DNA of 64,000 nt from Parabacteroides gordonii MS-1 = DSM 23371 (GTDB lineage Bacteria; Bacteroidota; Bacteroidia; Bacteroidales; Tannerellaceae), in assembly GCF_000969825.1 (NCBI RefSeq), contig NZ_KQ033921.1, positions 124,001 through 188,000 on the forward strand, written 5' to 3'. Below the pieces are notes generated by a model that made no database searches, was not told the origin of the DNA, and worked only from the letters and a program-made list of their open reading frames with translations. Both the position numbers and the translations under genes were made by a program. Below are positions 1-64,000 of this stretch, in pieces. Position 1 is the first letter of the stretch. Each line of letters starts with the position of its first letter.

Positions 1-1588
1 TATCGATCTGTTTCACTACCGGAAGAATGCCGCGGTATTTACGATCCTGGCGCACCTGCAGGATGGCTCTTTCACCATCTTCCATTTTATCTTTGAAGAT
101 GGCGCGGGCAATCTGGAAGTCAGAGAAACCCTGCACTTTGGCCAGACGGAACAGGTCGTCGGGTATATCGGTTATCTTGCTGAAGCTTTCCAGAGCTCCG
201 GCGGTCTGGATGATATTATATAGTTTCTGAAGGAACCATTTGTCGATCTTTGTCAGGTCGTGTATCTGGTCGATCGTGTAACCGGCACGGAAGGCCTTGC
301 TGATGACGAAGATACGACGGTCGGTCGGCTCGTTCAACGCCTTGTCGATATCGGGAATGACCAGCTCTTTGTTTTCTACAAAGCCGTGCATACCCTGTCC
401 GATCATGCGGAGACCTTTCTGGATCGCCTCTTCGAAAGTACGGCCGATCGCCATCACCTCTCCTACCGACTTCATGCTTGAACCCAGTTCGCGGGCTACA
501 CCGTGGAACTTACCCAAGTCCCAGCGCGGTATCTTACATACCACATAGTCGAGTGCCGGTTCGAAGAAAGCGCTGGTCGTTTTCGTTACCGAGTTCTTCA
601 GGTCGAACAGGCCGTAGCCCAGGCCTAATTTGGCTGCCACGAAAGCCAACGGATAACCGGTTGCTTTCGATGCCAGAGCGGAAGAACGGCTCAGGCGGGC
701 ATTGACTTCGATCACCCGGTAGTCTTCCGATTCGGGGTCGTAGGCGTACTGCACGTTACATTCTCCTACAATTCCAATATGGCGGATAATGCGGATAGCC
801 AGTTCGCGCAGTTTATGATAGTCCGTATTGGTCAGCGTTTGTGAAGGGGCGATCACGATAGACTCGCCGGTATGGATGCCCAGCGGGTCGAAGTTTTCCA
901 TGTTACACACCGTGATACAGTTGTCGAAGCGGTCGCGCACCACCTCGTATTCCACTTCCTTCCACCCTTTCAGGCTCTTCTCCACCAATACCTGGGGAGA
1001 GAAAGAGAAGGCTTTTTCGACCAGCACGTCCAGTTCTTCTTCATTGTCGCAGAAGCCTGAACCCAGGCCTCCCAACGCATAAGCGGCACGCACGATCACC
1101 GGATAACCCAGTTCGGCGGCAGCACGGCGGGCATCGGCAGCGTTCTCCACCGCTTCGCTCTTGATCGTCTTTACATCGATCTCGTCCAGCTTGCGGACAA
1201 ACAGTTCACGGTCTTCCGTGTCCATGATGGCTTGTACCGGAGTACCCAGCACACGGACGTTATATTTTTCCAGCACACCGCTCTGGTAAAGCGCCACACC
1301 GCAGTTGAGCGCCGTCTGTCCGCCGAATGCCAGCAGGATACCTTCGGGGCGTTCCTTTTCGATCACCTTTTCCACAAAGAAAGGAGTGACGGGCAGGAAA
1401 TAAACCGTGTCCGCAACCCCTTCCGAAGTCTGTACCGTTGCAATGTTCGGGTTGATAAGCACCGTCTGGATACCTTCTTCCTTGATGGCTTTCAATGCCT
1501 GGCTGCCTGAATAGTCGAACTCGCCCGCCTCACCGATCTTGAGGGCGCCGCTTCCTAGTATCAGGACTTTCTTTATATCTTCTTTCAT
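1..1588 (-). CDS. carB: carbamoyl-phosphate synthase large subunit, 5' part only
   Basis: This is the N-terminal ~529 residues of the ATP-grasp synthetase that makes carbamoyl phosphate from bicarbonate, ATP and glutamine-derived ammonia, for pyrimidine and arginine synthesis. The protein starts [14 protein letters not shown] at 1588 and continues with [14 protein letters not shown], the usual start of the carboxyphosphate domain. ATP-grasp segments such as [14 protein letters not shown] and [18 protein letters not shown] are visible. The gene runs off the left edge; family members are about 1070 residues long, so roughly half is missing. It lies downstream of carA on the same strand, separated by a 182-bp gap rich in hairpins. 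Identification is secure. Confidence 0.96.
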
Positions 1589-1630
1589 ATCTACCTTATT
1601 TTTCTTGTTAACATATTTTAGGCGCATCGA

Positions 1631-1750
1631 CTAACCAACGTTGGTTAGCTTGTCTCACTGCCTCCAGAGAGGGATTGTCAGTGCCTCCACTTAGAAGGTG
1701 TCGCTGCCGTTGGCAAAAATGCTTTGCCTGCTCACGCAAAGGGTCTTTGC
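1631..1750. repeat. three inverted repeats in the carA-carB gap
   Basis: The 182-bp gap between carA and carB carries a perfect 18-bp palindrome, CTAACCAACGTTGGTTAG, at 1631-1648. It also carries two short hairpins: 1712-1728 (GGCAAA arms) and 1736-1750 (GCAAAG/CTTTGC, 3-nt loop). All three would lie in the carA-carB mRNA. They could affect mRNA processing, attenuation or regulator binding; the role is not known. Confidence 0.6.
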
Positions 1751-1770
1751 CTTACCATGCAAAAGTGCTG

Positions 1771-2877
1771 CTACAACAACTCAACGAATTTATCGAACAT
1801 AAACTCCGTATCCGTCGGACCGCTACAAGCCTCCGGGTGGAACTGTGAGGAGAAGAAAGGTTTCGTTTTATGTTTGATACCTTCGTTCGTGCCGTCGTTC
1901 ATATTGATGAAGAGCGGTTCCCAGTCAGCGCCCAGTGTATCGTTATCCACCGCATACCCGTGGTTCTGTGAGGTGATGAAGCATTTCTCCGTTCCCACCA
2001 TGCGAACTGGCTGGTTATGGCTGCGGTGTCCGTATTTCAGTTTGTAGATAGATGCGCCTCCGGCTTTTGCCAGCAATTGGTTACCCATGCAGATACCGCA
2101 GATCGGTTTATCTCCGGAGAGTGCCTTGCGGATATTCTGGACAGCCGCATCGCAGGTATCCGGGTCGCCGGGGCCGTTGCTGATGAACAGGCCGTCGTAT
2201 TCCAGCGTATTGAAATCGTAATCCCAGGGTACGCGGATAACCGTTACATTACGCTTCAGCAGGCAGCGAATAATGTTATGCTTCACCCCGCAGTCCACCA
2301 GGACAACCCGCTTTTTGCCTTCACCTTCCCCGTAAGTAATCACTTCCTTACAGGACACTTTATCTACATAATTCACATTCGCGTACTCTCCGAAATCGGT
2401 TGCTTCGGCTTTTTCCCCGCCAATCACGATCTTTCCCATCATCACGCCATGTTCGCGCAGTTTCTTGGTCAGGGCACGTGTATCTATCCCGTAAATTCCC
2501 GGGATGCCTTCTTCCTCCAACCAGCTTCCCAAACTTTCTACAGCATTCCAATGACTATACTCATGACTGTAATCGCTTACGATAATGGCATCGGCATGAA
2601 TCTTTTCACTCTCCATGAAAGTGGCAATTCCATCCGCTCCGAACGTACGGGCGGGTACACCGTAATTTCCCACCAACGGATAAGTTAACACCATCAGCTG
2701 GCCGGCATAAGAAGGGTCGGTCAGGCTTTCAGGATAACCTGTCATGGCAGTGTTGAACACTACTTCGCCGGTTACCTCTTTTTCGCAGCCAAAAGAAAAG
2801 CCACGAAAAACAGTCCCGTCGTCTAAGATCAAAGTTGCTGTTTTTTCTGTTTGCATATAATCTGTATCTTGTGTCAT
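1771..2877 (-). CDS. carA: carbamoyl-phosphate synthase small subunit
   Basis: This is the glutaminase subunit that hydrolyses glutamine and channels ammonia to CarB. An N-terminal CarA domain (from ATLILDDGTVFRGFSFG) is followed by a class I glutamine amidotransferase domain. The nucleophile lies in CGICMGNQ (about C263) and the His/Glu pair in FHPEA (about H347, E349). The length of 368 residues is typical. The start at 2877 is chosen because its ATG overlaps the TGA of the upstream purF-like gene (ATGA, 4-bp overlap), which implies translational coupling. The reading frame is open further upstream, but that extension lies inside the purF-like gene. A second in-frame ATG at 2856 is also possible. 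Confidence 0.95.
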   Translation of the reverse strand: MTQDTDYMQTEKTATLILDDGTVFRGFSFGCEKEVTGEVVFNTAMTGYPESLTDPSYAGQLMVLTYPLVGNYGVPARTFGADGIATFMESEKIHADAIIVSDYSHEYSHWNAVESLGSWLEEEGIPGIYGIDTRALTKKLREHGVMMGKIVIGGEKAEATDFGEYANVNYVDKVSCKEVITYGEGEGKKRVVLVDCGVKHNIIRCLLKRNVTVIRVPWDYDFNTLEYDGLFISNGPGDPDTCDAAVQNIRKALSGDKPICGICMGNQLLAKAGGASIYKLKYGHRSHNQPVRMVGTEKCFITSQNHGYAVDNDTLGADWEPLFINMNDGTNEGIKHKTKPFFSSQFHPEACSGPTDTEFMFDKFVELL

Positions 2878-4760
2878 TTGACTAAATATTCTTCTTCCAT
2901 ATAATGTATGAAGGCATTGTTCACCATGCGCGCACCGCCCGGAGTCGGATAATCGCCGGAGAAATACCAGTCGCCCGGATGGTTCGGACAAGAGGCATGC
3001 AAGCCTTCGAGCGTTTGATAAACAATCTCGACCTTTGCCCGCGTACCTGCCGGGGTAAGCAATTCGACCATCTTGGCGGAGATCTCCTCGTCGGTGAACG
3101 GGGCATATATCTCCTTCACATAGTTGACGGTCGAGCCATCCGGCTGCGCCTGTTGCTGTTTCGCTTTCCGGTAAGCCTCCGTCAGCACCGGCTCCATCCC
3201 TCGGTCTTTCAGCAAAGCCACCGCCGCCCTGAATGCGATAAACTCATTCATACGCGACATGTCGATGCCGTAATAGTCCGGATAACGAACCTGCGGTGAT
3301 GAAGAAACGATCACGATCTTCTTCGGATGCAAACGATCTAATATGCCGATAATACTCTGTTTCAATGTTGTTCCCCTGACGATGCTATCATCTATTACAA
3401 CCAGATTATCGACGAAAGGTTCGATACTTCCGTAGGTAATATCATATACATGGGCTGCCAGATCGTTGCGGCTGTTTCCTTCGGCGATAAAGGTACGTAA
3501 TTTTATGTCTTTAATTGCAACCTTTTCGGCACGAACACGCATGGAAAGTATCTGATCGAGTTCCTCTTCCTGCAAAAGATGGCTGCGGTCGGCGATCCAT
3601 TCCTTTTTCAGTTTGTTCAGGTGGTTGTTCAGTCCTTCCTGCATACCGAAATAGGCAACCTCGGCCGTGTTGGGGATAAAGGAGAAGACGGTATGCCTGA
3701 TATCATGGTCAACCGCTTTCAGGATCGGTTGCACCAGGTTTTCCCCCAGCTTTTTACGTTCTCGGTAGATATCCACGTCGCTACCGCGGGAGAAGTAGAT
3801 ACGTTCGAACGAGCAGGCTTTGTTCTCCTTCGGTTCGACGATCTGCGAGGTTCTGAACTGTCCCTCTTTGCTGATAAACATCGCCTCGCCACGCTGCAAC
3901 TCTTTTATATCTTCGGCCTGTACATTCATGGCTGTCTGGATAACCGGACGTTCGGAAGCCAGTACCACGATCTCGTCATCCGCATAATAGAATGCCGGAC
4001 GGATACCCCACGGGTCACGTACGCTGAACGACTCGCCGCTACCAGTCAGGCCGCAGATCACAAACCCACCGTCCCAGGTCGGCACGCATCGCTTCAGTAC
4101 GTTCGAGAGATCGACATGTGCTTCGATAGCGTTTGTGATCTCCATCCCTTTCAGTCCTTCCCCCTCATATTTCTGATACAAACGCTCTATCTCGCGATCC
4201 AGGCGGTGTCCCATCTGTTCGAGCATAATGTAGGTATCGGCATACTTACGCGGATGTTGCCCGATAGCCGTTATCTCTTCAAAAATATCATTTACGTTTG
4301 TGAGGTTGAAATTTCCGCAAAGAGCGAGGTTCTTAGCTCTCCAGTTGTTGCGGCGTAAAAAAGGATGGACGTAGGAAATACCGGACTTACCGGTCGTACT
4401 GTAACGGAGATGCCCCATATAAAGTTCTCCGGCGAAAGGAAGGTTTGCTTTAGCAAAAAGGGGATCGTTTAATTTACCGGGTGGTAAATCTTTGTAATGA
4501 TCGTGAACGGCGGCAAATATCTCGGTTATAGCTCCTGTTCCCAACGCTCTTTCCCGAAACATATATTCTTCACCGGGACTTGCTTCTAACTTCACGCAGG
4601 CTAAACCGGCTCCTTCTTGACCGCGGTTATGCTGCTTTTCCATCAGTAAGTAGAGTTTATTCAGACCGTACATCCAGGTACCATACTTTTGATGATAATA
4701 CTCTAAAGGCTTTAGTAACCGGACCATGGCGACTCCACACTCATGTTTAAGTTGTTCCAT
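2874..4760 (-). CDS. purF: amidophosphoribosyltransferase-like glutamine amidotransferase
   Basis: The protein combines an N-terminal nucleophile (Ntn) glutamine amidotransferase domain with a C-terminal phosphoribosyltransferase fold, as in PurF, which makes phosphoribosylamine in the first step of purine synthesis. The catalytic Cys is residue 8 (MEQLKHE-CGVAM), implying removal of a seven-residue propeptide. The PRPP loop VVIDDSIVRGTT lies near residues 450-462. At 628 residues it is longer than the usual ~470-500, with extra sequence in the glutaminase half (around YYHQKYGTWMYGLNKLYLL) and at the C-terminus. It heads an operon with carA and carB, linking purine and pyrimidine precursors. 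The family call is firm; whether this is the main PurF of the cell cannot be told from the window. Confidence 0.85.
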   Translation of the reverse strand: MEQLKHECGVAMVRLLKPLEYYHQKYGTWMYGLNKLYLLMEKQHNRGQEGAGLACVKLEASPGEEYMFRERALGTGAITEIFAAVHDHYKDLPPGKLNDPLFAKANLPFAGELYMGHLRYSTTGKSGISYVHPFLRRNNWRAKNLALCGNFNLTNVNDIFEEITAIGQHPRKYADTYIMLEQMGHRLDREIERLYQKYEGEGLKGMEITNAIEAHVDLSNVLKRCVPTWDGGFVICGLTGSGESFSVRDPWGIRPAFYYADDEIVVLASERPVIQTAMNVQAEDIKELQRGEAMFISKEGQFRTSQIVEPKENKACSFERIYFSRGSDVDIYRERKKLGENLVQPILKAVDHDIRHTVFSFIPNTAEVAYFGMQEGLNNHLNKLKKEWIADRSHLLQEEELDQILSMRVRAEKVAIKDIKLRTFIAEGNSRNDLAAHVYDITYGSIEPFVDNLVVIDDSIVRGTTLKQSIIGILDRLHPKKIVIVSSSPQVRYPDYYGIDMSRMNEFIAFRAAVALLKDRGMEPVLTEAYRKAKQQQAQPDGSTVNYVKEIYAPFTDEEISAKMVELLTPAGTRAKVEIVYQTLEGLHASCPNHPGDWYFSGDYPTPGGARMVNNAFIHYMEEEYLVK

Positions 4761-4787
4761 CTGGTTATATCTTGTTTATTTCAACTG

Positions 4788-4795
4788 CAAAGATA
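4788..4795 (-). promoter_or_regulatory. -7 box for the purF-carAB operon
   Basis: On the minus strand the sequence TATCTTTG matches the Bacteroidetes -7 consensus TAnnTTTG, 28 bp upstream of the purF-like ATG. No clear -33 TTTG at the normal distance was found. The rest of the 237-bp gap to 4997 is AT-rich, with no gene seen. Confidence 0.5.
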
Positions 4796-4997
4796 CGCAC
4801 TTTATCAAACACATTGTTCATATTAATGCAAAATAATTGACATATTAATAGAAATAATCATTTTATCCGGCATTTGGTTAAAATATTATATATTTCCGCA
4901 TTGTTTCGATAAAGTTACAATTTCAAAGAAAGAGCCGATCGCGAATATGAAATCTGTAAGGAGATTAAGGAGATATGATATAATTAATAACACCCGA

Positions 4998-7919
4998 TCA
5001 TAGCAAATCCTCCCACTCCCTATCCGTCAGCGACTTCAGCGGATCGTTTTCGGTGATGAATGTTTCGGCCAGTTCGCTCTTGGACTCTTGCAGGTTGCGT
5101 ATCTTCTCCTCGATCGTGTCGGCAGTGATGAAACGGTAGACAAAGACCTGTTTATCCTGCCCGATACGGTGGGCACGGCCTTCCGCCTGCAACTCTGCCG
5201 CCGGATTCCACCAGGGATCGATGATGAATACATAATCGGCATCCGTCAGGTTCAAACCGACTCCACCTGCTTTCAGGGAAATGAAAAAGGCAGAAACATC
5301 AGGCCGGGTCGAAAAGCGGGTGATCTCCCTTTCCCTGTCGACCGTACTGCCGGTAAGCATTGCATATGGCCAGTCACGTTCCGTAAATGCCTTCGCCAAC
5401 AAATCCAGGTGCGTGACAAAAGAGGAAAAGATCAATACCTTATGTCCTTCGCTGACCAATGTTTCAAAAGCATCCAGCACCTGCTCTATCTTTCCCGAAC
5501 TACCCGTATAATCCGGCATCACCATCCGGGGATGATTAGCCAGCTGACGCAAACGGGTAATCCCGTTCAGAGCGACAAACGCATTCTTATTGCGTTCCTG
5601 CAAGATCGTATTCCGCAATGCATTCTTTTCTTTTTGGTAGACTTCCCGCTGTTCAGGTGTCATTTCACAGAATACCAGCTCTTCCGTCAATGGCGGAAGT
5701 TCGGGTGCTACCTGTTGCTTGGTTCGCCGCAGGAAGAAAGGACGGATAATCTCCTGCAATCTTTTCGCAGCTTTCTCATTTCCCTCTTTCGTGATCGGCT
5801 GAATAAAATATTTCCTGAAACCATCCGCAGATCCCAGCAAGCCTGGATTGATAAAATTGAATTGTGCCCATAAGTCTTTCAGCGAGTTTTCGATCGGAGT
5901 CCCAGTCAGTACCAGGCGATGCTCACATTGCAGGCGGACAACCGAATGGTATGTCATGGAAGCCGGATTCTTTATATTCTGGCTTTCATCCAGTATCACA
6001 TACGTAAAACGATACTTCTCCAGCAATTCGATATCCCTCCGGAGAAGCCCGTAAGTGACCAATACGATATTATACCGGTTGAAACTCTTCCAGGGTTCCC
6101 TCCTTTTCTGGTCGCCCGTATAAGTATAAACGCTCAATGTACTGAACTTACGGATCTCCCGTTTCCAGTTCGGCAACAAAGAGGTAGGTACGACGATCAG
6201 CGATGCAGGGAGAAGCGTCTCCTCTTTCTCTTTTTTCTTTTCGTCCGGCAAATCCATTCCGAAGAACGAGAGTTGTCCACCGGAGTCGATCGTGATATTT
6301 GCCGGTTCAGCTTCAGGCAGAGTAACCTCTACGGGTTCTTCCGGATCATATATATGTTGCAGCAAAGTTATCGTCTGCAATGTTTTCCCCAGTCCCATAT
6401 CATCCGCCAGGCAACCACCAAAGCCGTTTGCCGCCAGATGAACCAGCCATGAAAAACCTTCCTGCTGGTACGGACGCAAGGTCGCTTTTATTTTAGGTGG
6501 AACAGCAACAGACTCTTTCTGCACATACTCCTTCGATAAAGTATCATCCTGCTCCAATACAGAAACGATCCCCAGGTGCATTTTCCGCACTCTGATCTCC
6601 TCTGTCCGGTCGTCGCCGAAGGCAAACAAATCGCTATACTTCTCAAACCAGTCCTCCGGCAATAAAGCCACCTGCCCGTCCGGCAGCACAAACTCCCGCT
6701 TCCCCTCCTGAATATGTTTTCTGAAACGGATAAAAGGGAATTGGTAATCGCCCATACGAACCATTATACGAATATCGAACCAGTCGGGAGAAGAAGCGAT
6801 CTCTTGGGTAAGCGAAACCTCTCCCAGATAGAAACTCAGCGATGTATCTGTCTTTATAAAAGAGAAGCAAGACTCCAACTCCGTTTTATGTCGTTGCAGC
6901 CAATCGATAAAAGTATATCCGCCCGACTCCGCAGCCCGGACAAATTGCGTATCTGTAATCTGCTTGAAGTTCCATTGTTCGAGCAGGCTGATATAAGTTT
7001 GTTCCAACCGCGGGTCGCGTGTAAAATAATAAATGACAGGCTTTCCATCCATCTTTTCCAACCGGGGATAAGTAAACTCACATTTCTTTCCCGGTGAGAA
7101 ATACCGGTCTCCGTACCGGAATCGCAATTGTAATGCCGGTTCGTCATTTATAGACCGTTCGACCGATAATTCAGGGACACAGGTTCGTACCTCCCGAATA
7201 ATATCAAAGCCGGAAGATTCGCTGGGATAGTCACCAATCAAAGGAAGTACAACCATCTCCAGATACTTTTCGGCATCAGCCAGCGGCACTTCCACATATT
7301 TTCGGGTCTGAAAAGGAATAACTTTCGATGCTTCGATCCGCTTGAATGCCAGCAACCTATCATCGAGCAGAAATATAGCTGGTCGGGATGACAGCAACAT
7401 AAACCGCCTCTTCTTCAGTAAAGGGATCTCTTCCCCATCCATCCGGCTGATGGCTGTATAACGGAAAGAGTGATCCGTTATCTCGAAACGAAAAGAAATC
7501 TCCGCCTCTTTCTCTGAAAAACGTATCCGGTCATGTCCATAAAGCTGTTTGACTCCGGGCTCCTTGAAATAGACAGGTAAATGATTCGCCCGCATCAACC
7601 TGACCATCTCCCTTATTTTCTTATCTATAAACGGACGAAGCTGCTTCTTCAACAAATCCGGCGCTATCGAGTTCAGGAAAGCAGCAACGGTACGCTGCCT
7701 GGAATACACCTGCATCAGATTCTTTTCCGAATAGCTTTGCGCAATGGCAATCGCCCGCTTCTCCATATCCGACAACTCCATGTCGTCCCCGGCATGGGTA
7801 GCCTGCTCCTCCACACTGATCACATCCGTAGATACAGGTTTGGCAAAATAAGGAATAAGCAAAGGCCCCAAAACGGGATGGTTACTTAATGCGATGATTA
7901 ATATATGGTTCTCGGACAT
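4998..7919 (-). CDS. SNF2-family DEAD/DEAH helicase
   Basis: This 973-residue protein is an ATP-dependent DNA translocase of the bacterial SNF2 group (superfamily 2, RapA/HepA-like). The first ~480 residues form a bacteria-specific N-terminal region without recognisable motifs. The helicase core follows: Walker A DDMGLGKT near 505-513, a DEAH-equivalent DESQ near 645, motif III LTGTPIEN, and motif VI GRAHRIGQ near 915. It lies 37 bp beyond a YhcG-type nuclease gene on the same strand, so the two may be co-transcribed. Such proteins remodel protein-DNA or RNA polymerase complexes, and some act in phage defence. The specific role here is not shown by sequence. Confidence 0.9.
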   Translation of the reverse strand: MSENHILIIALSNHPVLGPLLIPYFAKPVSTDVISVEEQATHAGDDMELSDMEKRAIAIAQSYSEKNLMQVYSRQRTVAAFLNSIAPDLLKKQLRPFIDKKIREMVRLMRANHLPVYFKEPGVKQLYGHDRIRFSEKEAEISFRFEITDHSFRYTAISRMDGEEIPLLKKRRFMLLSSRPAIFLLDDRLLAFKRIEASKVIPFQTRKYVEVPLADAEKYLEMVVLPLIGDYPSESSGFDIIREVRTCVPELSVERSINDEPALQLRFRYGDRYFSPGKKCEFTYPRLEKMDGKPVIYYFTRDPRLEQTYISLLEQWNFKQITDTQFVRAAESGGYTFIDWLQRHKTELESCFSFIKTDTSLSFYLGEVSLTQEIASSPDWFDIRIMVRMGDYQFPFIRFRKHIQEGKREFVLPDGQVALLPEDWFEKYSDLFAFGDDRTEEIRVRKMHLGIVSVLEQDDTLSKEYVQKESVAVPPKIKATLRPYQQEGFSWLVHLAANGFGGCLADDMGLGKTLQTITLLQHIYDPEEPVEVTLPEAEPANITIDSGGQLSFFGMDLPDEKKKEKEETLLPASLIVVPTSLLPNWKREIRKFSTLSVYTYTGDQKRREPWKSFNRYNIVLVTYGLLRRDIELLEKYRFTYVILDESQNIKNPASMTYHSVVRLQCEHRLVLTGTPIENSLKDLWAQFNFINPGLLGSADGFRKYFIQPITKEGNEKAAKRLQEIIRPFFLRRTKQQVAPELPPLTEELVFCEMTPEQREVYQKEKNALRNTILQERNKNAFVALNGITRLRQLANHPRMVMPDYTGSSGKIEQVLDAFETLVSEGHKVLIFSSFVTHLDLLAKAFTERDWPYAMLTGSTVDREREITRFSTRPDVSAFFISLKAGGVGLNLTDADYVFIIDPWWNPAAELQAEGRAHRIGQDKQVFVYRFITADTIEEKIRNLQESKSELAETFITENDPLKSLTDREWEDLL

Positions 7920-7956
7920 TCGACTGATTATTTTATCTGAAAAGAAATTAGTTTAT

Positions 7957-9087
7957 TTACTGATTAATAGTCTTCAATATCAAATCTTTCAACTGCTGCT
8001 CCGTTGGAAGTTGTAGTTTATATTTAGACACAAAGATCTGTTCATCCAAACCTGTTGTTGCATATTGAACTAAAGCATTATTCTTATCTGTTACCAACAA
8101 AATTCCAATAGGTGGATTATCTCCGGGCTCCATCATCTCCGCCCGATAATAATTCAAATATGAATATAATTGCGACACATGAGAATGATTAAATGCAGAG
8201 ATTTTCAGTTCGCAAAGAACATGACATTTCAATATTCTATGGTAAAATACCATATCAATAAAATAAAACTCATCACCAATCAAAATACGCTTTTGTCTTG
8301 CTTCAAAGCAAAACCCATTCCCCAATTCTATAATGAAATCACGCAAATGGTCGAGTAAAAGTGTTTCAAGTTCATCTTCTTTGACAAATGATAAACGTTG
8401 TGGTGGGATATTCAAGAACTCAAAGAAATAATCATCCTTGACAGCATCAGTGACGGTCTGCGGATGGATTTTCTGTTTGATTACAGATAATGCATTTTCT
8501 ATATTACCGGACAAACCAACCCGTTCATAACTCAAAGATTCGATCTGACGTCTAAGTTCCCGAACAGAAAGTCCGGTTTGAATGGTTAGCATCTCATAAT
8601 ACATTCGTTTAATAGGATCATCAATCTTTAGTAGCTCAATAAAATGAGAGAAAGATATTGAAGAAAATATTTTATCGGCAGGCATTCCATCTATATCACA
8701 CTCACCATCAACGACTTGCAATTTATGCGACAGTGTCGCACAAATCTCTTCTTTATCCTCTTCCAACGATTTATGTGACGCTGTCGCATAAATTAATCGA
8801 AATGAGCCGCTAATAAGTCTGGCAAATGCAGGATAAGTAAGATAAAACTTTCTCGACCATTGAAATAAGGTCACATTTAATCCTTTCTGATTCAATTTTT
8901 GTTCCAGTTGCTTCAATAACTGTTCACCATATTGCGCCCGGTCTTCACCATTCTGTTCAAACTCCACAATGTAAAAACCCACAAGCCAATTACGTATAGT
9001 CTGGAATTGGTTGACTGCTTTTACTGCATTCTGCTGTAATTGCTGATGAGTATTCTCTATGATAGCTGCTAACTGCTCAAAATTCAT
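7957..9087 (-). CDS. DUF1016/YhcG-type PDDEXK nuclease
   Basis: The N-terminal half has the DUF1016 pattern (NFEQLAAIIENTHQQL, then TIRNWLVGFYIVEFEQNGEDRAQYG). The C-terminal half has a PD-(D/E)xK nuclease fold, with the acidic residue in FIDMVF and the E-L-K triplet in CELKIS about 15 residues later. YhcG-type proteins are often found in restriction or defence regions, but their substrate is poorly defined. I prefer the start at 9087 (MNFEQL) because family members begin this way and a TACATTTG box sits 26 bp upstream. An ATG at 9111 would add eight residues. This gene is more AT-rich than the SNF2 gene that follows, which may reflect separate acquisition. Confidence 0.85.
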   Translation of the reverse strand: MNFEQLAAIIENTHQQLQQNAVKAVNQFQTIRNWLVGFYIVEFEQNGEDRAQYGEQLLKQLEQKLNQKGLNVTLFQWSRKFYLTYPAFARLISGSFRLIYATASHKSLEEDKEEICATLSHKLQVVDGECDIDGMPADKIFSSISFSHFIELLKIDDPIKRMYYEMLTIQTGLSVRELRRQIESLSYERVGLSGNIENALSVIKQKIHPQTVTDAVKDDYFFEFLNIPPQRLSFVKEDELETLLLDHLRDFIIELGNGFCFEARQKRILIGDEFYFIDMVFYHRILKCHVLCELKISAFNHSHVSQLYSYLNYYRAEMMEPGDNPPIGILLVTDKNNALVQYATTGLDEQIFVSKYKLQLPTEQQLKDLILKTINQ

Positions 9088-9112
9088 TACTACTAACTTT
9101 TCATATTGCATC

Positions 9113-9144
9113 CAAATGTACTTAATATTACATAATCAAATGTA
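9113..9144 (-). promoter_or_regulatory. two -7-like boxes upstream of the YhcG-type gene
   Basis: TACATTTG occurs twice on the minus strand, at 9113-9120 and 9137-9144. Both match TAnnTTTG. The nearer one suits a start at 9087; the farther one would suit either start. Confidence 0.4.
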
Positions 9145-9203
9145 TAAAAACATTACTATTTTCAGTTTTACCCTCATATATAAATTCTTCTGAAATAAAT
9201 AAT

Positions 9204-9211
9204 TACTTTTG
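9204..9211 (+). promoter_or_regulatory. -7 box for tag
   Basis: TACTTTTG fits the Bacteroidetes -7 consensus, 33 bp before the ATG of the glycosylase gene. It also argues against the upstream in-frame ATG at 9209, which overlaps the box. Confidence 0.5.
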
Positions 9212-9244
9212 TTTAATCATAAAATACTAAATAATTACCGAATC

Positions 9245-9793
9245 ATGTCATACTGCGAATACATAAATACCATCACTGGTTGGGCTCTCGATCTGAACAA
9301 AACATATCACGATGAGAAATATGGTTTTCCTATCGAAGATGATAACGAACTGTTCGGCAGGCTCCTGCTGGAAATCAACCAGGCAGGCTTGAGCTGGTCG
9401 ACCATATTGAGAAAAGAAGCAGCTTTCCGTATTGCTTACGACAAGTTCGATATCGAAACGATTGCCAACTATACGGAAACAGAAGAAGCCAGGCTTTTAT
9501 CCGATCCCGGTATTATCCGGAACAGGCTAAAAGTAAAAGCTGCCATCCACAATGCACAGGTCATTATGGAACTGAAAAAGGAATACGGCTCATTCAAAAG
9601 CTGGCTGGATCATCATCATCCTAAAACCAAAGACGAATGGACAAAACTGTTCAAACAAACATTCAAATTCACCGGTGGGGAGATCGTCAATGAGTTTCTG
9701 TTAAGTACCGGATATCTTGAAGGTGCCCATACGCCCGATTGTCCCATATACCAGAAAATATTGGACAAAAACCCGGCATGGAGAAGATTATAA
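9245..9793 (+). CDS. tag: DNA-3-methyladenine glycosylase I
   Basis: This is a base-excision repair enzyme that removes 3-methyladenine from alkylated DNA. The 182-residue protein has the Tag family pattern: an early Cys and Trp (MSYCEYINTITGWA), YHDEKYGFPIEDDNELFGRLLLE, the QAGLSWSTILRK helix, and NRLKVKAAIHNAQ. The C-terminal Cys/His region reads GAHTPDCPIY. The ATG at 9245 is preferred over 9209 because Tag proteins begin close to the first conserved Cys. The 3' end overlaps the convergent AraC-family gene by 6 bp. Confidence 0.93.
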   Translation: MSYCEYINTITGWALDLNKTYHDEKYGFPIEDDNELFGRLLLEINQAGLSWSTILRKEAAFRIAYDKFDIETIANYTETEEARLLSDPGIIRNRLKVKAAIHNAQVIMELKKEYGSFKSWLDHHHPKTKDEWTKLFKQTFKFTGGEIVNEFLLSTGYLEGAHTPDCPIYQKILDKNPAWRRL

Positions 9794-10636
9794 CACACTT
9801 TTCTGTAAAGCCCGGTATTCACTGGCAGCCATCCCCGTATGTCTTTTAAAATAACGTCCCAGATAGGATTGATCAGGAAAATGGAGTATTTCGGCTATCT
9901 CCTGAATGGTATATTCGGTAGACTGAAGAAGTACTTTTATTTCCAGGATCACCCGCTTGTCGATAATCTCTTTCGGTGAAGCAAAAGAGCTGCAAGCATG
10001 GCAAACCATGCGGAGATAAGAAAGCGTTATGCAAAGTTTGTCGGCATAAAACAAGGCATCACGCTGTTCGCGGCAATGCGTATCGAGTAAAGACATAAAC
10101 TGATGATAACGCTCCTGCTTACGGGTAAATTTACCGACCGTTTGCTCAAAATAATTTAGACTTTTATCGTACAACCATAAAAGATAATTCTGTATAAAAT
10201 TACGGAGCATCAATGCATTGAACTGATTACTTTTATCTTCAAAGATCAGTTTTCCCATATTCATCCAGACAGCTATATTTTTTAATAGCGAAGACTCATC
10301 CGGATAAGTATAACAAGGCGTTTCACGCAGGTAACTGGAAAACGGCACTCCCAAACGAAGGCTCACCTCATCATACACTTCCTTAGGAAACGTCAATATT
10401 TTGACATGAAATGTTTCTGAAGCACTCAGCAGATAAAAGGTCGTACCCGGCAAAACGATCATTTCCGTATTCTTCACGATTTCACATTTCTGTACACCGA
10501 CCGAGACAACAGCCTCTCCTTCCGTGCACAATAAAATAAAACCACCTTCCATCCTGAACGGATAGTTAAGCAGCATATCCAGATTCGTCTCACTGTACCA
10601 GAACGACTCATTAAAGAACGAAAGATTCTTTTCCAT
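9788..10636 (-). CDS. AraC-family transcriptional regulator
   Basis: A 282-residue regulator with an N-terminal cupin-like sensing domain and a C-terminal double helix-turn-helix in the last ~90 residues (YTIQEIAEILHFPDQSYLGRYFKRHTGMAASEYR). It is divergent from a MATE transporter gene with a 158-bp gap between them. Control of that transporter is therefore a reasonable inference. The ligand cannot be predicted. The 3' end overlaps the end of tag by 6 bp in convergent orientation. Confidence 0.9.
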   Translation of the reverse strand: MEKNLSFFNESFWYSETNLDMLLNYPFRMEGGFILLCTEGEAVVSVGVQKCEIVKNTEMIVLPGTTFYLLSASETFHVKILTFPKEVYDEVSLRLGVPFSSYLRETPCYTYPDESSLLKNIAVWMNMGKLIFEDKSNQFNALMLRNFIQNYLLWLYDKSLNYFEQTVGKFTRKQERYHQFMSLLDTHCREQRDALFYADKLCITLSYLRMVCHACSSFASPKEIIDKRVILEIKVLLQSTEYTIQEIAEILHFPDQSYLGRYFKRHTGMAASEYRALQKSVL

Positions 10637-10653
10637 CAGTTTATTTTAATACA

Positions 10654-10661
10654 CAAAAATA
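10654..10661 (-). promoter_or_regulatory. -7 box for the AraC-family gene
   Basis: TATTTTTG on the minus strand matches TAnnTTTG, 18 bp before the regulator ATG at 10636. Confidence 0.4.
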
Positions 10662-10750
10662 GTTCTTTTCAGGAATAAAACCAACAAGAGAGTTGCGATA
10701 ATGAACAATACAGTCGTACTTATGAAAAGGATCAGGCATTTATATCGGCC

Positions 10751-10758
10751 TACCTTTG
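10751..10758 (+). promoter_or_regulatory. -7 box for the MATE transporter
   Basis: TACCTTTG matches the -7 consensus, 36 bp upstream of the transporter ATG at 10795. Confidence 0.5.
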
Positions 10759-10794
10759 CTGCGTTAAAAAATAAATCGTTTAAACATTTCAGCA

Positions 10795-12147
10795 ATGTCA
10801 AAATTAAAAATGGATTATGCGGGGGGAAGTATCGGGAAGTTGTTTATAAAACAATTAGTCCCCAACATCCTGGGAATGGTGTTCGGTGCCCTGTTTATAA
10901 TTGTAGACGGGATATTCGTAGGAAACGGGCTCGGAAGCGATGCCCTGGCTGCCATCAATATAGTTGTACCGATCTTTACCGTCATGACCGGTATCGGCCT
11001 GATGTTCGGTATGGGAGCAGCAATTATCGCAACGATCCACCTATCGAGAGGTAAACGCAGCAGTGCCAATGTGGTGATCACCGAGTCGTTCATTATTTCA
11101 TCGCTGCTGATGTTTCTGTGTTCCATTATTGGAGTATGTTTTCCGGATGAGATCGTGATCCTGCTGGGTGCACCTTCCGGTATCGTCAGCCAGGCAAGTG
11201 AATACCTGATCACATTCTCTTGTTTCTCGGTATTCCAGATGGCTTTGAGTTCGCTACCTTTCTTTGTCAGGATAAGCAGTCCGAATTACAGTTTACTCTG
11301 TTTAAGTGTTGCTACGGTTCTAAATATTATACTCGACTACCTGTTTATCTTTGTATTCAAATGGGGGTTGTTCGGTGCTGCTTTTGCAACCGGGCTGGGT
11401 CAGGCTGTAGGTACTATTATGCTTATAGGCTTCCTGATGAGAAGATCGTCTCCCATCAGGTTTGTCAGACCTCGTATCAACAGGAGAAATATACAGTTTG
11501 CTCTTGGCAATACAGCCTCGATCTGCCGGCTGGGATTTCCGGTGTTACTGAGTGAAATAACAATTTCTGTTATGGCGGTAACGGGCAATTATACGTTCAG
11601 CCGTTATATCGGAGTGGATGGAGTGGCTGCTTTTAGTGTGATAAATTATCTGTTTCCCGTTGTATTTATGGTGTTCAATGCAGTAATACAGTCAGCACAA
11701 CCAATTGTCAGTTACAATTACGGATTGAGACAACCCGCCCGGTACATAAAAGCCGTTCGATTGGCTTTATTTTCGGCGATAGGGATCAGTACGGTATTCG
11801 TTTTAGTATCTACCTTATTCAATCAAGTGATCGTATCGATGTTTATACCTGATCTTACCAACCCTGCCGGAATACTTGCAGCCGAAGGATTGCCTTATTT
11901 CTCGTTGGATTTCATTTTCTTCGGGATCAACGTTGTTGCCATCGGATATTATATGTCGATCGGGAATGTCAGACGGGCACTGATCTTCACCACGATACGC
12001 GGAATTTTACCGGTGATATGCTTTTTGATTCTGCCGGTATGGTTCGGTACGGTAGGTATCTGGCTTTCAGTCCCGGTAGCAGAAATACTTTCGGCTTCCG
12101 TAGTTGCTGTCGTTGTTTTCGCTAAGCGGAAACAACGACAGTGCTAA
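10795..12147 (+). CDS. MATE family efflux transporter
   Basis: A 450-residue inner-membrane protein with about 12 hydrophobic segments in two similar halves, typical of cation-coupled multidrug and toxin exporters. The N-terminal segment GKLFIKQLVPNILGMVFGALFIIVDGIFVGNGLG and the internal repeat near FPVLLSEITISVMAVTGNY are characteristic. It is transcribed divergently from the AraC-family gene at 9788-10636. The exported compound cannot be predicted from sequence. Confidence 0.92.
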   Translation: MSKLKMDYAGGSIGKLFIKQLVPNILGMVFGALFIIVDGIFVGNGLGSDALAAINIVVPIFTVMTGIGLMFGMGAAIIATIHLSRGKRSSANVVITESFIISSLLMFLCSIIGVCFPDEIVILLGAPSGIVSQASEYLITFSCFSVFQMALSSLPFFVRISSPNYSLLCLSVATVLNIILDYLFIFVFKWGLFGAAFATGLGQAVGTIMLIGFLMRRSSPIRFVRPRINRRNIQFALGNTASICRLGFPVLLSEITISVMAVTGNYTFSRYIGVDGVAAFSVINYLFPVVFMVFNAVIQSAQPIVSYNYGLRQPARYIKAVRLALFSAIGISTVFVLVSTLFNQVIVSMFIPDLTNPAGILAAEGLPYFSLDFIFFGINVVAIGYYMSIGNVRRALIFTTIRGILPVICFLILPVWFGTVGIWLSVPVAEILSASVVAVVVFAKRKQRQC

Positions 12148-12393
12148 CTCGGCATAATACCTTCAATCATCACAGAGATCCTCAAACGACTTAAATTTCC
12201 CTATCAACAACATAACCGATTCGGGTTTGCATCGACCGAATAATAATTCTAATTGATGGAATTTTTCTTCCATTGCGCAATACTTCCGAGGGGAATGATT
12301 TGTCCCTCTTCCGCTCCACGCAAAGCCGGATTCGCCTGTCGACAAAAAAAGATCCGTGACAAAAGATATTCCGGCTTTCTTTCCTGTCAGTAT

Positions 12394-12672
12394 CTATTTT
12401 TTATTTAATGCTTCAAGTAACATCTTACCCGGTTTGAACTTCACGCTGTTGCGTGCAGGAATAACGGTCGGCACACCGTTTTTCGGATTACGCCCGGGTC
12501 GTTCTGCCTGTTGCCAAAGAGTAAATGTCCCGAAGCCCAACAGCATAATAGTTCTTTCTGTCAGAATCTCCTCTTCTAGAATTCCTTGGAAAGAATGAAT
12601 AAAATCTCGCGCCTGCACCTCCGTAACCGACATGCGAAGGGCTATCTTTTTTACTAAATCTGTTCTGTTCAT
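12394..12672 (-). CDS. HU family DNA-binding protein
   Basis: A 92-residue histone-like protein. It begins MNRTDLVKKIALRMSVTEVQARDF and carries the beta-arm signature GFGTFTLWQQAERPGRNPKNG followed by PARNSVKFKPGK. It should bind and bend DNA as a dimer. It lies 29 bp downstream of the fimbrial anchor gene on the same strand, so it may be the last gene of that operon. Such a protein could assist the nearby recombinase, but that is only a guess from position. No convincing gene lies between it and the MATE gene. Confidence 0.93.
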   Translation of the reverse strand: MNRTDLVKKIALRMSVTEVQARDFIHSFQGILEEEILTERTIMLLGFGTFTLWQQAERPGRNPKNGVPTVIPARNSVKFKPGKMLLEALNKK

Positions 12673-12701
12673 ATGTATAATTTATTAGAATTATTACTTT
12701 T

Positions 12702-13577
12702 TCAAAACTCTTTCCATATCTCCTTACTGCCCCAATCGGTCACTTTCACACCCACACTGACACTTCCCTTGAAATTGACAAACACGTTAAGCAGCCGCCC
12801 CTCGACAGCCCGGAGAGGTTTACCCTGGCTATCGGACACAATAGTGGTCTTTAGTACGTTCCGGTGATAAATATCAATTTTAATATCATTATCCGTAGAG
12901 AATATATTAAAAACGGAAGAGACAAAATCTCCCGTATTATCGAACGCGGCATCAGGACTGTAGCTTACATCCGCACCATTAAGCTTACCGTAAAAATCCA
13001 GTCTGTCACTGCTTTTCCGCAGTACGTAATGAAACTCTCCATCCGTATCTCCAACATATTCCTTGAGATAACGTGCCGTAACAACAACACCCGATGTTTT
13101 ACGTTTAAGGGACAGCACCTTTGTGGAAGTTTCGTTTGCCAGCATATCTATGGAACCGTAAAACAGGTCATCGGGTGAACCGGCGAGGGGCAGTGTTGTT
13201 TTAGTTTGGATAAGAGATACAAATGCCGTCTCCAAATGGTCACCTTTATGGAGCGTGGGCATCAACTGGTTTCCTTGTCTGCCGTTTCCCCATACCACCA
13301 CCGTCAAAGCCTCGTGGTCGGGATAATCGAATGTTATAGATTCCAGGAGAGTACCCTCGTAGGAGTCCAGAAATTTTTTATCTTTATCGAAGATATAAAA
13401 CGTAACATCTTTTACGACCTCGGCATCGATCTCATTTCCGTCCTCATCAAAGGCCGTAACCTTCAATGAAAACTGGGGTGTACCGGCATCTTCTCTGGCA
13501 CATCCGGCAAATACAAATGCCGCAACTAACACGGAAAGTAGTAGCCCAAAAGAGTTACGATATTTGTTGTGTTGCAT
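12702..13577 (-). CDS. FimB/Mfa2-type fimbrial anchor lipoprotein
   Basis: A 291-residue lipoprotein whose signal peptide ends in a lipobox, VFAGC (Cys about 26). The mature part has the FimB/Mfa2 pattern: a first domain with VKDVTFYIFDKDKKFLDSYEG and LTVVVWGNG, and a second starting at LPLAGSPDDLFYGSIDM. In type V pili this subunit anchors the fibre in the outer membrane and limits its length. It follows the major fimbrillin gene after a 93-bp gap that contains a perfect 12-bp hairpin. The family call is good; the binding target of the fimbria is unknown. Confidence 0.88.
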   Translation of the reverse strand: MQHNKYRNSFGLLLSVLVAAFVFAGCAREDAGTPQFSLKVTAFDEDGNEIDAEVVKDVTFYIFDKDKKFLDSYEGTLLESITFDYPDHEALTVVVWGNGRQGNQLMPTLHKGDHLETAFVSLIQTKTTLPLAGSPDDLFYGSIDMLANETSTKVLSLKRKTSGVVVTARYLKEYVGDTDGEFHYVLRKSSDRLDFYGKLNGADVSYSPDAAFDNTGDFVSSVFNIFSTDNDIKIDIYHRNVLKTTIVSDSQGKPLRAVEGRLLNVFVNFKGSVSVGVKVTDWGSKEIWKEF

Positions 13578-13623
13578 AACAGTTAATTTTAATATTGAAG
13601 AATAGTAACCTATAGTATATTAT

Positions 13624-13654
13624 CTTGCAACGGCATTGCATCTGCCGTTGCAAG
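13624..13654 (-). terminator. intercistronic hairpin between fimbrillin and anchor genes
   Basis: A perfect 12-bp stem, CTTGCAACGGCA pairing with TGCCGTTGCAAG, encloses a 7-nt loop. On the minus-strand transcript it is followed by A/T sequence but no clean U-run. It may be a partial terminator or a 3' stabiliser that lowers anchor expression relative to the shaft subunit. Confidence 0.6.
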
Positions 13655-13670
13655 AAGGTAAATAGGTTGA

Positions 13671-14798
13671 TTAGTTAAATTCTTTATTTATAATTTTTGC
13701 CTCCCATGTGGCTGCATTCACTGTAATTGTGATTTCTGCGGATTTCGGTAAATCTTCAGGGGTGGTTGTTCCACCACTACCTCCACCATTATTAACATTA
13801 CCTGTAAGGGTTAATGTCACGGTATATTTTTTACCGGGCTCAATTGTCATGCCCGCATCCGAAGCATTAAAATGTACAGGATAGTAAATCAGATCCTCCG
13901 TTCCATCGGCATTAGTACGGGTCGATGCGATAGTCAGGATGGTCGGACGTATCAAGCCGCCTCCGAAATCATGATCGCCATTGTAACCGAATGTGTAAAA
14001 ATGGTATTCTACCTCCCCAGAGGTTGCAAACGGTTGCTCCACCGTATCATTCAATACATCTGCCTGAGCTACGCCGGTAGTAGTAGCCGTTGCTATTCCG
14101 GAAAAGAAGTTGCTTTGAGTCACTTTTTCCGCACTTTCCGCGAAGAATTTACCGTCCGCTCCGGCAAACAATAGAGCCACACTGTTATCGGCAATTGAAA
14201 CTGAGCCTACCCCCGGAGTATTATTCCTACGTTTGTCCATAACCACCACGTCGATTCGTGCCGCTACAAACGCCAGGTTTACAGAAACCGAAGCCGTCGA
14301 TGGATCTCCTGAGCTTAATCCCGGAGTGAACGGGCCAACCAAACTCACACCACTCATCCACAGGTGGTCCGAAGTCTGAGTCGACGCACCTGTTTCATCG
14401 ATAAGCTTGCCCGTGCGGGTTTTAAGGTCATTTTCATCGGTTATGCCCGCAAAAGGCCCTCCATCGATTACTCCCGTATTAGCAACGACATAGATTTTGC
14501 TTGCGGTTGTATTTGCATCATTCACGACGCCGTCAGCAGCACTGTTCATATACTTAGGTGTACCTACGAGTTTACCACCAGCATCGAACAGAAATATAAT
14601 GTAATCGTTTACTGCGACATCTGTCGCATCTCCAGGATCACCTGTCGCTTTGCTCATCGACTCTGCCGAGCCCTTGATTTTAACAGTTATGCTAGCTTTA
14701 CTCCCTGCCGAAGTCATATTTTCCGTTGTATCTTCTTTTGAACAAGAGAAGATAGTCAGGATAGCGAAAGCCACTGCTAGAAATTTAATTTTAGTCAT
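13671..14798 (-). CDS. major fimbrial subunit (FimA/Mfa1-like fimbrillin)
   Basis: A 375-residue secreted lipoprotein (lipobox IFSC, Cys about 19) rich in Ala, Thr, Gly and Asp. A recurrent fimbrillin feature, IIFLFDAGGKLVG, comes before a stretch starting KIYVVANTG. The protein ends in a Gly/Thr-rich linker and the beta strand AEITITVNAATWEAKIINKEF, which fits the donor strand used for polymerisation of type V pili. In that system the lipidated N-terminal part is cut off by a trypsin-like protease on the surface. It sits between the putative tip protein gene and the anchor gene. Shaft subunit is the best call. Confidence 0.82.
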   Translation of the reverse strand: MTKIKFLAVAFAILTIFSCSKEDTTENMTSAGSKASITVKIKGSAESMSKATGDPGDATDVAVNDYIIFLFDAGGKLVGTPKYMNSAADGVVNDANTTASKIYVVANTGVIDGGPFAGITDENDLKTRTGKLIDETGASTQTSDHLWMSGVSLVGPFTPGLSSGDPSTASVSVNLAFVAARIDVVVMDKRRNNTPGVGSVSIADNSVALLFAGADGKFFAESAEKVTQSNFFSGIATATTTGVAQADVLNDTVEQPFATSGEVEYHFYTFGYNGDHDFGGGLIRPTILTIASTRTNADGTEDLIYYPVHFNASDAGMTIEPGKKYTVTLTLTGNVNNGGGSGGTTTPEDLPKSAEITITVNAATWEAKIINKEFN

Positions 14799-14878
14799 TG
14801 TTTTTCTTATTTAAAATGTTTATAAATTATTTACAAGATCTAATGATATAATATTGCTTATCAACAGTTTAATTTTAT

Positions 14879-17281
14879 TTAATAGGCCCATACTTTATGC
14901 TCCCTTATACACCGTACCCTTAACAAATCCGTCTTAGTCCCGTGAACAGGGCCACCCGCCGAACTGCCACCCTCTTTAAGCAGCACTCTATATATCAATT
15001 GTTCAGGTCGCGTCTGCTCTTCTGAACTGGTCGAGTATACCTGGTTGTTATCCGGATACCTTACATTTTGATTCTTCAAATCATTGTGCGTAGGCATAAA
15101 CCAGTTGGCCTCACTCTCATCGATTATACCGTCACCATTCATGTCGCGGTTCTTTTCATGACAATAGCGTGATGCCGAACTTTTATAGATAGGGTGATAA
15201 ATATTTTCAGCTGGATCAGGATAAAAATATGGAGCAACAGTCGGTTTAGTGTAATTGGGTATCGGACCGGTACCTCCTGTTTTACCATTACCATACATCT
15301 CCCGATAAGTTTTCCCGAAGTTTCTCGGCAAACGAGAGTTTATGCCTTCCCAGTTTACCTCAACATCGGTATAAACTGTATGTGCTGTCATTAATTGGCC
15401 ATGCTCAGTCTTGTGGCCACTAGGTCCATCATATACAACAGTTCCTGAATATCCCCATTGCATCGTGGTCGTTCTCTGCAGCGATGGATCAATACCCGGA
15501 TTCAGTGCCAGTGCAGCTTCCTCGATCCTTTCGAATACAAATGTTCTCTTGCCTACTATTCTTAAAGCAGTTTCGTTAAAAATAACCGGGTAGGTATTTA
15601 TCATAGCTGCTGTTTGATCCCCCTTCGGAAACAAGTCTAGATATCCCGTCTGAGTAACAATATAGTCTTTCACTTCAGGCCTTGATCCATTACCGCCTTT
15701 ATAGAACGAGAAACGGATAGTGGCGCTGCGGGTACCGTCAGGGTCGTCACCGTTCTTAAAGAAATCATCGGCATAAACATATAGTGTATTGTTCGTAACC
15801 GTCACACCAGAAAAAGGAATATCCGTAATCTTATAACACATGCGGTAGGTTGCATCGGCATATGTCATCGCATCGTCGTCCTCTTGTCCCTCGGGAATGG
15901 TATTCCAGCCACCCTTATCAGCCAAAGCCGCCCTCACACTTTTGTGCGGGATATATTTGGCACGGACAAAGCTGCCGGGCTCACCCGTCTGTTGCTGCCA
16001 CTCATCATGCGGAGCTTCCTGCTTCACCTGGTGAAACATCAGATTCAGGGGTGATATTTTAAGCCATGTGGCTTCAAAACCGTCCTCGTCATAAGTTCTG
16101 CCATCCGCATCCACGATCTCCATTGTAGCCACTCCTTCGGAAGCATGGATACGCATTGGGCGGAAGTCCGGATGACAGTCCATATCCAGGTTATCCCCGT
16201 GATCTACCCTGAAATCGCCAACGTAATATTCTACATTCGAATCCACATCAATGTCGTTGAGTCCATTTACCGTTACGTTAAAGGTGTAGTGATTGCCACG
16301 AACGATATCATAGTTGCTGTGATTGTCTTCCCCCAGATAGATATAGGCGGAAACCTGCTTGGTTTCGGATCCAAACTTGTGCATCGCGCTGATCAGGATG
16401 GCTGTAGCGCGCTTGGGTTTAAACCAGGCTTTCCCCTTATCATCTTCATCATCAAATGCCATTTCCGGATATTGAGCCTCTTCCACAGGCAAAGCTCTAT
16501 CGACACGTCCCCCACGCCGGTTTTCGAACAAATAGAGTTCCTGAGTGACAGATTTGTTTTCCATATCAATTTCGTCAAACGGGTTATCCCCTCCTGTAGT
16601 AAGCCAATACTTAGCGTCGTTGTTGATCTCCGGATCAGGGTTTACGTCCCCGGTTGCTGGAAAAAGATAACTGCTTGTAGGAGCATCTACCACATCCCAA
16701 CCCAGCACAGTTACCTCCTGGTCTTCAGGGGTGTTGACTCTGACCTTCAGCGTGACCTTGGCTGCGAGGAATTTGAGTTCAATCGCGTCCGGTAACACGT
16801 TTTCCCCATCCTGAATATTCACATCCTCCGCATAGCCTGTCATCATTAACGGATTATCATCAAGCCCGAAACCAAGTTCAAGAGCAGCTACCGTAGCATC
16901 TTCGAGTTCCGGGTAGGTGTAGATGGCCTCCAGCCGGCTGTCAAGTCCATCCGCCACATTGGCAACGACACAGATTTTGCAGTTGCTACCCGAAAAAGTT
17001 TCTACATCCAGTGAAGTGCCCAGATCACCGGTGTATTTCCGGTTGGTCAAGATATCTCCTTGGTTGTTAAATATCATCACCCGCAGGCTCTCAATCTTTT
17101 TTTCCTTGTCAGGTGACATCGCCCGGGTCTTCCCGCTGCCCATCGTTGCCATATCCATTTTCAGACTTACCAGAGCCGGCTTGCCCTCCTTCACATTGCT
17201 GCCATTATTCCTTAATTCTTCATCAGAACATGATGTCGACAGCAATACTCCAAATAACAGTGTAATTATTATCTTTTTCAT
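14879..17281 (-). CDS. large fimbrial accessory/tip lipoprotein (DUF4906-like)
   Basis: An 800-residue lipoprotein (signal MKKIIITLLFGVLLSTSC). The N-terminal ~300 residues resemble fimbrillin folds (IESLRVMIFNNQGDILTNRKY, KICVVANVADGL, GNHYTFNVTVNG). A long C-terminal region follows, with the calcium-binding-like sequence DMNGDGIIDESEANWFMP near residue 730. I assign it by resemblance to DUF4906-containing accessory or tip proteins of Bacteroidales fimbrial operons. It is the first gene of the operon that continues with the shaft and anchor. A role in adhesion at the tip is inferred from size and position, not shown. Confidence 0.7.
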   Translation of the reverse strand: MKKIIITLLFGVLLSTSCSDEELRNNGSNVKEGKPALVSLKMDMATMGSGKTRAMSPDKEKKIESLRVMIFNNQGDILTNRKYTGDLGTSLDVETFSGSNCKICVVANVADGLDSRLEAIYTYPELEDATVAALELGFGLDDNPLMMTGYAEDVNIQDGENVLPDAIELKFLAAKVTLKVRVNTPEDQEVTVLGWDVVDAPTSSYLFPATGDVNPDPEINNDAKYWLTTGGDNPFDEIDMENKSVTQELYLFENRRGGRVDRALPVEEAQYPEMAFDDEDDKGKAWFKPKRATAILISAMHKFGSETKQVSAYIYLGEDNHSNYDIVRGNHYTFNVTVNGLNDIDVDSNVEYYVGDFRVDHGDNLDMDCHPDFRPMRIHASEGVATMEIVDADGRTYDEDGFEATWLKISPLNLMFHQVKQEAPHDEWQQQTGEPGSFVRAKYIPHKSVRAALADKGGWNTIPEGQEDDDAMTYADATYRMCYKITDIPFSGVTVTNNTLYVYADDFFKNGDDPDGTRSATIRFSFYKGGNGSRPEVKDYIVTQTGYLDLFPKGDQTAAMINTYPVIFNETALRIVGKRTFVFERIEEAALALNPGIDPSLQRTTTMQWGYSGTVVYDGPSGHKTEHGQLMTAHTVYTDVEVNWEGINSRLPRNFGKTYREMYGNGKTGGTGPIPNYTKPTVAPYFYPDPAENIYHPIYKSSASRYCHEKNRDMNGDGIIDESEANWFMPTHNDLKNQNVRYPDNNQVYSTSSEEQTRPEQLIYRVLLKEGGSSAGGPVHGTKTDLLRVRCIREHKVWAY

Positions 17282-17299
17282 CTTTCATTTTATTTGCTG

Positions 17300-17307
17300 C
17301 AAAGTAA
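17300..17307 (-). promoter_or_regulatory. possible -7 box of the fimbrial operon
   Basis: TTACTTTG on the minus strand differs at one position from TAnnTTTG and lies 19 bp before the first fimbrial gene. No good -33 element is seen. A weak core promoter would fit dependence on the upstream AraC-family activator. Confidence 0.3.
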
Positions 17308-17364
17308 GAGTTGTTTTTCAAGGGAGATATTACAAAAGTTTCCAATTCACATAAACAATCTGTC

Positions 17365-18294
17365 TTAAATCGTATATTTCCCTTGTTTTTCATCCATTAT
17401 CATATCTTTTCCAATACTTATTTCACCTGCAACAGCTTTTTCGATCAGCACAGTCGGGGTACATTTAAAATTGTGTTTGCAATAGGCCTGCAAATGTGAG
17501 AGGTTGTCAAAATCAAACTCGATCATCAACTGTTTGACTGTAATCCCGGGTTCAGCTGCTTTATTAATCATCCTGGTTAACTTTTTAATTGTCAGCCATT
17601 GTTTGGTGGTTATGCCAAACACTTCTCTGAATTTGGCATAAAAAGCCGATTTACTCATACAGGATAGCTCCATCAACTCTTTTGCCGATTTCACATTGCC
17701 ATAATTCTCCAGCACAAAGCGCTTAAACTCGAATGACTGGGAAAGTATCGGATAAAACAGCCCGGCTAGTTCCTCTTTACTATAAAAATAGCGCAGACAA
17801 AGAAAAAGCTCATTGTGTTTCGCTTCGTGCAGATGCCCGCAATTCGCTTTATATTTTAGATAACAAACCGTCAATTCGCAAAAGACATCAAACGGGTATC
17901 TTATCGGTAAAGGCTCAAAATTGTAATCCATGCTATCAGCCAACTCGGTCAAAAGTTGAAAATTAAGTTTCTCACAACTGGTAGTCGGTGCTTCAAAGGC
18001 AAGAGTCAATATCTGAACATCTTCTAGACATTCCCCACTTACCAGTGATGCCTGAGCAATTAAAAAAAATTCTCCCCCACTGATTATCCTGTTTTCCGAA
18101 AGATTATAATTTAATCGAATTTTCCCTTCCAGTATAATAACAAGGTAATTTTTCATAGTCTCCCGTTCCAGTTTCCGGGTTGATCCTTTTTTAAATTCCT
18201 GAAAAAAAAATCCCGTATCGATCTCTTTGAGATATTTCCCACAGGTCAGATGCTCATTTACATAAAGCAAATTAGCTTTCATCGTTTGTTTCAT
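17365..18294 (-). CDS. AraC-family regulator, probably of the fimbrial operon
   Basis: A 309-residue protein with an N-terminal sensor-like domain and a C-terminal AraC-type region of two helix-turn-helices (SAKELMELSCMSKSAFYAKFREVFGITTKQWL, then VKQLMIEFDFDNLSHLQAYCKHNFKCTP). It lies 83 bp upstream of the fimbrial operon on the same strand, so it is the likely activator. Its start (18294, or 18282 for MKANLL) is only 18 bp from the left inverted repeat of a 427-bp segment. Transcription of this gene would then depend on the orientation of that segment. It is more AT-rich than the core genes around it. Confidence 0.88.
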   Translation of the reverse strand: MKQTMKANLLYVNEHLTCGKYLKEIDTGFFFQEFKKGSTRKLERETMKNYLVIILEGKIRLNYNLSENRIISGGEFFLIAQASLVSGECLEDVQILTLAFEAPTTSCEKLNFQLLTELADSMDYNFEPLPIRYPFDVFCELTVCYLKYKANCGHLHEAKHNELFLCLRYFYSKEELAGLFYPILSQSFEFKRFVLENYGNVKSAKELMELSCMSKSAFYAKFREVFGITTKQWLTIKKLTRMINKAAEPGITVKQLMIEFDFDNLSHLQAYCKHNFKCTPTVLIEKAVAGEISIGKDMIMDEKQGKYTI

Positions 18295-18311
18295 ATGCTT
18301 AGTCGTATAAA

Positions 18312-18333
18312 ACCCTTATTTTGTAAATAAGGG
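18312..18333 (+). repeat. left inverted repeat of the switch
   Basis: This 22-bp repeat is identical to the reverse complement of 18717-18738. It is itself an imperfect palindrome: 9-bp arms CCCTTATTT and AAATAAGGG around the asymmetric centre TGT. That resembles a core site for a tyrosine recombinase. Confidence 0.85.
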
Positions 18334-18636
18334 AAACGGGCACTTTTTTAAAGATATACCGACTAATTAAAAGGAGATTTTGTTTATAAAGGCTGCTTTT
18401 TTTTTATGAAAAACAATGGAATATCAGCTATCAAACAGAATATAGTTGAAAAACGAGGTGTTATCAATAGTTAAAAACAAGGTTAGTCCTACCTGACTAT
18501 ATGCGTATTTTCGGATTATCACGAAAAACAGTTATTGCCTGGAAAAATTTATAAATAAATATGTAATTCAAGATATTTCTTTCTGCAATAGATAAATATA
18601 TCAGTAGAAACCACTTCTTTTTCTCACTTAATTCTT

Positions 18637-18644
18637 TACATTTG
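18637..18644 (+). promoter_or_regulatory. -7 box inside the invertible segment, pointing right
   Basis: TACATTTG matches TAnnTTTG. In the orientation shown it reads away from the AraC-family gene, towards the antisense of the recombinase gene. After inversion it would read into the regulator gene. A clear -33 element is not seen. Confidence 0.4.
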
Positions 18645-18716
18645 CAATAAAATATCTTTTACATCATGATTTGTAAGGTGTAATCATTTAATTAATAACT
18701 TATTACATGAAACTTA

Positions 18717-18738
18717 CCCTTATTTACAAAATAAGGGT
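18717..18738 (-). repeat. right inverted repeat of the switch
   Basis: The reverse complement matches 18312-18333 at all 22 positions. The repeat reaches the first base of the TGA stop codon of the recombinase (18738-18740), so an inversion would leave that reading frame intact. Confidence 0.85.
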
Positions 18739-19697
18739 CATGCCACCTTCACTAACAAATCCCCAACCGATTTGGTAATCATACTATTAGCCTCATTCAT
18801 CACCGATTGATTCAATTGCTTAAGATAAATACGTGTAGTATTTTCAGAGGTATGTCCGAGTGCCTGGCTGATAACAGCAATCGGAATACCACACAATAAT
18901 GCTTCGGATGCCCAAGTATGCCGGAAACGGTAAGTAGTCAACTGTATCGGGCTTATCAGAAATTGTCCGATCTCTTTCAAAGCTTCATTCTGGCATCTCA
19001 ATAGTGATTTATAAGTTTCATAAGAAGCATTTTCTTCTTTAAGCAACGGAAAGAGGAAAGGTGTATCTTCCTGCTTATATTTATCCAGTATAATCTTCAT
19101 CCCTTCTGTCATTCCGATACGTATCTCCGTTCCCGTTTTCCGACGATTGTAAATAATCTCTCCTTCCCTGATATTCTCCGGCTTAAGATGCACAAGATCC
19201 ACAAATGCCATCCCGCAAGCCATAAAACTGAACAGGCTCAGATCGGCTGCCATCTCCAGTTCAGGCCTGTCGTCCAACTTGAGTCCGGCAATTTCCTCCA
19301 TCACCTCACGCGACAATGCCCGTTTTGCCGTCGCTTGCTGTTTGATCTTCAATTTTGCAAAAGGCTTGCAATTCTTTACCTCTTCCGATCCATCAATCAC
19401 CAGATTATACATCGCCCTGAAATTACTCAGATAGGTATTCACCGTATTCACTTTCAATCCTTTGCTTTTAAGATAGGCTTCGAACTCCATCACAAAGCGT
19501 TGTGTCACTCTCCTGAGCGGTAGCCTCTTTCCTTCACAAAACAACTCCAACCAGTTTGTGGCCGCCCGATACAGATCTGCAGTACTATCCCTCCCATCCT
19601 GTCTTTTCCGCGTTATACACGCCCTAAAACAGGAAAACAAATCGGATACCATCATTACTCTCTCGTTTTTCTTTCTCATATCAAATCTATTTTTCAA
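18738..19697 (-). CDS. tyrosine recombinase, predicted invertase of the adjacent switch
   Basis: A 319-residue site-specific recombinase. It has an N-terminal SAM-like DNA-binding domain (ATNWLELFCEGKRLPLRRVTQRFVMEFEAYL) and a C-terminal catalytic domain. Visible catalytic residues are K in RRKTG, R259 and H260 in FRHTWA, H282 in LGHTSENT, and the nucleophile Y291 in RIYLKQL. The first catalytic Arg is replaced by Cys (C161 in MACGMAFVDL). That position is usually Arg, although some Bacteroidetes recombinases such as IntDOT also lack it. The gene has no neighbouring att-type direct repeats or conjugation genes, which argues for a local invertase rather than the integrase of a mobile element. 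Confidence 0.9.
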   Translation of the reverse strand: MKNRFDMRKKNERVMMVSDLFSCFRACITRKRQDGRDSTADLYRAATNWLELFCEGKRLPLRRVTQRFVMEFEAYLKSKGLKVNTVNTYLSNFRAMYNLVIDGSEEVKNCKPFAKLKIKQQATAKRALSREVMEEIAGLKLDDRPELEMAADLSLFSFMACGMAFVDLVHLKPENIREGEIIYNRRKTGTEIRIGMTEGMKIILDKYKQEDTPFLFPLLKEENASYETYKSLLRCQNEALKEIGQFLISPIQLTTYRFRHTWASEALLCGIPIAVISQALGHTSENTTRIYLKQLNQSVMNEANSMITKSVGDLLVKVA

Positions 19698-19953
19698 TTA
19701 TTATCCCCTTATTCCATGCTCTTTTCAAATATGAGGGGCTAAAAGAATCTTTAAACTCATCCTGTCTCGCTAAAGTTTGTAAAAAAACATCTATCTACAT
19801 GTTTACAATCTTATCAAAATGTTTATACAACCAGCCTTTTATCATCTTTTTGTCACATTTTCGTCATTAAATAAAACTGTCAAAATCTCCAAAACCTCTC
19901 TTTCAGAGATTTTCATTCCATTTTTCAATACTTTTTTGACAAGATTTCAAAAA

Positions 19954-20052
19954 TCATTTAGATGATTTTTAAAATGGTTTAAATGGTTTGCCAAGGTCAT
20001 TTAGATGAGTAGAGCAAGTTATACTGATGAGTTCGGGAAATCATTTAGATAA
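19954..20052. repeat. three evenly spaced TCATTTAGAT repeats
   Basis: TCATTTAGATGA occurs at 19954 and 19997, and TCATTTAGATAA at 20041, spaced 43 and 44 bp, close to four helical turns. The first copy lies in a larger inverted repeat (AATCAT-TTAG-ATGATT). They lie 257-355 bp upstream of the recombinase start, in the 685-bp gap 19698-20382. They could be binding sites for a regulator or for recombinase arms. No gene is seen in the gap. Confidence 0.55.
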
Positions 20053-20240
20053 TCTTGCTGATGGTATACCAAACTGATTGTCGATTGATTGTTTGTGTAG
20101 AAATATGATATCTGGAAACTATTGGAGAATAAGATAAACAAGAAATAATCATGCTACGGTCAATCTGACAGCAAGGAGAATACACATTAAATAACAAAAT
20201 GATATCCATCTTAAGTTATATACTAATCAGTAAAAAGTCA

Positions 20241-20283
20241 TATTTTTGTAGAGCAATGCTTGAAACAAGTAGTTAAGCATTGC
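20241..20283 (+). promoter_or_regulatory. -7 box and leader hairpin of the VOC gene
   Basis: TATTTTTG at 20241-20248 fits the -7 consensus. A perfect 9-bp stem, GCAATGCTT (20253-20261) with AAGCATTGC (20275-20283), follows at once. The transcript would therefore begin in or just before a hairpin, with a ~100-nt remaining leader. Confidence 0.45.
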
Positions 20284-20382
20284 GTCACTTTGCCTACTTC
20301 ATAGTTTTAAAAACTATATTCATAGATAATGAATAATTTAGAAAACATATATATTAAGAATAACCATAAAAATTCAACAACA

Positions 20383-20826
20383 ATGAAATTTAGTAATGTA
20401 AGATTATTAGTTAAGGATTTTCCTAAATGCTTTAAGTTCTACTCTGAACAACTTGGATTAGAACCGGCTTGGGGTGATGAGAACAGTGGATATGCCAGTT
20501 TTAAGGTAGCAGACGGAATAGAAGGATTTGCTCTTTTTGTATCCGACTGGATGGCACCGTCTGTAGGTAATGCAAATAAAGAATTGCCAGTAGGGTTTCG
20601 GGAGAAATCACTTGTATCATTCAGTGTGGATAATGTTGATGATACTTATGCTGCTTTAAAAGGAAAGGGTGTGGTATTTGTCAATGAACCTACCAATATG
20701 GCTGATTGGGGGATGCGCACAGTACATTTGCGCGATCCCGAAGATAATTTAATAGAACTTTTTTCCCCATTGGCTCCGGAGCAATGTAGTGAAGAGCTAA
20801 TAGAAGAATGTAAGAAATATGAATAA
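20383..20826 (+). CDS. VOC family (glyoxalase/bleomycin-resistance fold) protein
   Basis: A 147-residue protein of the vicinal oxygen chelate superfamily. It has the paired beta-alpha-beta-beta-beta pattern: MKFSNVRLLVKDFPKCFKFYSEQLGLEP in the first module and LVSFSVDNVDDTYAALKGKGVVF in the second, ending HLRDPEDNLIELFSP. The metal-binding pattern seems partial, since the usual first His is Arg in SNVRLLV; the C-terminal Glu in NLIELF is present. The ATG at 20383 is chosen since the fold starts there; an upstream in-frame ATG at 20329 would add 18 unstructured residues. The substrate is unknown. Confidence 0.85.
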   Translation: MKFSNVRLLVKDFPKCFKFYSEQLGLEPAWGDENSGYASFKVADGIEGFALFVSDWMAPSVGNANKELPVGFREKSLVSFSVDNVDDTYAALKGKGVVFVNEPTNMADWGMRTVHLRDPEDNLIELFSPLAPEQCSEELIEECKKYE

Positions 20827-20922
20827 AGAAGGGAGTTCTCTTAGAAACCTCCTCTTTTAGAATCTGTATCTCCATACAGTTACTGGGACTGGACCAAGAA
20901 CACCTAAAAAGTAAAGATAGTA

Positions 20923-20944
20923 AAGCCGGCCTAATCCCCGGCTT
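20923..20944. terminator. hairpin between the VOC and DUF169 genes
   Basis: AAGCCGG (20923-20929) pairs with CCGGCTT (20938-20944) between the convergent ends of two genes. On the plus strand CACACTTTTT follows. On the minus strand a T-rich stretch follows, so it may serve both directions. Confidence 0.55.
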
Positions 20945-20973
20945 CACACTTTTTACGTATAAACCAAATTACA

Positions 20974-21696
20974 TTAGAGGCCACCTCTCTCATTCATTCT
21001 TTCCTTGATTTTCCTCCAGGCATGCGTATCGAACAGACAGCTACTCCGCATGGTATCATACATTTCTTTAAACCGGGACATCGGTATCATAAAACTTAGA
21101 ATATCCGGCTCAAAATAAGGACGTACGGAAGGATCGAAGAATCCGATGAACGTACGTTTTCCTCCTCTCGCATTTTCAATAACGGCCTGTGTGACTACGG
21201 AGCAACAACCGGAACCGAATAGAGAGGTGACAGCGTCCTGTGAATTATTATCGAAAAACGCCCAGGTAGCCAGACCGGAAAGCATATCGGGTGTCGCTAA
21301 AAACAGGATTCCTTCCAGATTATCAAAACTTTCGGCATTATCCATACGGGTAAAATTCAGATAATCCATTTTAGCTCTAGGAACCTGCAAATCATCAAGA
21401 AATTCGATTACCCCTTCCGGAGTCTGTTTATATTTTTCCTTTAAGGATACAAATCCGGGAATCCGTTCCGGCATTTCCGTAAAACCTGTATAAAATTTTC
21501 CGCCACCACAACCGATAGTTTCGACACTCAAACTAACCGTTTGTCCGGCTCTGACCTCTTTCATACATTTAAATAAACACCCACCGATTTTATCGACCGG
21601 ATTTACCGGTTGCTCCGAATACCAAAAGACAATAGGAAGATCTACTTTATCTCCGAATGCTTCGCGATAGTTATTGAGAAATACTTGTATGTCCAT
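20974..21696 (-). CDS. DUF169 family protein
   Basis: A 240-residue protein of the uncharacterised DUF169 family, recognised from CLFKCMKEVRAGQTVSLSVETIGCGGGKFYTGF and the later segments FLATPDMLSGLATWAFFDN and FGSGCCSVVTQAVIENARGGKRTFIGFFDPSVRP. The conserved Cys residues (GCGGG, SGCC) suggest a metal or cofactor site, but no function is established. The gene stands alone, convergent with the VOC gene and divergent from an MBL-fold gene. Confidence 0.85.
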   Translation of the reverse strand: MDIQVFLNNYREAFGDKVDLPIVFWYSEQPVNPVDKIGGCLFKCMKEVRAGQTVSLSVETIGCGGGKFYTGFTEMPERIPGFVSLKEKYKQTPEGVIEFLDDLQVPRAKMDYLNFTRMDNAESFDNLEGILFLATPDMLSGLATWAFFDNNSQDAVTSLFGSGCCSVVTQAVIENARGGKRTFIGFFDPSVRPYFEPDILSFMIPMSRFKEMYDTMRSSCLFDTHAWRKIKERMNERGGL

Positions 21697-21721
21697 GATA
21701 CAGATGATTTATTGGTTTTGT

Positions 21722-21729
21722 CAAATATA
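21722..21729 (-). promoter_or_regulatory. -7 box for the DUF169 gene
   Basis: TATATTTG on the minus strand, 26 bp before the ATG at 21696, matches TAnnTTTG. Confidence 0.5.
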
Positions 21730-21884
21730 CGAAAAGATTCTATATGTTATGATCGGAAATATCAAAACAATCTGGCAGATAGCGATATTCGCATTACTGG
21801 CTTTCGTTGAAGATACAATTGTAATTATCCTAATGAAAAAACTGGAATTAAACAGGAAGAGTATATTTTCAATTAGAATAATAG

Positions 21885-21892
21885 TATATTTG
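21885..21892 (+). promoter_or_regulatory. -7 box for the MBL-fold gene
   Basis: TATATTTG, 37 bp before the ATG at 21930, matches the -7 consensus. Confidence 0.5.
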
Positions 21893-21929
21893 AACTGTTA
21901 TTTTCAATATCAATCTAAAGACTATAGCC

Positions 21930-22808
21930 ATGTACGAACTTCAGCAAGCAGGTGAACAGAGTTACTATATAAATTCTCCGGCAAAAATCGGTATCTATCG
22001 GCAAAATGAGACAGATATTTATCTGATCGACAGTGGCAACGACAAAGAAGCAGCCAAGAAAATCATTAAAATTGCCGCACAGCAAAACTGGAAAATAAAA
22101 GGAGTCATCAATACCCATTCCAATGCTGACCATATCGGAGGTAACGCCTATTTGCAACAACAAGTCAGCTGTCCGATCTTTGCAAATGGAATAGAGGCTG
22201 CTTTTACACAGTATCCGATACTGGAGCCATCGTTTTTGTATGGAGGGTATCCATGCAAAGATTTACGCAATAAGTTTCTGATGGCTAAAGAGAGTCATAC
22301 CTTGCCTTTCTCGGACAAGGATTTTCCCCAAGAGGTGGAAGTCATACCCTTACCCGGTCATTTTTTTGATATGGTGGGGTTCCGTACTCCGGATGATACT
22401 GTTTTCTTGGCAGACTGTATCAGCAGTAAAAATACCCTCAACAAATATCAGGTTTCTTTCATTTATAATGTAGCCCAATATCTGGAAACACTTGATTTCG
22501 TTGAAAAAATCAAAGCTGCCCGTTTTGTTCCTTCACATGCGGAAATGACGGCAGACATCAAAGGGCTGGTTGCTGTCAACCGGAACAAGATCTACGAGAT
22601 TGCCGATACTCTACTCGAAATCTGCTCCACTCCTCAAAATAGCGAAAACGTCCTTCAGATGCTTTTCGACAAATACGAATTATCTATGAACTTTGAGCAA
22701 TACGTACTGGTAGGCAGCACGATACGCTCCTATCTTTCTTGGCTCAAGGATCTCGGTAAACTATCCGTCAGCTTTGAGAATAACATGCTCCAATGGAAAA
22801 GTATTTAA
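21930..22808 (+). CDS. MBL-fold metallo-hydrolase
   Basis: A 292-residue metallo-beta-lactamase-fold protein. The main metal motif reads THSNADHIGG, with Asn where most members have the second His (HxHxDH becomes HxNxDH). Further ligands are likely in PLPGHFFDMVGF, FLADCISS and PSHAEM. The last ~80 residues form a helical tail outside the core fold. Such proteins hydrolyse thioesters, lactones or phosphodiesters; the substrate cannot be given. It is followed after 22 bp by a GNAT acetyltransferase gene, so the two may form an operon. Confidence 0.85.
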   Translation: MYELQQAGEQSYYINSPAKIGIYRQNETDIYLIDSGNDKEAAKKIIKIAAQQNWKIKGVINTHSNADHIGGNAYLQQQVSCPIFANGIEAAFTQYPILEPSFLYGGYPCKDLRNKFLMAKESHTLPFSDKDFPQEVEVIPLPGHFFDMVGFRTPDDTVFLADCISSKNTLNKYQVSFIYNVAQYLETLDFVEKIKAARFVPSHAEMTADIKGLVAVNRNKIYEIADTLLEICSTPQNSENVLQMLFDKYELSMNFEQYVLVGSTIRSYLSWLKDLGKLSVSFENNMLQWKSI

Positions 22809-22830
22809 TCATCAATTTAAATTCAACATC

Positions 22831-23286
22831 ATGAAAATTATATCAGTACGAGAAAATCCGACTTATAAGGATATAGCTATCAAATATTTTCAAAGTAAAT
22901 GGCCTGATGCATATCCTATACTCTATGAAGATTCTATTAATCACAGTATAGACTCTCCGAATCCACTCCCTCAATGGTATCTATTGGAAAAGGATAATGA
23001 AATAATTGGTTGCGCCGGACTGATCACCAATGATTTTATCAGCCGGATGGATTTGTATCCATGGGTTTGTGCCGTATATATAGATGAAAACCACCGGGGA
23101 CATTTTTACAGTACACTTTTATTGGAGAAAGCCAAAGAAGATGCAGTTAAAGCCGGTTTCAAGAATTTATACCTGTCTACAGAGCATATCGGATTCTATG
23201 AAAAGCTGGGATTCAATTACATAGGGCAAGGATACCATCCCTGGGAAGACGAGTCCCGTATCTATGAAATAAGGATAAAACCATAA
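22831..23286 (+). CDS. GNAT family N-acetyltransferase
   Basis: A 151-residue acetyltransferase with the GNAT fold: WYLLEKDNEIIGCAGL (beta strands), VCAVYIDENHRGHFYSTLLLEKAKEDA (acetyl-CoA loop, RGHFYST in place of the usual R/QxxGxG/A) and LSTEHIGFYEKLGFNYIG. Acceptor unknown. The ATG at 22831 is preferred because the conserved fold starts there; an earlier in-frame ATG lies inside the upstream MBL gene. The 22-bp spacing suggests co-transcription with that gene. Confidence 0.87.
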   Translation: MKIISVRENPTYKDIAIKYFQSKWPDAYPILYEDSINHSIDSPNPLPQWYLLEKDNEIIGCAGLITNDFISRMDLYPWVCAVYIDENHRGHFYSTLLLEKAKEDAVKAGFKNLYLSTEHIGFYEKLGFNYIGQGYHPWEDESRIYEIRIKP

Positions 23287-23357
23287 ATCCTACAGATAAA
23301 TTATACATGATTCGAACTTTTTCAGCATAACTCATGCTTTGATTTTGAATAAATACA

Positions 23358-23365
23358 TATATTTG
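23358..23365 (+). promoter_or_regulatory. -7 box for the histidine-kinase-like gene
   Basis: TATATTTG matches the consensus, 21 bp before the ATG at 23387. A TTTG at 23338-23341 may serve as the -33 element. The in-frame ATG at 23339 lies within this promoter, so it is unlikely to be the start. Confidence 0.5.
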
Positions 23366-23386
23366 CTTAAAATTAAATTTGAAGTT

Positions 23387-24934
23387 ATGAGAATCATGTA
23401 TTTTATCATCACCCTCGTTATCTGTTTCTGCACGACCACTCTCCAGGCAGAAAACAGAGCTAATGATCTAATGAAACAGGCTCAAAGTAGCCTGGAACAG
23501 AAAGACTACACTAAAGCCCGTTACCTATTCCTTCAAGCTTACAAAGCCTTCTCCAACGAAGGAGACTACACGCAAGCCATCGACTGTGGAACAAAAGCAA
23601 CGTATCTTTATTATCGCGAGAACTACTATCAGGAGGCATTCGAACTTTGCCGCCAAATGACTCAATTTCTACTGACGGAAGAAGAAAAAGCGCAAAAAAC
23701 GTTCTATGATCAACGTTTCCAGTTGACAAAAGAACGGTTGCAAATGTACATAAAACTGAAGAATGCCGCCCAGGCTCAACTTCAACTGAATACACTGGAT
23801 AACCTGGCCAGCCAGTCCGGCAGCAGCAAGTTGTCAGACGACCTGTTATACACCCAGACCAGTTATTATTATACTTTCGGACAAAACGAGCAGGGAGACG
23901 CATCCTTCCAGAAACTTATCAACCAATATAAGGATAAAAAGGAATACGACAAAGTAAGCGATTGCTACAGGAACCTGATTGCTATTGCCCGTACGGCAAA
24001 CAATGCTTCCCTGATGGAACGAACCTATGAAAAGTACATCGTCTGGACGGATTCTGTAAAAGCATTAAATGCGCAGGATGAATTAGGGGCATTACAGCTC
24101 AAATATGATGAAAGCCTGCAGACAATACAGGAAAAAGACGACAAATTATCCGGTAAACAATATATGATAGTCGGTCTTTGTACACTGGTTGTCATCCTTA
24201 TTGCCGGATTACTTTTCGTTGCGTTCCTGTTATTACGTTTCATTGTTCTCAACAAAAAACTGAAAAACATTATCAAGACTACCAACGAGCATAGCGAACA
24301 ACAAACCTTGTTCATACAGAGTATATCAGAGCAGATGAAACCTACGCTCGATAAACTTGACGTATCAGCCAGGGAGTTGCGTACCACTGCTCCACAACAG
24401 GCCGGTTCGATCCAGACACGGGTAGATGCGCTAAAACAGTTCAGTGTAAACATACAGGAACTGTCTTCCCTGGAAAGCTCGCTGCTGGAACCGTACGAAA
24501 CACAATCATTCAATGTAGGTAGCTTCTGCAAGAAAACAATGGATAAGGTAAAAGATAAGATTAATCCCGATGTAGAAGTTATTGTAGACGCTCCACAACT
24601 GGAAGTAAAAACAAATGCTGAACAATTGGAACGCATCTTATTACACCTGCTGAATAATGCGGCCCAATATACGACCTCTGGTAAAATATGGCTGGAATTC
24701 AAGAGAAAGGGTGCTCACCTTTGCCACCTTATCGTGACAGATAACGGAACAGGTATTCCTGACGAACAAAAGGAAAACCTTTTCAAGCCATTCAGCGAAG
24801 TCAAGGATCTGGCAGAAGGTGACGGACTAGGTTTACCTATTTGTGCCCTGATCGCCAATAAACTGAATGGCAATCTCTCTATCGATATGGAATATAAGAA
24901 AGGAGCCCGGTTCATTCTGGTATTACAGATATGA
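23387..24934 (+). CDS. TPR-containing membrane histidine-kinase-like protein without phosphoacceptor His
   Basis: A 515-residue protein with a signal peptide (MRIMYFIITLVICFCTTTLQA), a periplasmic TPR-like region (QSSLEQKDYTKARYLFLQAYKAF and following) and one membrane helix near residues 259-287. A cytoplasmic ATPase part has an N box (HLLNNAAQY, near 420), DNGTGIPDE, LFKPF and GDGLGLPI. The dimerisation helix reads QSISEQMKPTLDKL around 308-322. Where normal kinases have S-H-E-[IL]-R-T-P-L, the His is absent. No response regulator gene is adjacent. It may be a pseudokinase-like sensor or act through partners. The HATPase call is secure, the signalling role is not. Confidence 0.85.
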   Translation: MRIMYFIITLVICFCTTTLQAENRANDLMKQAQSSLEQKDYTKARYLFLQAYKAFSNEGDYTQAIDCGTKATYLYYRENYYQEAFELCRQMTQFLLTEEEKAQKTFYDQRFQLTKERLQMYIKLKNAAQAQLQLNTLDNLASQSGSSKLSDDLLYTQTSYYYTFGQNEQGDASFQKLINQYKDKKEYDKVSDCYRNLIAIARTANNASLMERTYEKYIVWTDSVKALNAQDELGALQLKYDESLQTIQEKDDKLSGKQYMIVGLCTLVVILIAGLLFVAFLLLRFIVLNKKLKNIIKTTNEHSEQQTLFIQSISEQMKPTLDKLDVSARELRTTAPQQAGSIQTRVDALKQFSVNIQELSSLESSLLEPYETQSFNVGSFCKKTMDKVKDKINPDVEVIVDAPQLEVKTNAEQLERILLHLLNNAAQYTTSGKIWLEFKRKGAHLCHLIVTDNGTGIPDEQKENLFKPFSEVKDLAEGDGLGLPICALIANKLNGNLSIDMEYKKGARFILVLQI

Positions 24935-24963
24935 AACAGATCATATAAAACTCAGTAAAACCA

Positions 24964-25788
24964 TCAGTATACAGAAGTCTTCCGGTATTCCCGGAAGACT
25001 TTTTTGTTCTCTGTCTCACCTGTCAACACCAGCTCAAATCCTAGCTTCTCACAAACTCTGACAGACCCTGTATTCTGATCATACACACGGGTAATAAGCT
25101 CCGTACAACCCAACCGATTGAAAGCGTAATCGATCAGCCCTTTGCAGACTTCCGTCCCATATCCCTTATTCCAGTACATTTGATCGATGATATAACCGAC
25201 CTCCATCTTCTTCGGATCAGAAAAGGAGTTGAATAATCCGGCTTCACCGATAACCTTATTTTCACCTCTGAGTTTAACAGCAAACATGCCGTAACCTTTC
25301 GGATATCCGGTTTCATTAATTGCCTTATAACGGTTTTCAAGCTCTTGAAAAGTCCAGTCATATTTACCCGACTGAATATACCTCATATTTACCTCCTGCG
25401 TATAGATGGATAAAAGAGCCTTCAGCTCCTCTACTATGGAAACTTCCTTTATAATGAGTCTTTCCGTTTCAAAATGAATCATACGGTTATATTTATCAAG
25501 AAACACATTAGTACCTAACGCCAGGACACGTTGATTTTCTATAAAGTCCTGGCCATATTTAAGCCATCGCCTCGTAAATGATTTGAATTTACTGCATGGA
25601 AAAATCCGGCACTGGAAACAATGAGTAATACCTTTCTCTTTACAACACAGATGAAAAGTTTTGCATCGCTCACATCTATCCGAATACTCTGCTCCCTTGC
25701 AGGGTTTCTTTATCCGTGTGTAATTTGGGCAACCACCACAAAAGACGCCGCAAGCCGGAACTCTGCCATTGTAAACAATATCAATCAT
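24964..25788 (-). CDS. DUF3795-GNAT acetyltransferase fusion
   Basis: A 274-residue two-domain protein. Residues ~1-85 are a Cys-rich DUF3795-like domain (ACGVFCGGCPNYTRIKKPCKGAEY, then CERCKTFHLCCKEKGITHCFQC), probably zinc-binding. From about residue 102 a RimJ/RimL-type GNAT domain follows (HFETERLIIKEVS, EVGYIIDQMYWNKGYGTEVCKGLIDYAF, NTGSVRVCEKLGFELV). It probably acetylates a protein or small molecule, with the Cys domain giving target specificity; this is inferred. The start at 25788 is chosen because the earlier ATG at 25815 overlaps a TATCTTTG -7 box. The 3' end contains the terminator of the convergent gene. Confidence 0.82.
   Translation of the reverse strand: MIDIVYNGRVPACGVFCGGCPNYTRIKKPCKGAEYSDRCERCKTFHLCCKEKGITHCFQCRIFPCSKFKSFTRRWLKYGQDFIENQRVLALGTNVFLDKYNRMIHFETERLIIKEVSIVEELKALLSIYTQEVNMRYIQSGKYDWTFQELENRYKAINETGYPKGYGMFAVKLRGENKVIGEAGLFNSFSDPKKMEVGYIIDQMYWNKGYGTEVCKGLIDYAFNRLGCTELITRVYDQNTGSVRVCEKLGFELVLTGETENKKVFREYRKTSVY
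24975..25006 (+). terminator. terminator of the kinase-like gene, inside the convergent gene
   Basis: A perfect 11-bp stem, AAGTCTTCCGG (24975-24985) with CCGGAAGACTT (24991-25001), 5-nt loop, is followed by a T-run. It is a strong intrinsic terminator for plus-strand transcription. It lies within the last ~12 codons of the convergent gene. Confidence 0.8.
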
Positions 25789-25812
25789 ACAGAAATAAGC
25801 TAAGTTTCCTGA

Positions 25813-25820
25813 CAAAGATA
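25813..25820 (-). promoter_or_regulatory. -7 box for the DUF3795-GNAT gene
   Basis: TATCTTTG on the minus strand matches TAnnTTTG, 24 bp before the ATG at 25788. It supports the shorter start. Confidence 0.45.
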
Positions 25821-26035
25821 AACAAATTCTATTCTTTGAATTATCATTGTGTTAGTTTTTCCTGGGAAAAGCGAGCAACAACACCTTATAGATTGTAACT
25901 AAAAACAGGCTTATCAGTTTCATATTAATACTAATTACCCTAAATATCATGTCAAATAGAAACGTCATATCCCGATAAACAAAAAAAACGTCAATGTTTA
26001 ACACTACCACATGTGTCATTATGAAAGAAACCATC

Positions 26036-26043
26036 TATATTTG
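26036..26043 (+). promoter_or_regulatory. -7 box for gltBD
   Basis: TATATTTG matches the -7 consensus, 53 bp upstream of gltB. The rest of the 25816-26096 gap shows no gene. Confidence 0.5.
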
Positions 26044-26096
26044 CCAAACAATTTGACAACAAAACAGGTATTACACAAACATAAGGTCAACAAACA

Positions 26097-29000
26097 ATGA
26101 AAGAACAGATCCATTTGAACAGAAAGCAGGGATTATATGATCCTGCGAATGAGCATGACGCGTGTGGAGTAGGAATGTTGGTAAACATTCATGGAGGAAA
26201 GTCGCACGACATTGTAGAGTCAGCCCTTAAGGTATTGGAAAATATGCGTCATCGCGGTGCAGAAGGTGCCGATAATAAGACTGGTGACGGTGCGGGTATC
26301 TTACTTCAGATCCCTCATGAATTTATTCTGTTGCAGGGAATACCCGTTCCCGAAAAGGGAAAATACGGGACAGGTCTGGTCTTTCTTCCCAAAGACGAAG
26401 CACAGCGTTCGGCCATCCTCAGCATTATGATCGAGGAGATCGAAAAGGAAGGGCTTACTTTGATGCATCTGCGGAAAGTCCCGGTAAACAGCGACATATT
26501 GGGAAAGGATGCATTGGCTACTGAACCGGACATCAAGCAAATCTTCATTACCGGCTGCGATAATCAGCAGGAACTGGAATTGAAGTTGTACATCATTCGA
26601 AAACGCATTGAAAAGAAGGTCTCAGCTTCCGACCTGGTGGCAAAAAATGATTTCTACGTAGCTTCTTTGTCTACAAGGAATATAGTATATAAGGGAATGC
26701 TGGAGTCCATGCAGCTCCGGCATTACTTCCCGGATCTGACAAATAACTACTTTACAAGCGGGCTGGCCTTGGTTCACTCCCGCTTCAGTACGAATACATT
26801 TCCTACCTGGAGCCTGGCACAACCGTTCCGCCTTCTGGCACACAATGGGGAGATCAACACGATCCGGGGAAACAGGGGATGGATGGAAGCGCGCGAAAGC
26901 GTACTCACCTCTCCTACCATCGGCAGTATTGAAAGTATCCGCCCGATCATTCAACCGGGGATGAGCGATAGTGCTTCGCTGGATAATGTGCTGGAGTTTC
27001 TGGTGGCATCGGGGTTGAGCTTGCCGCATGCGATGGCGATGCTCGTGCCGGAAAGTTCGAACGAAAAGAATCCGATATCGGACGACCTGAAAGCGTTCTA
27101 CGAATATCATTCGATATTGATGGAACCTTGGGACGGCCCGGCAGCATTGCTGTTCAGCGACGGACGGTTTGCCGGAGGAATGCTCGACCGTAACGGTCTG
27201 CGCCCGGCGCGTTATCTGATCACGAAAAATGATATGATGCTGGTGGCATCCGAGGTGGGCGTAATGGACTTTGAAGCCAATGAGATCAAAGAGAAAGGAC
27301 GTCTGCAACCGGGCAAGATACTGATGGTAGATACCGAGAAAGGCGAAATCTATTACGACGGTGAACTGAAAAAGCAATTGGCCGAAGCGAAACCTTACAA
27401 AACATGGCTGGCCACCAACCGCGTAGAACTGGATGAGCTGAAATCCGGTCGTAAAGTACCTCACACGGTAGATAATTACGATAAATTGCTCCGTACTTTC
27501 GGCTATAGCCGCGAAGATGTGGAAAAGATTATTGTACCGATGTGTACCGGTGGAACCGAACCTATCGGATCGATGGGAAACGATACGCCGCTGGCTGTAT
27601 TATCCGACCGTCCGCAATTGCTATACAACTATTTCCGCCAGCAGTTCGCACAGGTTACCAATCCTCCGATCGACCCGATCCGGGAAGAACTCGTGATGAG
27701 CCTGGAGGAATATATCGGGGCGGTAGGTAACAATATTCTGGTTCCCAGTGAAAGTCATTGTAAGATGGTACGGCTTAATCATCCGATCCTGACCAACACG
27801 CAACTGGATCTGCTCTGCAATATCCGCTATAAGGGTTTCAACTCCGTAAAGCTTCCGATGCTGTTTGAAGTAGCCAAAGGACGTGAAGGGTTGAAAGCCG
27901 CACTCGACGATCTATGCAAGCAGGCGGAACAATCCGTTACGGATGGTGTCAACTATATTATCTTAAGCGATAAGAATGTGGACGGGAAATATGCTCAGAT
28001 ACCCTCACTGCTGGCTGTAAGTGCCGTTCATCATCACCTGATATCGGTACAGAAGCGTGTGCAGACGGCATTGGTTGTCGAGACCGGCGAGATGCGCGAG
28101 GTTATGCATGCCGCTTTACTATTGGGCTACGGGGCTAGCGCCATCAACCCGTACATGGTTTTCGCTATATTGAAGGAGCTGGAAAGCAAGCATGAGATAC
28201 AACTTAACTACGAAACGGCCCGCAAGAATTATGTAAAATCTATCTGCAAAGGACTCTTTAAAGTCATGAGCAAGATGGGTATCAGTACGATCCGCAGTTA
28301 TCGTGGTGCCAAGTTGTTTGAAGCTGTCGGCCTGGACGCGGAAGTGGCACGTACTTATTTCGGGGGGACGACCAGCAACGTCGGCGGTATCCGGTTGGAA
28401 GAGATAGCACGCGATGCTATTGCGCTGCACGAACAGGCATTCGACCGTCCGGTGGATGAAATGCTCGAACACAAAGGGATCTACAGTTTCCGGAAAGACG
28501 GCGAGAAACATGCCTGGAACCCGGAGACAATCTCTACCCTTCAACTGGCTACCCGCCTGGGGAGCTACAAGAAATTTAAAGAGTACTCGCAGATGGTGGA
28601 CGGCAAGGAGTCGCCTATCTTCCTTCGCGATTTTCTTACGTTCAGGAAGAAAAAATCTATTCCGATCGAACAAGTGGAGCCGGTGGAGGCAATCATGAAA
28701 CGTTTCGTCACAGGTGCTATGAGCTTCGGTTCCATCAGCAAGGAAGCTCATGAAACGATGGCTATGGCCATGAACAAGATACATGGGCGCAGTAATACCG
28801 GAGAAGGTGGTGAAGACGCTTCCCGCTTCATTCCCCGGAAAGACGGCCTGTCGCTGCGGTCGGCCATCAAGCAGGTTGCATCCGGACGCTTCGGCGTTAC
28901 GACCGAATACCTGGTGAATGCAGACGAGATACAGATCAAAGTAGCCCAGGGCGCAAAGCCGGGTGAGGGCGGTCAGCTGCCGGGTTATAAGGTAAATGAC

Positions 29001-30611
29001 GTTATTGCCAAAACCCGCCATTCGATACCGGGAATTTCGTTAATCTCTCCCCCGCCTCACCACGATATTTATTCGATCGAGGATCTGGCACAGCTGATAT
29101 TCGACCTGAAGAATGTAAATCCCCGGGCGGAGATTAGCGTCAAGCTGGTATCGGAAAGCGGTGTCGGTACGATTGCCGCAGGTGTGGCGAAGGCGAAGGC
29201 AGACCGTATTATTATCTCGGGAGCCGAGGGTGGAACGGGTGCTTCGCCGATCAGCTCGATCCGTTATGCCGGGTTGCCGCCCGAACTGGGATTGTCGGAG
29301 ACGCAACAAACATTGGTAATGAACAGCCTGCGTGGTCAGGTACGCCTGCAAACAGACGGACAGCTGAAAACAGGGCGTGATATTGTGTTGATGGCCTTGC
29401 TCGGAGCAGAGGAATTTGGTTTTGCCACCTCTGCGCTGATCGTTCTTGGTTGCGTGATGATGCGCAAATGCCACATGAATACATGCCCGGTTGGTGTCGC
29501 CACGCAAGATGAAACGTTGCGCAAGCGTTTCCTCGGACGGTATGAGTATCTGGTGAATTTCTTTACCTTCCTGGCCGAAGAAGTACGCGAGCATCTGGCC
29601 GAAATGGGTTACAGCAAACTGGATGATATCATCGGACATACCGAGTTGATCGTCCGCAAATCGTCCGATGGGATGACCAAGCACGATCTGTTGGACTTCT
29701 CCCATCTCCTGCATCTTCCGGAACAGGCGGCTCATACGCCTATCCATCACACAACCAATCAGGTGCACCATATAGAGAATGTAAAAGACGTGGATATCAT
29801 CAACCATGCCAAAGGAGCCATCGAGTCTCAGCAGGAAGTCTCGCTTGATTACGCGATCACGAATACCGACCGTTCCGTAGGTGCCATGCTATCCGGTGAG
29901 ATAGCCAAACGTTACGGGAATGCCGGACTGCCCGATCATACCCTTAATATCAAGTTCAAAGGCTCTGCCGGACAAAGTTTTGGGGCGTTCCTGTCACACG
30001 GAGTTCATTTCCGGCTGGAAGGAGAGGCGAACGATTATCTGGGGAAAGGACTTAGCGGTGGCCGCATCAGCCTGATGCCCCCTATACGTTCTACTTTTGT
30101 AGCCGAAGATAATACCATTGCCGGCAACACCTTATTATATGGGGCAACCGGCGGAGAAGTTTACATCAATGGTCGTGTCGGTGAACGCTTCTGCGTACGA
30201 AATAGCGGAGCCATCGCCGTTGTGGAAGGTGTCGGAGATCACTGTTGCGAATATATGACTGGCGGCCGCGTCGTCGTGCTCGGACAAACCGGACGGAACT
30301 TTGCAGCCGGAATGAGCGGCGGTGTAGCTTATGTATGGAACAAGGCCGGCGACTTCGATTACTACTGCAATATGGAAATGGTAGAGTTATCGTTGATCGA
30401 AGACAGCACGGCTCGCAAGGAATTGCATGAACTGATCCGCAAACACTATCATTATACCGGCAGTCATCTGGCAGGAAAGATACTGGACAGTTGGGATAAA
30501 CAGGTAGATCAATTTATCCGGATCGTCCCGATCGAATATAAAAAGGTTCTTCAAGAGGAGCAGATGAAAAAGTTACAGCAAAAGATTGAAGAAATGCAGC
30601 GTGATTACTAA
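26097..30611 (+). CDS. gltB: glutamate synthase large subunit
   Basis: A 1504-residue enzyme that transfers the glutamine amide to 2-oxoglutarate, with GltD as electron donor. The N-terminal glutaminase domain has its nucleophile at Cys23 after a propeptide (NEHDA-CGVGML). The synthase domain shows GGEDASRF, PGEGGQLPGYKV and the 3Fe-4S/FMN region CVMMRKCHMNTCPVGVATQ. The C-terminal GXGXG beta-helix domain is complete (GRVVVLGQTGRNFAAGMSGG). Length is normal for the family. It is followed by gltD, but a 336-bp repeat-bearing gap separates them, unusual for such a pair. Together with glnN it forms the GS/GOGAT ammonia assimilation cycle. Confidence 0.97.
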   Translation: MKEQIHLNRKQGLYDPANEHDACGVGMLVNIHGGKSHDIVESALKVLENMRHRGAEGADNKTGDGAGILLQIPHEFILLQGIPVPEKGKYGTGLVFLPKDEAQRSAILSIMIEEIEKEGLTLMHLRKVPVNSDILGKDALATEPDIKQIFITGCDNQQELELKLYIIRKRIEKKVSASDLVAKNDFYVASLSTRNIVYKGMLESMQLRHYFPDLTNNYFTSGLALVHSRFSTNTFPTWSLAQPFRLLAHNGEINTIRGNRGWMEARESVLTSPTIGSIESIRPIIQPGMSDSASLDNVLEFLVASGLSLPHAMAMLVPESSNEKNPISDDLKAFYEYHSILMEPWDGPAALLFSDGRFAGGMLDRNGLRPARYLITKNDMMLVASEVGVMDFEANEIKEKGRLQPGKILMVDTEKGEIYYDGELKKQLAEAKPYKTWLATNRVELDELKSGRKVPHTVDNYDKLLRTFGYSREDVEKIIVPMCTGGTEPIGSMGNDTPLAVLSDRPQLLYNYFRQQFAQVTNPPIDPIREELVMSLEEYIGAVGNNILVPSESHCKMVRLNHPILTNTQLDLLCNIRYKGFNSVKLPMLFEVAKGREGLKAALDDLCKQAEQSVTDGVNYIILSDKNVDGKYAQIPSLLAVSAVHHHLISVQKRVQTALVVETGEMREVMHAALLLGYGASAINPYMVFAILKELESKHEIQLNYETARKNYVKSICKGLFKVMSKMGISTIRSYRGAKLFEAVGLDAEVARTYFGGTTSNVGGIRLEEIARDAIALHEQAFDRPVDEMLEHKGIYSFRKDGEKHAWNPETISTLQLATRLGSYKKFKEYSQMVDGKESPIFLRDFLTFRKKKSIPIEQVEPVEAIMKRFVTGAMSFGSISKEAHETMAMAMNKIHGRSNTGEGGEDASRFIPRKDGLSLRSAIKQVASGRFGVTTEYLVNADEIQIKVAQGAKPGEGGQLPGYKVNDVIAKTRHSIPGISLISPPPHHDIYSIEDLAQLIFDLKNVNPRAEISVKLVSESGVGTIAAGVAKAKADRIIISGAEGGTGASPISSIRYAGLPPELGLSETQQTLVMNSLRGQVRLQTDGQLKTGRDIVLMALLGAEEFGFATSALIVLGCVMMRKCHMNTCPVGVATQDETLRKRFLGRYEYLVNFFTFLAEEVREHLAEMGYSKLDDIIGHTELIVRKSSDGMTKHDLLDFSHLLHLPEQAAHTPIHHTTNQVHHIENVKDVDIINHAKGAIESQQEVSLDYAITNTDRSVGAMLSGEIAKRYGNAGLPDHTLNIKFKGSAGQSFGAFLSHGVHFRLEGEANDYLGKGLSGGRISLMPPIRSTFVAEDNTIAGNTLLYGATGGEVYINGRVGERFCVRNSGAIAVVEGVGDHCCEYMTGGRVVVLGQTGRNFAAGMSGGVAYVWNKAGDFDYYCNMEMVELSLIEDSTARKELHELIRKHYHYTGSHLAGKILDSWDKQVDQFIRIVPIEYKKVLQEEQMKKLQQKIEEMQRDY

Positions 30612-30670
30612 ATATGTGCGTATACGTTTTAAATTATTTATACAGAAACGCCATGCGCTCAACAAAATGC

Positions 30671-30845
30671 TTCGATAAAGATATTTTTGCGTTTTGTCGT
30701 ATGCATTTATCCTTCGATAAGGATATTTATACGTTTTGTCGCATGTATTTATCATTCGATAAAGATTTTTTATCGCTTTTACGCACGTATTTGTCTTTCG
30801 ATAATTATATCGAAGCATTTTTACGCATGCATTTGCTCTTCGATA
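30671..30845. repeat. 42-bp tandem repeat between gltB and gltD
   Basis: TTCGATAA recurs at 30671, 30713, 30755 and 30797, and TTCGATAC at 30839: an exact 42-bp period over four full units and a partial one. Units are diverged; the shared core includes GATAT...GTTTTGTCG.ATG.ATTTAT. As 42 is a multiple of three, every frame repeats. One frame (30614-30916) is open and would give a 14-residue repeat such as SFDKDIYTFCRMYL, but I see no support for its translation. The tract would lie in the gltBD mRNA. Confidence 0.8.
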
Positions 30846-30947
30846 CGATTTTCGAAAAGCCCTTATCAGGTAAAAGGGTTATTTATAATCGTATTTTGAT
30901 GAAAATATTCAAATGATAGTCTCAAAAAATTAAAATAGAAATTATAT

Positions 30948-32369
30948 ATGGCAAATCCTAGAGCATTCCTCACTATATCCCGACAAGAAGCAGGCTACCG
31001 TCCTGTAGAAGATCGTATCGGCGACTTCAGCGAAGTAGAACAAACACTCAACAGCAGTGACCGCCGCCGCCAGGCTTCCCGCTGCATGGATTGCGGTGTC
31101 CCCTTCTGTCACTGGGCGTGCCCCATTGGTAACAAACAACCCGAATGGCAGGACTTCCTCTACAAAGGACAATGGAAAGAAGCCTTCCACGTATTGGAAC
31201 AGACCTGTGACTTTCCTGAATTTACCGGCCGCGTCTGCCCCGCCCTGTGTGAAAAAAGTTGCGTACTGAAACTTAGTTGCGATGAACCCGTCACTATCCG
31301 TGAAAATGAAGTGGCCATCGTAGAAGCCGCCTTTCGCGAAGGTTTCATACAACCTGTACAGCCCGTACGTAACGGTAAACGTGTAGCCGTGATCGGTAGC
31401 GGCCCTGCCGGGTTGACCGTTGCCAACCAATTAAACCGTAAAGGGTACGAAGTGACAGTCTTTGAAAAAGACGAATTGCCCGGTGGCCTTCTCCGTTTCG
31501 GTATCCCCAACTTCAAACTGGGAAAAAATATCATCGACCGCCGTATCCGGCTGATGGAGAAAGAAGGTATCCGGTTCCGTGTCAATACAATGGTCGGAAA
31601 GGAAATACGGACAAAAGACATAGTCGGCGAGTACGATGCCGTCTGCGTAGCCATTGGTGCCGAGATACCGCGCGACCTGCCGATCGAAGGCCGTAACCTC
31701 AAAGGCATCCATTTTGCCCTCGAACTATTGGGACAGCAGAACCGCCTGCTCGAAGGCATCGCCATCCCCCCTAAAAACATCATCAACTGCAAAGGAAAGA
31801 AAGTCCTCGTAATTGGTGGTGGCGATACGGGGAGCGACTGCGTAGGCACGGCCAACCGTCACGGTGCCGCTTCTGTCACCCAGATCGAAATCATGCCTAA
31901 ACCACCCGTCGGACACAACCCGGCTACTCCCTGGCCTATGTATCCGCAGGTATTGAAGACCAGCAGCAGCCACGAAGAAGGTTGCATACGTCGCTGGTGC
32001 CTCACCTCTTCCCGTTTCATCGGAGATAAAAACACCCTGAAAGGCGTTGAAGTGGAAGAAGTGGAATGGTTGCCATCGAAGGATGGTAACCGGCCGGAAA
32101 TGAAAATGACCGGAAAGAAAGAAGTCATCGAAGCCGACTTGGTGTTCCTTGCTATGGGCTTCGTCCACCCCGAACAGGAAGGGCTGGTAAAAGAGCTCGA
32201 ACTGGCCGTAGACGGACGCAAGAACATAACGGTAGACAGCAACAACCGGATAGCCGGCAGCAACATCTTCGCCTGTGGCGATGCCGTCAGCGGTGCCAGC
32301 CTGGTAGTACGGGCAATGGCTTCGGGACGTAAAACAGCAGAAGCAATAGATAAATATCTAACCAAATAA
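30948..32369 (+). CDS. gltD: glutamate synthase small subunit
   Basis: A 473-residue NADPH-dependent flavoprotein that feeds electrons to GltB. N-terminal Cys motifs for 4Fe-4S clusters are present (CMDCGVPFCHWACP, CPALCEKSC). The FAD site VIGSGPAGL lies near 147-155 and the NADPH site VIGGGDTGSD near 288. It ends in the usual CGDAVSGASLVVRAMASGR segment. It is downstream of gltB and 11 bp upstream of asnB, so these three genes probably form one transcription unit. Confidence 0.96.
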   Translation: MANPRAFLTISRQEAGYRPVEDRIGDFSEVEQTLNSSDRRRQASRCMDCGVPFCHWACPIGNKQPEWQDFLYKGQWKEAFHVLEQTCDFPEFTGRVCPALCEKSCVLKLSCDEPVTIRENEVAIVEAAFREGFIQPVQPVRNGKRVAVIGSGPAGLTVANQLNRKGYEVTVFEKDELPGGLLRFGIPNFKLGKNIIDRRIRLMEKEGIRFRVNTMVGKEIRTKDIVGEYDAVCVAIGAEIPRDLPIEGRNLKGIHFALELLGQQNRLLEGIAIPPKNIINCKGKKVLVIGGGDTGSDCVGTANRHGAASVTQIEIMPKPPVGHNPATPWPMYPQVLKTSSSHEEGCIRRWCLTSSRFIGDKNTLKGVEVEEVEWLPSKDGNRPEMKMTGKKEVIEADLVFLAMGFVHPEQEGLVKELELAVDGRKNITVDSNNRIAGSNIFACGDAVSGASLVVRAMASGRKTAEAIDKYLTK

Positions 32370-32380
32370 AACAACAGATC

Positions 32381-34045
32381 ATGTGTGGCATTACAGCAAT
32401 CTTCAACATCCGCAGCGATGCAAACGAACTTCGCAGACAAGCGTTAGAAATGAGTAAACGTATCCGTCACCGGGGCCCGGATTGGAGCGGGATCTACCAA
32501 GGCAAATCCGCCATCCTTGCCCACGAGCGTCTCTCCATCGTCGACCCGGCTTCCGGCGGCCAACCACTGAAAAGTAAGGACGGTAAACTGATCCTGACTG
32601 TAAACGGTGAAATCTACAACCACCGTGAAATCCGCGAGGAGCTGAAAGGTGAATACGACTTCATGACCGGCTCCGATTGTGAAGTCATCCTCGCCCTCTA
32701 CCGCAAATACGGTACCGGTTGCGTAGAAAAATTAAGCGGCATCTTCGCCTTCGCCCTTTACGATGAAGAAAACGATACTTACCTGATTGCCCGCGATGCA
32801 ATCGGCGTCATCCCTTTATATATGGGGTATGACGACCATGGGCATCTCCTCGTCTCCTCCGAGTTGAAAGGCCTGGAAGGCTTCGCCACCATCTACAACC
32901 AATTCAAGCCCGGCCACTATTTCTACAGTAAAGATACCGACCTCACGAAATGGTATGTCCGCGACTGGATGAATTACGAAAACGTAAAGGACAACCCGGC
33001 CAGCGTCGCAGAACTTCGCGAAGCCCTCGAAGCAGCCGTGCAACGTCAACTGATGAGTGACGTTCCCTATGGCGTACTGCTTTCCGGCGGCCTGGATTCG
33101 TCCATCACCTCCGCTATCGCCAAGAAATATGCAGCCAAGCGTATCGAAACCGGCGGTAAATCCGATGCTTGGTGGCCGCAACTCCACTCATTCGCCATCG
33201 GGTTGAAAGGGGCTCCCGACCTGATCGCCGCCCAAAAAGTAGCCGACGCGATCGGAACCGTGCACCATGAGATCAACTATACCGTGCAGGAAGGCCTGGA
33301 CGCCATCCGCGACGTAATCTATTATATCGAGACTTACGATGTGACGACCGTACGCGCCTCCACCCCGATGTACCTGATCTCCCGCGTCATCAAAAGCATG
33401 GGGATAAAAATGGTGCTAAGCGGAGAAGGAGCCGACGAGATTTTCGGCGGTTATCTTTACTTCCACAAAGCACCCGACGCCCGTACATTCCATGAAGAGA
33501 CCTTGCGCAAGATCAGCAAGCTCTACCTATACGATTGCCTGCGGGCCAACAAAAGCCTGTGCGCCTGGGGAGTGGAAGGCCGTGTCCCCTTCCTCGACAA
33601 GGAGTTCCTCGACGTGGCTATGCGACTGAACCCGTCTGCCAAAATGTGTCCGGGCAAGACGATCGAGAAGAAGATCCTCCGCGAAGCCTTTGCCGATATG
33701 CTGCCGGAAGAAATCGTCTGGCGTCAGAAAGAACAATTCTCCGACGGTGTAGGCTACAGCTGGATCGACACATTGAAAAAGATCACTTCCGAGCTGATTA
33801 CCGACGAAGAAATGTCCCATGCTGCCGATCGTTTCCCGATCAACACGCCGCAGAACAAGGAAGAATATTATTACCGTACGATCTTTGAAGAGCACTTCCC
33901 CAGCGAAAGTGCCGCTCGAAGCGTTCCCTCGGTACCGAGCGTAGCCTGCTCCACTCCCGAAGCCCTAGCCTGGGACGCCGCCTTCAGAAATATGAACGAA
34001 CCGAGCGGCCGCTCCATCAAAGGGGTACATGAAGCTGCTTATTGA
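32381..34045 (+). CDS. asnB: asparagine synthase (glutamine-hydrolysing)
   Basis: A 554-residue enzyme that makes asparagine from aspartate, ATP and glutamine. The nucleophile is Cys2 (MCGITAIFN), followed by RHRGPDWSG and LTVNGEIYNHREIREEL. The synthetase domain has the PP-loop SGGLDSS near residue 233 and SGEGADEIFGGYLYFHKAP. Its size fits the AsnB group. It follows gltD after 11 bp and ends 53 bp before a strong intrinsic terminator, so it is the last gene of the gltBD-asnB unit. The ammonia-dependent asnA is also in this window. Confidence 0.97.
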   Translation: MCGITAIFNIRSDANELRRQALEMSKRIRHRGPDWSGIYQGKSAILAHERLSIVDPASGGQPLKSKDGKLILTVNGEIYNHREIREELKGEYDFMTGSDCEVILALYRKYGTGCVEKLSGIFAFALYDEENDTYLIARDAIGVIPLYMGYDDHGHLLVSSELKGLEGFATIYNQFKPGHYFYSKDTDLTKWYVRDWMNYENVKDNPASVAELREALEAAVQRQLMSDVPYGVLLSGGLDSSITSAIAKKYAAKRIETGGKSDAWWPQLHSFAIGLKGAPDLIAAQKVADAIGTVHHEINYTVQEGLDAIRDVIYYIETYDVTTVRASTPMYLISRVIKSMGIKMVLSGEGADEIFGGYLYFHKAPDARTFHEETLRKISKLYLYDCLRANKSLCAWGVEGRVPFLDKEFLDVAMRLNPSAKMCPGKTIEKKILREAFADMLPEEIVWRQKEQFSDGVGYSWIDTLKKITSELITDEEMSHAADRFPINTPQNKEEYYYRTIFEEHFPSESAARSVPSVPSVACSTPEALAWDAAFRNMNEPSGRSIKGVHEAAY

Positions 34046-34097
34046 TCCGCTCCACACAAACCGGAAGCAAATAATCATTCCTCCCGATTGAAAACAG

Positions 34098-34143
34098 AAA
34101 TACATCCGAAAGAAATCCAATTTCCCTTCGGATGTATTTTTTA
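34098..34143 (+). terminator. intrinsic terminator after asnB
   Basis: A perfect 13-bp stem (34098-34110 with 34127-34139, containing ACATCCGAA/TTCGGATGT) with a 16-nt loop is followed by a T-run. It also carries A's on the 5' side, so it may terminate the convergent cupin transcript too. Confidence 0.85.
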
Positions 34144-34186
34144 CTTTATGTCACCGGATATCTATCTACCGGATACATTTTGATAG

Positions 34187-34525
34187 TTACAGAAAATCTT
34201 TCCTGAGCGGAGTAAACGTATCGATCACAACGCCTGCTTCCAGGCACTCGCAACCATGCAGAACACCCGGCTTCATGTAAACGCCATCTCCGGCCCTTAC
34301 AATCTGAGTCTCCCCGTCCGTCGTGAATTTGAAGATACCGCTAGCCACATAAGTAACCTGTGAATGAGGATGTGTATGCGGTGCACCGACACCTCCCGTC
34401 TCAAACCGAACCTTTACCATCATTATATCGTCGTTGTATCCCATGATCTGACGTCGTACGCCTCCGCCGAGATCCTCCCATTCGATCCCGTTTTCAAACT
34501 GAAAATTTGCACTTTCCTGTTCCAT
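34187..34525 (-). CDS. small cupin-domain protein
   Basis: A 112-residue single-domain cupin. Motif 1 is GAPHTHPHSQVTYVASGIFKF and motif 2 is YMKPGVLHGCECLEAG, giving the usual His/Glu-type metal ligands, though the Glu of motif 1 is Gln/Thr here. Such proteins often act in sugar or quercetin-like metabolism, or as sensors; no substrate can be assigned. It stands alone on the minus strand between asnB and dapF. Confidence 0.85.
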   Translation of the reverse strand: MEQESANFQFENGIEWEDLGGGVRRQIMGYNDDIMMVKVRFETGGVGAPHTHPHSQVTYVASGIFKFTTDGETQIVRAGDGVYMKPGVLHGCECLEAGVVIDTFTPLRKDFL

Positions 34526-34553
34526 GTCTATTCTACTTCTTTTAGTTATACCA

Positions 34554-34561
34554 CAAAAGTA
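34554..34561 (-). promoter_or_regulatory. -7 box for the cupin gene
   Basis: TACTTTTG on the minus strand matches TAnnTTTG, 29 bp before the ATG at 34525. The 343-bp gap 34526-34868 otherwise holds only this and the dapF promoter. Confidence 0.45.
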
Positions 34562-34812
34562 AAGATAAAATGCAGATAACCTACCGTAAAGCCCCCGATG
34601 AACAAAAGAATATCCGGAAATGTTTTAACAAGTGTAGTTTGAACGACATTCCAGCAAGTTTCTACGTATGCCAACTTACAATATAGCTGATATAACCGTT
34701 ATTAAATTACAATTCATCACAAAGAAAGGGGTGTTTTGAGCAAAATCATCACGATACATATATTTATAGTACATTTAGACGCACTTAATATTTATAATAT
34801 ATCAAAACGTCG

Positions 34813-34820
34813 TATATTTG
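34813..34820 (+). promoter_or_regulatory. -7 box for dapF-dapL
   Basis: TATATTTG matches the consensus, 48 bp before the dapF ATG. It overlaps an upstream in-frame ATG at 34818, so that start is unlikely. Confidence 0.5.
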
Positions 34821-34868
34821 CATAGTAATAAAACAAAAGGTAACAATAACAGGAGTAAAATAAATAAA

Positions 34869-35681
34869 ATGACAAATCCAATTACATTCACAAAGATGCA
34901 CGGAGCCGGAAACGACTATATATACGTGAACACAATGGCTTATCCGCTTGAAAATCCGGAAGAACTGGCCATCAGGTGGAGCGCCCCGCACACAGGTATC
35001 GGGTCGGATGGATTAGTCTTAATAGGAACATCGGAAAAAGCCGATTTCAGCATGCGGATCTTCAACGCTGACGGCTCGGAAGCCATGATGTGTGGCAATG
35101 CTTCGCGCTGTATCGGCAAATACGTTTACGAGATGGGACTGACCGATAAGGAGACAGTTACCCTGGAAACTTTATCCGGTATCAAAGAGCTCCGACTGAA
35201 GATATCACCCAACGGCAGCGTCAACGAAGTAACCGTCGACATGGGAATCCCCGAAATAAACGGAACGCCCCTCGAACTGGAAGCCGGCGGACAAACTTAC
35301 ACCGGCACGAGCGTATCGATGGGCAACCCTCACCTAGTTATTTTTGTTAATGATATAGACAAGATCGACTTACCGGCCATCGGCCCGCTACTGGAGCATC
35401 ACCCGCTCTTCCCCGACCGGACAAACGTAGAGTTCGTGCAGGTATTGAAAGAGGATGAAGTCCGGATGCGGGTATGGGAACGGGGCTCGGGCATTACCCA
35501 GGCCTGCGGAACAGGTGCCTGCGCCACAGCAGTGGCAGGCATAACAAGCGGTAAGACAAAACGCAAGACGAAGGTAATCATGGACGGTGGCCCGCTTACC
35601 ATCCAATGGGACGAAAGTTCCGGAAAGGTCTTTATGACCGGAGAAGCAGTCACCGTATTTGAAGGAACAATTAAAATATAG
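34869..35681 (+). CDS. dapF: diaminopimelate epimerase
   Basis: A 270-residue PLP-independent epimerase that converts LL- to meso-diaminopimelate for peptidoglycan and lysine. Both catalytic Cys segments are present: [17 protein letters not shown] (C75) and [13 protein letters not shown]. The start at 34869 gives the family's usual beginning, [20 protein letters not shown]. It is followed 62 bp later by dapL, which makes its substrate, so the two form a functional pair. Confidence 0.96.
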
Positions 35682-35743
35682 CAACACGAATGGCAGGCTG
35701 TCCTGCCCTGAACACAACAACAACATAAAACAATAGAACGAGT

Positions 35744-36970
35744 ATGGCACTGATTAATGAACACTTCCTGAAACTACAGAACAGCTACCTGTTTTCCGAC
35801 ATCGCAAAAAAGGTAAACAGTTTCAAAGTAACACACCCTAAAGACAAAATAATCCGTATGGGGATCGGTGATGTAACACAGCCCCTGGCTCCTGCCGTCA
35901 TCGAAGCCATGCATAAAGCGGTTGATGACCTGGCAACCACGGACAACTTCCACGGTTATGGCCCTGAACAGGGATACAGTTTCCTGATCGACGCCATCAT
36001 CAAGAACGATTATGCCAGCCGCGGTGTCTTCCTGGAACCGGGAGAGGTATTTGTCAGCGACGGTGCCAAAAGCGATTGTGGTAATATAGGCGATATTCTT
36101 CGCCACGACAACAGCATCGGGGTACTCGATCCGGTTTACCCCGTATATATAGACTCCAACGTCATGAGCGGACGTACCGGAGTACTGGAAGACGGCAAAT
36201 GGAGCGATGTTGTTTATATCCCTTGCACGGAAGCGAACAACTTCACGCCCGAATTGCCCGCTCGCAGGGTAGATATCCTCTACCTCTGCTACCCGAACAA
36301 CCCGACAGGCACTACCCTGACTAAAGACGAGTTGAAGAAATGGGTAAACTATGCACTGGCTAACGACGTCCTGATCATGTACGACTCGGCTTACGAGGCT
36401 TACATCCAGGATCCGAACATCCCCCATTCGATCTATGAGATCAAAGGGGCGAAGAAGGTAGCCATCGAATTCCGCAGCTTCTCGAAGACCGCGGGTTTCA
36501 CCGGAGTACGTTGCGGATATACGGTTGTCCCCAAAGAGCTTAACGGCTTCACCCTGGGGGGCGAACGGGTTCAGTTGAATAAGCTATGGAACCGTCGCCA
36601 GACAACCAAATTCAACGGAACCAGCTATATCACCCAGCGGGGTGCCGAAGCGGTTTACTCTCCGGAAGGAAAAGAACAAGTAAAAGCAACGATCAATTAC
36701 TATATGACCAACGCTCATATCATGAAAGAAGCCATTCAGGGATGCGGCCTGAAGGTGTGGGGTGGCGAAAACGCTCCCTACCTTTGGATAAAAGCACCTA
36801 AAGACCTCAGCTCCTGGAAATTCTTCGATAAGCTGTTGTATGAAGTAAATATCGTTGGGACACCGGGCGTAGGATTCGGCCCGAGTGGCGAAGGTTATCT
36901 GAGACTCACCGCCTTTGGCGACAGGGACGATACTTTGGAAGCTATGGCCAGGCTGAAGAAGTGGCTCTGA
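35744..36970 (+). CDS. dapL: LL-diaminopimelate aminotransferase
   Basis: A 408-residue class I/II PLP aminotransferase. It converts tetrahydrodipicolinate directly to LL-diaminopimelate in one step, the DapL route used by many Bacteroidetes. Family features are [23 protein letters not shown], the [10 protein letters not shown] segment, and the PLP-binding Lys248 in [10 protein letters not shown]. The length matches DapL. It lies downstream of dapF in the same direction. Confidence 0.95.
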
Positions 36971-37045
36971 TCATAACGACATAGCGGAAAGGCGCACCCC
37001 GCTTCGTTACCGGCAAAGGCTTTTATAAACAAAAAGAGAAACATT

Positions 37046-37771
37046 ATGGAAACAATGACTTTCAGGCAGTCAACTTTGACTGCTACGGCTCTACTTATGT
37101 CTTTTGCGACCTTTGCACAGGAAGAAAAACAATTTGAAATCGCGCCTTCTGCCGACCTTGTCAGCAGCTATGTATGGCGCGGGGTGTACCAGACAGGGGC
37201 ATCTGTCCAGCCGAGCATCAACTTATCGTATGCCGGCTTCTCTCTCACGGCGTGGGGTTCCACGGATTTTTCCAGCTTAAGCGATCCGGATAAGGGGAAA
37301 GAGTTCGACCTCACAATAGGATACGGGATCGGCGGATTCAGTATAGGAGTTACAGATTACTGGTGGGCAGGCGAAGGACATCGCTACGGGGATTATTCGA
37401 ACAGCCACTTCTTTGAAGGAACTGCCGGCTACAAATTCGGAGAGTCGTTTCCCCTGGGAATAACCTGGAGTACGATGTTTGCCGGTGGCGACAAGAAAGC
37501 GGACGGCGACCGGCGGTTCTCCACCTACGTCGAAGCGGCCTACGACTTCAGCGTATTGGGTGTGGATGTCACCCCGAGCATCGGAGTCTCCCCCTGGACA
37601 GGAATGTACCACCGCGAAGGCAAAGACGGCTTCGCCCTCTGCACCATCGCCCTCAAGGCCAGTAAGGAGATAAAGATAACAGGCTCGTTCTCGTTGCCGG
37701 TCTTTGCCCAAGCGATCGTAGCTCCTAACCAGGACAATGTGTTTTTAGTTTTCGGACTAAGTATAAAGTAA
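37046..37771 (+). CDS. TorF-like outer-membrane porin-like protein
   Basis: A 241-residue secreted protein with a signal peptide (ATALLMSFATFAQ) and alternating beta strands ending in a C-terminal strand, NVFLVFGLSIK. The mature N-terminus (SADLVSSYVWRGVYQTGASVQPSINLSYAGFSLTAWGSTDF) is typical of the TorF family of putative porins. It lies immediately upstream of the PII and ammonium transporter genes, so passage of ammonium or small nitrogen compounds through the outer membrane is a fair guess. The translation start could be 37046 or 37055. Confidence 0.78.
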   Translation: METMTFRQSTLTATALLMSFATFAQEEKQFEIAPSADLVSSYVWRGVYQTGASVQPSINLSYAGFSLTAWGSTDFSSLSDPDKGKEFDLTIGYGIGGFSIGVTDYWWAGEGHRYGDYSNSHFFEGTAGYKFGESFPLGITWSTMFAGGDKKADGDRRFSTYVEAAYDFSVLGVDVTPSIGVSPWTGMYHREGKDGFALCTIALKASKEIKITGSFSLPVFAQAIVAPNQDNVFLVFGLSIK

Positions 37772-37920
37772 TTAATTAATGATTTAGGTTATCTCATGAA
37801 AAGGATCGTATAGGGAAGCCGGCCGCAAACATCGATTTTATAGAATGTTATACCGCTAAACCACCTGACTATGGCGGGCTGCTCTATACTCCTTTTTATC
37901 AACTATTAAACAGTAAGGTT

Positions 37921-38277
37921 ATGAAAAAGATTGAAGCTATTATTCGTAAGACCAAGTTTGAAGAAGTGAAAGAAGCGCTTCTCGAAGCAGACATTGAATG
38001 GTTCTCTTACTACGACGTGAGAGGTGTCGGCAAAGCCCGGCAGGGACGCATCTACCGCGGAGTCGTTTACGACACCAGTTATATAGAACGTATCCTCATC
38101 TCCATCGTAGTGCGCGACAAGAACGTGGAGAAAACAATACAGGCCGTCATCAGCGCCGCACAAACGGGTGAGATCGGCGACGGACGTATCTTCGTCATCC
38201 CCGTGGAAGACTCCATCCGCATCCGCACCGGCGAACGGGGAGACATCGCACTCTACAATGCCGAACAGGAGAAATGA
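37921..38277 (+). CDS. glnK: P-II nitrogen regulatory protein
   Basis: A 118-residue PII signalling protein, beginning MKKIEAIIRKTKFEEVKEAL and ending with TGEIGDGRIFVIPVEDSIRIRTGERG. It binds ATP/ADP and 2-oxoglutarate and controls ammonium uptake. The T-loop reads GKARQGRIYRG, with a Tyr at the position modified in proteobacterial PII but otherwise divergent and one residue shorter. It sits 46 bp upstream of the amt gene, the classical glnK-amtB pair. Gating of Amt is therefore the likely role. Confidence 0.95.
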   Translation: MKKIEAIIRKTKFEEVKEALLEADIEWFSYYDVRGVGKARQGRIYRGVVYDTSYIERILISIVVRDKNVEKTIQAVISAAQTGEIGDGRIFVIPVEDSIRIRTGERGDIALYNAEQEK

Positions 38278-38323
38278 CCCACGGAACCAGACAAAATAAC
38301 AAACGAAACAAATACAAACGATT

Positions 38324-39592
38324 ATGGACACGACATATACTATTACAGATTTAGCACTATCGCTCGACACCGTATGGATGCTGCTGGCAGCCATGCTTGT
38401 ATTCTTCATGCAACCGGGATTTGCCCTGGTGGAAGCCGGCTTCACCCGCACCAAGAACACCGCCAACATATTAATGAAGAACCTGCTCGACTTCTCGCTC
38501 GGTTCGTTGCTGTTCTGGGCGATCGGCTTCGGGGTCATGTTCGGTGCAGGCGGGTTTATCGGGATGCCGCATCTCTTCAACATCAGTTTTTACCAGACTG
38601 AATTGCCTGTCGAAGGTTTCCTGATCTTCCAGACCGTGTTCTGCGCCACGGCGGCCACCATCGTTTCGGGTGCTATGGCGGAACGTACGAAGTTCTCCAT
38701 GTACCTGGCCTATACGGTGCTGATCAGCGTACTGATCTATCCTGTCAGCGGTCACTGGACATGGGGCGGCGGCTGGCTGATGAACGGTGAAGCGGGTAGC
38801 TTTATGATGAATACCTTCGGAACGACTTTCCACGACTTCGCCGGATCGACCGTCGTGCATTCTGTCGGCGGATGGGTCGCCCTGGTAGGCGCCGCCATCA
38901 TAGGCCCCCGCATCGGCAAATACGGCAAAGACAGGAAATCGCGTGCCATCCCCGGTCATAACCTGACCATTGCTTGCCTGGGTGTCTTTATCCTTTGGTT
39001 CGGCTGGTTTGGTTTCAACCCCGGATCGCAACTGGCCGCCGCCGGCGAGGGCAACCGCCTGGCTATCTCGCATGTATTCCTGACCACCAACCTGGCTGCT
39101 TGCGCAGGCGGATTCTCCTCCCTGATCGTTGCCTGGATGAAATATAAGAAACCGTCGTTGTCGCTGACCCTCAACGGGGTATTGGCCGGACTGGTCGGCA
39201 TCACCGCCGGTTGCGACCTGGTGTCGCCTGTCGGGGCTGTCCTGATCGGTGCGATCTGCGGAACGGTCATGATCTTTGCCGTCGACTTTATCGACCATGT
39301 GATGAAGATAGATGATCCGGTCGGTGCCTCATCGGTACACGGAGTCTGCGGATTCCTCGGAACCATACTGACCGGATTGTTCGCCACCGAAGAAGGCCTC
39401 TTCTACTCCGGTAGCGCAAACTTCCTGCTGGCACAACTTTTTGGAGCCATCGTGGTAGGATGCTGGGCGGCAGGAATGGGATTCGTGGTCTTTAAAGGAC
39501 TCAATATCGTACATGGCCTCCGCGTCCCTGCCCGTGTAGAGGAAGAAGGACTCGACATCTACGAGCATGGCGAGACGGCTTACAACAGTTAG
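38324..39592 (+). CDS. amt: ammonium transporter
   Basis: A 422-residue Amt/Rh family channel with 11 expected membrane helices. Characteristic segments are FFMQPGFALVEAGFTRTKN, GHWTWGGGWL, the signature DFAGSTVVHSVGGWVALVGA and WFGWFGFNPGSQLAA, plus the second pore His region DDPVGASSVHGVCGFLGT. It imports ammonium across the inner membrane and is paired with the adjacent PII gene. The downstream gap carries a cluster of palindromes before asnA. Confidence 0.96.
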   Translation: MDTTYTITDLALSLDTVWMLLAAMLVFFMQPGFALVEAGFTRTKNTANILMKNLLDFSLGSLLFWAIGFGVMFGAGGFIGMPHLFNISFYQTELPVEGFLIFQTVFCATAATIVSGAMAERTKFSMYLAYTVLISVLIYPVSGHWTWGGGWLMNGEAGSFMMNTFGTTFHDFAGSTVVHSVGGWVALVGAAIIGPRIGKYGKDRKSRAIPGHNLTIACLGVFILWFGWFGFNPGSQLAAAGEGNRLAISHVFLTTNLAACAGGFSSLIVAWMKYKKPSLSLTLNGVLAGLVGITAGCDLVSPVGAVLIGAICGTVMIFAVDFIDHVMKIDDPVGASSVHGVCGFLGTILTGLFATEEGLFYSGSANFLLAQLFGAIVVGCWAAGMGFVVFKGLNIVHGLRVPARVEEEGLDIYEHGETAYNS

Positions 39593-39600
39593 GTATGTGT

Positions 39601-39711
39601 TGCACCACCCGGATGGTGCAGACTACCTCACCAGTATGGTGTAGATAACACCATCCGGATAGTGTAAACTACACCATCCCGGTGAGGCGATCAACACCAT
39701 CCGGATGAGGT
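39601..39711. repeat. cluster of CACC...GGTG palindromes between amt and asnA
   Basis: Five related imperfect palindromes lie in 111 bp: TGCACCACCCGGATGGTGCA (39601-39620), CACCAGTATGGTG (39629-39641), ACACCATCCGGATAGTGT (39648-39665), CACCATCCCGGTG (39672-39684) and CACCATCCGGATGAGGT (39695-39711). Consensus is CACCATCCGGATGGTG. They could be operators or mRNA hairpins controlling asnA-glnN. Confidence 0.7.
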
Positions 39712-39790
39712 AACACCTCGCTCGGGAAGGTAAGGATTCCCTCTCCTCCCGTATCGACAAGAACAATCAACATTTTAAACTATATACACT

Positions 39791-40825
39791 ATGTCACTGA
39801 TTATTCCAAAAGACTACAAGCAGACGCTTACCCCGGAGACAACGGAACAGGCGATCCAGTTGTTAAAGTCCAGTTTCCAGGAGAAGTTGTCGAAGTCACT
39901 GAACCTGCGCCGCGTAACGGCACCGCTCTTTGTCCTCTCGGGCACCGGCATCAACGACGACCTGAACGGGGTGGAACGTCCCGTCACCTTCCCCATCCAT
40001 TGCATGGGCGACCGCAAGGCCGAAGTGGTTCACTCGCTCGCCAAATGGAAACGGATGAAGCTGGCCGCTTACCGCATCCCCGCCGGCTACGGCCTTTATA
40101 CAGATATGAATGCCATCCGTGGCGATGAAGATCTCGACAACCTCCACTCCCTGTACGTCGACCAGTGGGACTGGGAAAAGACCATCCGCCCGGAAGACCG
40201 TAACCTGGATTACCTGAAGCGCACCGTGCGCTCCATCTATACGATACTGAAAGAAATCGAGGAGATGGTTTACATCCAATATCCTCATATCACTCCTTCC
40301 CTGCCGGACAACATCACATTCATCCATTCGGAAGAGTTACAGAAGATGTATCCGGGCACTCCTCCCCGTGAACGCGAAAACAAAGCCGCCGAGAAGTTCG
40401 GTGCCATCTTTGTAATCGGCATCGGCGGCGAACTGCTCAACGGCGAGAAGCATGACGGACGCGCACCGGACTACGACGACTGGAGCACGGTCAACTCCGA
40501 CGGCTTCAACGGCCTGAATGGCGACATCATCCTCTGGAACGACGTGCTGGGATGTGCCTTCGAGCTTTCATCGATGGGCATCCGTGTCGACAAAGAAGCA
40601 CTACAACGCCAGTTGAAGGAACGCGGATGCCCCGAACGTGCCGGACTGGAATTTCATAAGATGCTACTGGAAGGCCACCTGCCCCAATCCATCGGCGGCG
40701 GTATCGGACAGAGCCGTCTCTGCATGTTCTTCCTCCGCAAAGCGCATATAGGCGAGGTGCAGGCTTCGATCTGGCCTGCCGAACAGGCGGAGGTTTGCAG
40801 ACAACATAACATTATTCTCTTATAA
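39791..40825 (+). CDS. asnA: aspartate-ammonia ligase
   Basis: A 344-residue ammonia-dependent asparagine synthetase related to class II aminoacyl-tRNA synthetases. Typical segments are VTAPLFVLSGTGINDDLNG, RPVTFPIHCMGDRKAEVVHSLAKWKR, DMNAIRGDEDLDNLHSLYVDQWDWEK and the C-terminal GGGIGQSRLCMFFLRKAHIGEVQ. It uses ammonia directly, which fits its place between amt and glutamine synthetase. Together with asnB the cell has both ammonia- and glutamine-dependent routes to Asn in one 16-kb block. Confidence 0.96.
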   Translation: MSLIIPKDYKQTLTPETTEQAIQLLKSSFQEKLSKSLNLRRVTAPLFVLSGTGINDDLNGVERPVTFPIHCMGDRKAEVVHSLAKWKRMKLAAYRIPAGYGLYTDMNAIRGDEDLDNLHSLYVDQWDWEKTIRPEDRNLDYLKRTVRSIYTILKEIEEMVYIQYPHITPSLPDNITFIHSEELQKMYPGTPPRERENKAAEKFGAIFVIGIGGELLNGEKHDGRAPDYDDWSTVNSDGFNGLNGDIILWNDVLGCAFELSSMGIRVDKEALQRQLKERGCPERAGLEFHKMLLEGHLPQSIGGGIGQSRLCMFFLRKAHIGEVQASIWPAEQAEVCRQHNIILL

Positions 40826-40860
40826 CCCACGAATAAACAATCACTATAAAATCAGGTATT

Positions 40861-43047
40861 ATGTCAAAGTTAAGATTCAGAGTAGTAGAGTCGGCCTTCA
40901 AGAAAAGAGCCGCAGAAGTAGCCGAACCGGCAGAACGTCCTTCGGTATATTTCGCCAAGAACGTGTTCAACCGCGAGAAGATGTTCAAATATCTTCCGGA
41001 GAAGGCCTACGCCCGACTGGTAGACTCTATCGACAACGGCACTCCCCTCGACCGCGAAACGGCCGATGCGGTGGCCGCAGGTATGAAGAAATGGGCGATC
41101 GAAATGGGAGCCACCCACTACACCCACTGGTTCCATCCGTTGACCGAAGGTACCGCCGAGAAGCACGATGCCTTTGTGGAACACGACGGTAAAGGCGGAA
41201 TGATGGAAGAGTTTGCCGGTAAGCTTTTGATACAACAGGAACCGGATGCGTCCAGCTTCCCGAACGGCGGCATCCGCAACACCTTCGAAGCCCGCGGTTA
41301 CTCGGCCTGGGATCCTTCGTCGCCGGCCTTTATCGTTGGCGACACCTTGTGCATCCCGACGATCTTTATCGCTTATACCGGTGAGTCGCTCGACTATAAG
41401 GCGCCGTTGCTGAAAGCGTTGGAAGCCGTCAACAAAGCGGCGGTCGATGTATGTCATTACTTCAATCCGGATGTGAAGAAAGTCTATTCTTACCTGGGCT
41501 GGGAACAGGAATACTTCCTGGTGGACGAGGGTCTGTATGCCGCCCGTCCCGACCTGTTGCTTAGCGGACGTACGTTGATGGGACACGAAAGCAGCAAGAA
41601 CCAGCAACTGGAAGACCATTACTTCGGTGCCATCCCGACCCGCGTAATGGAATTTATGAAAGAACTTGAGATAGAATCCCTCAAACTGGGTATTCCTTTG
41701 AAAACCCGCCACAATGAAGTCGCCCCTAACCAGTTCGAGCTGGCTCCTATCTTCGAGGAATGCAACCTGGCCAACGACCACAACCTGCTGGTTATGGCGT
41801 TGATGCGTAAGATCTCCCGCAAGCATGGGTTCCGTGTGTTGTTGCACGAAAAGCCGTTCAAAGGGGTGAACGGATCGGGCAAGCATAACAACTGGTCACT
41901 GGGTACCGACACCGGAATCGGCCTGATGGGGCCGGGAAAGACACCGGAAGATAACCTGCGTTTCATCACTTTCGTGGTCAATGTGCTGATGGCCGTCTAC
42001 CGTCATAACGGGTTGTTGAAAGCCAGTATCTCCTCTGCCACCAACGCCCACCGCCTGGGGGCTAACGAGGCACCGCCTGCTATCATCTCCAGTTTCCTCG
42101 GCACCCAGCTATCGCAAGTATTGGAGCATCTGGAAAAGAGCGAACCCGAAGACCTGATGCTGGCCGGCAAGCAGGGAATGAAGCTCGATATCGCCCGCAT
42201 CCCCGAGCTACTGATCGATAACACCGACCGTAACCGCACCTCTCCTTTTGCCTTCACCGGCAACCGTTTCGAGTTCCGCGCCGTAGGCTCCGAAGCCAAT
42301 TGTGCCTCCGCCATGCTCGCCCTCAACGCCGCCGTAGCCGAACAATTGAAGCTCTTCAAAGCCGAAGTCGACGCGAAGATCGCCGGGGGTAAAGAGAAAT
42401 ATGCGGCCATCCTCGAAGTGCTCCGCAAAGACATCAAGGCCTGCAAAGCCATCCACTTCGACGGCAACGGCTATAGCGACGAATGGAAAGCCGAAGCCCT
42501 GCGCCGTGGCCTGGATTGCGAAACAAGCGTGCCGCTGATCTTCGACAACTACCTGAAGGAGAGTAGCATCCGAATGTTCGAATCGACAGGCGTCATGAAC
42601 CGCAAGGAGCTGGAAGCCCGCAACGAGGTGAAATGGGAAACCTACACCAAGAAGATCCAGATCGAAGCCCGCGTGCTGGGTGACCTGGCGATGAACCATA
42701 TCATCCCGATGGCTACCCGTTACCAGACATCCCTGATCGATAACGTGTACAAGATGAAAGACCTTTTCCCGGCAGAGAAAGCCTCCGTCCTCTCCGCCCG
42801 CAACCTGGAGATCATCGAGGATATCGCCTGCCGTACCAACTTCATCAAAGAGAAGGTAGACGAAATGGTCGAAGCCCGCAAGGTGGCCAACAAGATCGAT
42901 AGCGAACGCGAGAAGGCAATCGCCTACCACGACACCATCGTCCCGATGTTGGAAGAGATCCGCTACCACATCGACAAGCTGGAACTGGTGGTGGACGACC
43001 AGATGTGGACGTTGCCGAAGTACCGCGAATTATTGTTTATCCGATAA
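40861..43047 (+). CDS. glnN: glutamine synthetase type III
   Basis: A 728-residue GSIII enzyme, much longer than the ~470 residues of GSI, as expected for Bacteroidales. It joins ammonia to glutamate using ATP. Typical GSIII segments are THYTHWFHPLTEGTAEKHD, AWDPSSPAF, GWEQEYFLVD, PLKTRHNEVAPNQFELAPIFEE, GSGKHNNWSLGTD and NRFEFRAVGSEANCASA. It follows asnA after 35 bp in the same direction, so they are probably co-transcribed. A terminator-like hairpin lies 95 bp downstream. Confidence 0.97.
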   Translation: MSKLRFRVVESAFKKRAAEVAEPAERPSVYFAKNVFNREKMFKYLPEKAYARLVDSIDNGTPLDRETADAVAAGMKKWAIEMGATHYTHWFHPLTEGTAEKHDAFVEHDGKGGMMEEFAGKLLIQQEPDASSFPNGGIRNTFEARGYSAWDPSSPAFIVGDTLCIPTIFIAYTGESLDYKAPLLKALEAVNKAAVDVCHYFNPDVKKVYSYLGWEQEYFLVDEGLYAARPDLLLSGRTLMGHESSKNQQLEDHYFGAIPTRVMEFMKELEIESLKLGIPLKTRHNEVAPNQFELAPIFEECNLANDHNLLVMALMRKISRKHGFRVLLHEKPFKGVNGSGKHNNWSLGTDTGIGLMGPGKTPEDNLRFITFVVNVLMAVYRHNGLLKASISSATNAHRLGANEAPPAIISSFLGTQLSQVLEHLEKSEPEDLMLAGKQGMKLDIARIPELLIDNTDRNRTSPFAFTGNRFEFRAVGSEANCASAMLALNAAVAEQLKLFKAEVDAKIAGGKEKYAAILEVLRKDIKACKAIHFDGNGYSDEWKAEALRRGLDCETSVPLIFDNYLKESSIRMFESTGVMNRKELEARNEVKWETYTKKIQIEARVLGDLAMNHIIPMATRYQTSLIDNVYKMKDLFPAEKASVLSARNLEIIEDIACRTNFIKEKVDEMVEARKVANKIDSEREKAIAYHDTIVPMLEEIRYHIDKLELVVDDQMWTLPKYRELLFIR

Positions 43048-43141
43048 AAAACACACACTCTTTCTGAGAGCCGAGATCTCTCCCATCGTATCCCGGCTCT
43101 TCACTTCAGACAATAGTTTTTTGTTGATTGTTTTGTGTTGC

Positions 43142-43180
43142 AAGGGAAGCATGCTGAGAAGTATGGCTTCCCTTCTTTTA
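43142..43180 (+). terminator. terminator after glnN
   Basis: AAGGGAAGC (43142-43150) pairs with GCTTCCCTT (43166-43174), and CTTTTATTTT follows. A weaker GAGCCG/CGGCTC hairpin lies upstream in the same gap. Confidence 0.75.
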
Positions 43181-43198
43181 TTTTCCCAAAGAAATGCA

Positions 43199-43206
43199 TA
43201 CCTTTG
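43199..43206 (+). promoter_or_regulatory. -7 box for the toxin-antitoxin pair
   Basis: TACCTTTG matches TAnnTTTG, 32 bp before the antitoxin ATG. An AAAGGAG Shine-Dalgarno-like sequence at 43224-43230 follows, which is uncommon in this phylum. Confidence 0.5.
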
Positions 43207-43238
43207 AAGCATCATTATATAAGAAAGGAGTTTACGTT

Positions 43239-43499
43239 ATGACGGCAATGGAATTACAACAATGGAAAAAGAACTTCGTAGAGGATTATCTGGACGAGAT
43301 AGATGATCTGGAAGTGTTGGAGAAAATCAAGAAATACGTGAAACGCGTTATGCCCAAGAAAGAGAATCCTCGCCCTTGCGTAGTTCATTCGCAGGAAGAG
43401 ATGATTGCGGCAATCAGGGAATCTGAAGAGGCAATCGAGCGCGGAGAATATATCACCGATGAAGAACTTTCCGAAGAAATAAAAACATGGTGGAAATAG
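43239..43499 (+). CDS. small antitoxin of a RelE/ParE-type module
   Basis: An 86-residue acidic protein (MTAMELQQWKKNFVEDYLDEIDDLEVLEKIKKYVKR...) placed directly before, and overlapping by 13 bp, a RelE/ParE-type toxin gene. Its size, charge and order fit an antitoxin, with an N-terminal helical part and a flexible Glu-rich C-terminus to wrap the toxin. No known DNA-binding fold is obvious. The ATG at 43239 follows the AAGGAG sequence at 43225-43230 at good spacing; an ATG at 43248 is possible. The name is based mainly on context. Confidence 0.75.
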   Translation: MTAMELQQWKKNFVEDYLDEIDDLEVLEKIKKYVKRVMPKKENPRPCVVHSQEEMIAAIRESEEAIERGEYITDEELSEEIKTWWK

Positions 43500-43810
43500 C
43501 GTATCGTCTTATTTGGTCCAGACCTGCCCAAAAAGAATTAAAAGCCATAGCCTTATACTATAAAAAAGAGGTCTCTTTAAGAGTTGCCCAAAGTATAATT
43601 GAAGCTATTCAAGCAGAAGCAAGACGGCTTATACACATGCCTTTCATAGGACAAATAGAGCCATCTTTAGCCGATGATCCTCACGAGTATCGTTATTTGA
43701 TCAGTGGTCATTATAAGATCGTCTATCACATCAAAAAAGATAAGATACGTATAAACAATATCTTCGATTGCCGGCAAGACCCCGATAAACTCAAACACGC
43801 TATTCGATAA
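43487..43810 (+). CDS. RelE/ParE family toxin
   Basis: A 107-residue basic protein with the RelE/ParE pattern: YRLIWSRPAQKELKAIALYYKKEVSLRVAQSIIEAI, then IGQIEPSLADDPHEYRYLISGHYKIVYHIKKDKIRINNIFDCRQDP. The YKIVYHI strand is a hallmark. Members inhibit gyrase (ParE) or cut mRNA on the ribosome (RelE); which applies here cannot be told. It overlaps the antitoxin gene by 13 bp and ends 13 bp before nadE. Confidence 0.88.
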   Translation: MVEIAYRLIWSRPAQKELKAIALYYKKEVSLRVAQSIIEAIQAEARRLIHMPFIGQIEPSLADDPHEYRYLISGHYKIVYHIKKDKIRINNIFDCRQDPDKLKHAIR

Positions 43811-43823
43811 AATATAAACAAAT

Positions 43824-45752
43824 ATGAACTACGGATTTGTAAAAGTAGCAGCATCCGTCCCCCACGTACAGGTGGCGGACTGTTTTTATAATATTCAGCA
43901 GATAGAAGGGCTGATGCGCAAGGCCTCGGAAAAGGACGTACAGATAATCGCCTTCCCCGAAATGTCCGTGACGGCCTATACCTGCCTGGATTTGTTCTCC
44001 CAGCAAACGTTACTGAAGAATGCGGAACAAGCCTTGTTGACGCTGGTCGGCAACACCGCCGATCTGAACCTGCTTACGATTGTCGGTGCCCCGTTGGTTA
44101 CGGAAAACAGGCTGATCAATGCCGCCATCGTCTTTCAGAGCGGAAAGATACTTGGAGTTGTTCCGAAAACATATATTCCTAACTATAAGGAGTTTCAGGA
44201 GAAACGCTGGTTTACCTCAGCCACGGAGCTACAGGAAAACACGATCCGGATAGGGAATAACGAATATCCGCTGGATAGCCACCTGCTATTCACCGCCGGA
44301 CAGGCAACCGTTGGTATCGAGATATGCGAAGACTTGTGGGTTCCTGTCCCCCCCAGCTCCCTACTGGCGATGGAAGGGGCGAATATCCTGGTCAATATCT
44401 CCGCCAGCAACGAGCTGATCGGAAAACATCATTACCTGCGTTCGCTGATCTGCCAACAATCCGCCCGTTGTATGGCCGGATATGTATATGCTTCGGCCGG
44501 GTTCGGAGAATCGAGCACCGACCTGGTCTTTGCCGGTAACGGTATCATTGCCGAAAACGGGAACCTGTTGGAAGAATCTCCCCGTTTCACCATGCAGGAG
44601 CAACTCACTATCAGCGAAATAGATATCGAGAACCTGCAGAACGACCGCCAGGTAAATACAAGCTTCATGCATGGGACTTCCGTTCTGCCGACCGGCCGGG
44701 CCACCCGCATCCCCTTTGCCCTGGCCGAAGGTTCAGATAAACAAGTATTGACCCGTCCGGTCGATCCTCATCCGTTTGTCCCGTCCGGTGATGCATTGAA
44801 AGAACGTTGCGAAGAAATCTTCCAGATACAGGTAGCCGGGCTGGCTAAACGGTTGGTTCATACCCATTCTAAAACGGCCGTTGTCGGTATCTCCGGCGGC
44901 CTCGACTCTACCCTGGCCCTGCTCGTTACCGTCATGACTTTCGACGCCCTCCGTATCCCCCGCCATCAGATACTCGGTATCACTATGCCGGGCTTCGGAA
45001 CGACCGACCGCACCTACACCAATGCCTGCGACCTGATCCGTTCATTGGGTGTCACCCTGAAAGAGATCTCTATCAAGGATGCCTGCATCCAGCATTTCAA
45101 AGACATCGACCACGACCCGTCTGTGCACGACGTAACCTACGAAAATAGCCAGGCCCGCGAACGTACCCAGATCCTGATGGACGTAGCCAATCAGGCAAAC
45201 GGCCTGGTGATCGGTACCGGCGACCTTTCGGAACTGGCCTTAGGGTGGGCTACCTATAATGGCGACCATATGTCGATGTACGGCGTAAACGGTAGCATCC
45301 CGAAAACGCTTGTTAAATACCTGGTAGAATGGGTGGCCCATAACCGCGTGGACGAAGCCTCCCGCGCCACCCTGCTGGATATCGTAGACACTCCCATCAG
45401 CCCGGAACTGATCCCGGCCGACGAAAACGGCAATATCAAACAGAAAACGGAAGACCTCGTGGGCCCTTACGAACTCCACGACTTCTTCCTCTATCATTAT
45501 CTCCGTTTCGGTGCGTCTCCCTCCAAAATATATTACCTGGCTCAGAAAGCCTTCGGAGATAGCTACGAGAAGGAAGTAATCAAGAAATGGCTCCATACTT
45601 TCTTCCGCCGTTTCTTCCAGCAACAATTCAAACGTAGTTGCCTGCCCGACGGCCCGAAAGTAGGCTCCGTCAGCCTCTCCCCCCGTGGCGACTGGCGCAT
45701 GCCGAGCGATGCAATGGCAACACTCTGGCTAAAAGAGATAGAACAATTATAA
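43824..45752 (+). CDS. nadE: glutamine-dependent NAD+ synthetase
   Basis: A 642-residue two-domain enzyme for the last step of NAD synthesis (nicotinate adenine dinucleotide to NAD). The N-terminal nitrilase-like glutaminase domain shows the Glu of AFPEMSVTAY, the Lys of VPKTYIPNYKEF and the Cys of GIEICEDLW. The C-terminal synthetase domain has the PP-loop SGGLDSTLAL near residue 358 and GTGDLSELALGW. It is the last plus-strand gene before a bidirectional terminator. The toxin gene sits only 13 bp upstream, so transcripts may read through. Confidence 0.96.
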   Translation: MNYGFVKVAASVPHVQVADCFYNIQQIEGLMRKASEKDVQIIAFPEMSVTAYTCLDLFSQQTLLKNAEQALLTLVGNTADLNLLTIVGAPLVTENRLINAAIVFQSGKILGVVPKTYIPNYKEFQEKRWFTSATELQENTIRIGNNEYPLDSHLLFTAGQATVGIEICEDLWVPVPPSSLLAMEGANILVNISASNELIGKHHYLRSLICQQSARCMAGYVYASAGFGESSTDLVFAGNGIIAENGNLLEESPRFTMQEQLTISEIDIENLQNDRQVNTSFMHGTSVLPTGRATRIPFALAEGSDKQVLTRPVDPHPFVPSGDALKERCEEIFQIQVAGLAKRLVHTHSKTAVVGISGGLDSTLALLVTVMTFDALRIPRHQILGITMPGFGTTDRTYTNACDLIRSLGVTLKEISIKDACIQHFKDIDHDPSVHDVTYENSQARERTQILMDVANQANGLVIGTGDLSELALGWATYNGDHMSMYGVNGSIPKTLVKYLVEWVAHNRVDEASRATLLDIVDTPISPELIPADENGNIKQKTEDLVGPYELHDFFLYHYLRFGASPSKIYYLAQKAFGDSYEKEVIKKWLHTFFRRFFQQQFKRSCLPDGPKVGSVSLSPRGDWRMPSDAMATLWLKEIEQL

Positions 45753-45762
45753 AAGCAAACAA

Positions 45763-45800
45763 AAGCGGCTACCGGAAAACCCGATAGCCGCTTCTTATTT
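45763..45800. terminator. bidirectional terminator between nadE and the GH109 gene
   Basis: AAGCGGCTA (45763-45771) pairs with TAGCCGCTT (45785-45793), with extra CCGG/CCG pairing inside. T-rich sequence follows on the plus strand and on the minus strand (TTTTGTTTGC). It lies between convergent genes. Confidence 0.8.
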
Positions 45801-45817
45801 TATCGATTATCTACCGA

Positions 45818-47224
45818 TTACATACCGAATGCAGGTTTACGGTGAATCCACTGACCGCGAGTGAAGTCGGGGAAGTCAACCAAGGCACCGCCACGGGCGA
45901 TAGACATTTCAGACAAACCGGAGATAGCACTCCAGGCGGCCGCATCGTAGCAATCCATAGGAGCCGGTTTCTTGTTCTTGATAGCATCGATCAGGTCGTA
46001 CATCATGATAAAGTCCATACCACCGTGACCGGCTTCTTTTGCCTGGGCATCCAACTGAGCCCATAGTTTGTGGTCGTATTTCTTGAACCATTCGTCAGAG
46101 TCGTCCCAACGGTGAGGTTTGGACTTGCCCTGTACATACACATGGTCGCCATCGTTCATCCACAAACCTTCGGTTCCCTGAACACGGAAGCCCAGTGAAT
46201 AAGGACGAGGAGAGTTTGTATCGTGTGTAACGATAATCGTCTGGCCGTTCGCACATTTGATCATAGAAGTCACGATATCACCCAGGTTGAAGCGAACCTT
46301 AGCCAACGGATGATTTTCGCCACCGTTATCTACAATGAACTTATGCAATCCGCGAGATTGTGTAGCCATAGCCGACAAAGAAAGGAAACGGTTACCGCGG
46401 TTGATGTCCATACAATTGGCAACCGGGCCGATCCCGTGAGTCGGGTAAATATCACCGTTACGTGTTACGGAATGTTGTGTACGCCATTGAGCTTCGGCAA
46501 AAGCCGTCGGGCCCATACGCAGGTCACCGCTTCCGGGTACATAGTTATAATTCTTTCCATCGTTGAACTTCACTTCACGCAAGTCGTGTTCGTAACCGCA
46601 ACCACCGTGTAGCAATTCGCCGAACAAACCTTCGCGAACCATGTTCAATGCCGCCATGCAATCGCGACGATAGCAAACATTTTCCATGATGTTCAGATGG
46701 CTACCCGTAGCTTCCGATACGTTCACCAGATCCCAGCATTCTTCAATTGTATTGGCCGCAGAAACTTCCACGCCCACATAAGGAACACCGGCTTTCATAG
46801 CCGCAACCGACATCGGAACGTGCCATTCCCACGGGCTGGCGATGATCACACAATCGAATTCTTCGTTATTCAACATCTTCTCAAATTCACGTTCGCCACC
46901 TTTGTACACTTTAGGCGCATCCACGTTAAACTTAGCGATGTGTTTCAACGTACGATCGATCGGGCCCTGCTGGATGTCGCAGATGGCAACAATCTTATTT
47001 CCAGGGATAGCCAGCACATTGTTGATGTGTTCATGACAACGTGAACCGGTTCCGATAAAACCGAAACGCAATTTGCCGTCATCTTTTCCGGCTGTTTTTT
47101 TCTTCTGAGGTTCAGATGAACCTGTCACGGTAGTAGCAGAGGCATTGCCTGCCATAGCCAGTCCAGCCGCACCAACTCCGGCGGCGGTCATTTTCTTAAG
47201 AAAGGAACGACGAGTGTTTTCCAT
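45818..47224 (-). CDS. GH109-type alpha-N-acetylgalactosaminidase (Gfo/Idh/MocA fold)
   Basis: A 468-residue protein with a Tat-type signal (TRRSFLKKMTAAG) and an NAD-binding Gfo/Idh/MocA fold (GFIGTGSRCHEHINNVLAI). The segments VEVSAANTIEECWDLV, GELLHGGCGYEHDLREVKFN and NGDIYPTHGIGPVANCMDINRGNR are those of family GH109. Those enzymes use bound NAD to remove alpha-linked GalNAc, as from blood-group A. It is the last gene of the sulfatase/SusCD locus and has its own promoter-like box. Family assignment is good; the exact substrate is inferred. Confidence 0.87.
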   Translation of the reverse strand: MENTRRSFLKKMTAAGVGAAGLAMAGNASATTVTGSSEPQKKKTAGKDDGKLRFGFIGTGSRCHEHINNVLAIPGNKIVAICDIQQGPIDRTLKHIAKFNVDAPKVYKGGEREFEKMLNNEEFDCVIIASPWEWHVPMSVAAMKAGVPYVGVEVSAANTIEECWDLVNVSEATGSHLNIMENVCYRRDCMAALNMVREGLFGELLHGGCGYEHDLREVKFNDGKNYNYVPGSGDLRMGPTAFAEAQWRTQHSVTRNGDIYPTHGIGPVANCMDINRGNRFLSLSAMATQSRGLHKFIVDNGGENHPLAKVRFNLGDIVTSMIKCANGQTIIVTHDTNSPRPYSLGFRVQGTEGLWMNDGDHVYVQGKSKPHRWDDSDEWFKKYDHKLWAQLDAQAKEAGHGGMDFIMMYDLIDAIKNKKPAPMDCYDAAAWSAISGLSEMSIARGGALVDFPDFTRGQWIHRKPAFGM

Positions 47225-47255
47225 GTTCTCTATTTAGTATTTTATGTTAAGTGGG

Positions 47256-47263
47256 CAAATTTA
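47256..47263 (-). promoter_or_regulatory. -7 box for the GH109 gene
   Basis: TAAATTTG on the minus strand matches TAnnTTTG, 32 bp before the ATG at 47224, in the 99-bp gap after the sulfatase gene. It suggests expression partly independent of the operon. Confidence 0.4.
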
Positions 47264-47323
47264 TAAATAATTAATCAACTTCTCAATATGGTTTAGCCAA
47301 AAAGAATTAATCTAAATTTCCCG

Positions 47324-48841
47324 TTAATAATTCGTTATTTTACCAGTCTCTCTTTTGAGCTTCTCAAAAGTCATCATCATCTGACGGAGACGCCTGGGTT
47401 CCTTCTCCGCCAGATTATGCCTTTGTCCGATATCTTCTTTTACGTTATATAACTGATAGCAGTTACTTAACCCGCAAAAATCAGCTTCTTCCGGATCACC
47501 GGAGTAATCCGGATAAGGCGGGATCATCACCCAATCTCCCTGACGGAGCGCATAATTAAAGTAGCCTTCTATCACCAGCTCCCTACGTCCCTGGTCGCTT
47601 TTCCCCAGAAATACGGGTAATGTATTCTGGCTATCCGTTTTATCGGAGTAGGTCTGTCCGGTCAGTGCGGCCAACGAAGCCAATAAATCCATCTGACAAA
47701 CCAGCGCATCCGACACCCCCGGTTTAACCGCCGCCGGCCAACGCAACAGGAAAGGAATACTTGTCCCTCCGTCATACAAGCTGGTCTTGCCACCTCGCAA
47801 AGGGCCAGCCATCTTATGATCGCCAACCAGTTCAACCGCCTGATCCTGATAACCGTCATCCAGGACAGGGCCATTATCACTGGTGAATATAATCAGCGTA
47901 TTTTCAGTTAGCCCCTGTTTATCCAATTCTTTCAGGAATTCGGTCACACACCAGTCTGCTTCCAGAATAACATCGCCACGAGGGCCCATCCCCGACTTGC
48001 CCACAAACTTCTGGTTCGGCACACGGGGCACATGCGGCTGATGCAATCCGTAATAAAGGAAGAAAGGTTTATCCTTATGATCCCTGACAAAACCTTTGGC
48101 CTTTTCAAGGAACAACTCAGCCATATCCTCGTCTTTCCATTGGGCCGCTTTTCCTCCCTTTTGGAATCCGATACGCGGTACCCCGTTTACGATTGCTCCG
48201 GCATGCCCCACGCTGGGATGCATACGCAATAGTTCGGGATTATCCTTTCCGGTCGGTTCGCCAGGAAAGTTCTCCTTATAGCTCACATATAACGGATCAT
48301 CCGGTTCGAGCCCGACTCCCCGGCCATTTTCGATAAAGATACAGGGTACACGGTCGTTGGTGGCCGCCTGGATAAAAGAATAATCGTAACCCACTTCCTT
48401 CGCACCGGGATAAACCGTTTTGTTCCAGTCTACCGCCCCATCACCCAATCCCAAATGCCATTTACCGACCGAACCGGTCACGTAGCCGGCCTGCTTCATC
48501 ACCTTCGGTAAAGTGATTTGCTGGGTGTCGATGATCAATGCCGCATTGCCCGGAAGGATCTTGGCATCCCGGTTCGTCCAGGGATACAGGCCGGTGAGAA
48601 GCGAATAGCGGCTGGGCGTGGAAGTGGCCGCCGTGCAATACCCTTGCGTAAAACGCAATCCTTCATTGGCTATCCTGTCCATACCTGGGGTTTGGATGGA
48701 AGTGGCTCCATAACAACTCAGATCGCCATAACCCAGGTCGTCGGCTACAATAATTACGATGTTGGGTTGTTGTGCAACAGCTGATGCAGGAAAAATCAAT
48801 CCAGCAATCAGGCAGTTCAAATTAATTCTTTTTACTTTCAT
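47324..48841 (-). CDS. sulfatase (Ser-type, S1 family)
   Basis: A 505-residue secreted sulfatase (signal ending ASAVAQ). The metal-binding start reads PNIVIIVADDLGYGDLSCYG. The active-site motif is STPSRYSLLTG, with Ser74 as the residue to be converted to formylglycine; Ser-type enzymes need the radical-SAM maturase anSME, which is not in the window. Later ligands are in VGKWHLG and FTSDNGP. It is the most downstream of three sulfatases, 5 bp after the second one and before the GH109 gene. Subfamily and sugar position cannot be fixed by eye. Confidence 0.92.
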   Translation of the reverse strand: MKVKRINLNCLIAGLIFPASAVAQQPNIVIIVADDLGYGDLSCYGATSIQTPGMDRIANEGLRFTQGYCTAATSTPSRYSLLTGLYPWTNRDAKILPGNAALIIDTQQITLPKVMKQAGYVTGSVGKWHLGLGDGAVDWNKTVYPGAKEVGYDYSFIQAATNDRVPCIFIENGRGVGLEPDDPLYVSYKENFPGEPTGKDNPELLRMHPSVGHAGAIVNGVPRIGFQKGGKAAQWKDEDMAELFLEKAKGFVRDHKDKPFFLYYGLHQPHVPRVPNQKFVGKSGMGPRGDVILEADWCVTEFLKELDKQGLTENTLIIFTSDNGPVLDDGYQDQAVELVGDHKMAGPLRGGKTSLYDGGTSIPFLLRWPAAVKPGVSDALVCQMDLLASLAALTGQTYSDKTDSQNTLPVFLGKSDQGRRELVIEGYFNYALRQGDWVMIPPYPDYSGDPEEADFCGLSNCYQLYNVKEDIGQRHNLAEKEPRRLRQMMMTFEKLKRETGKITNY

Positions 48842-48846
48842 ACGGA

Positions 48847-50265
48847 TTATTTCTTGCTTTCAGGTTTATACAATGGGTTCAAACGATCCGGAACAGGAGC
48901 ATTTGTCTCCTTCTTCCAGGCATTCAGTCGGTCATACAATTGGGCTGTCTTATCCGGATACTTACCGGAAACATCCTGTTTTTCAGAAGGGTCACGATTC
49001 AGGTCATACAATTCCAAAGCGCCATCTTCATAGTTTTCGATTAACTTCCATCCTTTTTGGAGGATAACGGAAACCGGACGGGACCGGAATAGAGGGTCAC
49101 GAGCTTCATTCAAACCGGGTCCCGTTTCCAGATAAGCCGGGAAATGCCAGTAAAGCGTCCGGTCATTCAGATAGTCTGTTTTTCCCTCATTCAGCAAAGG
49201 CAACAAATCTTCGCCATCAGGGGTTATTACCGGGTCGGCTCCTGCCAGATGAACCAGGGTCGGGTACAAATCCAGTTGCGAAACCGGCTCCGTACGGGTT
49301 ATTCCTCCTTCGTATGCCCCTTTCATATAGATAATGAACGGCTCGCGAATCCCTCCTTCATAAAAAGAGCCTTTCCCAGCCCGCAACGGCCATTGGCGCG
49401 AAATATGGTAGACACCTCCGTTATCCGAAGTAAAAACGATCAGTGTATTTTCCGACAAGCCGTTCTTTTCGACCGCATCGAGCACACGCCCGATACCGGC
49501 ATCCATATTCTCGACCATCGCCGCATAAACCGGATTGTTGTGCGCTTCCGTCGCGTTTTTCCGTTTATATTTCTCTATCAATTCCGATTTAGCCTGCAAA
49601 GGCGTATGAACCGCATAGGTAGCATAATAGAGAAAAAAAGGTCGTTCACGGTTGACCGTATCTATATACTGAACCACTTCCGACGCAAGCCTGTCCATCA
49701 GGTATTCGCCCTCAGGCCCATCCGTCAGGTTCGGATTCTTGTAAGGAGAAAAATAACTTTTCGGGTGTCCGGCCTCATAGCCTGCGATATTTACCTCCAT
49801 CCCGTTCTTCAAAGGGTCGGCGGTGATATGCCATTTTCCCACATGGCAGGTCTGATATCCGGCAGCACGTAGAGCCTGTGGTAAAAGCCAGGCCGAATCG
49901 TCCAGCGCCTTTTTATTTTCGCAAGGAATAAGTTTGCGGTCTTCCGCTTTGCCGCGTTCGGCAGGAGCAACGGTGTAGACGCCATGGCGGGGAGTATTCA
50001 GCCCGGTCATCAGGCAAGCCCGGCTGGGAGCACTATTGGCTGCTCCGGCATAGGCATTCTGAAAGCTGACGCCCATTTTATGGAGCCTGTCAATATGAGG
50101 AGTTTCATAATATGTACTTCCGTTATATCCGACATCGGCCCATCCCAGGTCGTCGATATTGATTAAAATAATGTTCGGCTGTACCTGAGTTTTTTTTGTT
50201 ACGGCCATACTGCTGTTTACCGCACATAATACTCCCCAAGCCACCAGTAATTTCTTGTTATTCAT
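48847..50265 (-). CDS. sulfatase (Ser-type, S1 family)
   Basis: A 472-residue secreted sulfatase. PNIILINIDDLGWADVGYNG gives the metal site, and SAPSRACLMTG the active-site motif with Ser78 for formylglycine. HVGKWHI, HTPLQAK and FTSDNGGVYH carry further conserved residues. I start it at 50265 because MNNKKLLVAWGVLCAVNSSMA is a proper signal peptide; the frame is open to 50316 but that extension spoils the signal. It ends 5 bp before the next sulfatase gene. It differs clearly from the other two in sequence, so a different sulfate position is likely. Confidence 0.92.
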   Translation of the reverse strand: MNNKKLLVAWGVLCAVNSSMAVTKKTQVQPNIILINIDDLGWADVGYNGSTYYETPHIDRLHKMGVSFQNAYAGAANSAPSRACLMTGLNTPRHGVYTVAPAERGKAEDRKLIPCENKKALDDSAWLLPQALRAAGYQTCHVGKWHITADPLKNGMEVNIAGYEAGHPKSYFSPYKNPNLTDGPEGEYLMDRLASEVVQYIDTVNRERPFFLYYATYAVHTPLQAKSELIEKYKRKNATEAHNNPVYAAMVENMDAGIGRVLDAVEKNGLSENTLIVFTSDNGGVYHISRQWPLRAGKGSFYEGGIREPFIIYMKGAYEGGITRTEPVSQLDLYPTLVHLAGADPVITPDGEDLLPLLNEGKTDYLNDRTLYWHFPAYLETGPGLNEARDPLFRSRPVSVILQKGWKLIENYEDGALELYDLNRDPSEKQDVSGKYPDKTAQLYDRLNAWKKETNAPVPDRLNPLYKPESKK

Positions 50266-50286
50266 AGGAATTATAAAATATAAGCA

Positions 50287-50321
50287 GGGACAGATAAAAA
50301 ATATCTGTCCCGACAAATGTA
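50287..50321 (-). promoter_or_regulatory. hairpin and -7-like box between sulfatase genes
   Basis: A perfect 10-bp stem, GGGACAGATA (50287-50296) with TATCTGTCCC (50302-50311) and an A5 loop, lies between the first and second sulfatase genes. A TACATTTG -7-like box (minus strand, 50314-50321) lies just upstream. The hairpin could be the 5' end of a separate transcript or an attenuator. Confidence 0.5.
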
Positions 50322-50342
50322 TAAATAAATCTGTTAAAAAAG

Positions 50343-51860
50343 CTACATTGCGAATCTTTTAATCACCGGCTCTTCATGAGCCTCTTTCATCTTTTCCCGC
50401 ATTGTACTGATAATTTCCGGATGATCAGAGGCTACATTCACCTGTTCTCTCGGATCTTTCTCCAGATCGAACAACATCATATCACCTTCTCCCTCTTTTT
50501 TTATATTCAGGATCAATCCTTTCCATTTACCCATACGGATAGCTTTCGATCCGCCTCCCTCGGGATACTCCCAATATAAATACTCATGTTCTGGTTGTTT
50601 TTTCCCTGTTAATTCAGGAACGAAACTGATACCGTCTGTTTGGGGAGAAGCAATACCGGCCAATTCACAAACCGTTGGCATTACATCCCAGGATGCACAG
50701 ATATGATCGCTCGTCGTACCCGGTTTGATATTCCCTTCCCAGGTGACAATCATCGGGACACGGATTCCACCTTCACGGATAGATGCTTTACCCCATCCGG
50801 CTTCCGATTTAAAGGGTTTAGCACTATCAAACCAGGGAGAGTCACTACCTCCGTTAAATGTCGGGCCGTTATCGCTTGTGAAAACAATAACCGTATTCTC
50901 ATAAATACCCAGCTCTTTCAGCTTCTTTACAAGTCCACCGATTTGCTCGTCCCAGTAACTGATCATCGCCGCATAGGTTGCGCGGGGATAACGGCAAGGG
51001 AAATACCCCTTATTTCCGACATAAGGTTCTTCTGTCCCGAACTTATCGACATAATGTTTCACCCATCGCTCCGGAGCCTGTAACGGTACATGCGGTAGTG
51101 GAGTAGTCCATGCCAAAAAGAAAGGCTCATCCTTGCTACGCTCCACAAATTTAAGAATTTCATCATACATCAGATCACAACTATATACCTTCTGGGTATA
51201 TTTATCATAGCTCTTTTCATCATAAGGATCTGCTCCTTCGTCCAGCTTCGTGCCCGGAATCAACAAATGATTGGGAAGATACTCCCTCACCTCATTCCGG
51301 TAAAGGAATGGTGGGTAATAAGTATGCGCCTGGCGTTGGCAATTATACCCATAAAAGAAGTCAAACCCCATTTTATTAGGTGTTCCTTCCGAACCTGGAT
51401 ATCCCAACCCCCATTTACCGATACATCCGGTCGTATAGCCGGCTTCTTTAAGGACGGAGGGAATCGTTACGGTTCCGGCTAATAAAGGACGTTGCCCTTC
51501 CAATGTCGAATCGGCCAGCATCGCTTCATGGCTCCAGACTTCACCGCGTTCGCGCATTTCATCATTTCCGCGAATATAAGCATGCCCGCTATGCAAACCT
51601 GTAAAAGTAATGCAACGCGACGGAGCCGAAACTGCTGTACCTGCATAGTTTTGTGTAAAACGCATACCACGCTCCGCCAACTTGTCTATATTCGGCGTCT
51701 CGATTTGTTGTTGCCCGTAGCAGCCCAATTCCGCATACCCCAAATCGTCTGCCAGAATGTAGATAATATTAGGCTGCTTGGATTCTTTTTCCTTTGTGCA
51801 TCCAGAAACCAGAAACACACTCAAGAAAGAGGAAGTCAATAATAAATTTGTTTTTTTCAT
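50343..51860 (-). CDS. sulfatase lipoprotein (Ser-type, S1 family)
   Basis: A 505-residue sulfatase with a lipoprotein signal (VFLVSGC, Cys21), so probably outer-membrane attached. PNIIYILADDLGYAELGCYG starts the core; the motif SAPSRCITFTG has Ser78 for formylglycine formation. CIGKWGLGYPG and FTSDNGPTFNGG contain later conserved residues. It follows the SusD-like gene after 18 bp and is the first of three sulfatases. Surface anchoring would let it act on the glycan before or during import. Confidence 0.92.
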   Translation of the reverse strand: MKKTNLLLTSSFLSVFLVSGCTKEKESKQPNIIYILADDLGYAELGCYGQQQIETPNIDKLAERGMRFTQNYAGTAVSAPSRCITFTGLHSGHAYIRGNDEMRERGEVWSHEAMLADSTLEGQRPLLAGTVTIPSVLKEAGYTTGCIGKWGLGYPGSEGTPNKMGFDFFYGYNCQRQAHTYYPPFLYRNEVREYLPNHLLIPGTKLDEGADPYDEKSYDKYTQKVYSCDLMYDEILKFVERSKDEPFFLAWTTPLPHVPLQAPERWVKHYVDKFGTEEPYVGNKGYFPCRYPRATYAAMISYWDEQIGGLVKKLKELGIYENTVIVFTSDNGPTFNGGSDSPWFDSAKPFKSEAGWGKASIREGGIRVPMIVTWEGNIKPGTTSDHICASWDVMPTVCELAGIASPQTDGISFVPELTGKKQPEHEYLYWEYPEGGGSKAIRMGKWKGLILNIKKEGEGDMMLFDLEKDPREQVNVASDHPEIISTMREKMKEAHEEPVIKRFAM

Positions 51861-51878
51861 GATCTCTATATAATTAGA

Positions 51879-53729
51879 TTAATTCCATCCCGGATTTTGA
51901 ACCAGATTTGTGTTCAAAGATAAATCATTTAATGGAATAGGATACAAATAATATTGATCCTGCCATCCTAAACCATCCTGAACCGGATCATTAAACAAAT
52001 AAATATATCCTTCCTGCAAATCGGGATTAGGCAGTTTAGTATTCGGATCCCATATCTTAACTTGTGAAGAGACCTCAGAACGTTTCACCCACATTCCTAT
52101 CTGCTGGCGGTTAATGAACCAAGGAGCTTTCTTCCAACGACGAATATCATAGAAACCGAAACCTTCTCCCATCAATTCTACAATACGTTCGCGGCGTATT
52201 TCCCAAAGTATCGGATCTACGGTCTGATCACGATCAGGATCGAACGTTTCATCAATTTCTGCAACTTTCATCAAAGCGACATTAGCACGAGGACGCAATT
52301 TATTAATTGTTTTATCAGCAACATTCTGGTCGAAAGCCCCCAACTCATACTTTGCTTCTGCATAATTCAGCAAGACCTCTTCTATTTTAAATATAGGCTT
52401 ATCCGCCGTATTCATACTTGACTGATTACTGTTTGTATCCCATCTGTTATAATGTTTATACATGTAATACCCTGATCTGCAAGCCAGAAATACCTGAGGG
52501 GCTCCCGGTTCTATATTGGGAATGCTTCTAACCAAAGTCCCGCTCCAGTTAAAAACAGGTAGAGCTTTATGAGAAGCGGTAGTAACCCCGGCATTAATCA
52601 TATAATCGATATATTCACGATCAGCAGGATCATCCGTAAAAGACCAGTCCGTGTTTGAACCGGCTGCATTTACTTTATAGGGAGGTAAAACAACCTGCAA
52701 CAAACGATGATCACGATTTCTCATTTCATCATATAAAGATTTATCTCCATCATAAAGAGCACTTTTCTTTATCGGTTTCCCATCCTGGCATAAATACATA
52801 TTAACCATACCTTTATTCATTTCATTCGCTCCGGATGAAGTTCTTTCATAATGTCCGTGATTTGAGGTCAGCACATTAGCCACATACTCTTTATATAAAA
52901 TAACACCCGGAACCTTCCCCAGATCCTCACTGGTAAACATCTCACCATAATTCGCATGTACCGTAGGGAAAGCTTTCATTAGCTCTTCCGAAGCTCTTAC
53001 CGATTCATTCAGAAATACCGTTTCATCTCCCAATCCATGATATTTTCTCCACGTTCCCTCAAAAAGACAAAAACGGGAGATCAAAGCACGAATGCAATGT
53101 ACATTAATCGTATTGTTTCCATCACCACCCGTTTTTATATTCTTCTCTGCATAAAGCAGATCATCAAGCACATGCTGTGCCACTTCTTTCCGTGGTGTTC
53201 GTATACCCAACATCATTTCTTCATTATCTTCTGTAATAATGCGGTCCACCCAAGGGACATCCCCGAAGCGTGCTATCAATTCGGCATAATAAAAAGCACG
53301 AAAAAAATAACCAACAGACCGCCAATGAGCCTGGTCTGCCTCATTCATCGACGACTTCTCAATATTACCCAACATGATATTTACATTACGCACGAACGTA
53401 AAGTCCCAACCTTCGCCGGACGATGGAACGGTAGCGGTTCGAAAAGCATATTTATTACGGGCATTCACCCCTTTCTTCTCCAAATAACCGGCTAGAACAT
53501 CGCCTTCATAATATCCATTCTCAGATGTCGTACCTACTTTTCGTAGAATATTATCATCATTGAACACTTTATATAATTGCCAGCCATACGTTTTAAAATT
53601 ATCATATGTCTTAAATGCCGTTGCCTCCGTTTGAGATTCGACAGGATGTCTTTCCAGAAAATCGTCGTTGCAGGAAACTAAAAACAATAATGTTACGAAT
53701 ATTATTATATACTTTTTCATCATAATCAT
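51879..53729 (-). CDS. SusD/RagB-like glycan-binding lipoprotein
   Basis: A 616-residue outer-membrane lipoprotein (lipobox LVSC, Cys20) of the SusD/RagB family. It begins with NDDFLERHPVESQTEATAFKTYDNFKTYG, typical for the family. The TPR-like helices and a late region, IRRERIVELMGEGFGFYDIRRWKKAP, are recognisable. It sits 3 bp after the susC-like gene. The pair forms a lidded transporter that captures an oligosaccharide. ATG 53720 is an alternative start, three residues shorter. Confidence 0.93.
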   Translation of the reverse strand: MIMMKKYIIIFVTLLFLVSCNDDFLERHPVESQTEATAFKTYDNFKTYGWQLYKVFNDDNILRKVGTTSENGYYEGDVLAGYLEKKGVNARNKYAFRTATVPSSGEGWDFTFVRNVNIMLGNIEKSSMNEADQAHWRSVGYFFRAFYYAELIARFGDVPWVDRIITEDNEEMMLGIRTPRKEVAQHVLDDLLYAEKNIKTGGDGNNTINVHCIRALISRFCLFEGTWRKYHGLGDETVFLNESVRASEELMKAFPTVHANYGEMFTSEDLGKVPGVILYKEYVANVLTSNHGHYERTSSGANEMNKGMVNMYLCQDGKPIKKSALYDGDKSLYDEMRNRDHRLLQVVLPPYKVNAAGSNTDWSFTDDPADREYIDYMINAGVTTASHKALPVFNWSGTLVRSIPNIEPGAPQVFLACRSGYYMYKHYNRWDTNSNQSSMNTADKPIFKIEEVLLNYAEAKYELGAFDQNVADKTINKLRPRANVALMKVAEIDETFDPDRDQTVDPILWEIRRERIVELMGEGFGFYDIRRWKKAPWFINRQQIGMWVKRSEVSSQVKIWDPNTKLPNPDLQEGYIYLFNDPVQDGLGWQDQYYLYPIPLNDLSLNTNLVQNPGWN

Positions 53730-53732
53730 TTT

Positions 53733-56700
53733 TTATAAAGTAAGATTAACACCAAATGAGATTGTACGATAGAAGGGGTATTGCCAACTCAGACGTTCCG
53801 GGTCATATCCTTTCGGCAAATGTGACCATGTATGAAGATTCTCTACACTACAAAAAATCTTTGCGCTACTCAAAGTAATCTTTTGCAAAAAACTCCTGGG
53901 AACATTATAACCCAATGTAATATTTTTCAATCGCAAATAAGCTCCATTCATTAAATATTTAGTTTGAATCCGCTGATTAGACGTTGCATTTGCCTTTTCA
54001 CCATAAATACGATGCCATTCCGCATTCGGGTTTACAGCTGTCCAATCTCCATTAGCAGGATCTTTGGGCTTCCAGTAATCCAACTGATTATCAAAAATCG
54101 TTCCGAACTGCCCCGAATGGAATGCCCAACGTAAAGCATCGTCAATCCACACATCACGTTTACCGGTACCCTGCAACAAAAAGCTTAAATCGAAACCTTT
54201 CCAGTTTACCCCACCAGTAATTCCATACTGATACCTCGAGGTTGAATTACCTATAATCTTTCTGTCACCCGGATTCGAAATATTATCTTCTCCTTCATCT
54301 ATCTGGTTCGTACTGCCTTCATGATCTCTCAGGTTCTTAAATTTCACATCTCCCGGTCGTACTTGAGTACCTTTAATAGAGGTGACTCCCTCTTTCAGTT
54401 TCCAGGATGTCGTATTTTCAAAATCATCAATCGTATAATAACCATTCGATACATACCCCCAGATCTCCCCGATCTCCATACCCTCTCGATAGCGTCTTTC
54501 GCTCTTTTTTGCGTCTTCATACTTTTCATTCCGGTCACGGAAAAGGCCGACTTCGTTATTATATTTAGTGACATGTGTCCTCGAGTCAAATAAGTTGAAT
54601 CCAATATTATATCCCCATTCACCAATCTTATCACGCCAATTTACCGCCAATTCCCATCCTTTCGTCCGCAAATCGGCCGTATTCTGTAAAGGAGCCGTTG
54701 CTCCCACCACACTAGGAAACTCCATTCCGGGCGCCAACATTCCTTTAGTGTCCCTACGATACCAATCGAAAGTGGATTGCAAGCGATAATTAAACATAGA
54801 CATATCAAATCCAATATCTAATGTTTCGACTCTTTCCCAAGTAAAATTAGACCGAACCAGTCCCGGAGCTTTTAAAGTAGTAGGACGCGAACCGTCGACT
54901 ACCCATTCTGCCAACTCGGAAGCCATCAGGGGAGTAAAAGCATACTCATCAATTGCCTGATTACCGATTTCCCCCCATGAACCACGTAGTTTAAACTGGC
55001 TTAATACAGATTTAGACCACCTCATAAACGCCTCTTCTCCCAATTGCCAACCTAAAGATACAGAAGGGAAAAAGCCGTATCTGCTATCTTTGGGGAATTT
55101 GGATGATCCGTCATAACGTCCGTTCACCTCAAATAAATACTTATTCATATAATCATAATTCACGCGGAAAAAACCGCTTCTTATCGTATACTCTCTGTAT
55201 TTATCTTTAGCTATCGTCTCTCCTGTAGAACCACTGAACGAAGGCATTTCCTCGCTAATCATGTCTTTCCGGTTCACTTCAAGTTCTTCCAAGTTCCGCG
55301 ACTCCTGATTAAAGCCAGCCATCACCTTAAAGTTATGTTTTTCTTGCAATGAAAACATATATGTTCCATAGAGATTGATCGCATTATAGTCAGTCGTTCT
55401 CTTTGTATTCCAATACTGAGAGGTTGCCGCACTTGAATTTTTATTTAATTGTATAGAAGTATAATCAAACGGTGCATTATACTTTTTCTGATCATAAATA
55501 TTTTTATCAAAAGTATATTCAAATGCAACTTCCAAGCCTTTCAAGGGTTTCAAGAGCGTTCGTGAATAGATACGCGGATTTTCATTTATCGTAGTCATCG
55601 GATCTGCATACAAGATATAATTTTTAGGAGTATTTATCGGAAGCATTTCTCCTTTACACTCCATTTCCCCTTCCGGATTCAGATTTGCCAAACGCAACCC
55701 ATATATATTACCATCATGTCCATCATAAGGTATTCTTTTCGTTCCTTTCGCATAGCGTATGTCTAATGAGGTATTTAACCATTCAGTAATGTCGGCAGAA
55801 ACATACGAGCTGGCAGAGAGTCGTTTATAAGAATCCTTATTCGTTATCAGTACACCTTGATTATTTGTGTATCCGAGAGAAAGACGGTATGAAATAGCTT
55901 CGCTTCCTCCTGAAGCCGAAACATTATGAGTTTGCTGAAAGCCGAATTTATCAAGCATATTCTTATACAAATCATTTTCATGCAGATAGTAACGGACTTT
56001 TCCCGGATTATCTTCCTTCGGAATATAAATACCGTTATAAGTCGTCTCAAAATCCCCGGGATTCTCCCTGTATTCCCGAATATATTGCATCCACAAGTCT
56101 ACATCCTGATTTCCAAAATATTTTCCTCCTAAAAACTCTGCATCTTTATAAGCCTGAAGCATACTCAAAGCATCCGCCTGTTGCGGACGATTGATCGAGT
56201 TTATAAAACCGAAGTTATTATTGTAATTCAACTGAAGACGACTACCCTTTTTAGCCTTTTTCGTTGTTATTAATATAACACCGAAAGCAGCACGGGCACC
56301 ATAAATAGCAGCTGAAGCCGCATCCTTCAGCACGGAGACAGATTCAATGTCTTCCGGATTTATCAGGTCTATTTGTGCAGGAACATTATCTACAAGAACT
56401 AAAGGTTCGCCTCCATTCAAAGATGTTGTTCCACGAATATTGAATTCTTTACTTTGTCCGGGTGTAGATCCACCGGAGATAACCAGCCCCGGCATTGTCC
56501 CTTGTAAAGCACTCATCACACTCGTCACCGGACGGTCACCCAACACTTTATCCATCTGAACAACCGATACGGCCCCCGTCAGGTTTTCCTTTTTCTGTAC
56601 ACCATAACCAACCACCACAACTTCACTTAGTGTTTGTGTGTCTTCCTTAAGTTTGACCGAAAGGACTTTATCTGATGTAATTTTAATTACTTGAGAGACA

Positions 56701-57260
56701 TAACCGATATAAGAGATTTCAATCATTTTCTCATCGCCGGTAAAAATTAAAGAAAAATTACCGTCGATATCCGTTATTCCTCCGTTCGTAGTTCCCTTTT
56801 CAATAATACTGGCACCGATAACAGGGTCTCCGGTCACCGCATCTACGACCTGTCCTTTTACTTGTCCCTTAGATTGTTGAATACCGGGAAGTATTGTATT
56901 TTTATCTGATACCGGTTTAGATGTTTTTTTATAAATGACAATTCTCTTGTCGTTTATAAAAAAATCAGCATGCTGATTTTTTAACGCATTAGTAAGTATT
57001 TCCTCTACCGACATTTTATCGACATCCAGCCGTATCTTCTCTTCCAGATTAATATCATTATTCCTGATCAGAAAAGAATAGTGAAATCGCTTCTCGATCA
57101 AATCGAAAAGTTCCCGAAGCGTAGCGCTCTCCATTTGTACAGATAAATAAGCGGTCTGCAATTCCGTAGCTGATAACATTTCCGTAGTTAATGGTAACCC
57201 ACCAAAAACACAAGCTGTAATCGCTAATCTACAAGTTTTTCCCCATTTGGTTACTTTCAT
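53733..57260 (-). CDS. SusC/RagA-like TonB-dependent transporter with STN domain
   Basis: A 1175-residue outer-membrane protein. After the signal there is an N-terminal STN signalling domain (~40-115, LRELFDLIEKRFHYSFLIR). A carboxypeptidase-like beta domain follows (GQVVDAVTGDPVIGASIIEKGTTNGGITDIDGNFSL), then the TonB box region and plug (TLSEVVVVGYGVQKKENLTGAVSVV). The barrel ends in FYRTISFGVNLTL. The STN domain means that it signals to the FecR and ECF sigma encoded just upstream. It imports the glycan captured by its SusD partner. Confidence 0.95.
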   Translation of the reverse strand: MKVTKWGKTCRLAITACVFGGLPLTTEMLSATELQTAYLSVQMESATLRELFDLIEKRFHYSFLIRNNDINLEEKIRLDVDKMSVEEILTNALKNQHADFFINDKRIVIYKKTSKPVSDKNTILPGIQQSKGQVKGQVVDAVTGDPVIGASIIEKGTTNGGITDIDGNFSLIFTGDEKMIEISYIGYVSQVIKITSDKVLSVKLKEDTQTLSEVVVVGYGVQKKENLTGAVSVVQMDKVLGDRPVTSVMSALQGTMPGLVISGGSTPGQSKEFNIRGTTSLNGGEPLVLVDNVPAQIDLINPEDIESVSVLKDAASAAIYGARAAFGVILITTKKAKKGSRLQLNYNNNFGFINSINRPQQADALSMLQAYKDAEFLGGKYFGNQDVDLWMQYIREYRENPGDFETTYNGIYIPKEDNPGKVRYYLHENDLYKNMLDKFGFQQTHNVSASGGSEAISYRLSLGYTNNQGVLITNKDSYKRLSASSYVSADITEWLNTSLDIRYAKGTKRIPYDGHDGNIYGLRLANLNPEGEMECKGEMLPINTPKNYILYADPMTTINENPRIYSRTLLKPLKGLEVAFEYTFDKNIYDQKKYNAPFDYTSIQLNKNSSAATSQYWNTKRTTDYNAINLYGTYMFSLQEKHNFKVMAGFNQESRNLEELEVNRKDMISEEMPSFSGSTGETIAKDKYREYTIRSGFFRVNYDYMNKYLFEVNGRYDGSSKFPKDSRYGFFPSVSLGWQLGEEAFMRWSKSVLSQFKLRGSWGEIGNQAIDEYAFTPLMASELAEWVVDGSRPTTLKAPGLVRSNFTWERVETLDIGFDMSMFNYRLQSTFDWYRRDTKGMLAPGMEFPSVVGATAPLQNTADLRTKGWELAVNWRDKIGEWGYNIGFNLFDSRTHVTKYNNEVGLFRDRNEKYEDAKKSERRYREGMEIGEIWGYVSNGYYTIDDFENTTSWKLKEGVTSIKGTQVRPGDVKFKNLRDHEGSTNQIDEGEDNISNPGDRKIIGNSTSRYQYGITGGVNWKGFDLSFLLQGTGKRDVWIDDALRWAFHSGQFGTIFDNQLDYWKPKDPANGDWTAVNPNAEWHRIYGEKANATSNQRIQTKYLMNGAYLRLKNITLGYNVPRSFLQKITLSSAKIFCSVENLHTWSHLPKGYDPERLSWQYPFYRTISFGVNLTL

Positions 57261-57302
57261 AAATCACAAAAATTAAGATTATACAATTATATCTGTTTAA
57301 AA

Positions 57303-58322
57303 TTATCTATCCACAATTATTATATTGTTTCCTTTTCTAGACCATTTGTATTTCTTCTCCACATCTATCTCTTTTAAAATATGGGACAAACTATAGTCGG
57401 CGGAAAAGCTTCCGGAAAAGACTTCATTCTTCAACACACTACTAAGTATCGTTATACGAACATCATATTTCCGTTCCAGCTCTTTTGCTATTCTTTCAAA
57501 TGGTAAGTCTTTGAACTTCATACAACCATCTATCCACAAACAAGCATCCGAAGCTTTTACGGCTACCGTTTTCATCACATGCGTTTTCTTATCGTATCGT
57601 AACATCTGATCGGGGAATAATATAGCATCCTGCATACCATATTCGTCATCTGAAGACGCCGCATGCACATCCACTTTTCCGGAAAGTAAAGCCACCGAAA
57701 TCTCGTCATCGTCCTCATAAGCCTTCACATTAAAAGAAGTACCCAGCACCTTTACACTGATATCTTCGGAATTTACCAGAAATGGAATCAACGAATCGGA
57801 CTCAACCTCAAAATACGCTTCTCCGTTCAGCCAGACTTCCCGTTTTTCTTTCCCGAAATCGGTGGTATATTTTAATGACGAACCGGCATTCATCCAAACG
57901 ACAGAATGATCGGGTAAGATAACCTTCGAACGTGCTCCCATCGGAACGATCGTTTCAAACGCCTGCAAATCCATTCCAGATCGATTTTGAGTACCGGCAA
58001 AATAGGAAAGAGCCCCAATCGTGAATGTCAGCAAAACGACGGAAGCAACCCTAAGCCATACATTCAATGCTTTCCGCTTTTTCGATACGCTAGAGGGGAA
58101 GTGAGTTAAATAGCCAAAGTTCTTTTCAAAATCGCCTTTCCTGTTCTGCTCAAAAAGAGGGACATGAACGGTAGCCCAGCTATCCGCCATTTCAGAAAAT
58201 GATTTTTTATTTACTTCGTCAGCTTCCAGCCAGGTCAGTAAATCCTTCTTTTCCTCCTCATTCAAGTCGCCGGCCAAATAACCGAACACTAATTCTTCTA
58301 TATATTCTTTTCTTTCTTGCAT
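57303..58322 (-). CDS. FecR family anti-sigma factor
   Basis: A 339-residue inner-membrane regulator. The cytoplasmic N-terminus (~1-85) binds the sigma factor. One membrane helix lies near 86-108 (VASVVLLTFTIGALSYFAG), and the periplasmic FecR domain has VPMGARSKVILPDHSVVWMNAGSSLKY. The C-terminus (KYKWSRKGNNIIIVD) is the part that contacts the STN domain. It is between the sigma gene and the susC-like gene, the standard order for trans-envelope signalling in these loci. Confidence 0.95.
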   Translation of the reverse strand: MQERKEYIEELVFGYLAGDLNEEEKKDLLTWLEADEVNKKSFSEMADSWATVHVPLFEQNRKGDFEKNFGYLTHFPSSVSKKRKALNVWLRVASVVLLTFTIGALSYFAGTQNRSGMDLQAFETIVPMGARSKVILPDHSVVWMNAGSSLKYTTDFGKEKREVWLNGEAYFEVESDSLIPFLVNSEDISVKVLGTSFNVKAYEDDDEISVALLSGKVDVHAASSDDEYGMQDAILFPDQMLRYDKKTHVMKTVAVKASDACLWIDGCMKFKDLPFERIAKELERKYDVRITILSSVLKNEVFSGSFSADYSLSHILKEIDVEKKYKWSRKGNNIIIVDR

Positions 58323-58399
58323 ATTGTTTCAAAGCCGTTTTATCGACTTTCTACTCCTATATACACAAGAAAAGCAAAGTGCGTTTAAAAGAAATGTAA

Positions 58400-58993
58400 T
58401 TATTTTTCAGAAAAATCAAATAAAAAGAGGAATAGCGGATAAATATCTCCCAGCAGGTCTTTTAGCTTTGACAAACCTATTTTTATTTGTCCCCTGACCG
58501 TACTTGAAGTGATATTGTTGGCCTGGGCAATTTCTTCGTAAGTCTTATTATGATAAAGGTATTCGATAAATATAGTGCGGCACCTGGGGGGAAGCTGATT
58601 TATTGCCTCATAAATTTTCTCCTCCATCTCTTTGTTTTCCAAATAAGCCAACGGATGAGTACCGGTAGCAGCCAACTCTTCCTGGATAGCCAGCAATCCA
58701 TCCTGCACTTCAGAGAAGGGAACCATTTGCAAACGTTGTTGGCGAAGATAATTCACACAACGGTTCCGGACAGAACGGATCAGATAAGGCAACAACGGAC
58801 TGACCAGTGTGGAACGATTGTTCCACACACTGAGAAAAATATCATTTACCACCTCACGGGCGGCTTCCGCATTAAAAATGTATTTGGTGGCTACCGCACA
58901 AAGATAGGTGTAGCAAGAAGAATAAAGCTGTTCGAATGCTTTCGTATCTCCCTCATTTATACGTGCTACAATATCTTCTTCTATCTTCGGCAT
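58400..58993 (-). CDS. ECF RNA polymerase sigma factor
   Basis: A 197-residue sigma-70 family ECF factor. Region 2 reads AFEQLYSSCYTYLCAVATKYIFNAEAAREVVNDIFLSVWNNRSTL. Region 4 reads INQLPPRCRTIFIEYLYHNKTYEEIAQANNITSSTVRGQIKIGLSKLKDLLG. It starts the polysaccharide utilisation locus, and its activity is expected to be set free by FecR upon glycan sensing. It should recognise the promoter of the susC-like gene, but no such motif could be defined in the 42-bp gap before that gene. Confidence 0.95.
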   Translation of the reverse strand: MPKIEEDIVARINEGDTKAFEQLYSSCYTYLCAVATKYIFNAEAAREVVNDIFLSVWNNRSTLVSPLLPYLIRSVRNRCVNYLRQQRLQMVPFSEVQDGLLAIQEELAATGTHPLAYLENKEMEEKIYEAINQLPPRCRTIFIEYLYHNKTYEEIAQANNITSSTVRGQIKIGLSKLKDLLGDIYPLFLFLFDFSEK

Positions 58994-59018
58994 TAGGACA
59001 CAAGTTCAATATATCGCG

Positions 59019-59026
59019 CAAAAATA
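59019..59026 (-). promoter_or_regulatory. -7 box for the ECF sigma gene
   Basis: TATTTTTG on the minus strand matches TAnnTTTG, 26 bp before the ATG at 58993. It suggests that the sigma gene is transcribed by the housekeeping sigma. Confidence 0.45.
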
Positions 59027-59053
59027 ATTAAAATCCGTAAAGAACCTAATCGT

Positions 59054-60340
59054 TTACGGTTTCTTTTTAGCAACCTTCTGATTTCCGCCTTCCGCCCGCT
59101 TCTTATTGCGCCAGTAACTACCGTCGCGTTTGCTACCGAACATATTGCGGCGTTTGGACTCCTGTTTGATGGCTTCTTTCTTTTCCGCCACGGCTGCTTT
59201 CACATCGGCCGTTTCGAATTCGTTTCCACCGGCAACGGGTATCTGCTTGCCGATCAGCCTCTGGATATCCTTCAGGTAAGGTACTTCCTCCGCATCACAA
59301 AAAGAATAAGCCACCCCGCTACGACCTGCACGGCCTGTACGTCCGATACGGTGTACATACGTTTCCGGAACATTCGGCAATTCATAGTTTATCACGTGCG
59401 AAAGATGATCCACGTCGATACCGCGTGCGGCGATATCCGTTGCGATCAGGACACGGGTGGTATGATCTTTGAAATTGGTCAATGCACGCTGGCGCGCCGT
59501 CTGGCTTTTATTTCCGTGGATGGCTTCTGCTCCGATATTCGCTTTTGCCAGGACACGGGCCACCTTGTCGGCACCATGTTTCGTTCGGGTAAATACCAGC
59601 ACCGACTCCAACGAAGAATCCTTCAGCAAATGGGTAAGCAGGCTAACCTTCTCCGCCTTCTCCACAAAATAGACAGACTGGTCTATCTTCTCCACCGTCG
59701 ACGAAGCGGGCGTAACTTCCACCTTCTGAGGATCGTGCAGGATGGTACCCGCCAGACGTTCTATTTCGGGCGGCATGGTAGCCGAGAAAAACAGGGATTG
59801 ACGCTTCTTGGGCAATAAAGGCAGGATACGTTTGATATCATGGATAAATCCCATGTCGAGCATACGGTCGGCCTCATCCAACACGAAATAATCAAGATAC
59901 TTCAGGCTGATAAATCCCTGGCCCGTCAGGTCGAGCAGGCGTCCGGGCGTTGCGATCAACACATCCACTCCCCGCTGGAGAGCGTCGGTTTGCGGCTTCT
60001 GTCCTACTCCGCCGAATATAACGGTATGTTTTACGCCGGCATATTTGCCGTAGGCCGTAAAGCTTTCCCCGATCTGGATAGCCAGCTCACGGGTAGGTGT
60101 CAGGATCAATGCCTTGATACCGCGTACTTTGCCATTCTGGCGTTCATTATACAAATTCTGAATGATCGGTATAGAGAATGCAGCCGTCTTGCCTGTTCCG
60201 GTTTGTGCACAACCTAATAAGTCATAACCATCTAAAACGTAGGGAATTGCTTCTGCTTGTATAGGGGTTGGAATTGTGTAACCTTCTTGTTGCAGAGCCT
60301 TTTGTATCGGCTCTATCAGTTCTAATTGTTCAAATGTCAT
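59054..60340 (-). CDS. DEAD-box RNA helicase (RhlE-like)
   Basis: A 428-residue ATP-dependent RNA helicase for RNA remodelling, ribosome assembly or decay. Motifs in order: [10 protein letters not shown] (Q motif), [11 protein letters not shown] (near 45), [20 protein letters not shown] (near 154), [17 protein letters not shown], and [12 protein letters not shown] basic Lys/Arg-rich tail ([19 protein letters not shown]) fits non-specific RNA binding. The gene is on its own; a 5-bp-stem hairpin (60355-60369) lies in its leader. Confidence 0.95.
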
Positions 60341-60387
60341 CTAATAATAATGTTGAGCCATCACGGCTCGTTAAATAAATAATGGGA

Positions 60388-60395
60388 CAAAGATA
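60388..60395 (-). promoter_or_regulatory. -7 box for the DEAD-box helicase
   Basis: TATCTTTG on the minus strand matches TAnnTTTG, 48 bp before the ATG at 60340. Confidence 0.5.
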
Positions 60396-60465
60396 ATAAA
60401 AAAAGAATTGAAAATGGGGGAAATTCCATTTTCAATTCTCAACTTCTCGACTTCACTACTCAAAT

Positions 60466-60573
60466 TCAAAGCGCTATGCAGGAGGTAATTCCCAGCGAGG
60501 TAGCCACGGCTGAGAGGATGGCCAGTAACGTCTGGATGATGAACTTCCAGGTCTCTTTCTTTTTCTCACTCAT
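60466..60573 (-). CDS. smalltalk-type small membrane protein
   Basis: A 35-residue peptide, MSEKKKETWKFIIQTLLAIL followed by SAVATSLGITSCIAL. It has a charged N-terminus, a conserved-looking KETWKFIIQ segment and one hydrophobic helix ending near SLGITSC. This matches the family called smalltalk protein in Bacteroidales, usually found next to HU-like DNA-binding protein genes, as here. Function unknown. The gene starts 39 bp after the HU-like gene on the same strand, so they are probably co-transcribed. Confidence 0.8.
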   Translation of the reverse strand: MSEKKKETWKFIIQTLLAILSAVATSLGITSCIAL

Positions 60574-60612
60574 GATCTTTCTGTTTTAAAAGGGTACTAA
60601 TTAATTAATAAT

Positions 60613-61080
60613 TTACTCGATGACAGGACGGTCGTCTTCGCCTCCACCTCCGCCGCCTCCTTCCTGGGGCGTGCCTGCATAGGCGGTGAGCTCCGTCAGA
60701 CGGCATCGCTTGCGCAGTTCCTGGTTGCTCCAGGTCTTGGTGTTGCGCACGTTGAGATGCACGCCCTTGATGTTGGCGGCGGTAAACTCCTGCGCCGTAG
60801 CAGCCGGCGAGGTGCTCATGCCGATGGAGAATAGCCCCAGCTCTCCCAGACGTACCGACTTGCCGTCGAGTACCAGTTCCTGCAAGCAGGAGAGCATGTC
60901 GATCAATACACCGTGGATGACGCCGCGCGAGTAGGGCGAGTTGTGCTCCGACATGTGGGTGACGAAGTCTTCAAATTCCACCATGCGATCCTGTACCGCC
61001 TTGCCGTACCATTTGTCTTTAAAATCGCCTGCACGTTTTTCCTGATACTTTCTGAACTTCAATGTTCCTGTTGTTGTCAT
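60613..61080 (-). CDS. HU-like DNA-binding domain protein
   Basis: A 155-residue protein related to the HU/IHF fold but longer than true HU. The N-terminal part (LKFRKYQEKRAGDFKDKWYGKAVQ) is followed by an HU-like core (HMSEHNSPYSRGVIHGVLIDMLSCLQELVLDGKSVRLGELGLFSIGM). A Gly-rich, acidic tail (GGGGGGGEDDRPVIE) closes it. Such proteins are common in Bacteroidales accessory and capsule regions together with a smalltalk gene. Their role is not established. Confidence 0.85.
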   Translation of the reverse strand: MTTTGTLKFRKYQEKRAGDFKDKWYGKAVQDRMVEFEDFVTHMSEHNSPYSRGVIHGVLIDMLSCLQELVLDGKSVRLGELGLFSIGMSTSPAATAQEFTAANIKGVHLNVRNTKTWSNQELRKRCRLTELTAYAGTPQEGGGGGGGEDDRPVIE

Positions 61081-61127
61081 GTTGTTGTCGTGTTAAAGGG
61101 TTAGTGATATTGTTTATTCTTCTGACA

Positions 61128-61135
61128 CAAAGGTA
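61128..61135 (-). promoter_or_regulatory. -7 box for the HU-like/smalltalk pair
   Basis: TACCTTTG on the minus strand matches TAnnTTTG, 48 bp before the ATG at 61080. Confidence 0.5.
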
Positions 61136-61333
61136 CGCCGCACTCCTCCCAAAGCCCAAAAACGGGCAGCACTAAGATGTGAATTTCAGTTAATAAACGG
61201 AAGATATTTACAAAGCTATGCTTTTCGGTGCGGGGAAAATAGCTTTCGGGTATGCAGAGCTATGATTTCGTTTGTCCTGCGGAATTGTTCCCGCGGAGGC
61301 TCCGTCTCTTACTCCCCTTACAAAACTGACAAA

Positions 61334-61498
61334 TTACAATAATATAAATTATATTTTTCTATAGGTGGGAGCAGTATTTTTTAATAATTATATTATATAT
61401 AAATATATTTATATATAATATAATACAGTTACTCTTACATTTCTCCGACACGAATAGTTTTCTCTAATTGTAATTATTGTAAGGTGTAAGTATTGTAA
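61334..61498. repeat. 38-bp AT palindrome flanked by TTGTAA boxes
   Basis: Positions 61387-61424 form a perfect 38-bp palindrome made only of A and T. To its left is an inverted box TTACAA (61334-61339). To its right are three TTGTAA boxes (61468, 61477, 61493), the last two inside a 16-bp direct repeat, TATTGTAAGG(TGTAAG). The 581-bp gap 61081-61661 has no gene. The array may be an operator or recognition site for the adjacent operons. Confidence 0.7.
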
Positions 61499-61558
61499 GG
61501 CGTCCCTCTTGTGACGGGTCATATTTGCCACGAAAAAAAAATACCGTTTTATATTTCT

Positions 61559-61587
61559 TTTGTTTATAAATCTTTTCAGTAACTTTG
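61559..61587 (+). promoter_or_regulatory. promoter of the coiled-coil/motif cassette
   Basis: TTTG at 61559-61562 and TAACTTTG at 61580-61587 match the -33 and -7 elements with a 17-bp gap. The ATG follows 74 bp later. Confidence 0.5.
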
Positions 61588-61661
61588 TCTGTAAGAGGCA
61601 TGTTTCTTGGAAGTTTTCTTTAAATAAGAAGACGGAACTGTTTTCTGAAAAACGCTAAAGT

Positions 61662-62306
61662 ATGGAATCCCGTGCGCCGATAGAGGCATTGTTAAAACAA
61701 ATGGGTGAAGCTCTGAACCCCGACATAAAAGAAGAGATGAAAAAAGCGTATCCGGAGGCTTGGTCTTTGGCTCAAAACTTTTTTGAAGCAGAAGGTGATG
61801 ATTCATCTGCCGCTTCAAAGAGAGAAGCGGAAGAGCACACGGACTATCTAGAAAAACGTCTAGACCAGCTTTTGATGCAGTGCGAGCGCCAGAATGAGGA
61901 AATCAGCAAGCAAGCCGGACAAATCAAGTCCTTGCGGCAAACGGTTAGGATGCTTGCGGAGATTGTCAGAAGGCAACAACAAGACCAGGAGAAAAAAACA
62001 GGCGAAATAGAACTGCTTAAGAAAAAGGTGGAACGCCTTGAAAACGAATTTGAATCGTGGAAACAGACCGAACGCCACTCGCTTGCGGAATGCCTCCGCC
62101 TGTTGGAGGGATATCCTGCTTCGCAAAACGAAGATGTCAACACGCTTGTGCTTTTCCTCCTCAAGATATTTCGAACGATTTCAGAACAAGAGCACGAACG
62201 GCTTTGCCATCTGGGCCAGAAGGAGCCGGGACCTCCGGTGCAATTCAACAAACCGGTGTATGAAGTGAGCGGAAACGAGCGGGTGAATATTGGAAAACAA
62301 AGCTGA
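61662..62306 (+). CDS. coiled-coil protein with C-terminal shared motif
   Basis: A 214-residue protein with no recognised catalytic domain. A short helical N-terminus (ALLKQMGEALNPDIKEEMKKAYPEAW) precedes a coiled coil from about 58 to 145, rich in Gln, Lys and Glu heptads. A helical domain follows (~150-185). The C-terminal 22 residues carry VQFNKPVYEVSGNERVNIG (193-211). This aligns without gaps to a segment at the N-terminus of the next gene's protein. The stop codon is 4 bp before that gene's ATG, so they are likely co-translated. The function is unknown; a partner interaction through the motif is inferred. Confidence 0.7.
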   Translation: MESRAPIEALLKQMGEALNPDIKEEMKKAYPEAWSLAQNFFEAEGDDSSAASKREAEEHTDYLEKRLDQLLMQCERQNEEISKQAGQIKSLRQTVRMLAEIVRRQQQDQEKKTGEIELLKKKVERLENEFESWKQTERHSLAECLRLLEGYPASQNEDVNTLVLFLLKIFRTISEQEHERLCHLGQKEPGPPVQFNKPVYEVSGNERVNIGKQS

Positions 62307-62310
62307 AAAG

Positions 62311-62850
62311 ATGGAAGACAAGAAACAGGATAATCAACGCGACGGAATACCAGGCATGTCGTTCAATGCCCCCGTGACGTTCAACGCACCAATGTTCGAC
62401 ATCCACGACAATACGAATGTGTACATCAACGCCAGCCCCGACGAACAGGGCGGTTCGCGAACCGCCCCTACCTCTGCATCCTCTCCGGTCGGAGACAAAA
62501 AGGTGCTCGAAGCTCTCGGCGCCCTCCTGGAAGCCACCGACGAGCAGGGCCGGCCTATCTTCACCGAGAAAGGCCAATGGTATGCCGTTTACCGGGTTTT
62601 GAGCGAGCAGATGGGTTATCCGAAAGAGATGCGCGATTTTTGCAACGCCATGACTGGCATGGGGATGGACAAGGTCTGTCCCGCCATTAGCTACGAATCG
62701 ATCAAGAAAATTCCTCAAAATGTTCATCTCCCCTCATCCAAAGTAACTCTTTGGAGTACCTATCTTGCCCGGGCAGACGAAAAGATGCGTAAACAGATTG
62801 TTGTGGCGATGGAGTTAATGAAAAGGTTGGAATCGGATTATAGTGGGTAA
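62311..62850 (+). CDS. protein with N-terminal shared motif, unknown C-terminal domain
   Basis: A 179-residue protein starting MEDKKQDNQRDGIPG. It has two FNAP repeats, the second inside VTFNAPMFDIHDNTNVYIN (residues 23-41), which matches the C-terminus of the upstream protein. A Ser/Ala/Thr/Pro-rich linker leads to a C-terminal domain (~65-178) with RPIFTEKGQWYAVYRVLSEQ and FCNAMTGMGMDKVCPAISYESI. That pattern resembles uncharacterised Bacteroidales proteins but no function is known. The ATG at 62311 is preferred over an in-frame TTG at 62290, which overlaps the upstream gene. Its TAA overlaps the next ATG (TAATG). Confidence 0.7.
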   Translation: MEDKKQDNQRDGIPGMSFNAPVTFNAPMFDIHDNTNVYINASPDEQGGSRTAPTSASSPVGDKKVLEALGALLEATDEQGRPIFTEKGQWYAVYRVLSEQMGYPKEMRDFCNAMTGMGMDKVCPAISYESIKKIPQNVHLPSSKVTLWSTYLARADEKMRKQIVVAMELMKRLESDYSG

Positions 62851-63032
62851 TGCATATTATGGAAAAAATAGTTGAATCGTTGTTTGTTTTTATTGTTTAT
62901 TTTATATTAATGATAGTGTGTTTTTGGGTAGTGTATATTGTTCTAGAAATCAAAGACACTAAAGAAAACAGAATTATATTTTGTGTATTGGTTATAATAA
63001 GCACAATATTAGGACTATTAGGATTGACTTAG
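62850..63032 (+). CDS. small two-helix membrane protein
   Basis: A 60-residue protein with two hydrophobic segments (about 10-32, LFVFIVYFILMIVCFWVVYIV, and 42-58, IIFCVLVIISTILGLLGL) joined by a short charged loop, EIKDTKENR. Its ATG overlaps the stop of the previous gene by one base (TAATG), indicating coupling; an ATG at 62859 would shorten it by three residues. It belongs to no family I recognise. As third gene of the cassette it could be the membrane effector, but this is speculation. Confidence 0.6.
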   Translation: MHIMEKIVESLFVFIVYFILMIVCFWVVYIVLEIKDTKENRIIFCVLVIISTILGLLGLT

Positions 63033-63118
63033 GGAAATTTTATCATTATTTCGTAAACACAGCTAATAAATCTTTGGAATACATTGCAGCGATTCTTTGT
63101 TATCCAAATTCTCTATAC

Positions 63119-63907
63119 CTAATATTTCTTCAAAAAGTCTTGTAACCAAATATAATTTGCTCCTTTAGAGAAACGAATCTCGTGAATCTTATCCACTTTA
63201 GAGTGGCACTTTACACATAAGCATTCCAGATTTTCTTCACGATTGTCTGTTTTATTGCCATTACGATGGTGGCAATGGATGTAGCCATAATCAAAAATAT
63301 TTGTAATATGGATGCCACATCGTTCACAAGTGTATTTGTGCTTTTCTCTATAACGTTTACTGACATCCTGCCACTCTTTTGTGTAACCCAAAACATCAAC
63401 ATCTGTCACTGTTTCTTGTGGAGTGGCTTTCTTTAATTCATTTACAAAATCTTCGTTATCCTTATAGACATCACTTTGTTCGCTTCTTAGAATTTCGGCA
63501 CAATATTTACATAGCGGAAGAAAATTAACCGTCTTATCTATATAGTTGTCATCCATATCGCAAACTTGCACTTTATCATCATTACTCCAACGATATTCAG
63601 CAGTAAACGAACCTCGTGCCTTAAACTCTTGAATGGTTCTGCAATTACGAATGTGAAAACGTGGTTTCCCATATTGTGCTAAATGATATTCCCTTTTATA
63701 CATAAATCCCCCATGCTTTTGTCCGTCAGGAGTTTTAAAAAAAATACCTCCATCCGTAATCTCGATAGTTCCATCTTTGATGTCTTTTATAGAAACATCA
63801 ACAGGTTTAATAGGACGATAGACCTCAACTTTCTCTATTTGATATCCCAACTCTTCTAAAGTGTTTTTCAATTTCGGGAATGTATAAATTGGATTTTCTT
63901 TCTCCAT
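63119..63907 (-). CDS. HNH endonuclease
   Basis: A 262-residue protein with a C-terminal HNH nuclease domain. It has a zinc-binding CERCGIH (Cys194), the catalytic YIHCHHRNGN (211-217), a TDNREENLECLCVKCH segment and a second Cys pair (about 231/234). Two more Cys in CKYCAE (mid-protein) may bind zinc. The N-terminal ~130 residues are not recognised. The ATG at 63907 is one base after the stop of an OmpA-like gene, which fits operon structure; an ATG at 63919 would overlap that gene. AT-rich composition suggests horizontal transfer. It could correspond to ZorE of type II Zorya. Confidence 0.85.
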   Translation of the reverse strand: MEKENPIYTFPKLKNTLEELGYQIEKVEVYRPIKPVDVSIKDIKDGTIEITDGGIFFKTPDGQKHGGFMYKREYHLAQYGKPRFHIRNCRTIQEFKARGSFTAEYRWSNDDKVQVCDMDDNYIDKTVNFLPLCKYCAEILRSEQSDVYKDNEDFVNELKKATPQETVTDVDVLGYTKEWQDVSKRYREKHKYTCERCGIHITNIFDYGYIHCHHRNGNKTDNREENLECLCVKCHSKVDKIHEIRFSKGANYIWLQDFLKKY

Positions 63908-63908
63908 T

Positions 63909-64000
63909 TTATTTAGCAATTTTCTTCACAAATTCTTCTATCATTTTTTCGCTTGTTGTAATAATCCGGAATTCAACTCTCCGGGATTTTTCATAATTAA
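63909..64000 (-). CDS. C-terminal end of an OmpA/MotB-like protein, partial
   Basis: Only the last 29 residues are visible. They begin NYEKSRRVEFRIITTSEK and end in FVKKIAK before a TAA at 63909-63911. The S/N-x-RRVEF-R/K-I pattern is the usual end of OmpA-like peptidoglycan-binding domains. The gene runs off the right edge. It ends one base before the HNH endonuclease ATG, so the two are probably in one operon. ZorB of the Zorya system ends in such a domain; ordinary OmpA-family proteins do too. Confidence 0.5.
   Translation of the reverse strand, partial: NYEKSRRVEFRIITTSEKMIEEFVKKIAK

Follow-up and report, generated by a model that had tools for sequence, protein, structure and literature searches.

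The window, by which we mean the whole stretch of 64,000 nucleotides analysed here, carries on its minus strand a tyrosine recombinase gene, a repeat, a 383-bp segment, a second repeat, an AraC-family gene and fimbrial genes, in this order (Table 1). The two 22-bp repeats ACCCTTATTTTGTAAATAAGGG are perfect inverted copies of one another and span 427 bp between their outer ends, which bears out the first-pass annotation on this point. Each arm is in addition a 9-3-9 palindrome by itself. The pair constitutes the window's sole perfect inverted repeat of at least 15 bp with a spacer of 50-1000 bp. Its origin by chance was ruled out by Markov controls: the longest perfect pair in first-order Markov windows (n = 200) was 17 bp, 0/200 reaching 22 bp, and local 600-bp Markov sequences (n = 2000) gave 15 bp at the longest.

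Table 1. Features of the switch region and of the fimbrial genes, in window coordinates
Feature	Position	Strand	Basis or remark
HU-family DNA-binding protein, end of the co-directional run	12394-12672	-	Pfam
Mfa2 family anchor, 291 aa	12702-13577	-	Pfam
FimA-like major fimbrial subunit, 375 aa	13671-14798	-	Pfam
Tip-like fimbrial protein, 800 aa, FimA N domain and DUF4906	14879-17281	-	Pfam
Gap between regulator and fimbrial genes, 83 bp	17282-17364	-	Holds TTACTTTG at 17307-17300, a possible promoter box
AraC-family regulator, 309 aa, HTH_18	17365-18294	-	Pfam, predicted structure
Left inverted repeat, putative recombinase site ACCCTTATTTTGTAAATAAGGG	18312-18333	+	Repeat search
Putative invertible intergenic segment, 383 bp between the arms	18334-18716	.	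Repeats and related modules
TACATTTG, Bacteroidales-type -7 box, towards the recombinase as assembled (OFF)	18637-18644	+	Family position
Right inverted repeat, perfect copy of the left one	18717-18738	-	Repeat search
Tyrosine recombinase, 319 aa, TTG start in the ORF list	18738-19697	-	Pfam, ORF list

The stop codon of the recombinase (TGA, 18740-18738) was said to touch the repeat, and its last base indeed coincides with the outer base of the right arm. When the segment is reversed in silico, this stop codon remains the same; the AraC start is situated beyond the segment, so that inversion would keep both genes intact, as had been proposed. The putative switch is placed directly upstream of a transcription-factor gene of the AraC family; the closeness of its start to the repeat is confirmed, the distance being corrected from 18 bp to 17 bases (start 18294). 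Between the repeats, the window ORF list contains no reading frame of at least 90 aa, and ATG frames of 22 and 17 aa are present. On the minus strand, the left repeat is followed by TTTTA and makes a terminator-like hairpin just ahead of the AraC start, a type of motif counted at chance level (1 found vs 0.9 in shuffles). This hairpin stands between segment and AraC gene in both orientations and would fall in the leader of an ON transcript. Its effect may be to shield the AraC gene from transcripts of the recombinase, or to attenuate the ON promoter.

The fimbrial operon announced behind the AraC-family gene is there, with FimA-like, FimA and Mfa2 genes downstream: FimA-fold subunits and an Mfa2 anchor are encoded in one co-directional run, as in the FimA/Mfa (type V) pilus operon. 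A protein collection, which gives no gene context, holds 26 relatives of the regulator, one being the window's own cluster, 24 showing 52-87% identity and one 33%. The predicted model of the protein (mean pLDDT 74.7) is strand-rich in its N part and helical in its C part. The structures closest to it in fold, over most of the model length, are ToxT, Rns and CsvR, which control pili or colonisation factors. They resemble the model in fold and differ from it in sequence (8-14% identity; TM by query 0.29-0.47), and their ranking is weak evidence because full-length AraC-family structures are few.

The locus belongs to a family of modules built as recombinase, palindromic repeat CCCTTATTnnnTAAATAAGGG, segment and second repeat. 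In the host genome (6.79 Mb), this repeat gave, at up to 2 mismatches, 33 matches on both strands vs 0 for the reversed control. A search with the 22-bp pattern, at up to 3 mismatches, gave 17 matches vs 2 in its control. The host genome has ten inverted site pairs, and in each of them a recombinase frame stops at one of the repeats or close to it. Past the far repeat lie fimbrial-type genes in four cases, polysaccharide-type operons in four (Wzy_C and ABC-transporter domains were found in one that was tested), the AraC gene of the window and an HU-DUF4469 gene (L055). One lone site, C1:1439003 with 2 mismatches, has neither partner nor recombinase. By eye, a central palindrome looks conserved despite sequence change in four polysaccharide modules of this genome (L050, L051, L053 and L054), where an operator or a hairpin is possible.

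On a wider scale, 12 of 38 genus genomes contain the exact 19-bp core (0 in the control), as do 14 of 118 family genomes (one control match); outside the genus it is present as single sites in G040 and G077. Site pairs were collected with up to 3 mismatches between the two arms, and a recombinase match, in some cases broken or partial, is present at all 32 paired loci collected, as well as at 25 of 28 further genus loci. Recombinase frames stop at the repeat or within a few dozen bases of it; at L148:2511-2523 and L155:2733-2745, the last recombinase codons and the stop are inside the site itself. Among the partnerless sites, no recombinase was found near G004:C1:1266926 and G010:C70:124061; the others are G001:C79, G021:C31, G021:C75, G021:C443, G012:C55 and five TTG sites of G002. 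In that genome (G002:C2), five sites with the TTG core, which is that of the window, form two clusters (L057 and L058, near 3.02 and 1.20 Mb), 1.8 Mb apart and in opposite orientation, amid near-identical, repeated pieces of a neighbouring gene and a recombinase. The arrangement looks as if distant sites had recombined.

What these modules would control can be read from the first gene downstream. In 18 of the 32 paired modules it is DUF3575-type, and in 8 it opens a polysaccharide-type operon. Two modules begin with a fimbrillin-like lipoprotein (called from Pfam matches under the curated cut-off), two with a 365-aa helix-turn-helix protein, one with AraC (the window) and one with an HU-like protein. 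The 365-aa protein, with several helix-turn-helix matches, belongs to two paralogous modules of G020 (L149 and L150), where a DUF3575 gene follows it. Judged from gene order, direct control of structural genes is thus the module norm and a regulator in first position the exception, the putative window switch being one of the few family members that face a regulator instead of surface genes. The exception nevertheless recurs, in the window, in the G020 pair and in AraC modules with a second repeat described below.

The window recombinase has a Phage_integrase domain and an intact frame. Lys187, Arg259 and His282 are present in all 32 aligned module recombinases and Tyr291 in 31 of them. Arg I is replaced by Ala, Pro or Thr in 32/32, the XerA stretch GLRVSEL aligning with G[MI][PAT]F.D, and the His of the HxxR box by Tyr, again in 32/32. 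IntDOT likewise has no Arg I. In a tree of 32 of the 36 recombinases (three under 300 aa were left out and one was not found), the core type of the repeat tracks recombinase phylogeny, with 12 changes against a shuffled mean of 21.0 and 0/200 shuffles as low, near-copies contributing to this signal. The window recombinase adds nothing to the test because it sits on a long branch as sole representative of its core type.

A promoter-like box is shared by the family. A TAnnTTTGCA-like sequence, agreeing at 7 or 8 of its 8 letters, points outward at 60-115 bp from the recombinase-side end in 26 of 29 modules, vs 1/29 at the mirror position next to the operon, in a module which also has the recombinase-side box (random expectation about 5%); 3/29 have no such box, and three of the 32 modules, under 300 bp, were left out of the count. 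Since the box is directed away from the operon in these 26 modules, we read the assembled state as OFF. The window has TACATTTG at the common position, the -33 box being poor. Judged by the -7 box, every one of the ten modules of its genome is assembled OFF, some with weaker matches on the other strand; the three short modules comprise two in the OFF state and G015, which is ON. Inversion of the window segment in silico yields one exact TAnnTTTG towards AraC where there was none before, the sole one in this stretch, 119 nt upstream of the AraC gene. Matches to an E. coli-type promoter between 17200 and 18800 numbered 5, vs 7.0 in shuffles, and were set aside.

Evidence that such segments flip comes from comparison between species. 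G015 and G026 carry one and the same locus (DNA identity about 80% in the recombinase gene and 82% in the downstream gene), and their segments of 153-154 bp are oppositely oriented: the alignment score is 68.0 inverted vs 8.3 in the same orientation, the latter slightly above the random maximum of 5.9 (n = 1000) and far under the inverted score. A further case involves another repeat, CTCTTnCCAAGAGG, found as perfect pairs of 19-21 bp at AraC-type genes of G032, G010 and G036. These pairs end 49-55 bp ahead of where the match in the AraC frame begins, and a recombinase 31-35% identical to that of the window is nearby. The AraC-driving segments of G010 and G036 are again opposite (23.5 inverted, -16.3 same, random maximum -0.6, n = 1000), with the box towards AraC in G010 and away from it in G036; the flanks beyond the segment are unlike, so orthology holds for the AraC side only. 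In G032, the repeats do not enclose the box, and a promoter flip does not fit there. The second core CTCTTNCCAAGAGG gave 19 matches in 38 genomes vs 7 in the control and is for this reason too short to count; its pairs occur at three loci only. In a scan of 30 of the 37 AraC-type matches, 5/30 loci had a perfect upstream pair of at least 13 bp (window, G032, G010, G036 and L063). L063 (G022) shows a different repeat, a 24-bp perfect one containing TGCAAAGGTA, the promoter box backwards, 292-464 bp upstream of the AraC-type gene. L068, one of the 30 and at a contig start where the scan coordinates do not apply, had no upstream repeat pair in a separate check either.

At the window locus itself one orientation was seen; among the 38 genus genomes the locus exists in its own genome only, and regulator queries against contigs of named species, in which records nearest to this genome may be missing, did not find it. 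Three contigs (G001:C79, G021:C31 and G021:C75) end 78-94 bp past their site, near the place of the promoter box. We did not take these ends to indicate reads of mixed orientation, since a break of that kind would be expected at the repeat itself. A mobile origin was rejected as far as plasmids and viruses are concerned: 2501 bases had no plasmid match by megablast and viral contigs contained no exact copy of the 22-bp repeat. The single orientation would also be expected if the palindromic repeats were protein-binding sites or transcript hairpins of attenuator type around a segment that no longer inverts. The arms lend themselves to such a role, as one alone folds as RNA at -7.9 kcal/mol and the left one continues, on its AraC side, into a terminator-like tail. 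Against it stand the homologous segments found in opposite orientations between species, the recombinase present at every paired locus, the core that follows recombinase lineage and the intact recombinase frame of the window, and we regard this explanation as very improbable. The invertible promoter of the first-pass annotation is well supported by family layout, box position, the match of lineage and core and the two homologous loci with opposite orientations, even though a single orientation was met at the locus itself; the segment very probably flips back and forth.

We therefore do not depart from the idea of a phase-variation switch, and propose the following course of events as likely overall. 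The segment 18312-18738 would carry one outward promoter box, and the adjacent tyrosine recombinase would probably recombine the two palindromic repeats and so flip it. As assembled, the box aims into the 3' end of the recombinase gene, the OFF state; once flipped, it would drive the AraC-family gene, the ON state. The AraC protein would then activate the FimA/Mfa2 operon, with a possible addition from read-through.

The last step is the one where another scheme competes. AraC could be the first gene of the operon, with an ON promoter reading through into the fimbrial genes and a regulator that is an autoregulator, a fine-tuner or active elsewhere. The genes are co-directional, and their 83-bp gap has no terminator match and is no more stably folded than shuffled sequence, so that all of them could be on one transcript; moreover, direct control is what the family generally suggests, with a DUF3575 or polysaccharide-type first gene in 26/32 modules. 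The same gap holds TTACTTTG, a possible separate promoter, and a regulated second promoter fits it as well as read-through does. In G010 and G036, the gene after AraC is convergent and the switch would reach the regulator alone. The AraC gene of G036, with an invertible promoter box, is convergent with the recombinase and adjoins a gene run with a FimA and DUF4906 gene, which is the domain pair of the 800-aa protein of the window. Read-through being impossible in this arrangement, any control of fimbriae by that switch would need to pass through the regulator. We give direct read-through control at the window a substantial chance, well short of even. The two-tier claim, in which the switch acts through an activator, is partly supported, by the recurrence of regulator-first modules, the G036 layout, the position of the gene and, weakly, the fold, and is weakened by co-directionality and the gap without a terminator match; control of the fimbrial genes by AraC through the switch is plausible.

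Another possibility concerns the OFF state. The box points outward at the recombinase end in 26/29 long modules and the recombinase frames stop at the repeat or close to it, a disposition in which the OFF promoter could mainly silence its own recombinase by antisense RNA into the 3' end, OFF becoming self-stabilising and ON short-lived. It is the layout that suggests this brake, and the OFF excess would be explained equally well if culture selects for OFF cells. A comparable bias is described for Tsr19/BF2766 of B. fragilis, a local tyrosine recombinase beside the invertible promoter (IVp-I) of a surface locus, the EPS or large-capsule operon: this promoter was OFF in all three genomes compared (PMC3090145) and in culture and most tested faeces, while this recombinase has a second promoter, at a distance, which in broth is mostly ON (PMC4747536), a point against the brake. 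We consider the antisense explanation unlikely. For B. fragilis, the same source reports less transcription where more repeats lie between promoter and genes (PMC4747536).

With respect to known systems, the window would differ from Tsr19, which it resembles by description, in that the Tsr19 switch faces surface genes directly and the window switch an AraC gene (PMC4747536). A review mentions phase-variable fimbria-like surface proteins associated with tyrosine recombinases (PMC12632263). Capsule loci of Parabacteroides and other Bacteroidales likewise associate recombinase genes with invertible promoters before surface loci, but the targets there are not regulators and the quoted repeat, GTTCGTTTAA, is a different one (PMC12118408, PMC11892184). 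Mpi-type capsule promoters of Bacteroides, the same order, also invert in front of surface loci; such a system was rejected for the window because it relies on a serine invertase and ARACGTTCGTN repeats (PMC8375218), whereas the adjacent recombinase is tyrosine-type by Pfam and the repeat is another one. Invertible promoters driving a regulator are known in E. coli. In the UPEC systems hyxS/hyxR and ipuS/ipuR-upaE, a transcription-factor gene is driven by an invertible promoter that lies near a tyrosine recombinase, and at ipuS this gene shares an operon with an adhesin; these regulators are however LuxR-type, the ipuS repeats measure 7 bp and the role of IpuR is left undefined (PMC6083910). 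The literature searched, mainly open-access and without the 2019 invertible-promoter survey, yielded no invertible promoter driving an AraC-type fimbrial regulator in Bacteroidales, a weak negative.

More broadly, one may speculate that regulator-facing fimbrial switches arose at least twice in the genus, in the CCCTTATTnnnTAAATAAGGG and CTCTTnCCAAGAGG families, with the OFF promoter acting as an antisense brake on its own recombinase and OFF as a self-stabilising state. As a whole this scenario is rather doubtful. Within it, the presence of two repeat and recombinase families before fimbrial regulators would make fimbriae bistable in trans through the AraC activator.

If it is the regulator that the flip controls, and not the structural operon, a single event can switch several loci at once. 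Regulator-driven expression would also add sensing, through a possible AraC ligand, to chance, ON then being necessary and not sufficient. The ten modules of a single genome, together with the two repeat families found in the genus, make a natural set for the study of recombinase-site pairing. This family of modules equally allows one to ask why nearly all of them are assembled OFF, and whether surface states are set independently or in a concerted way.
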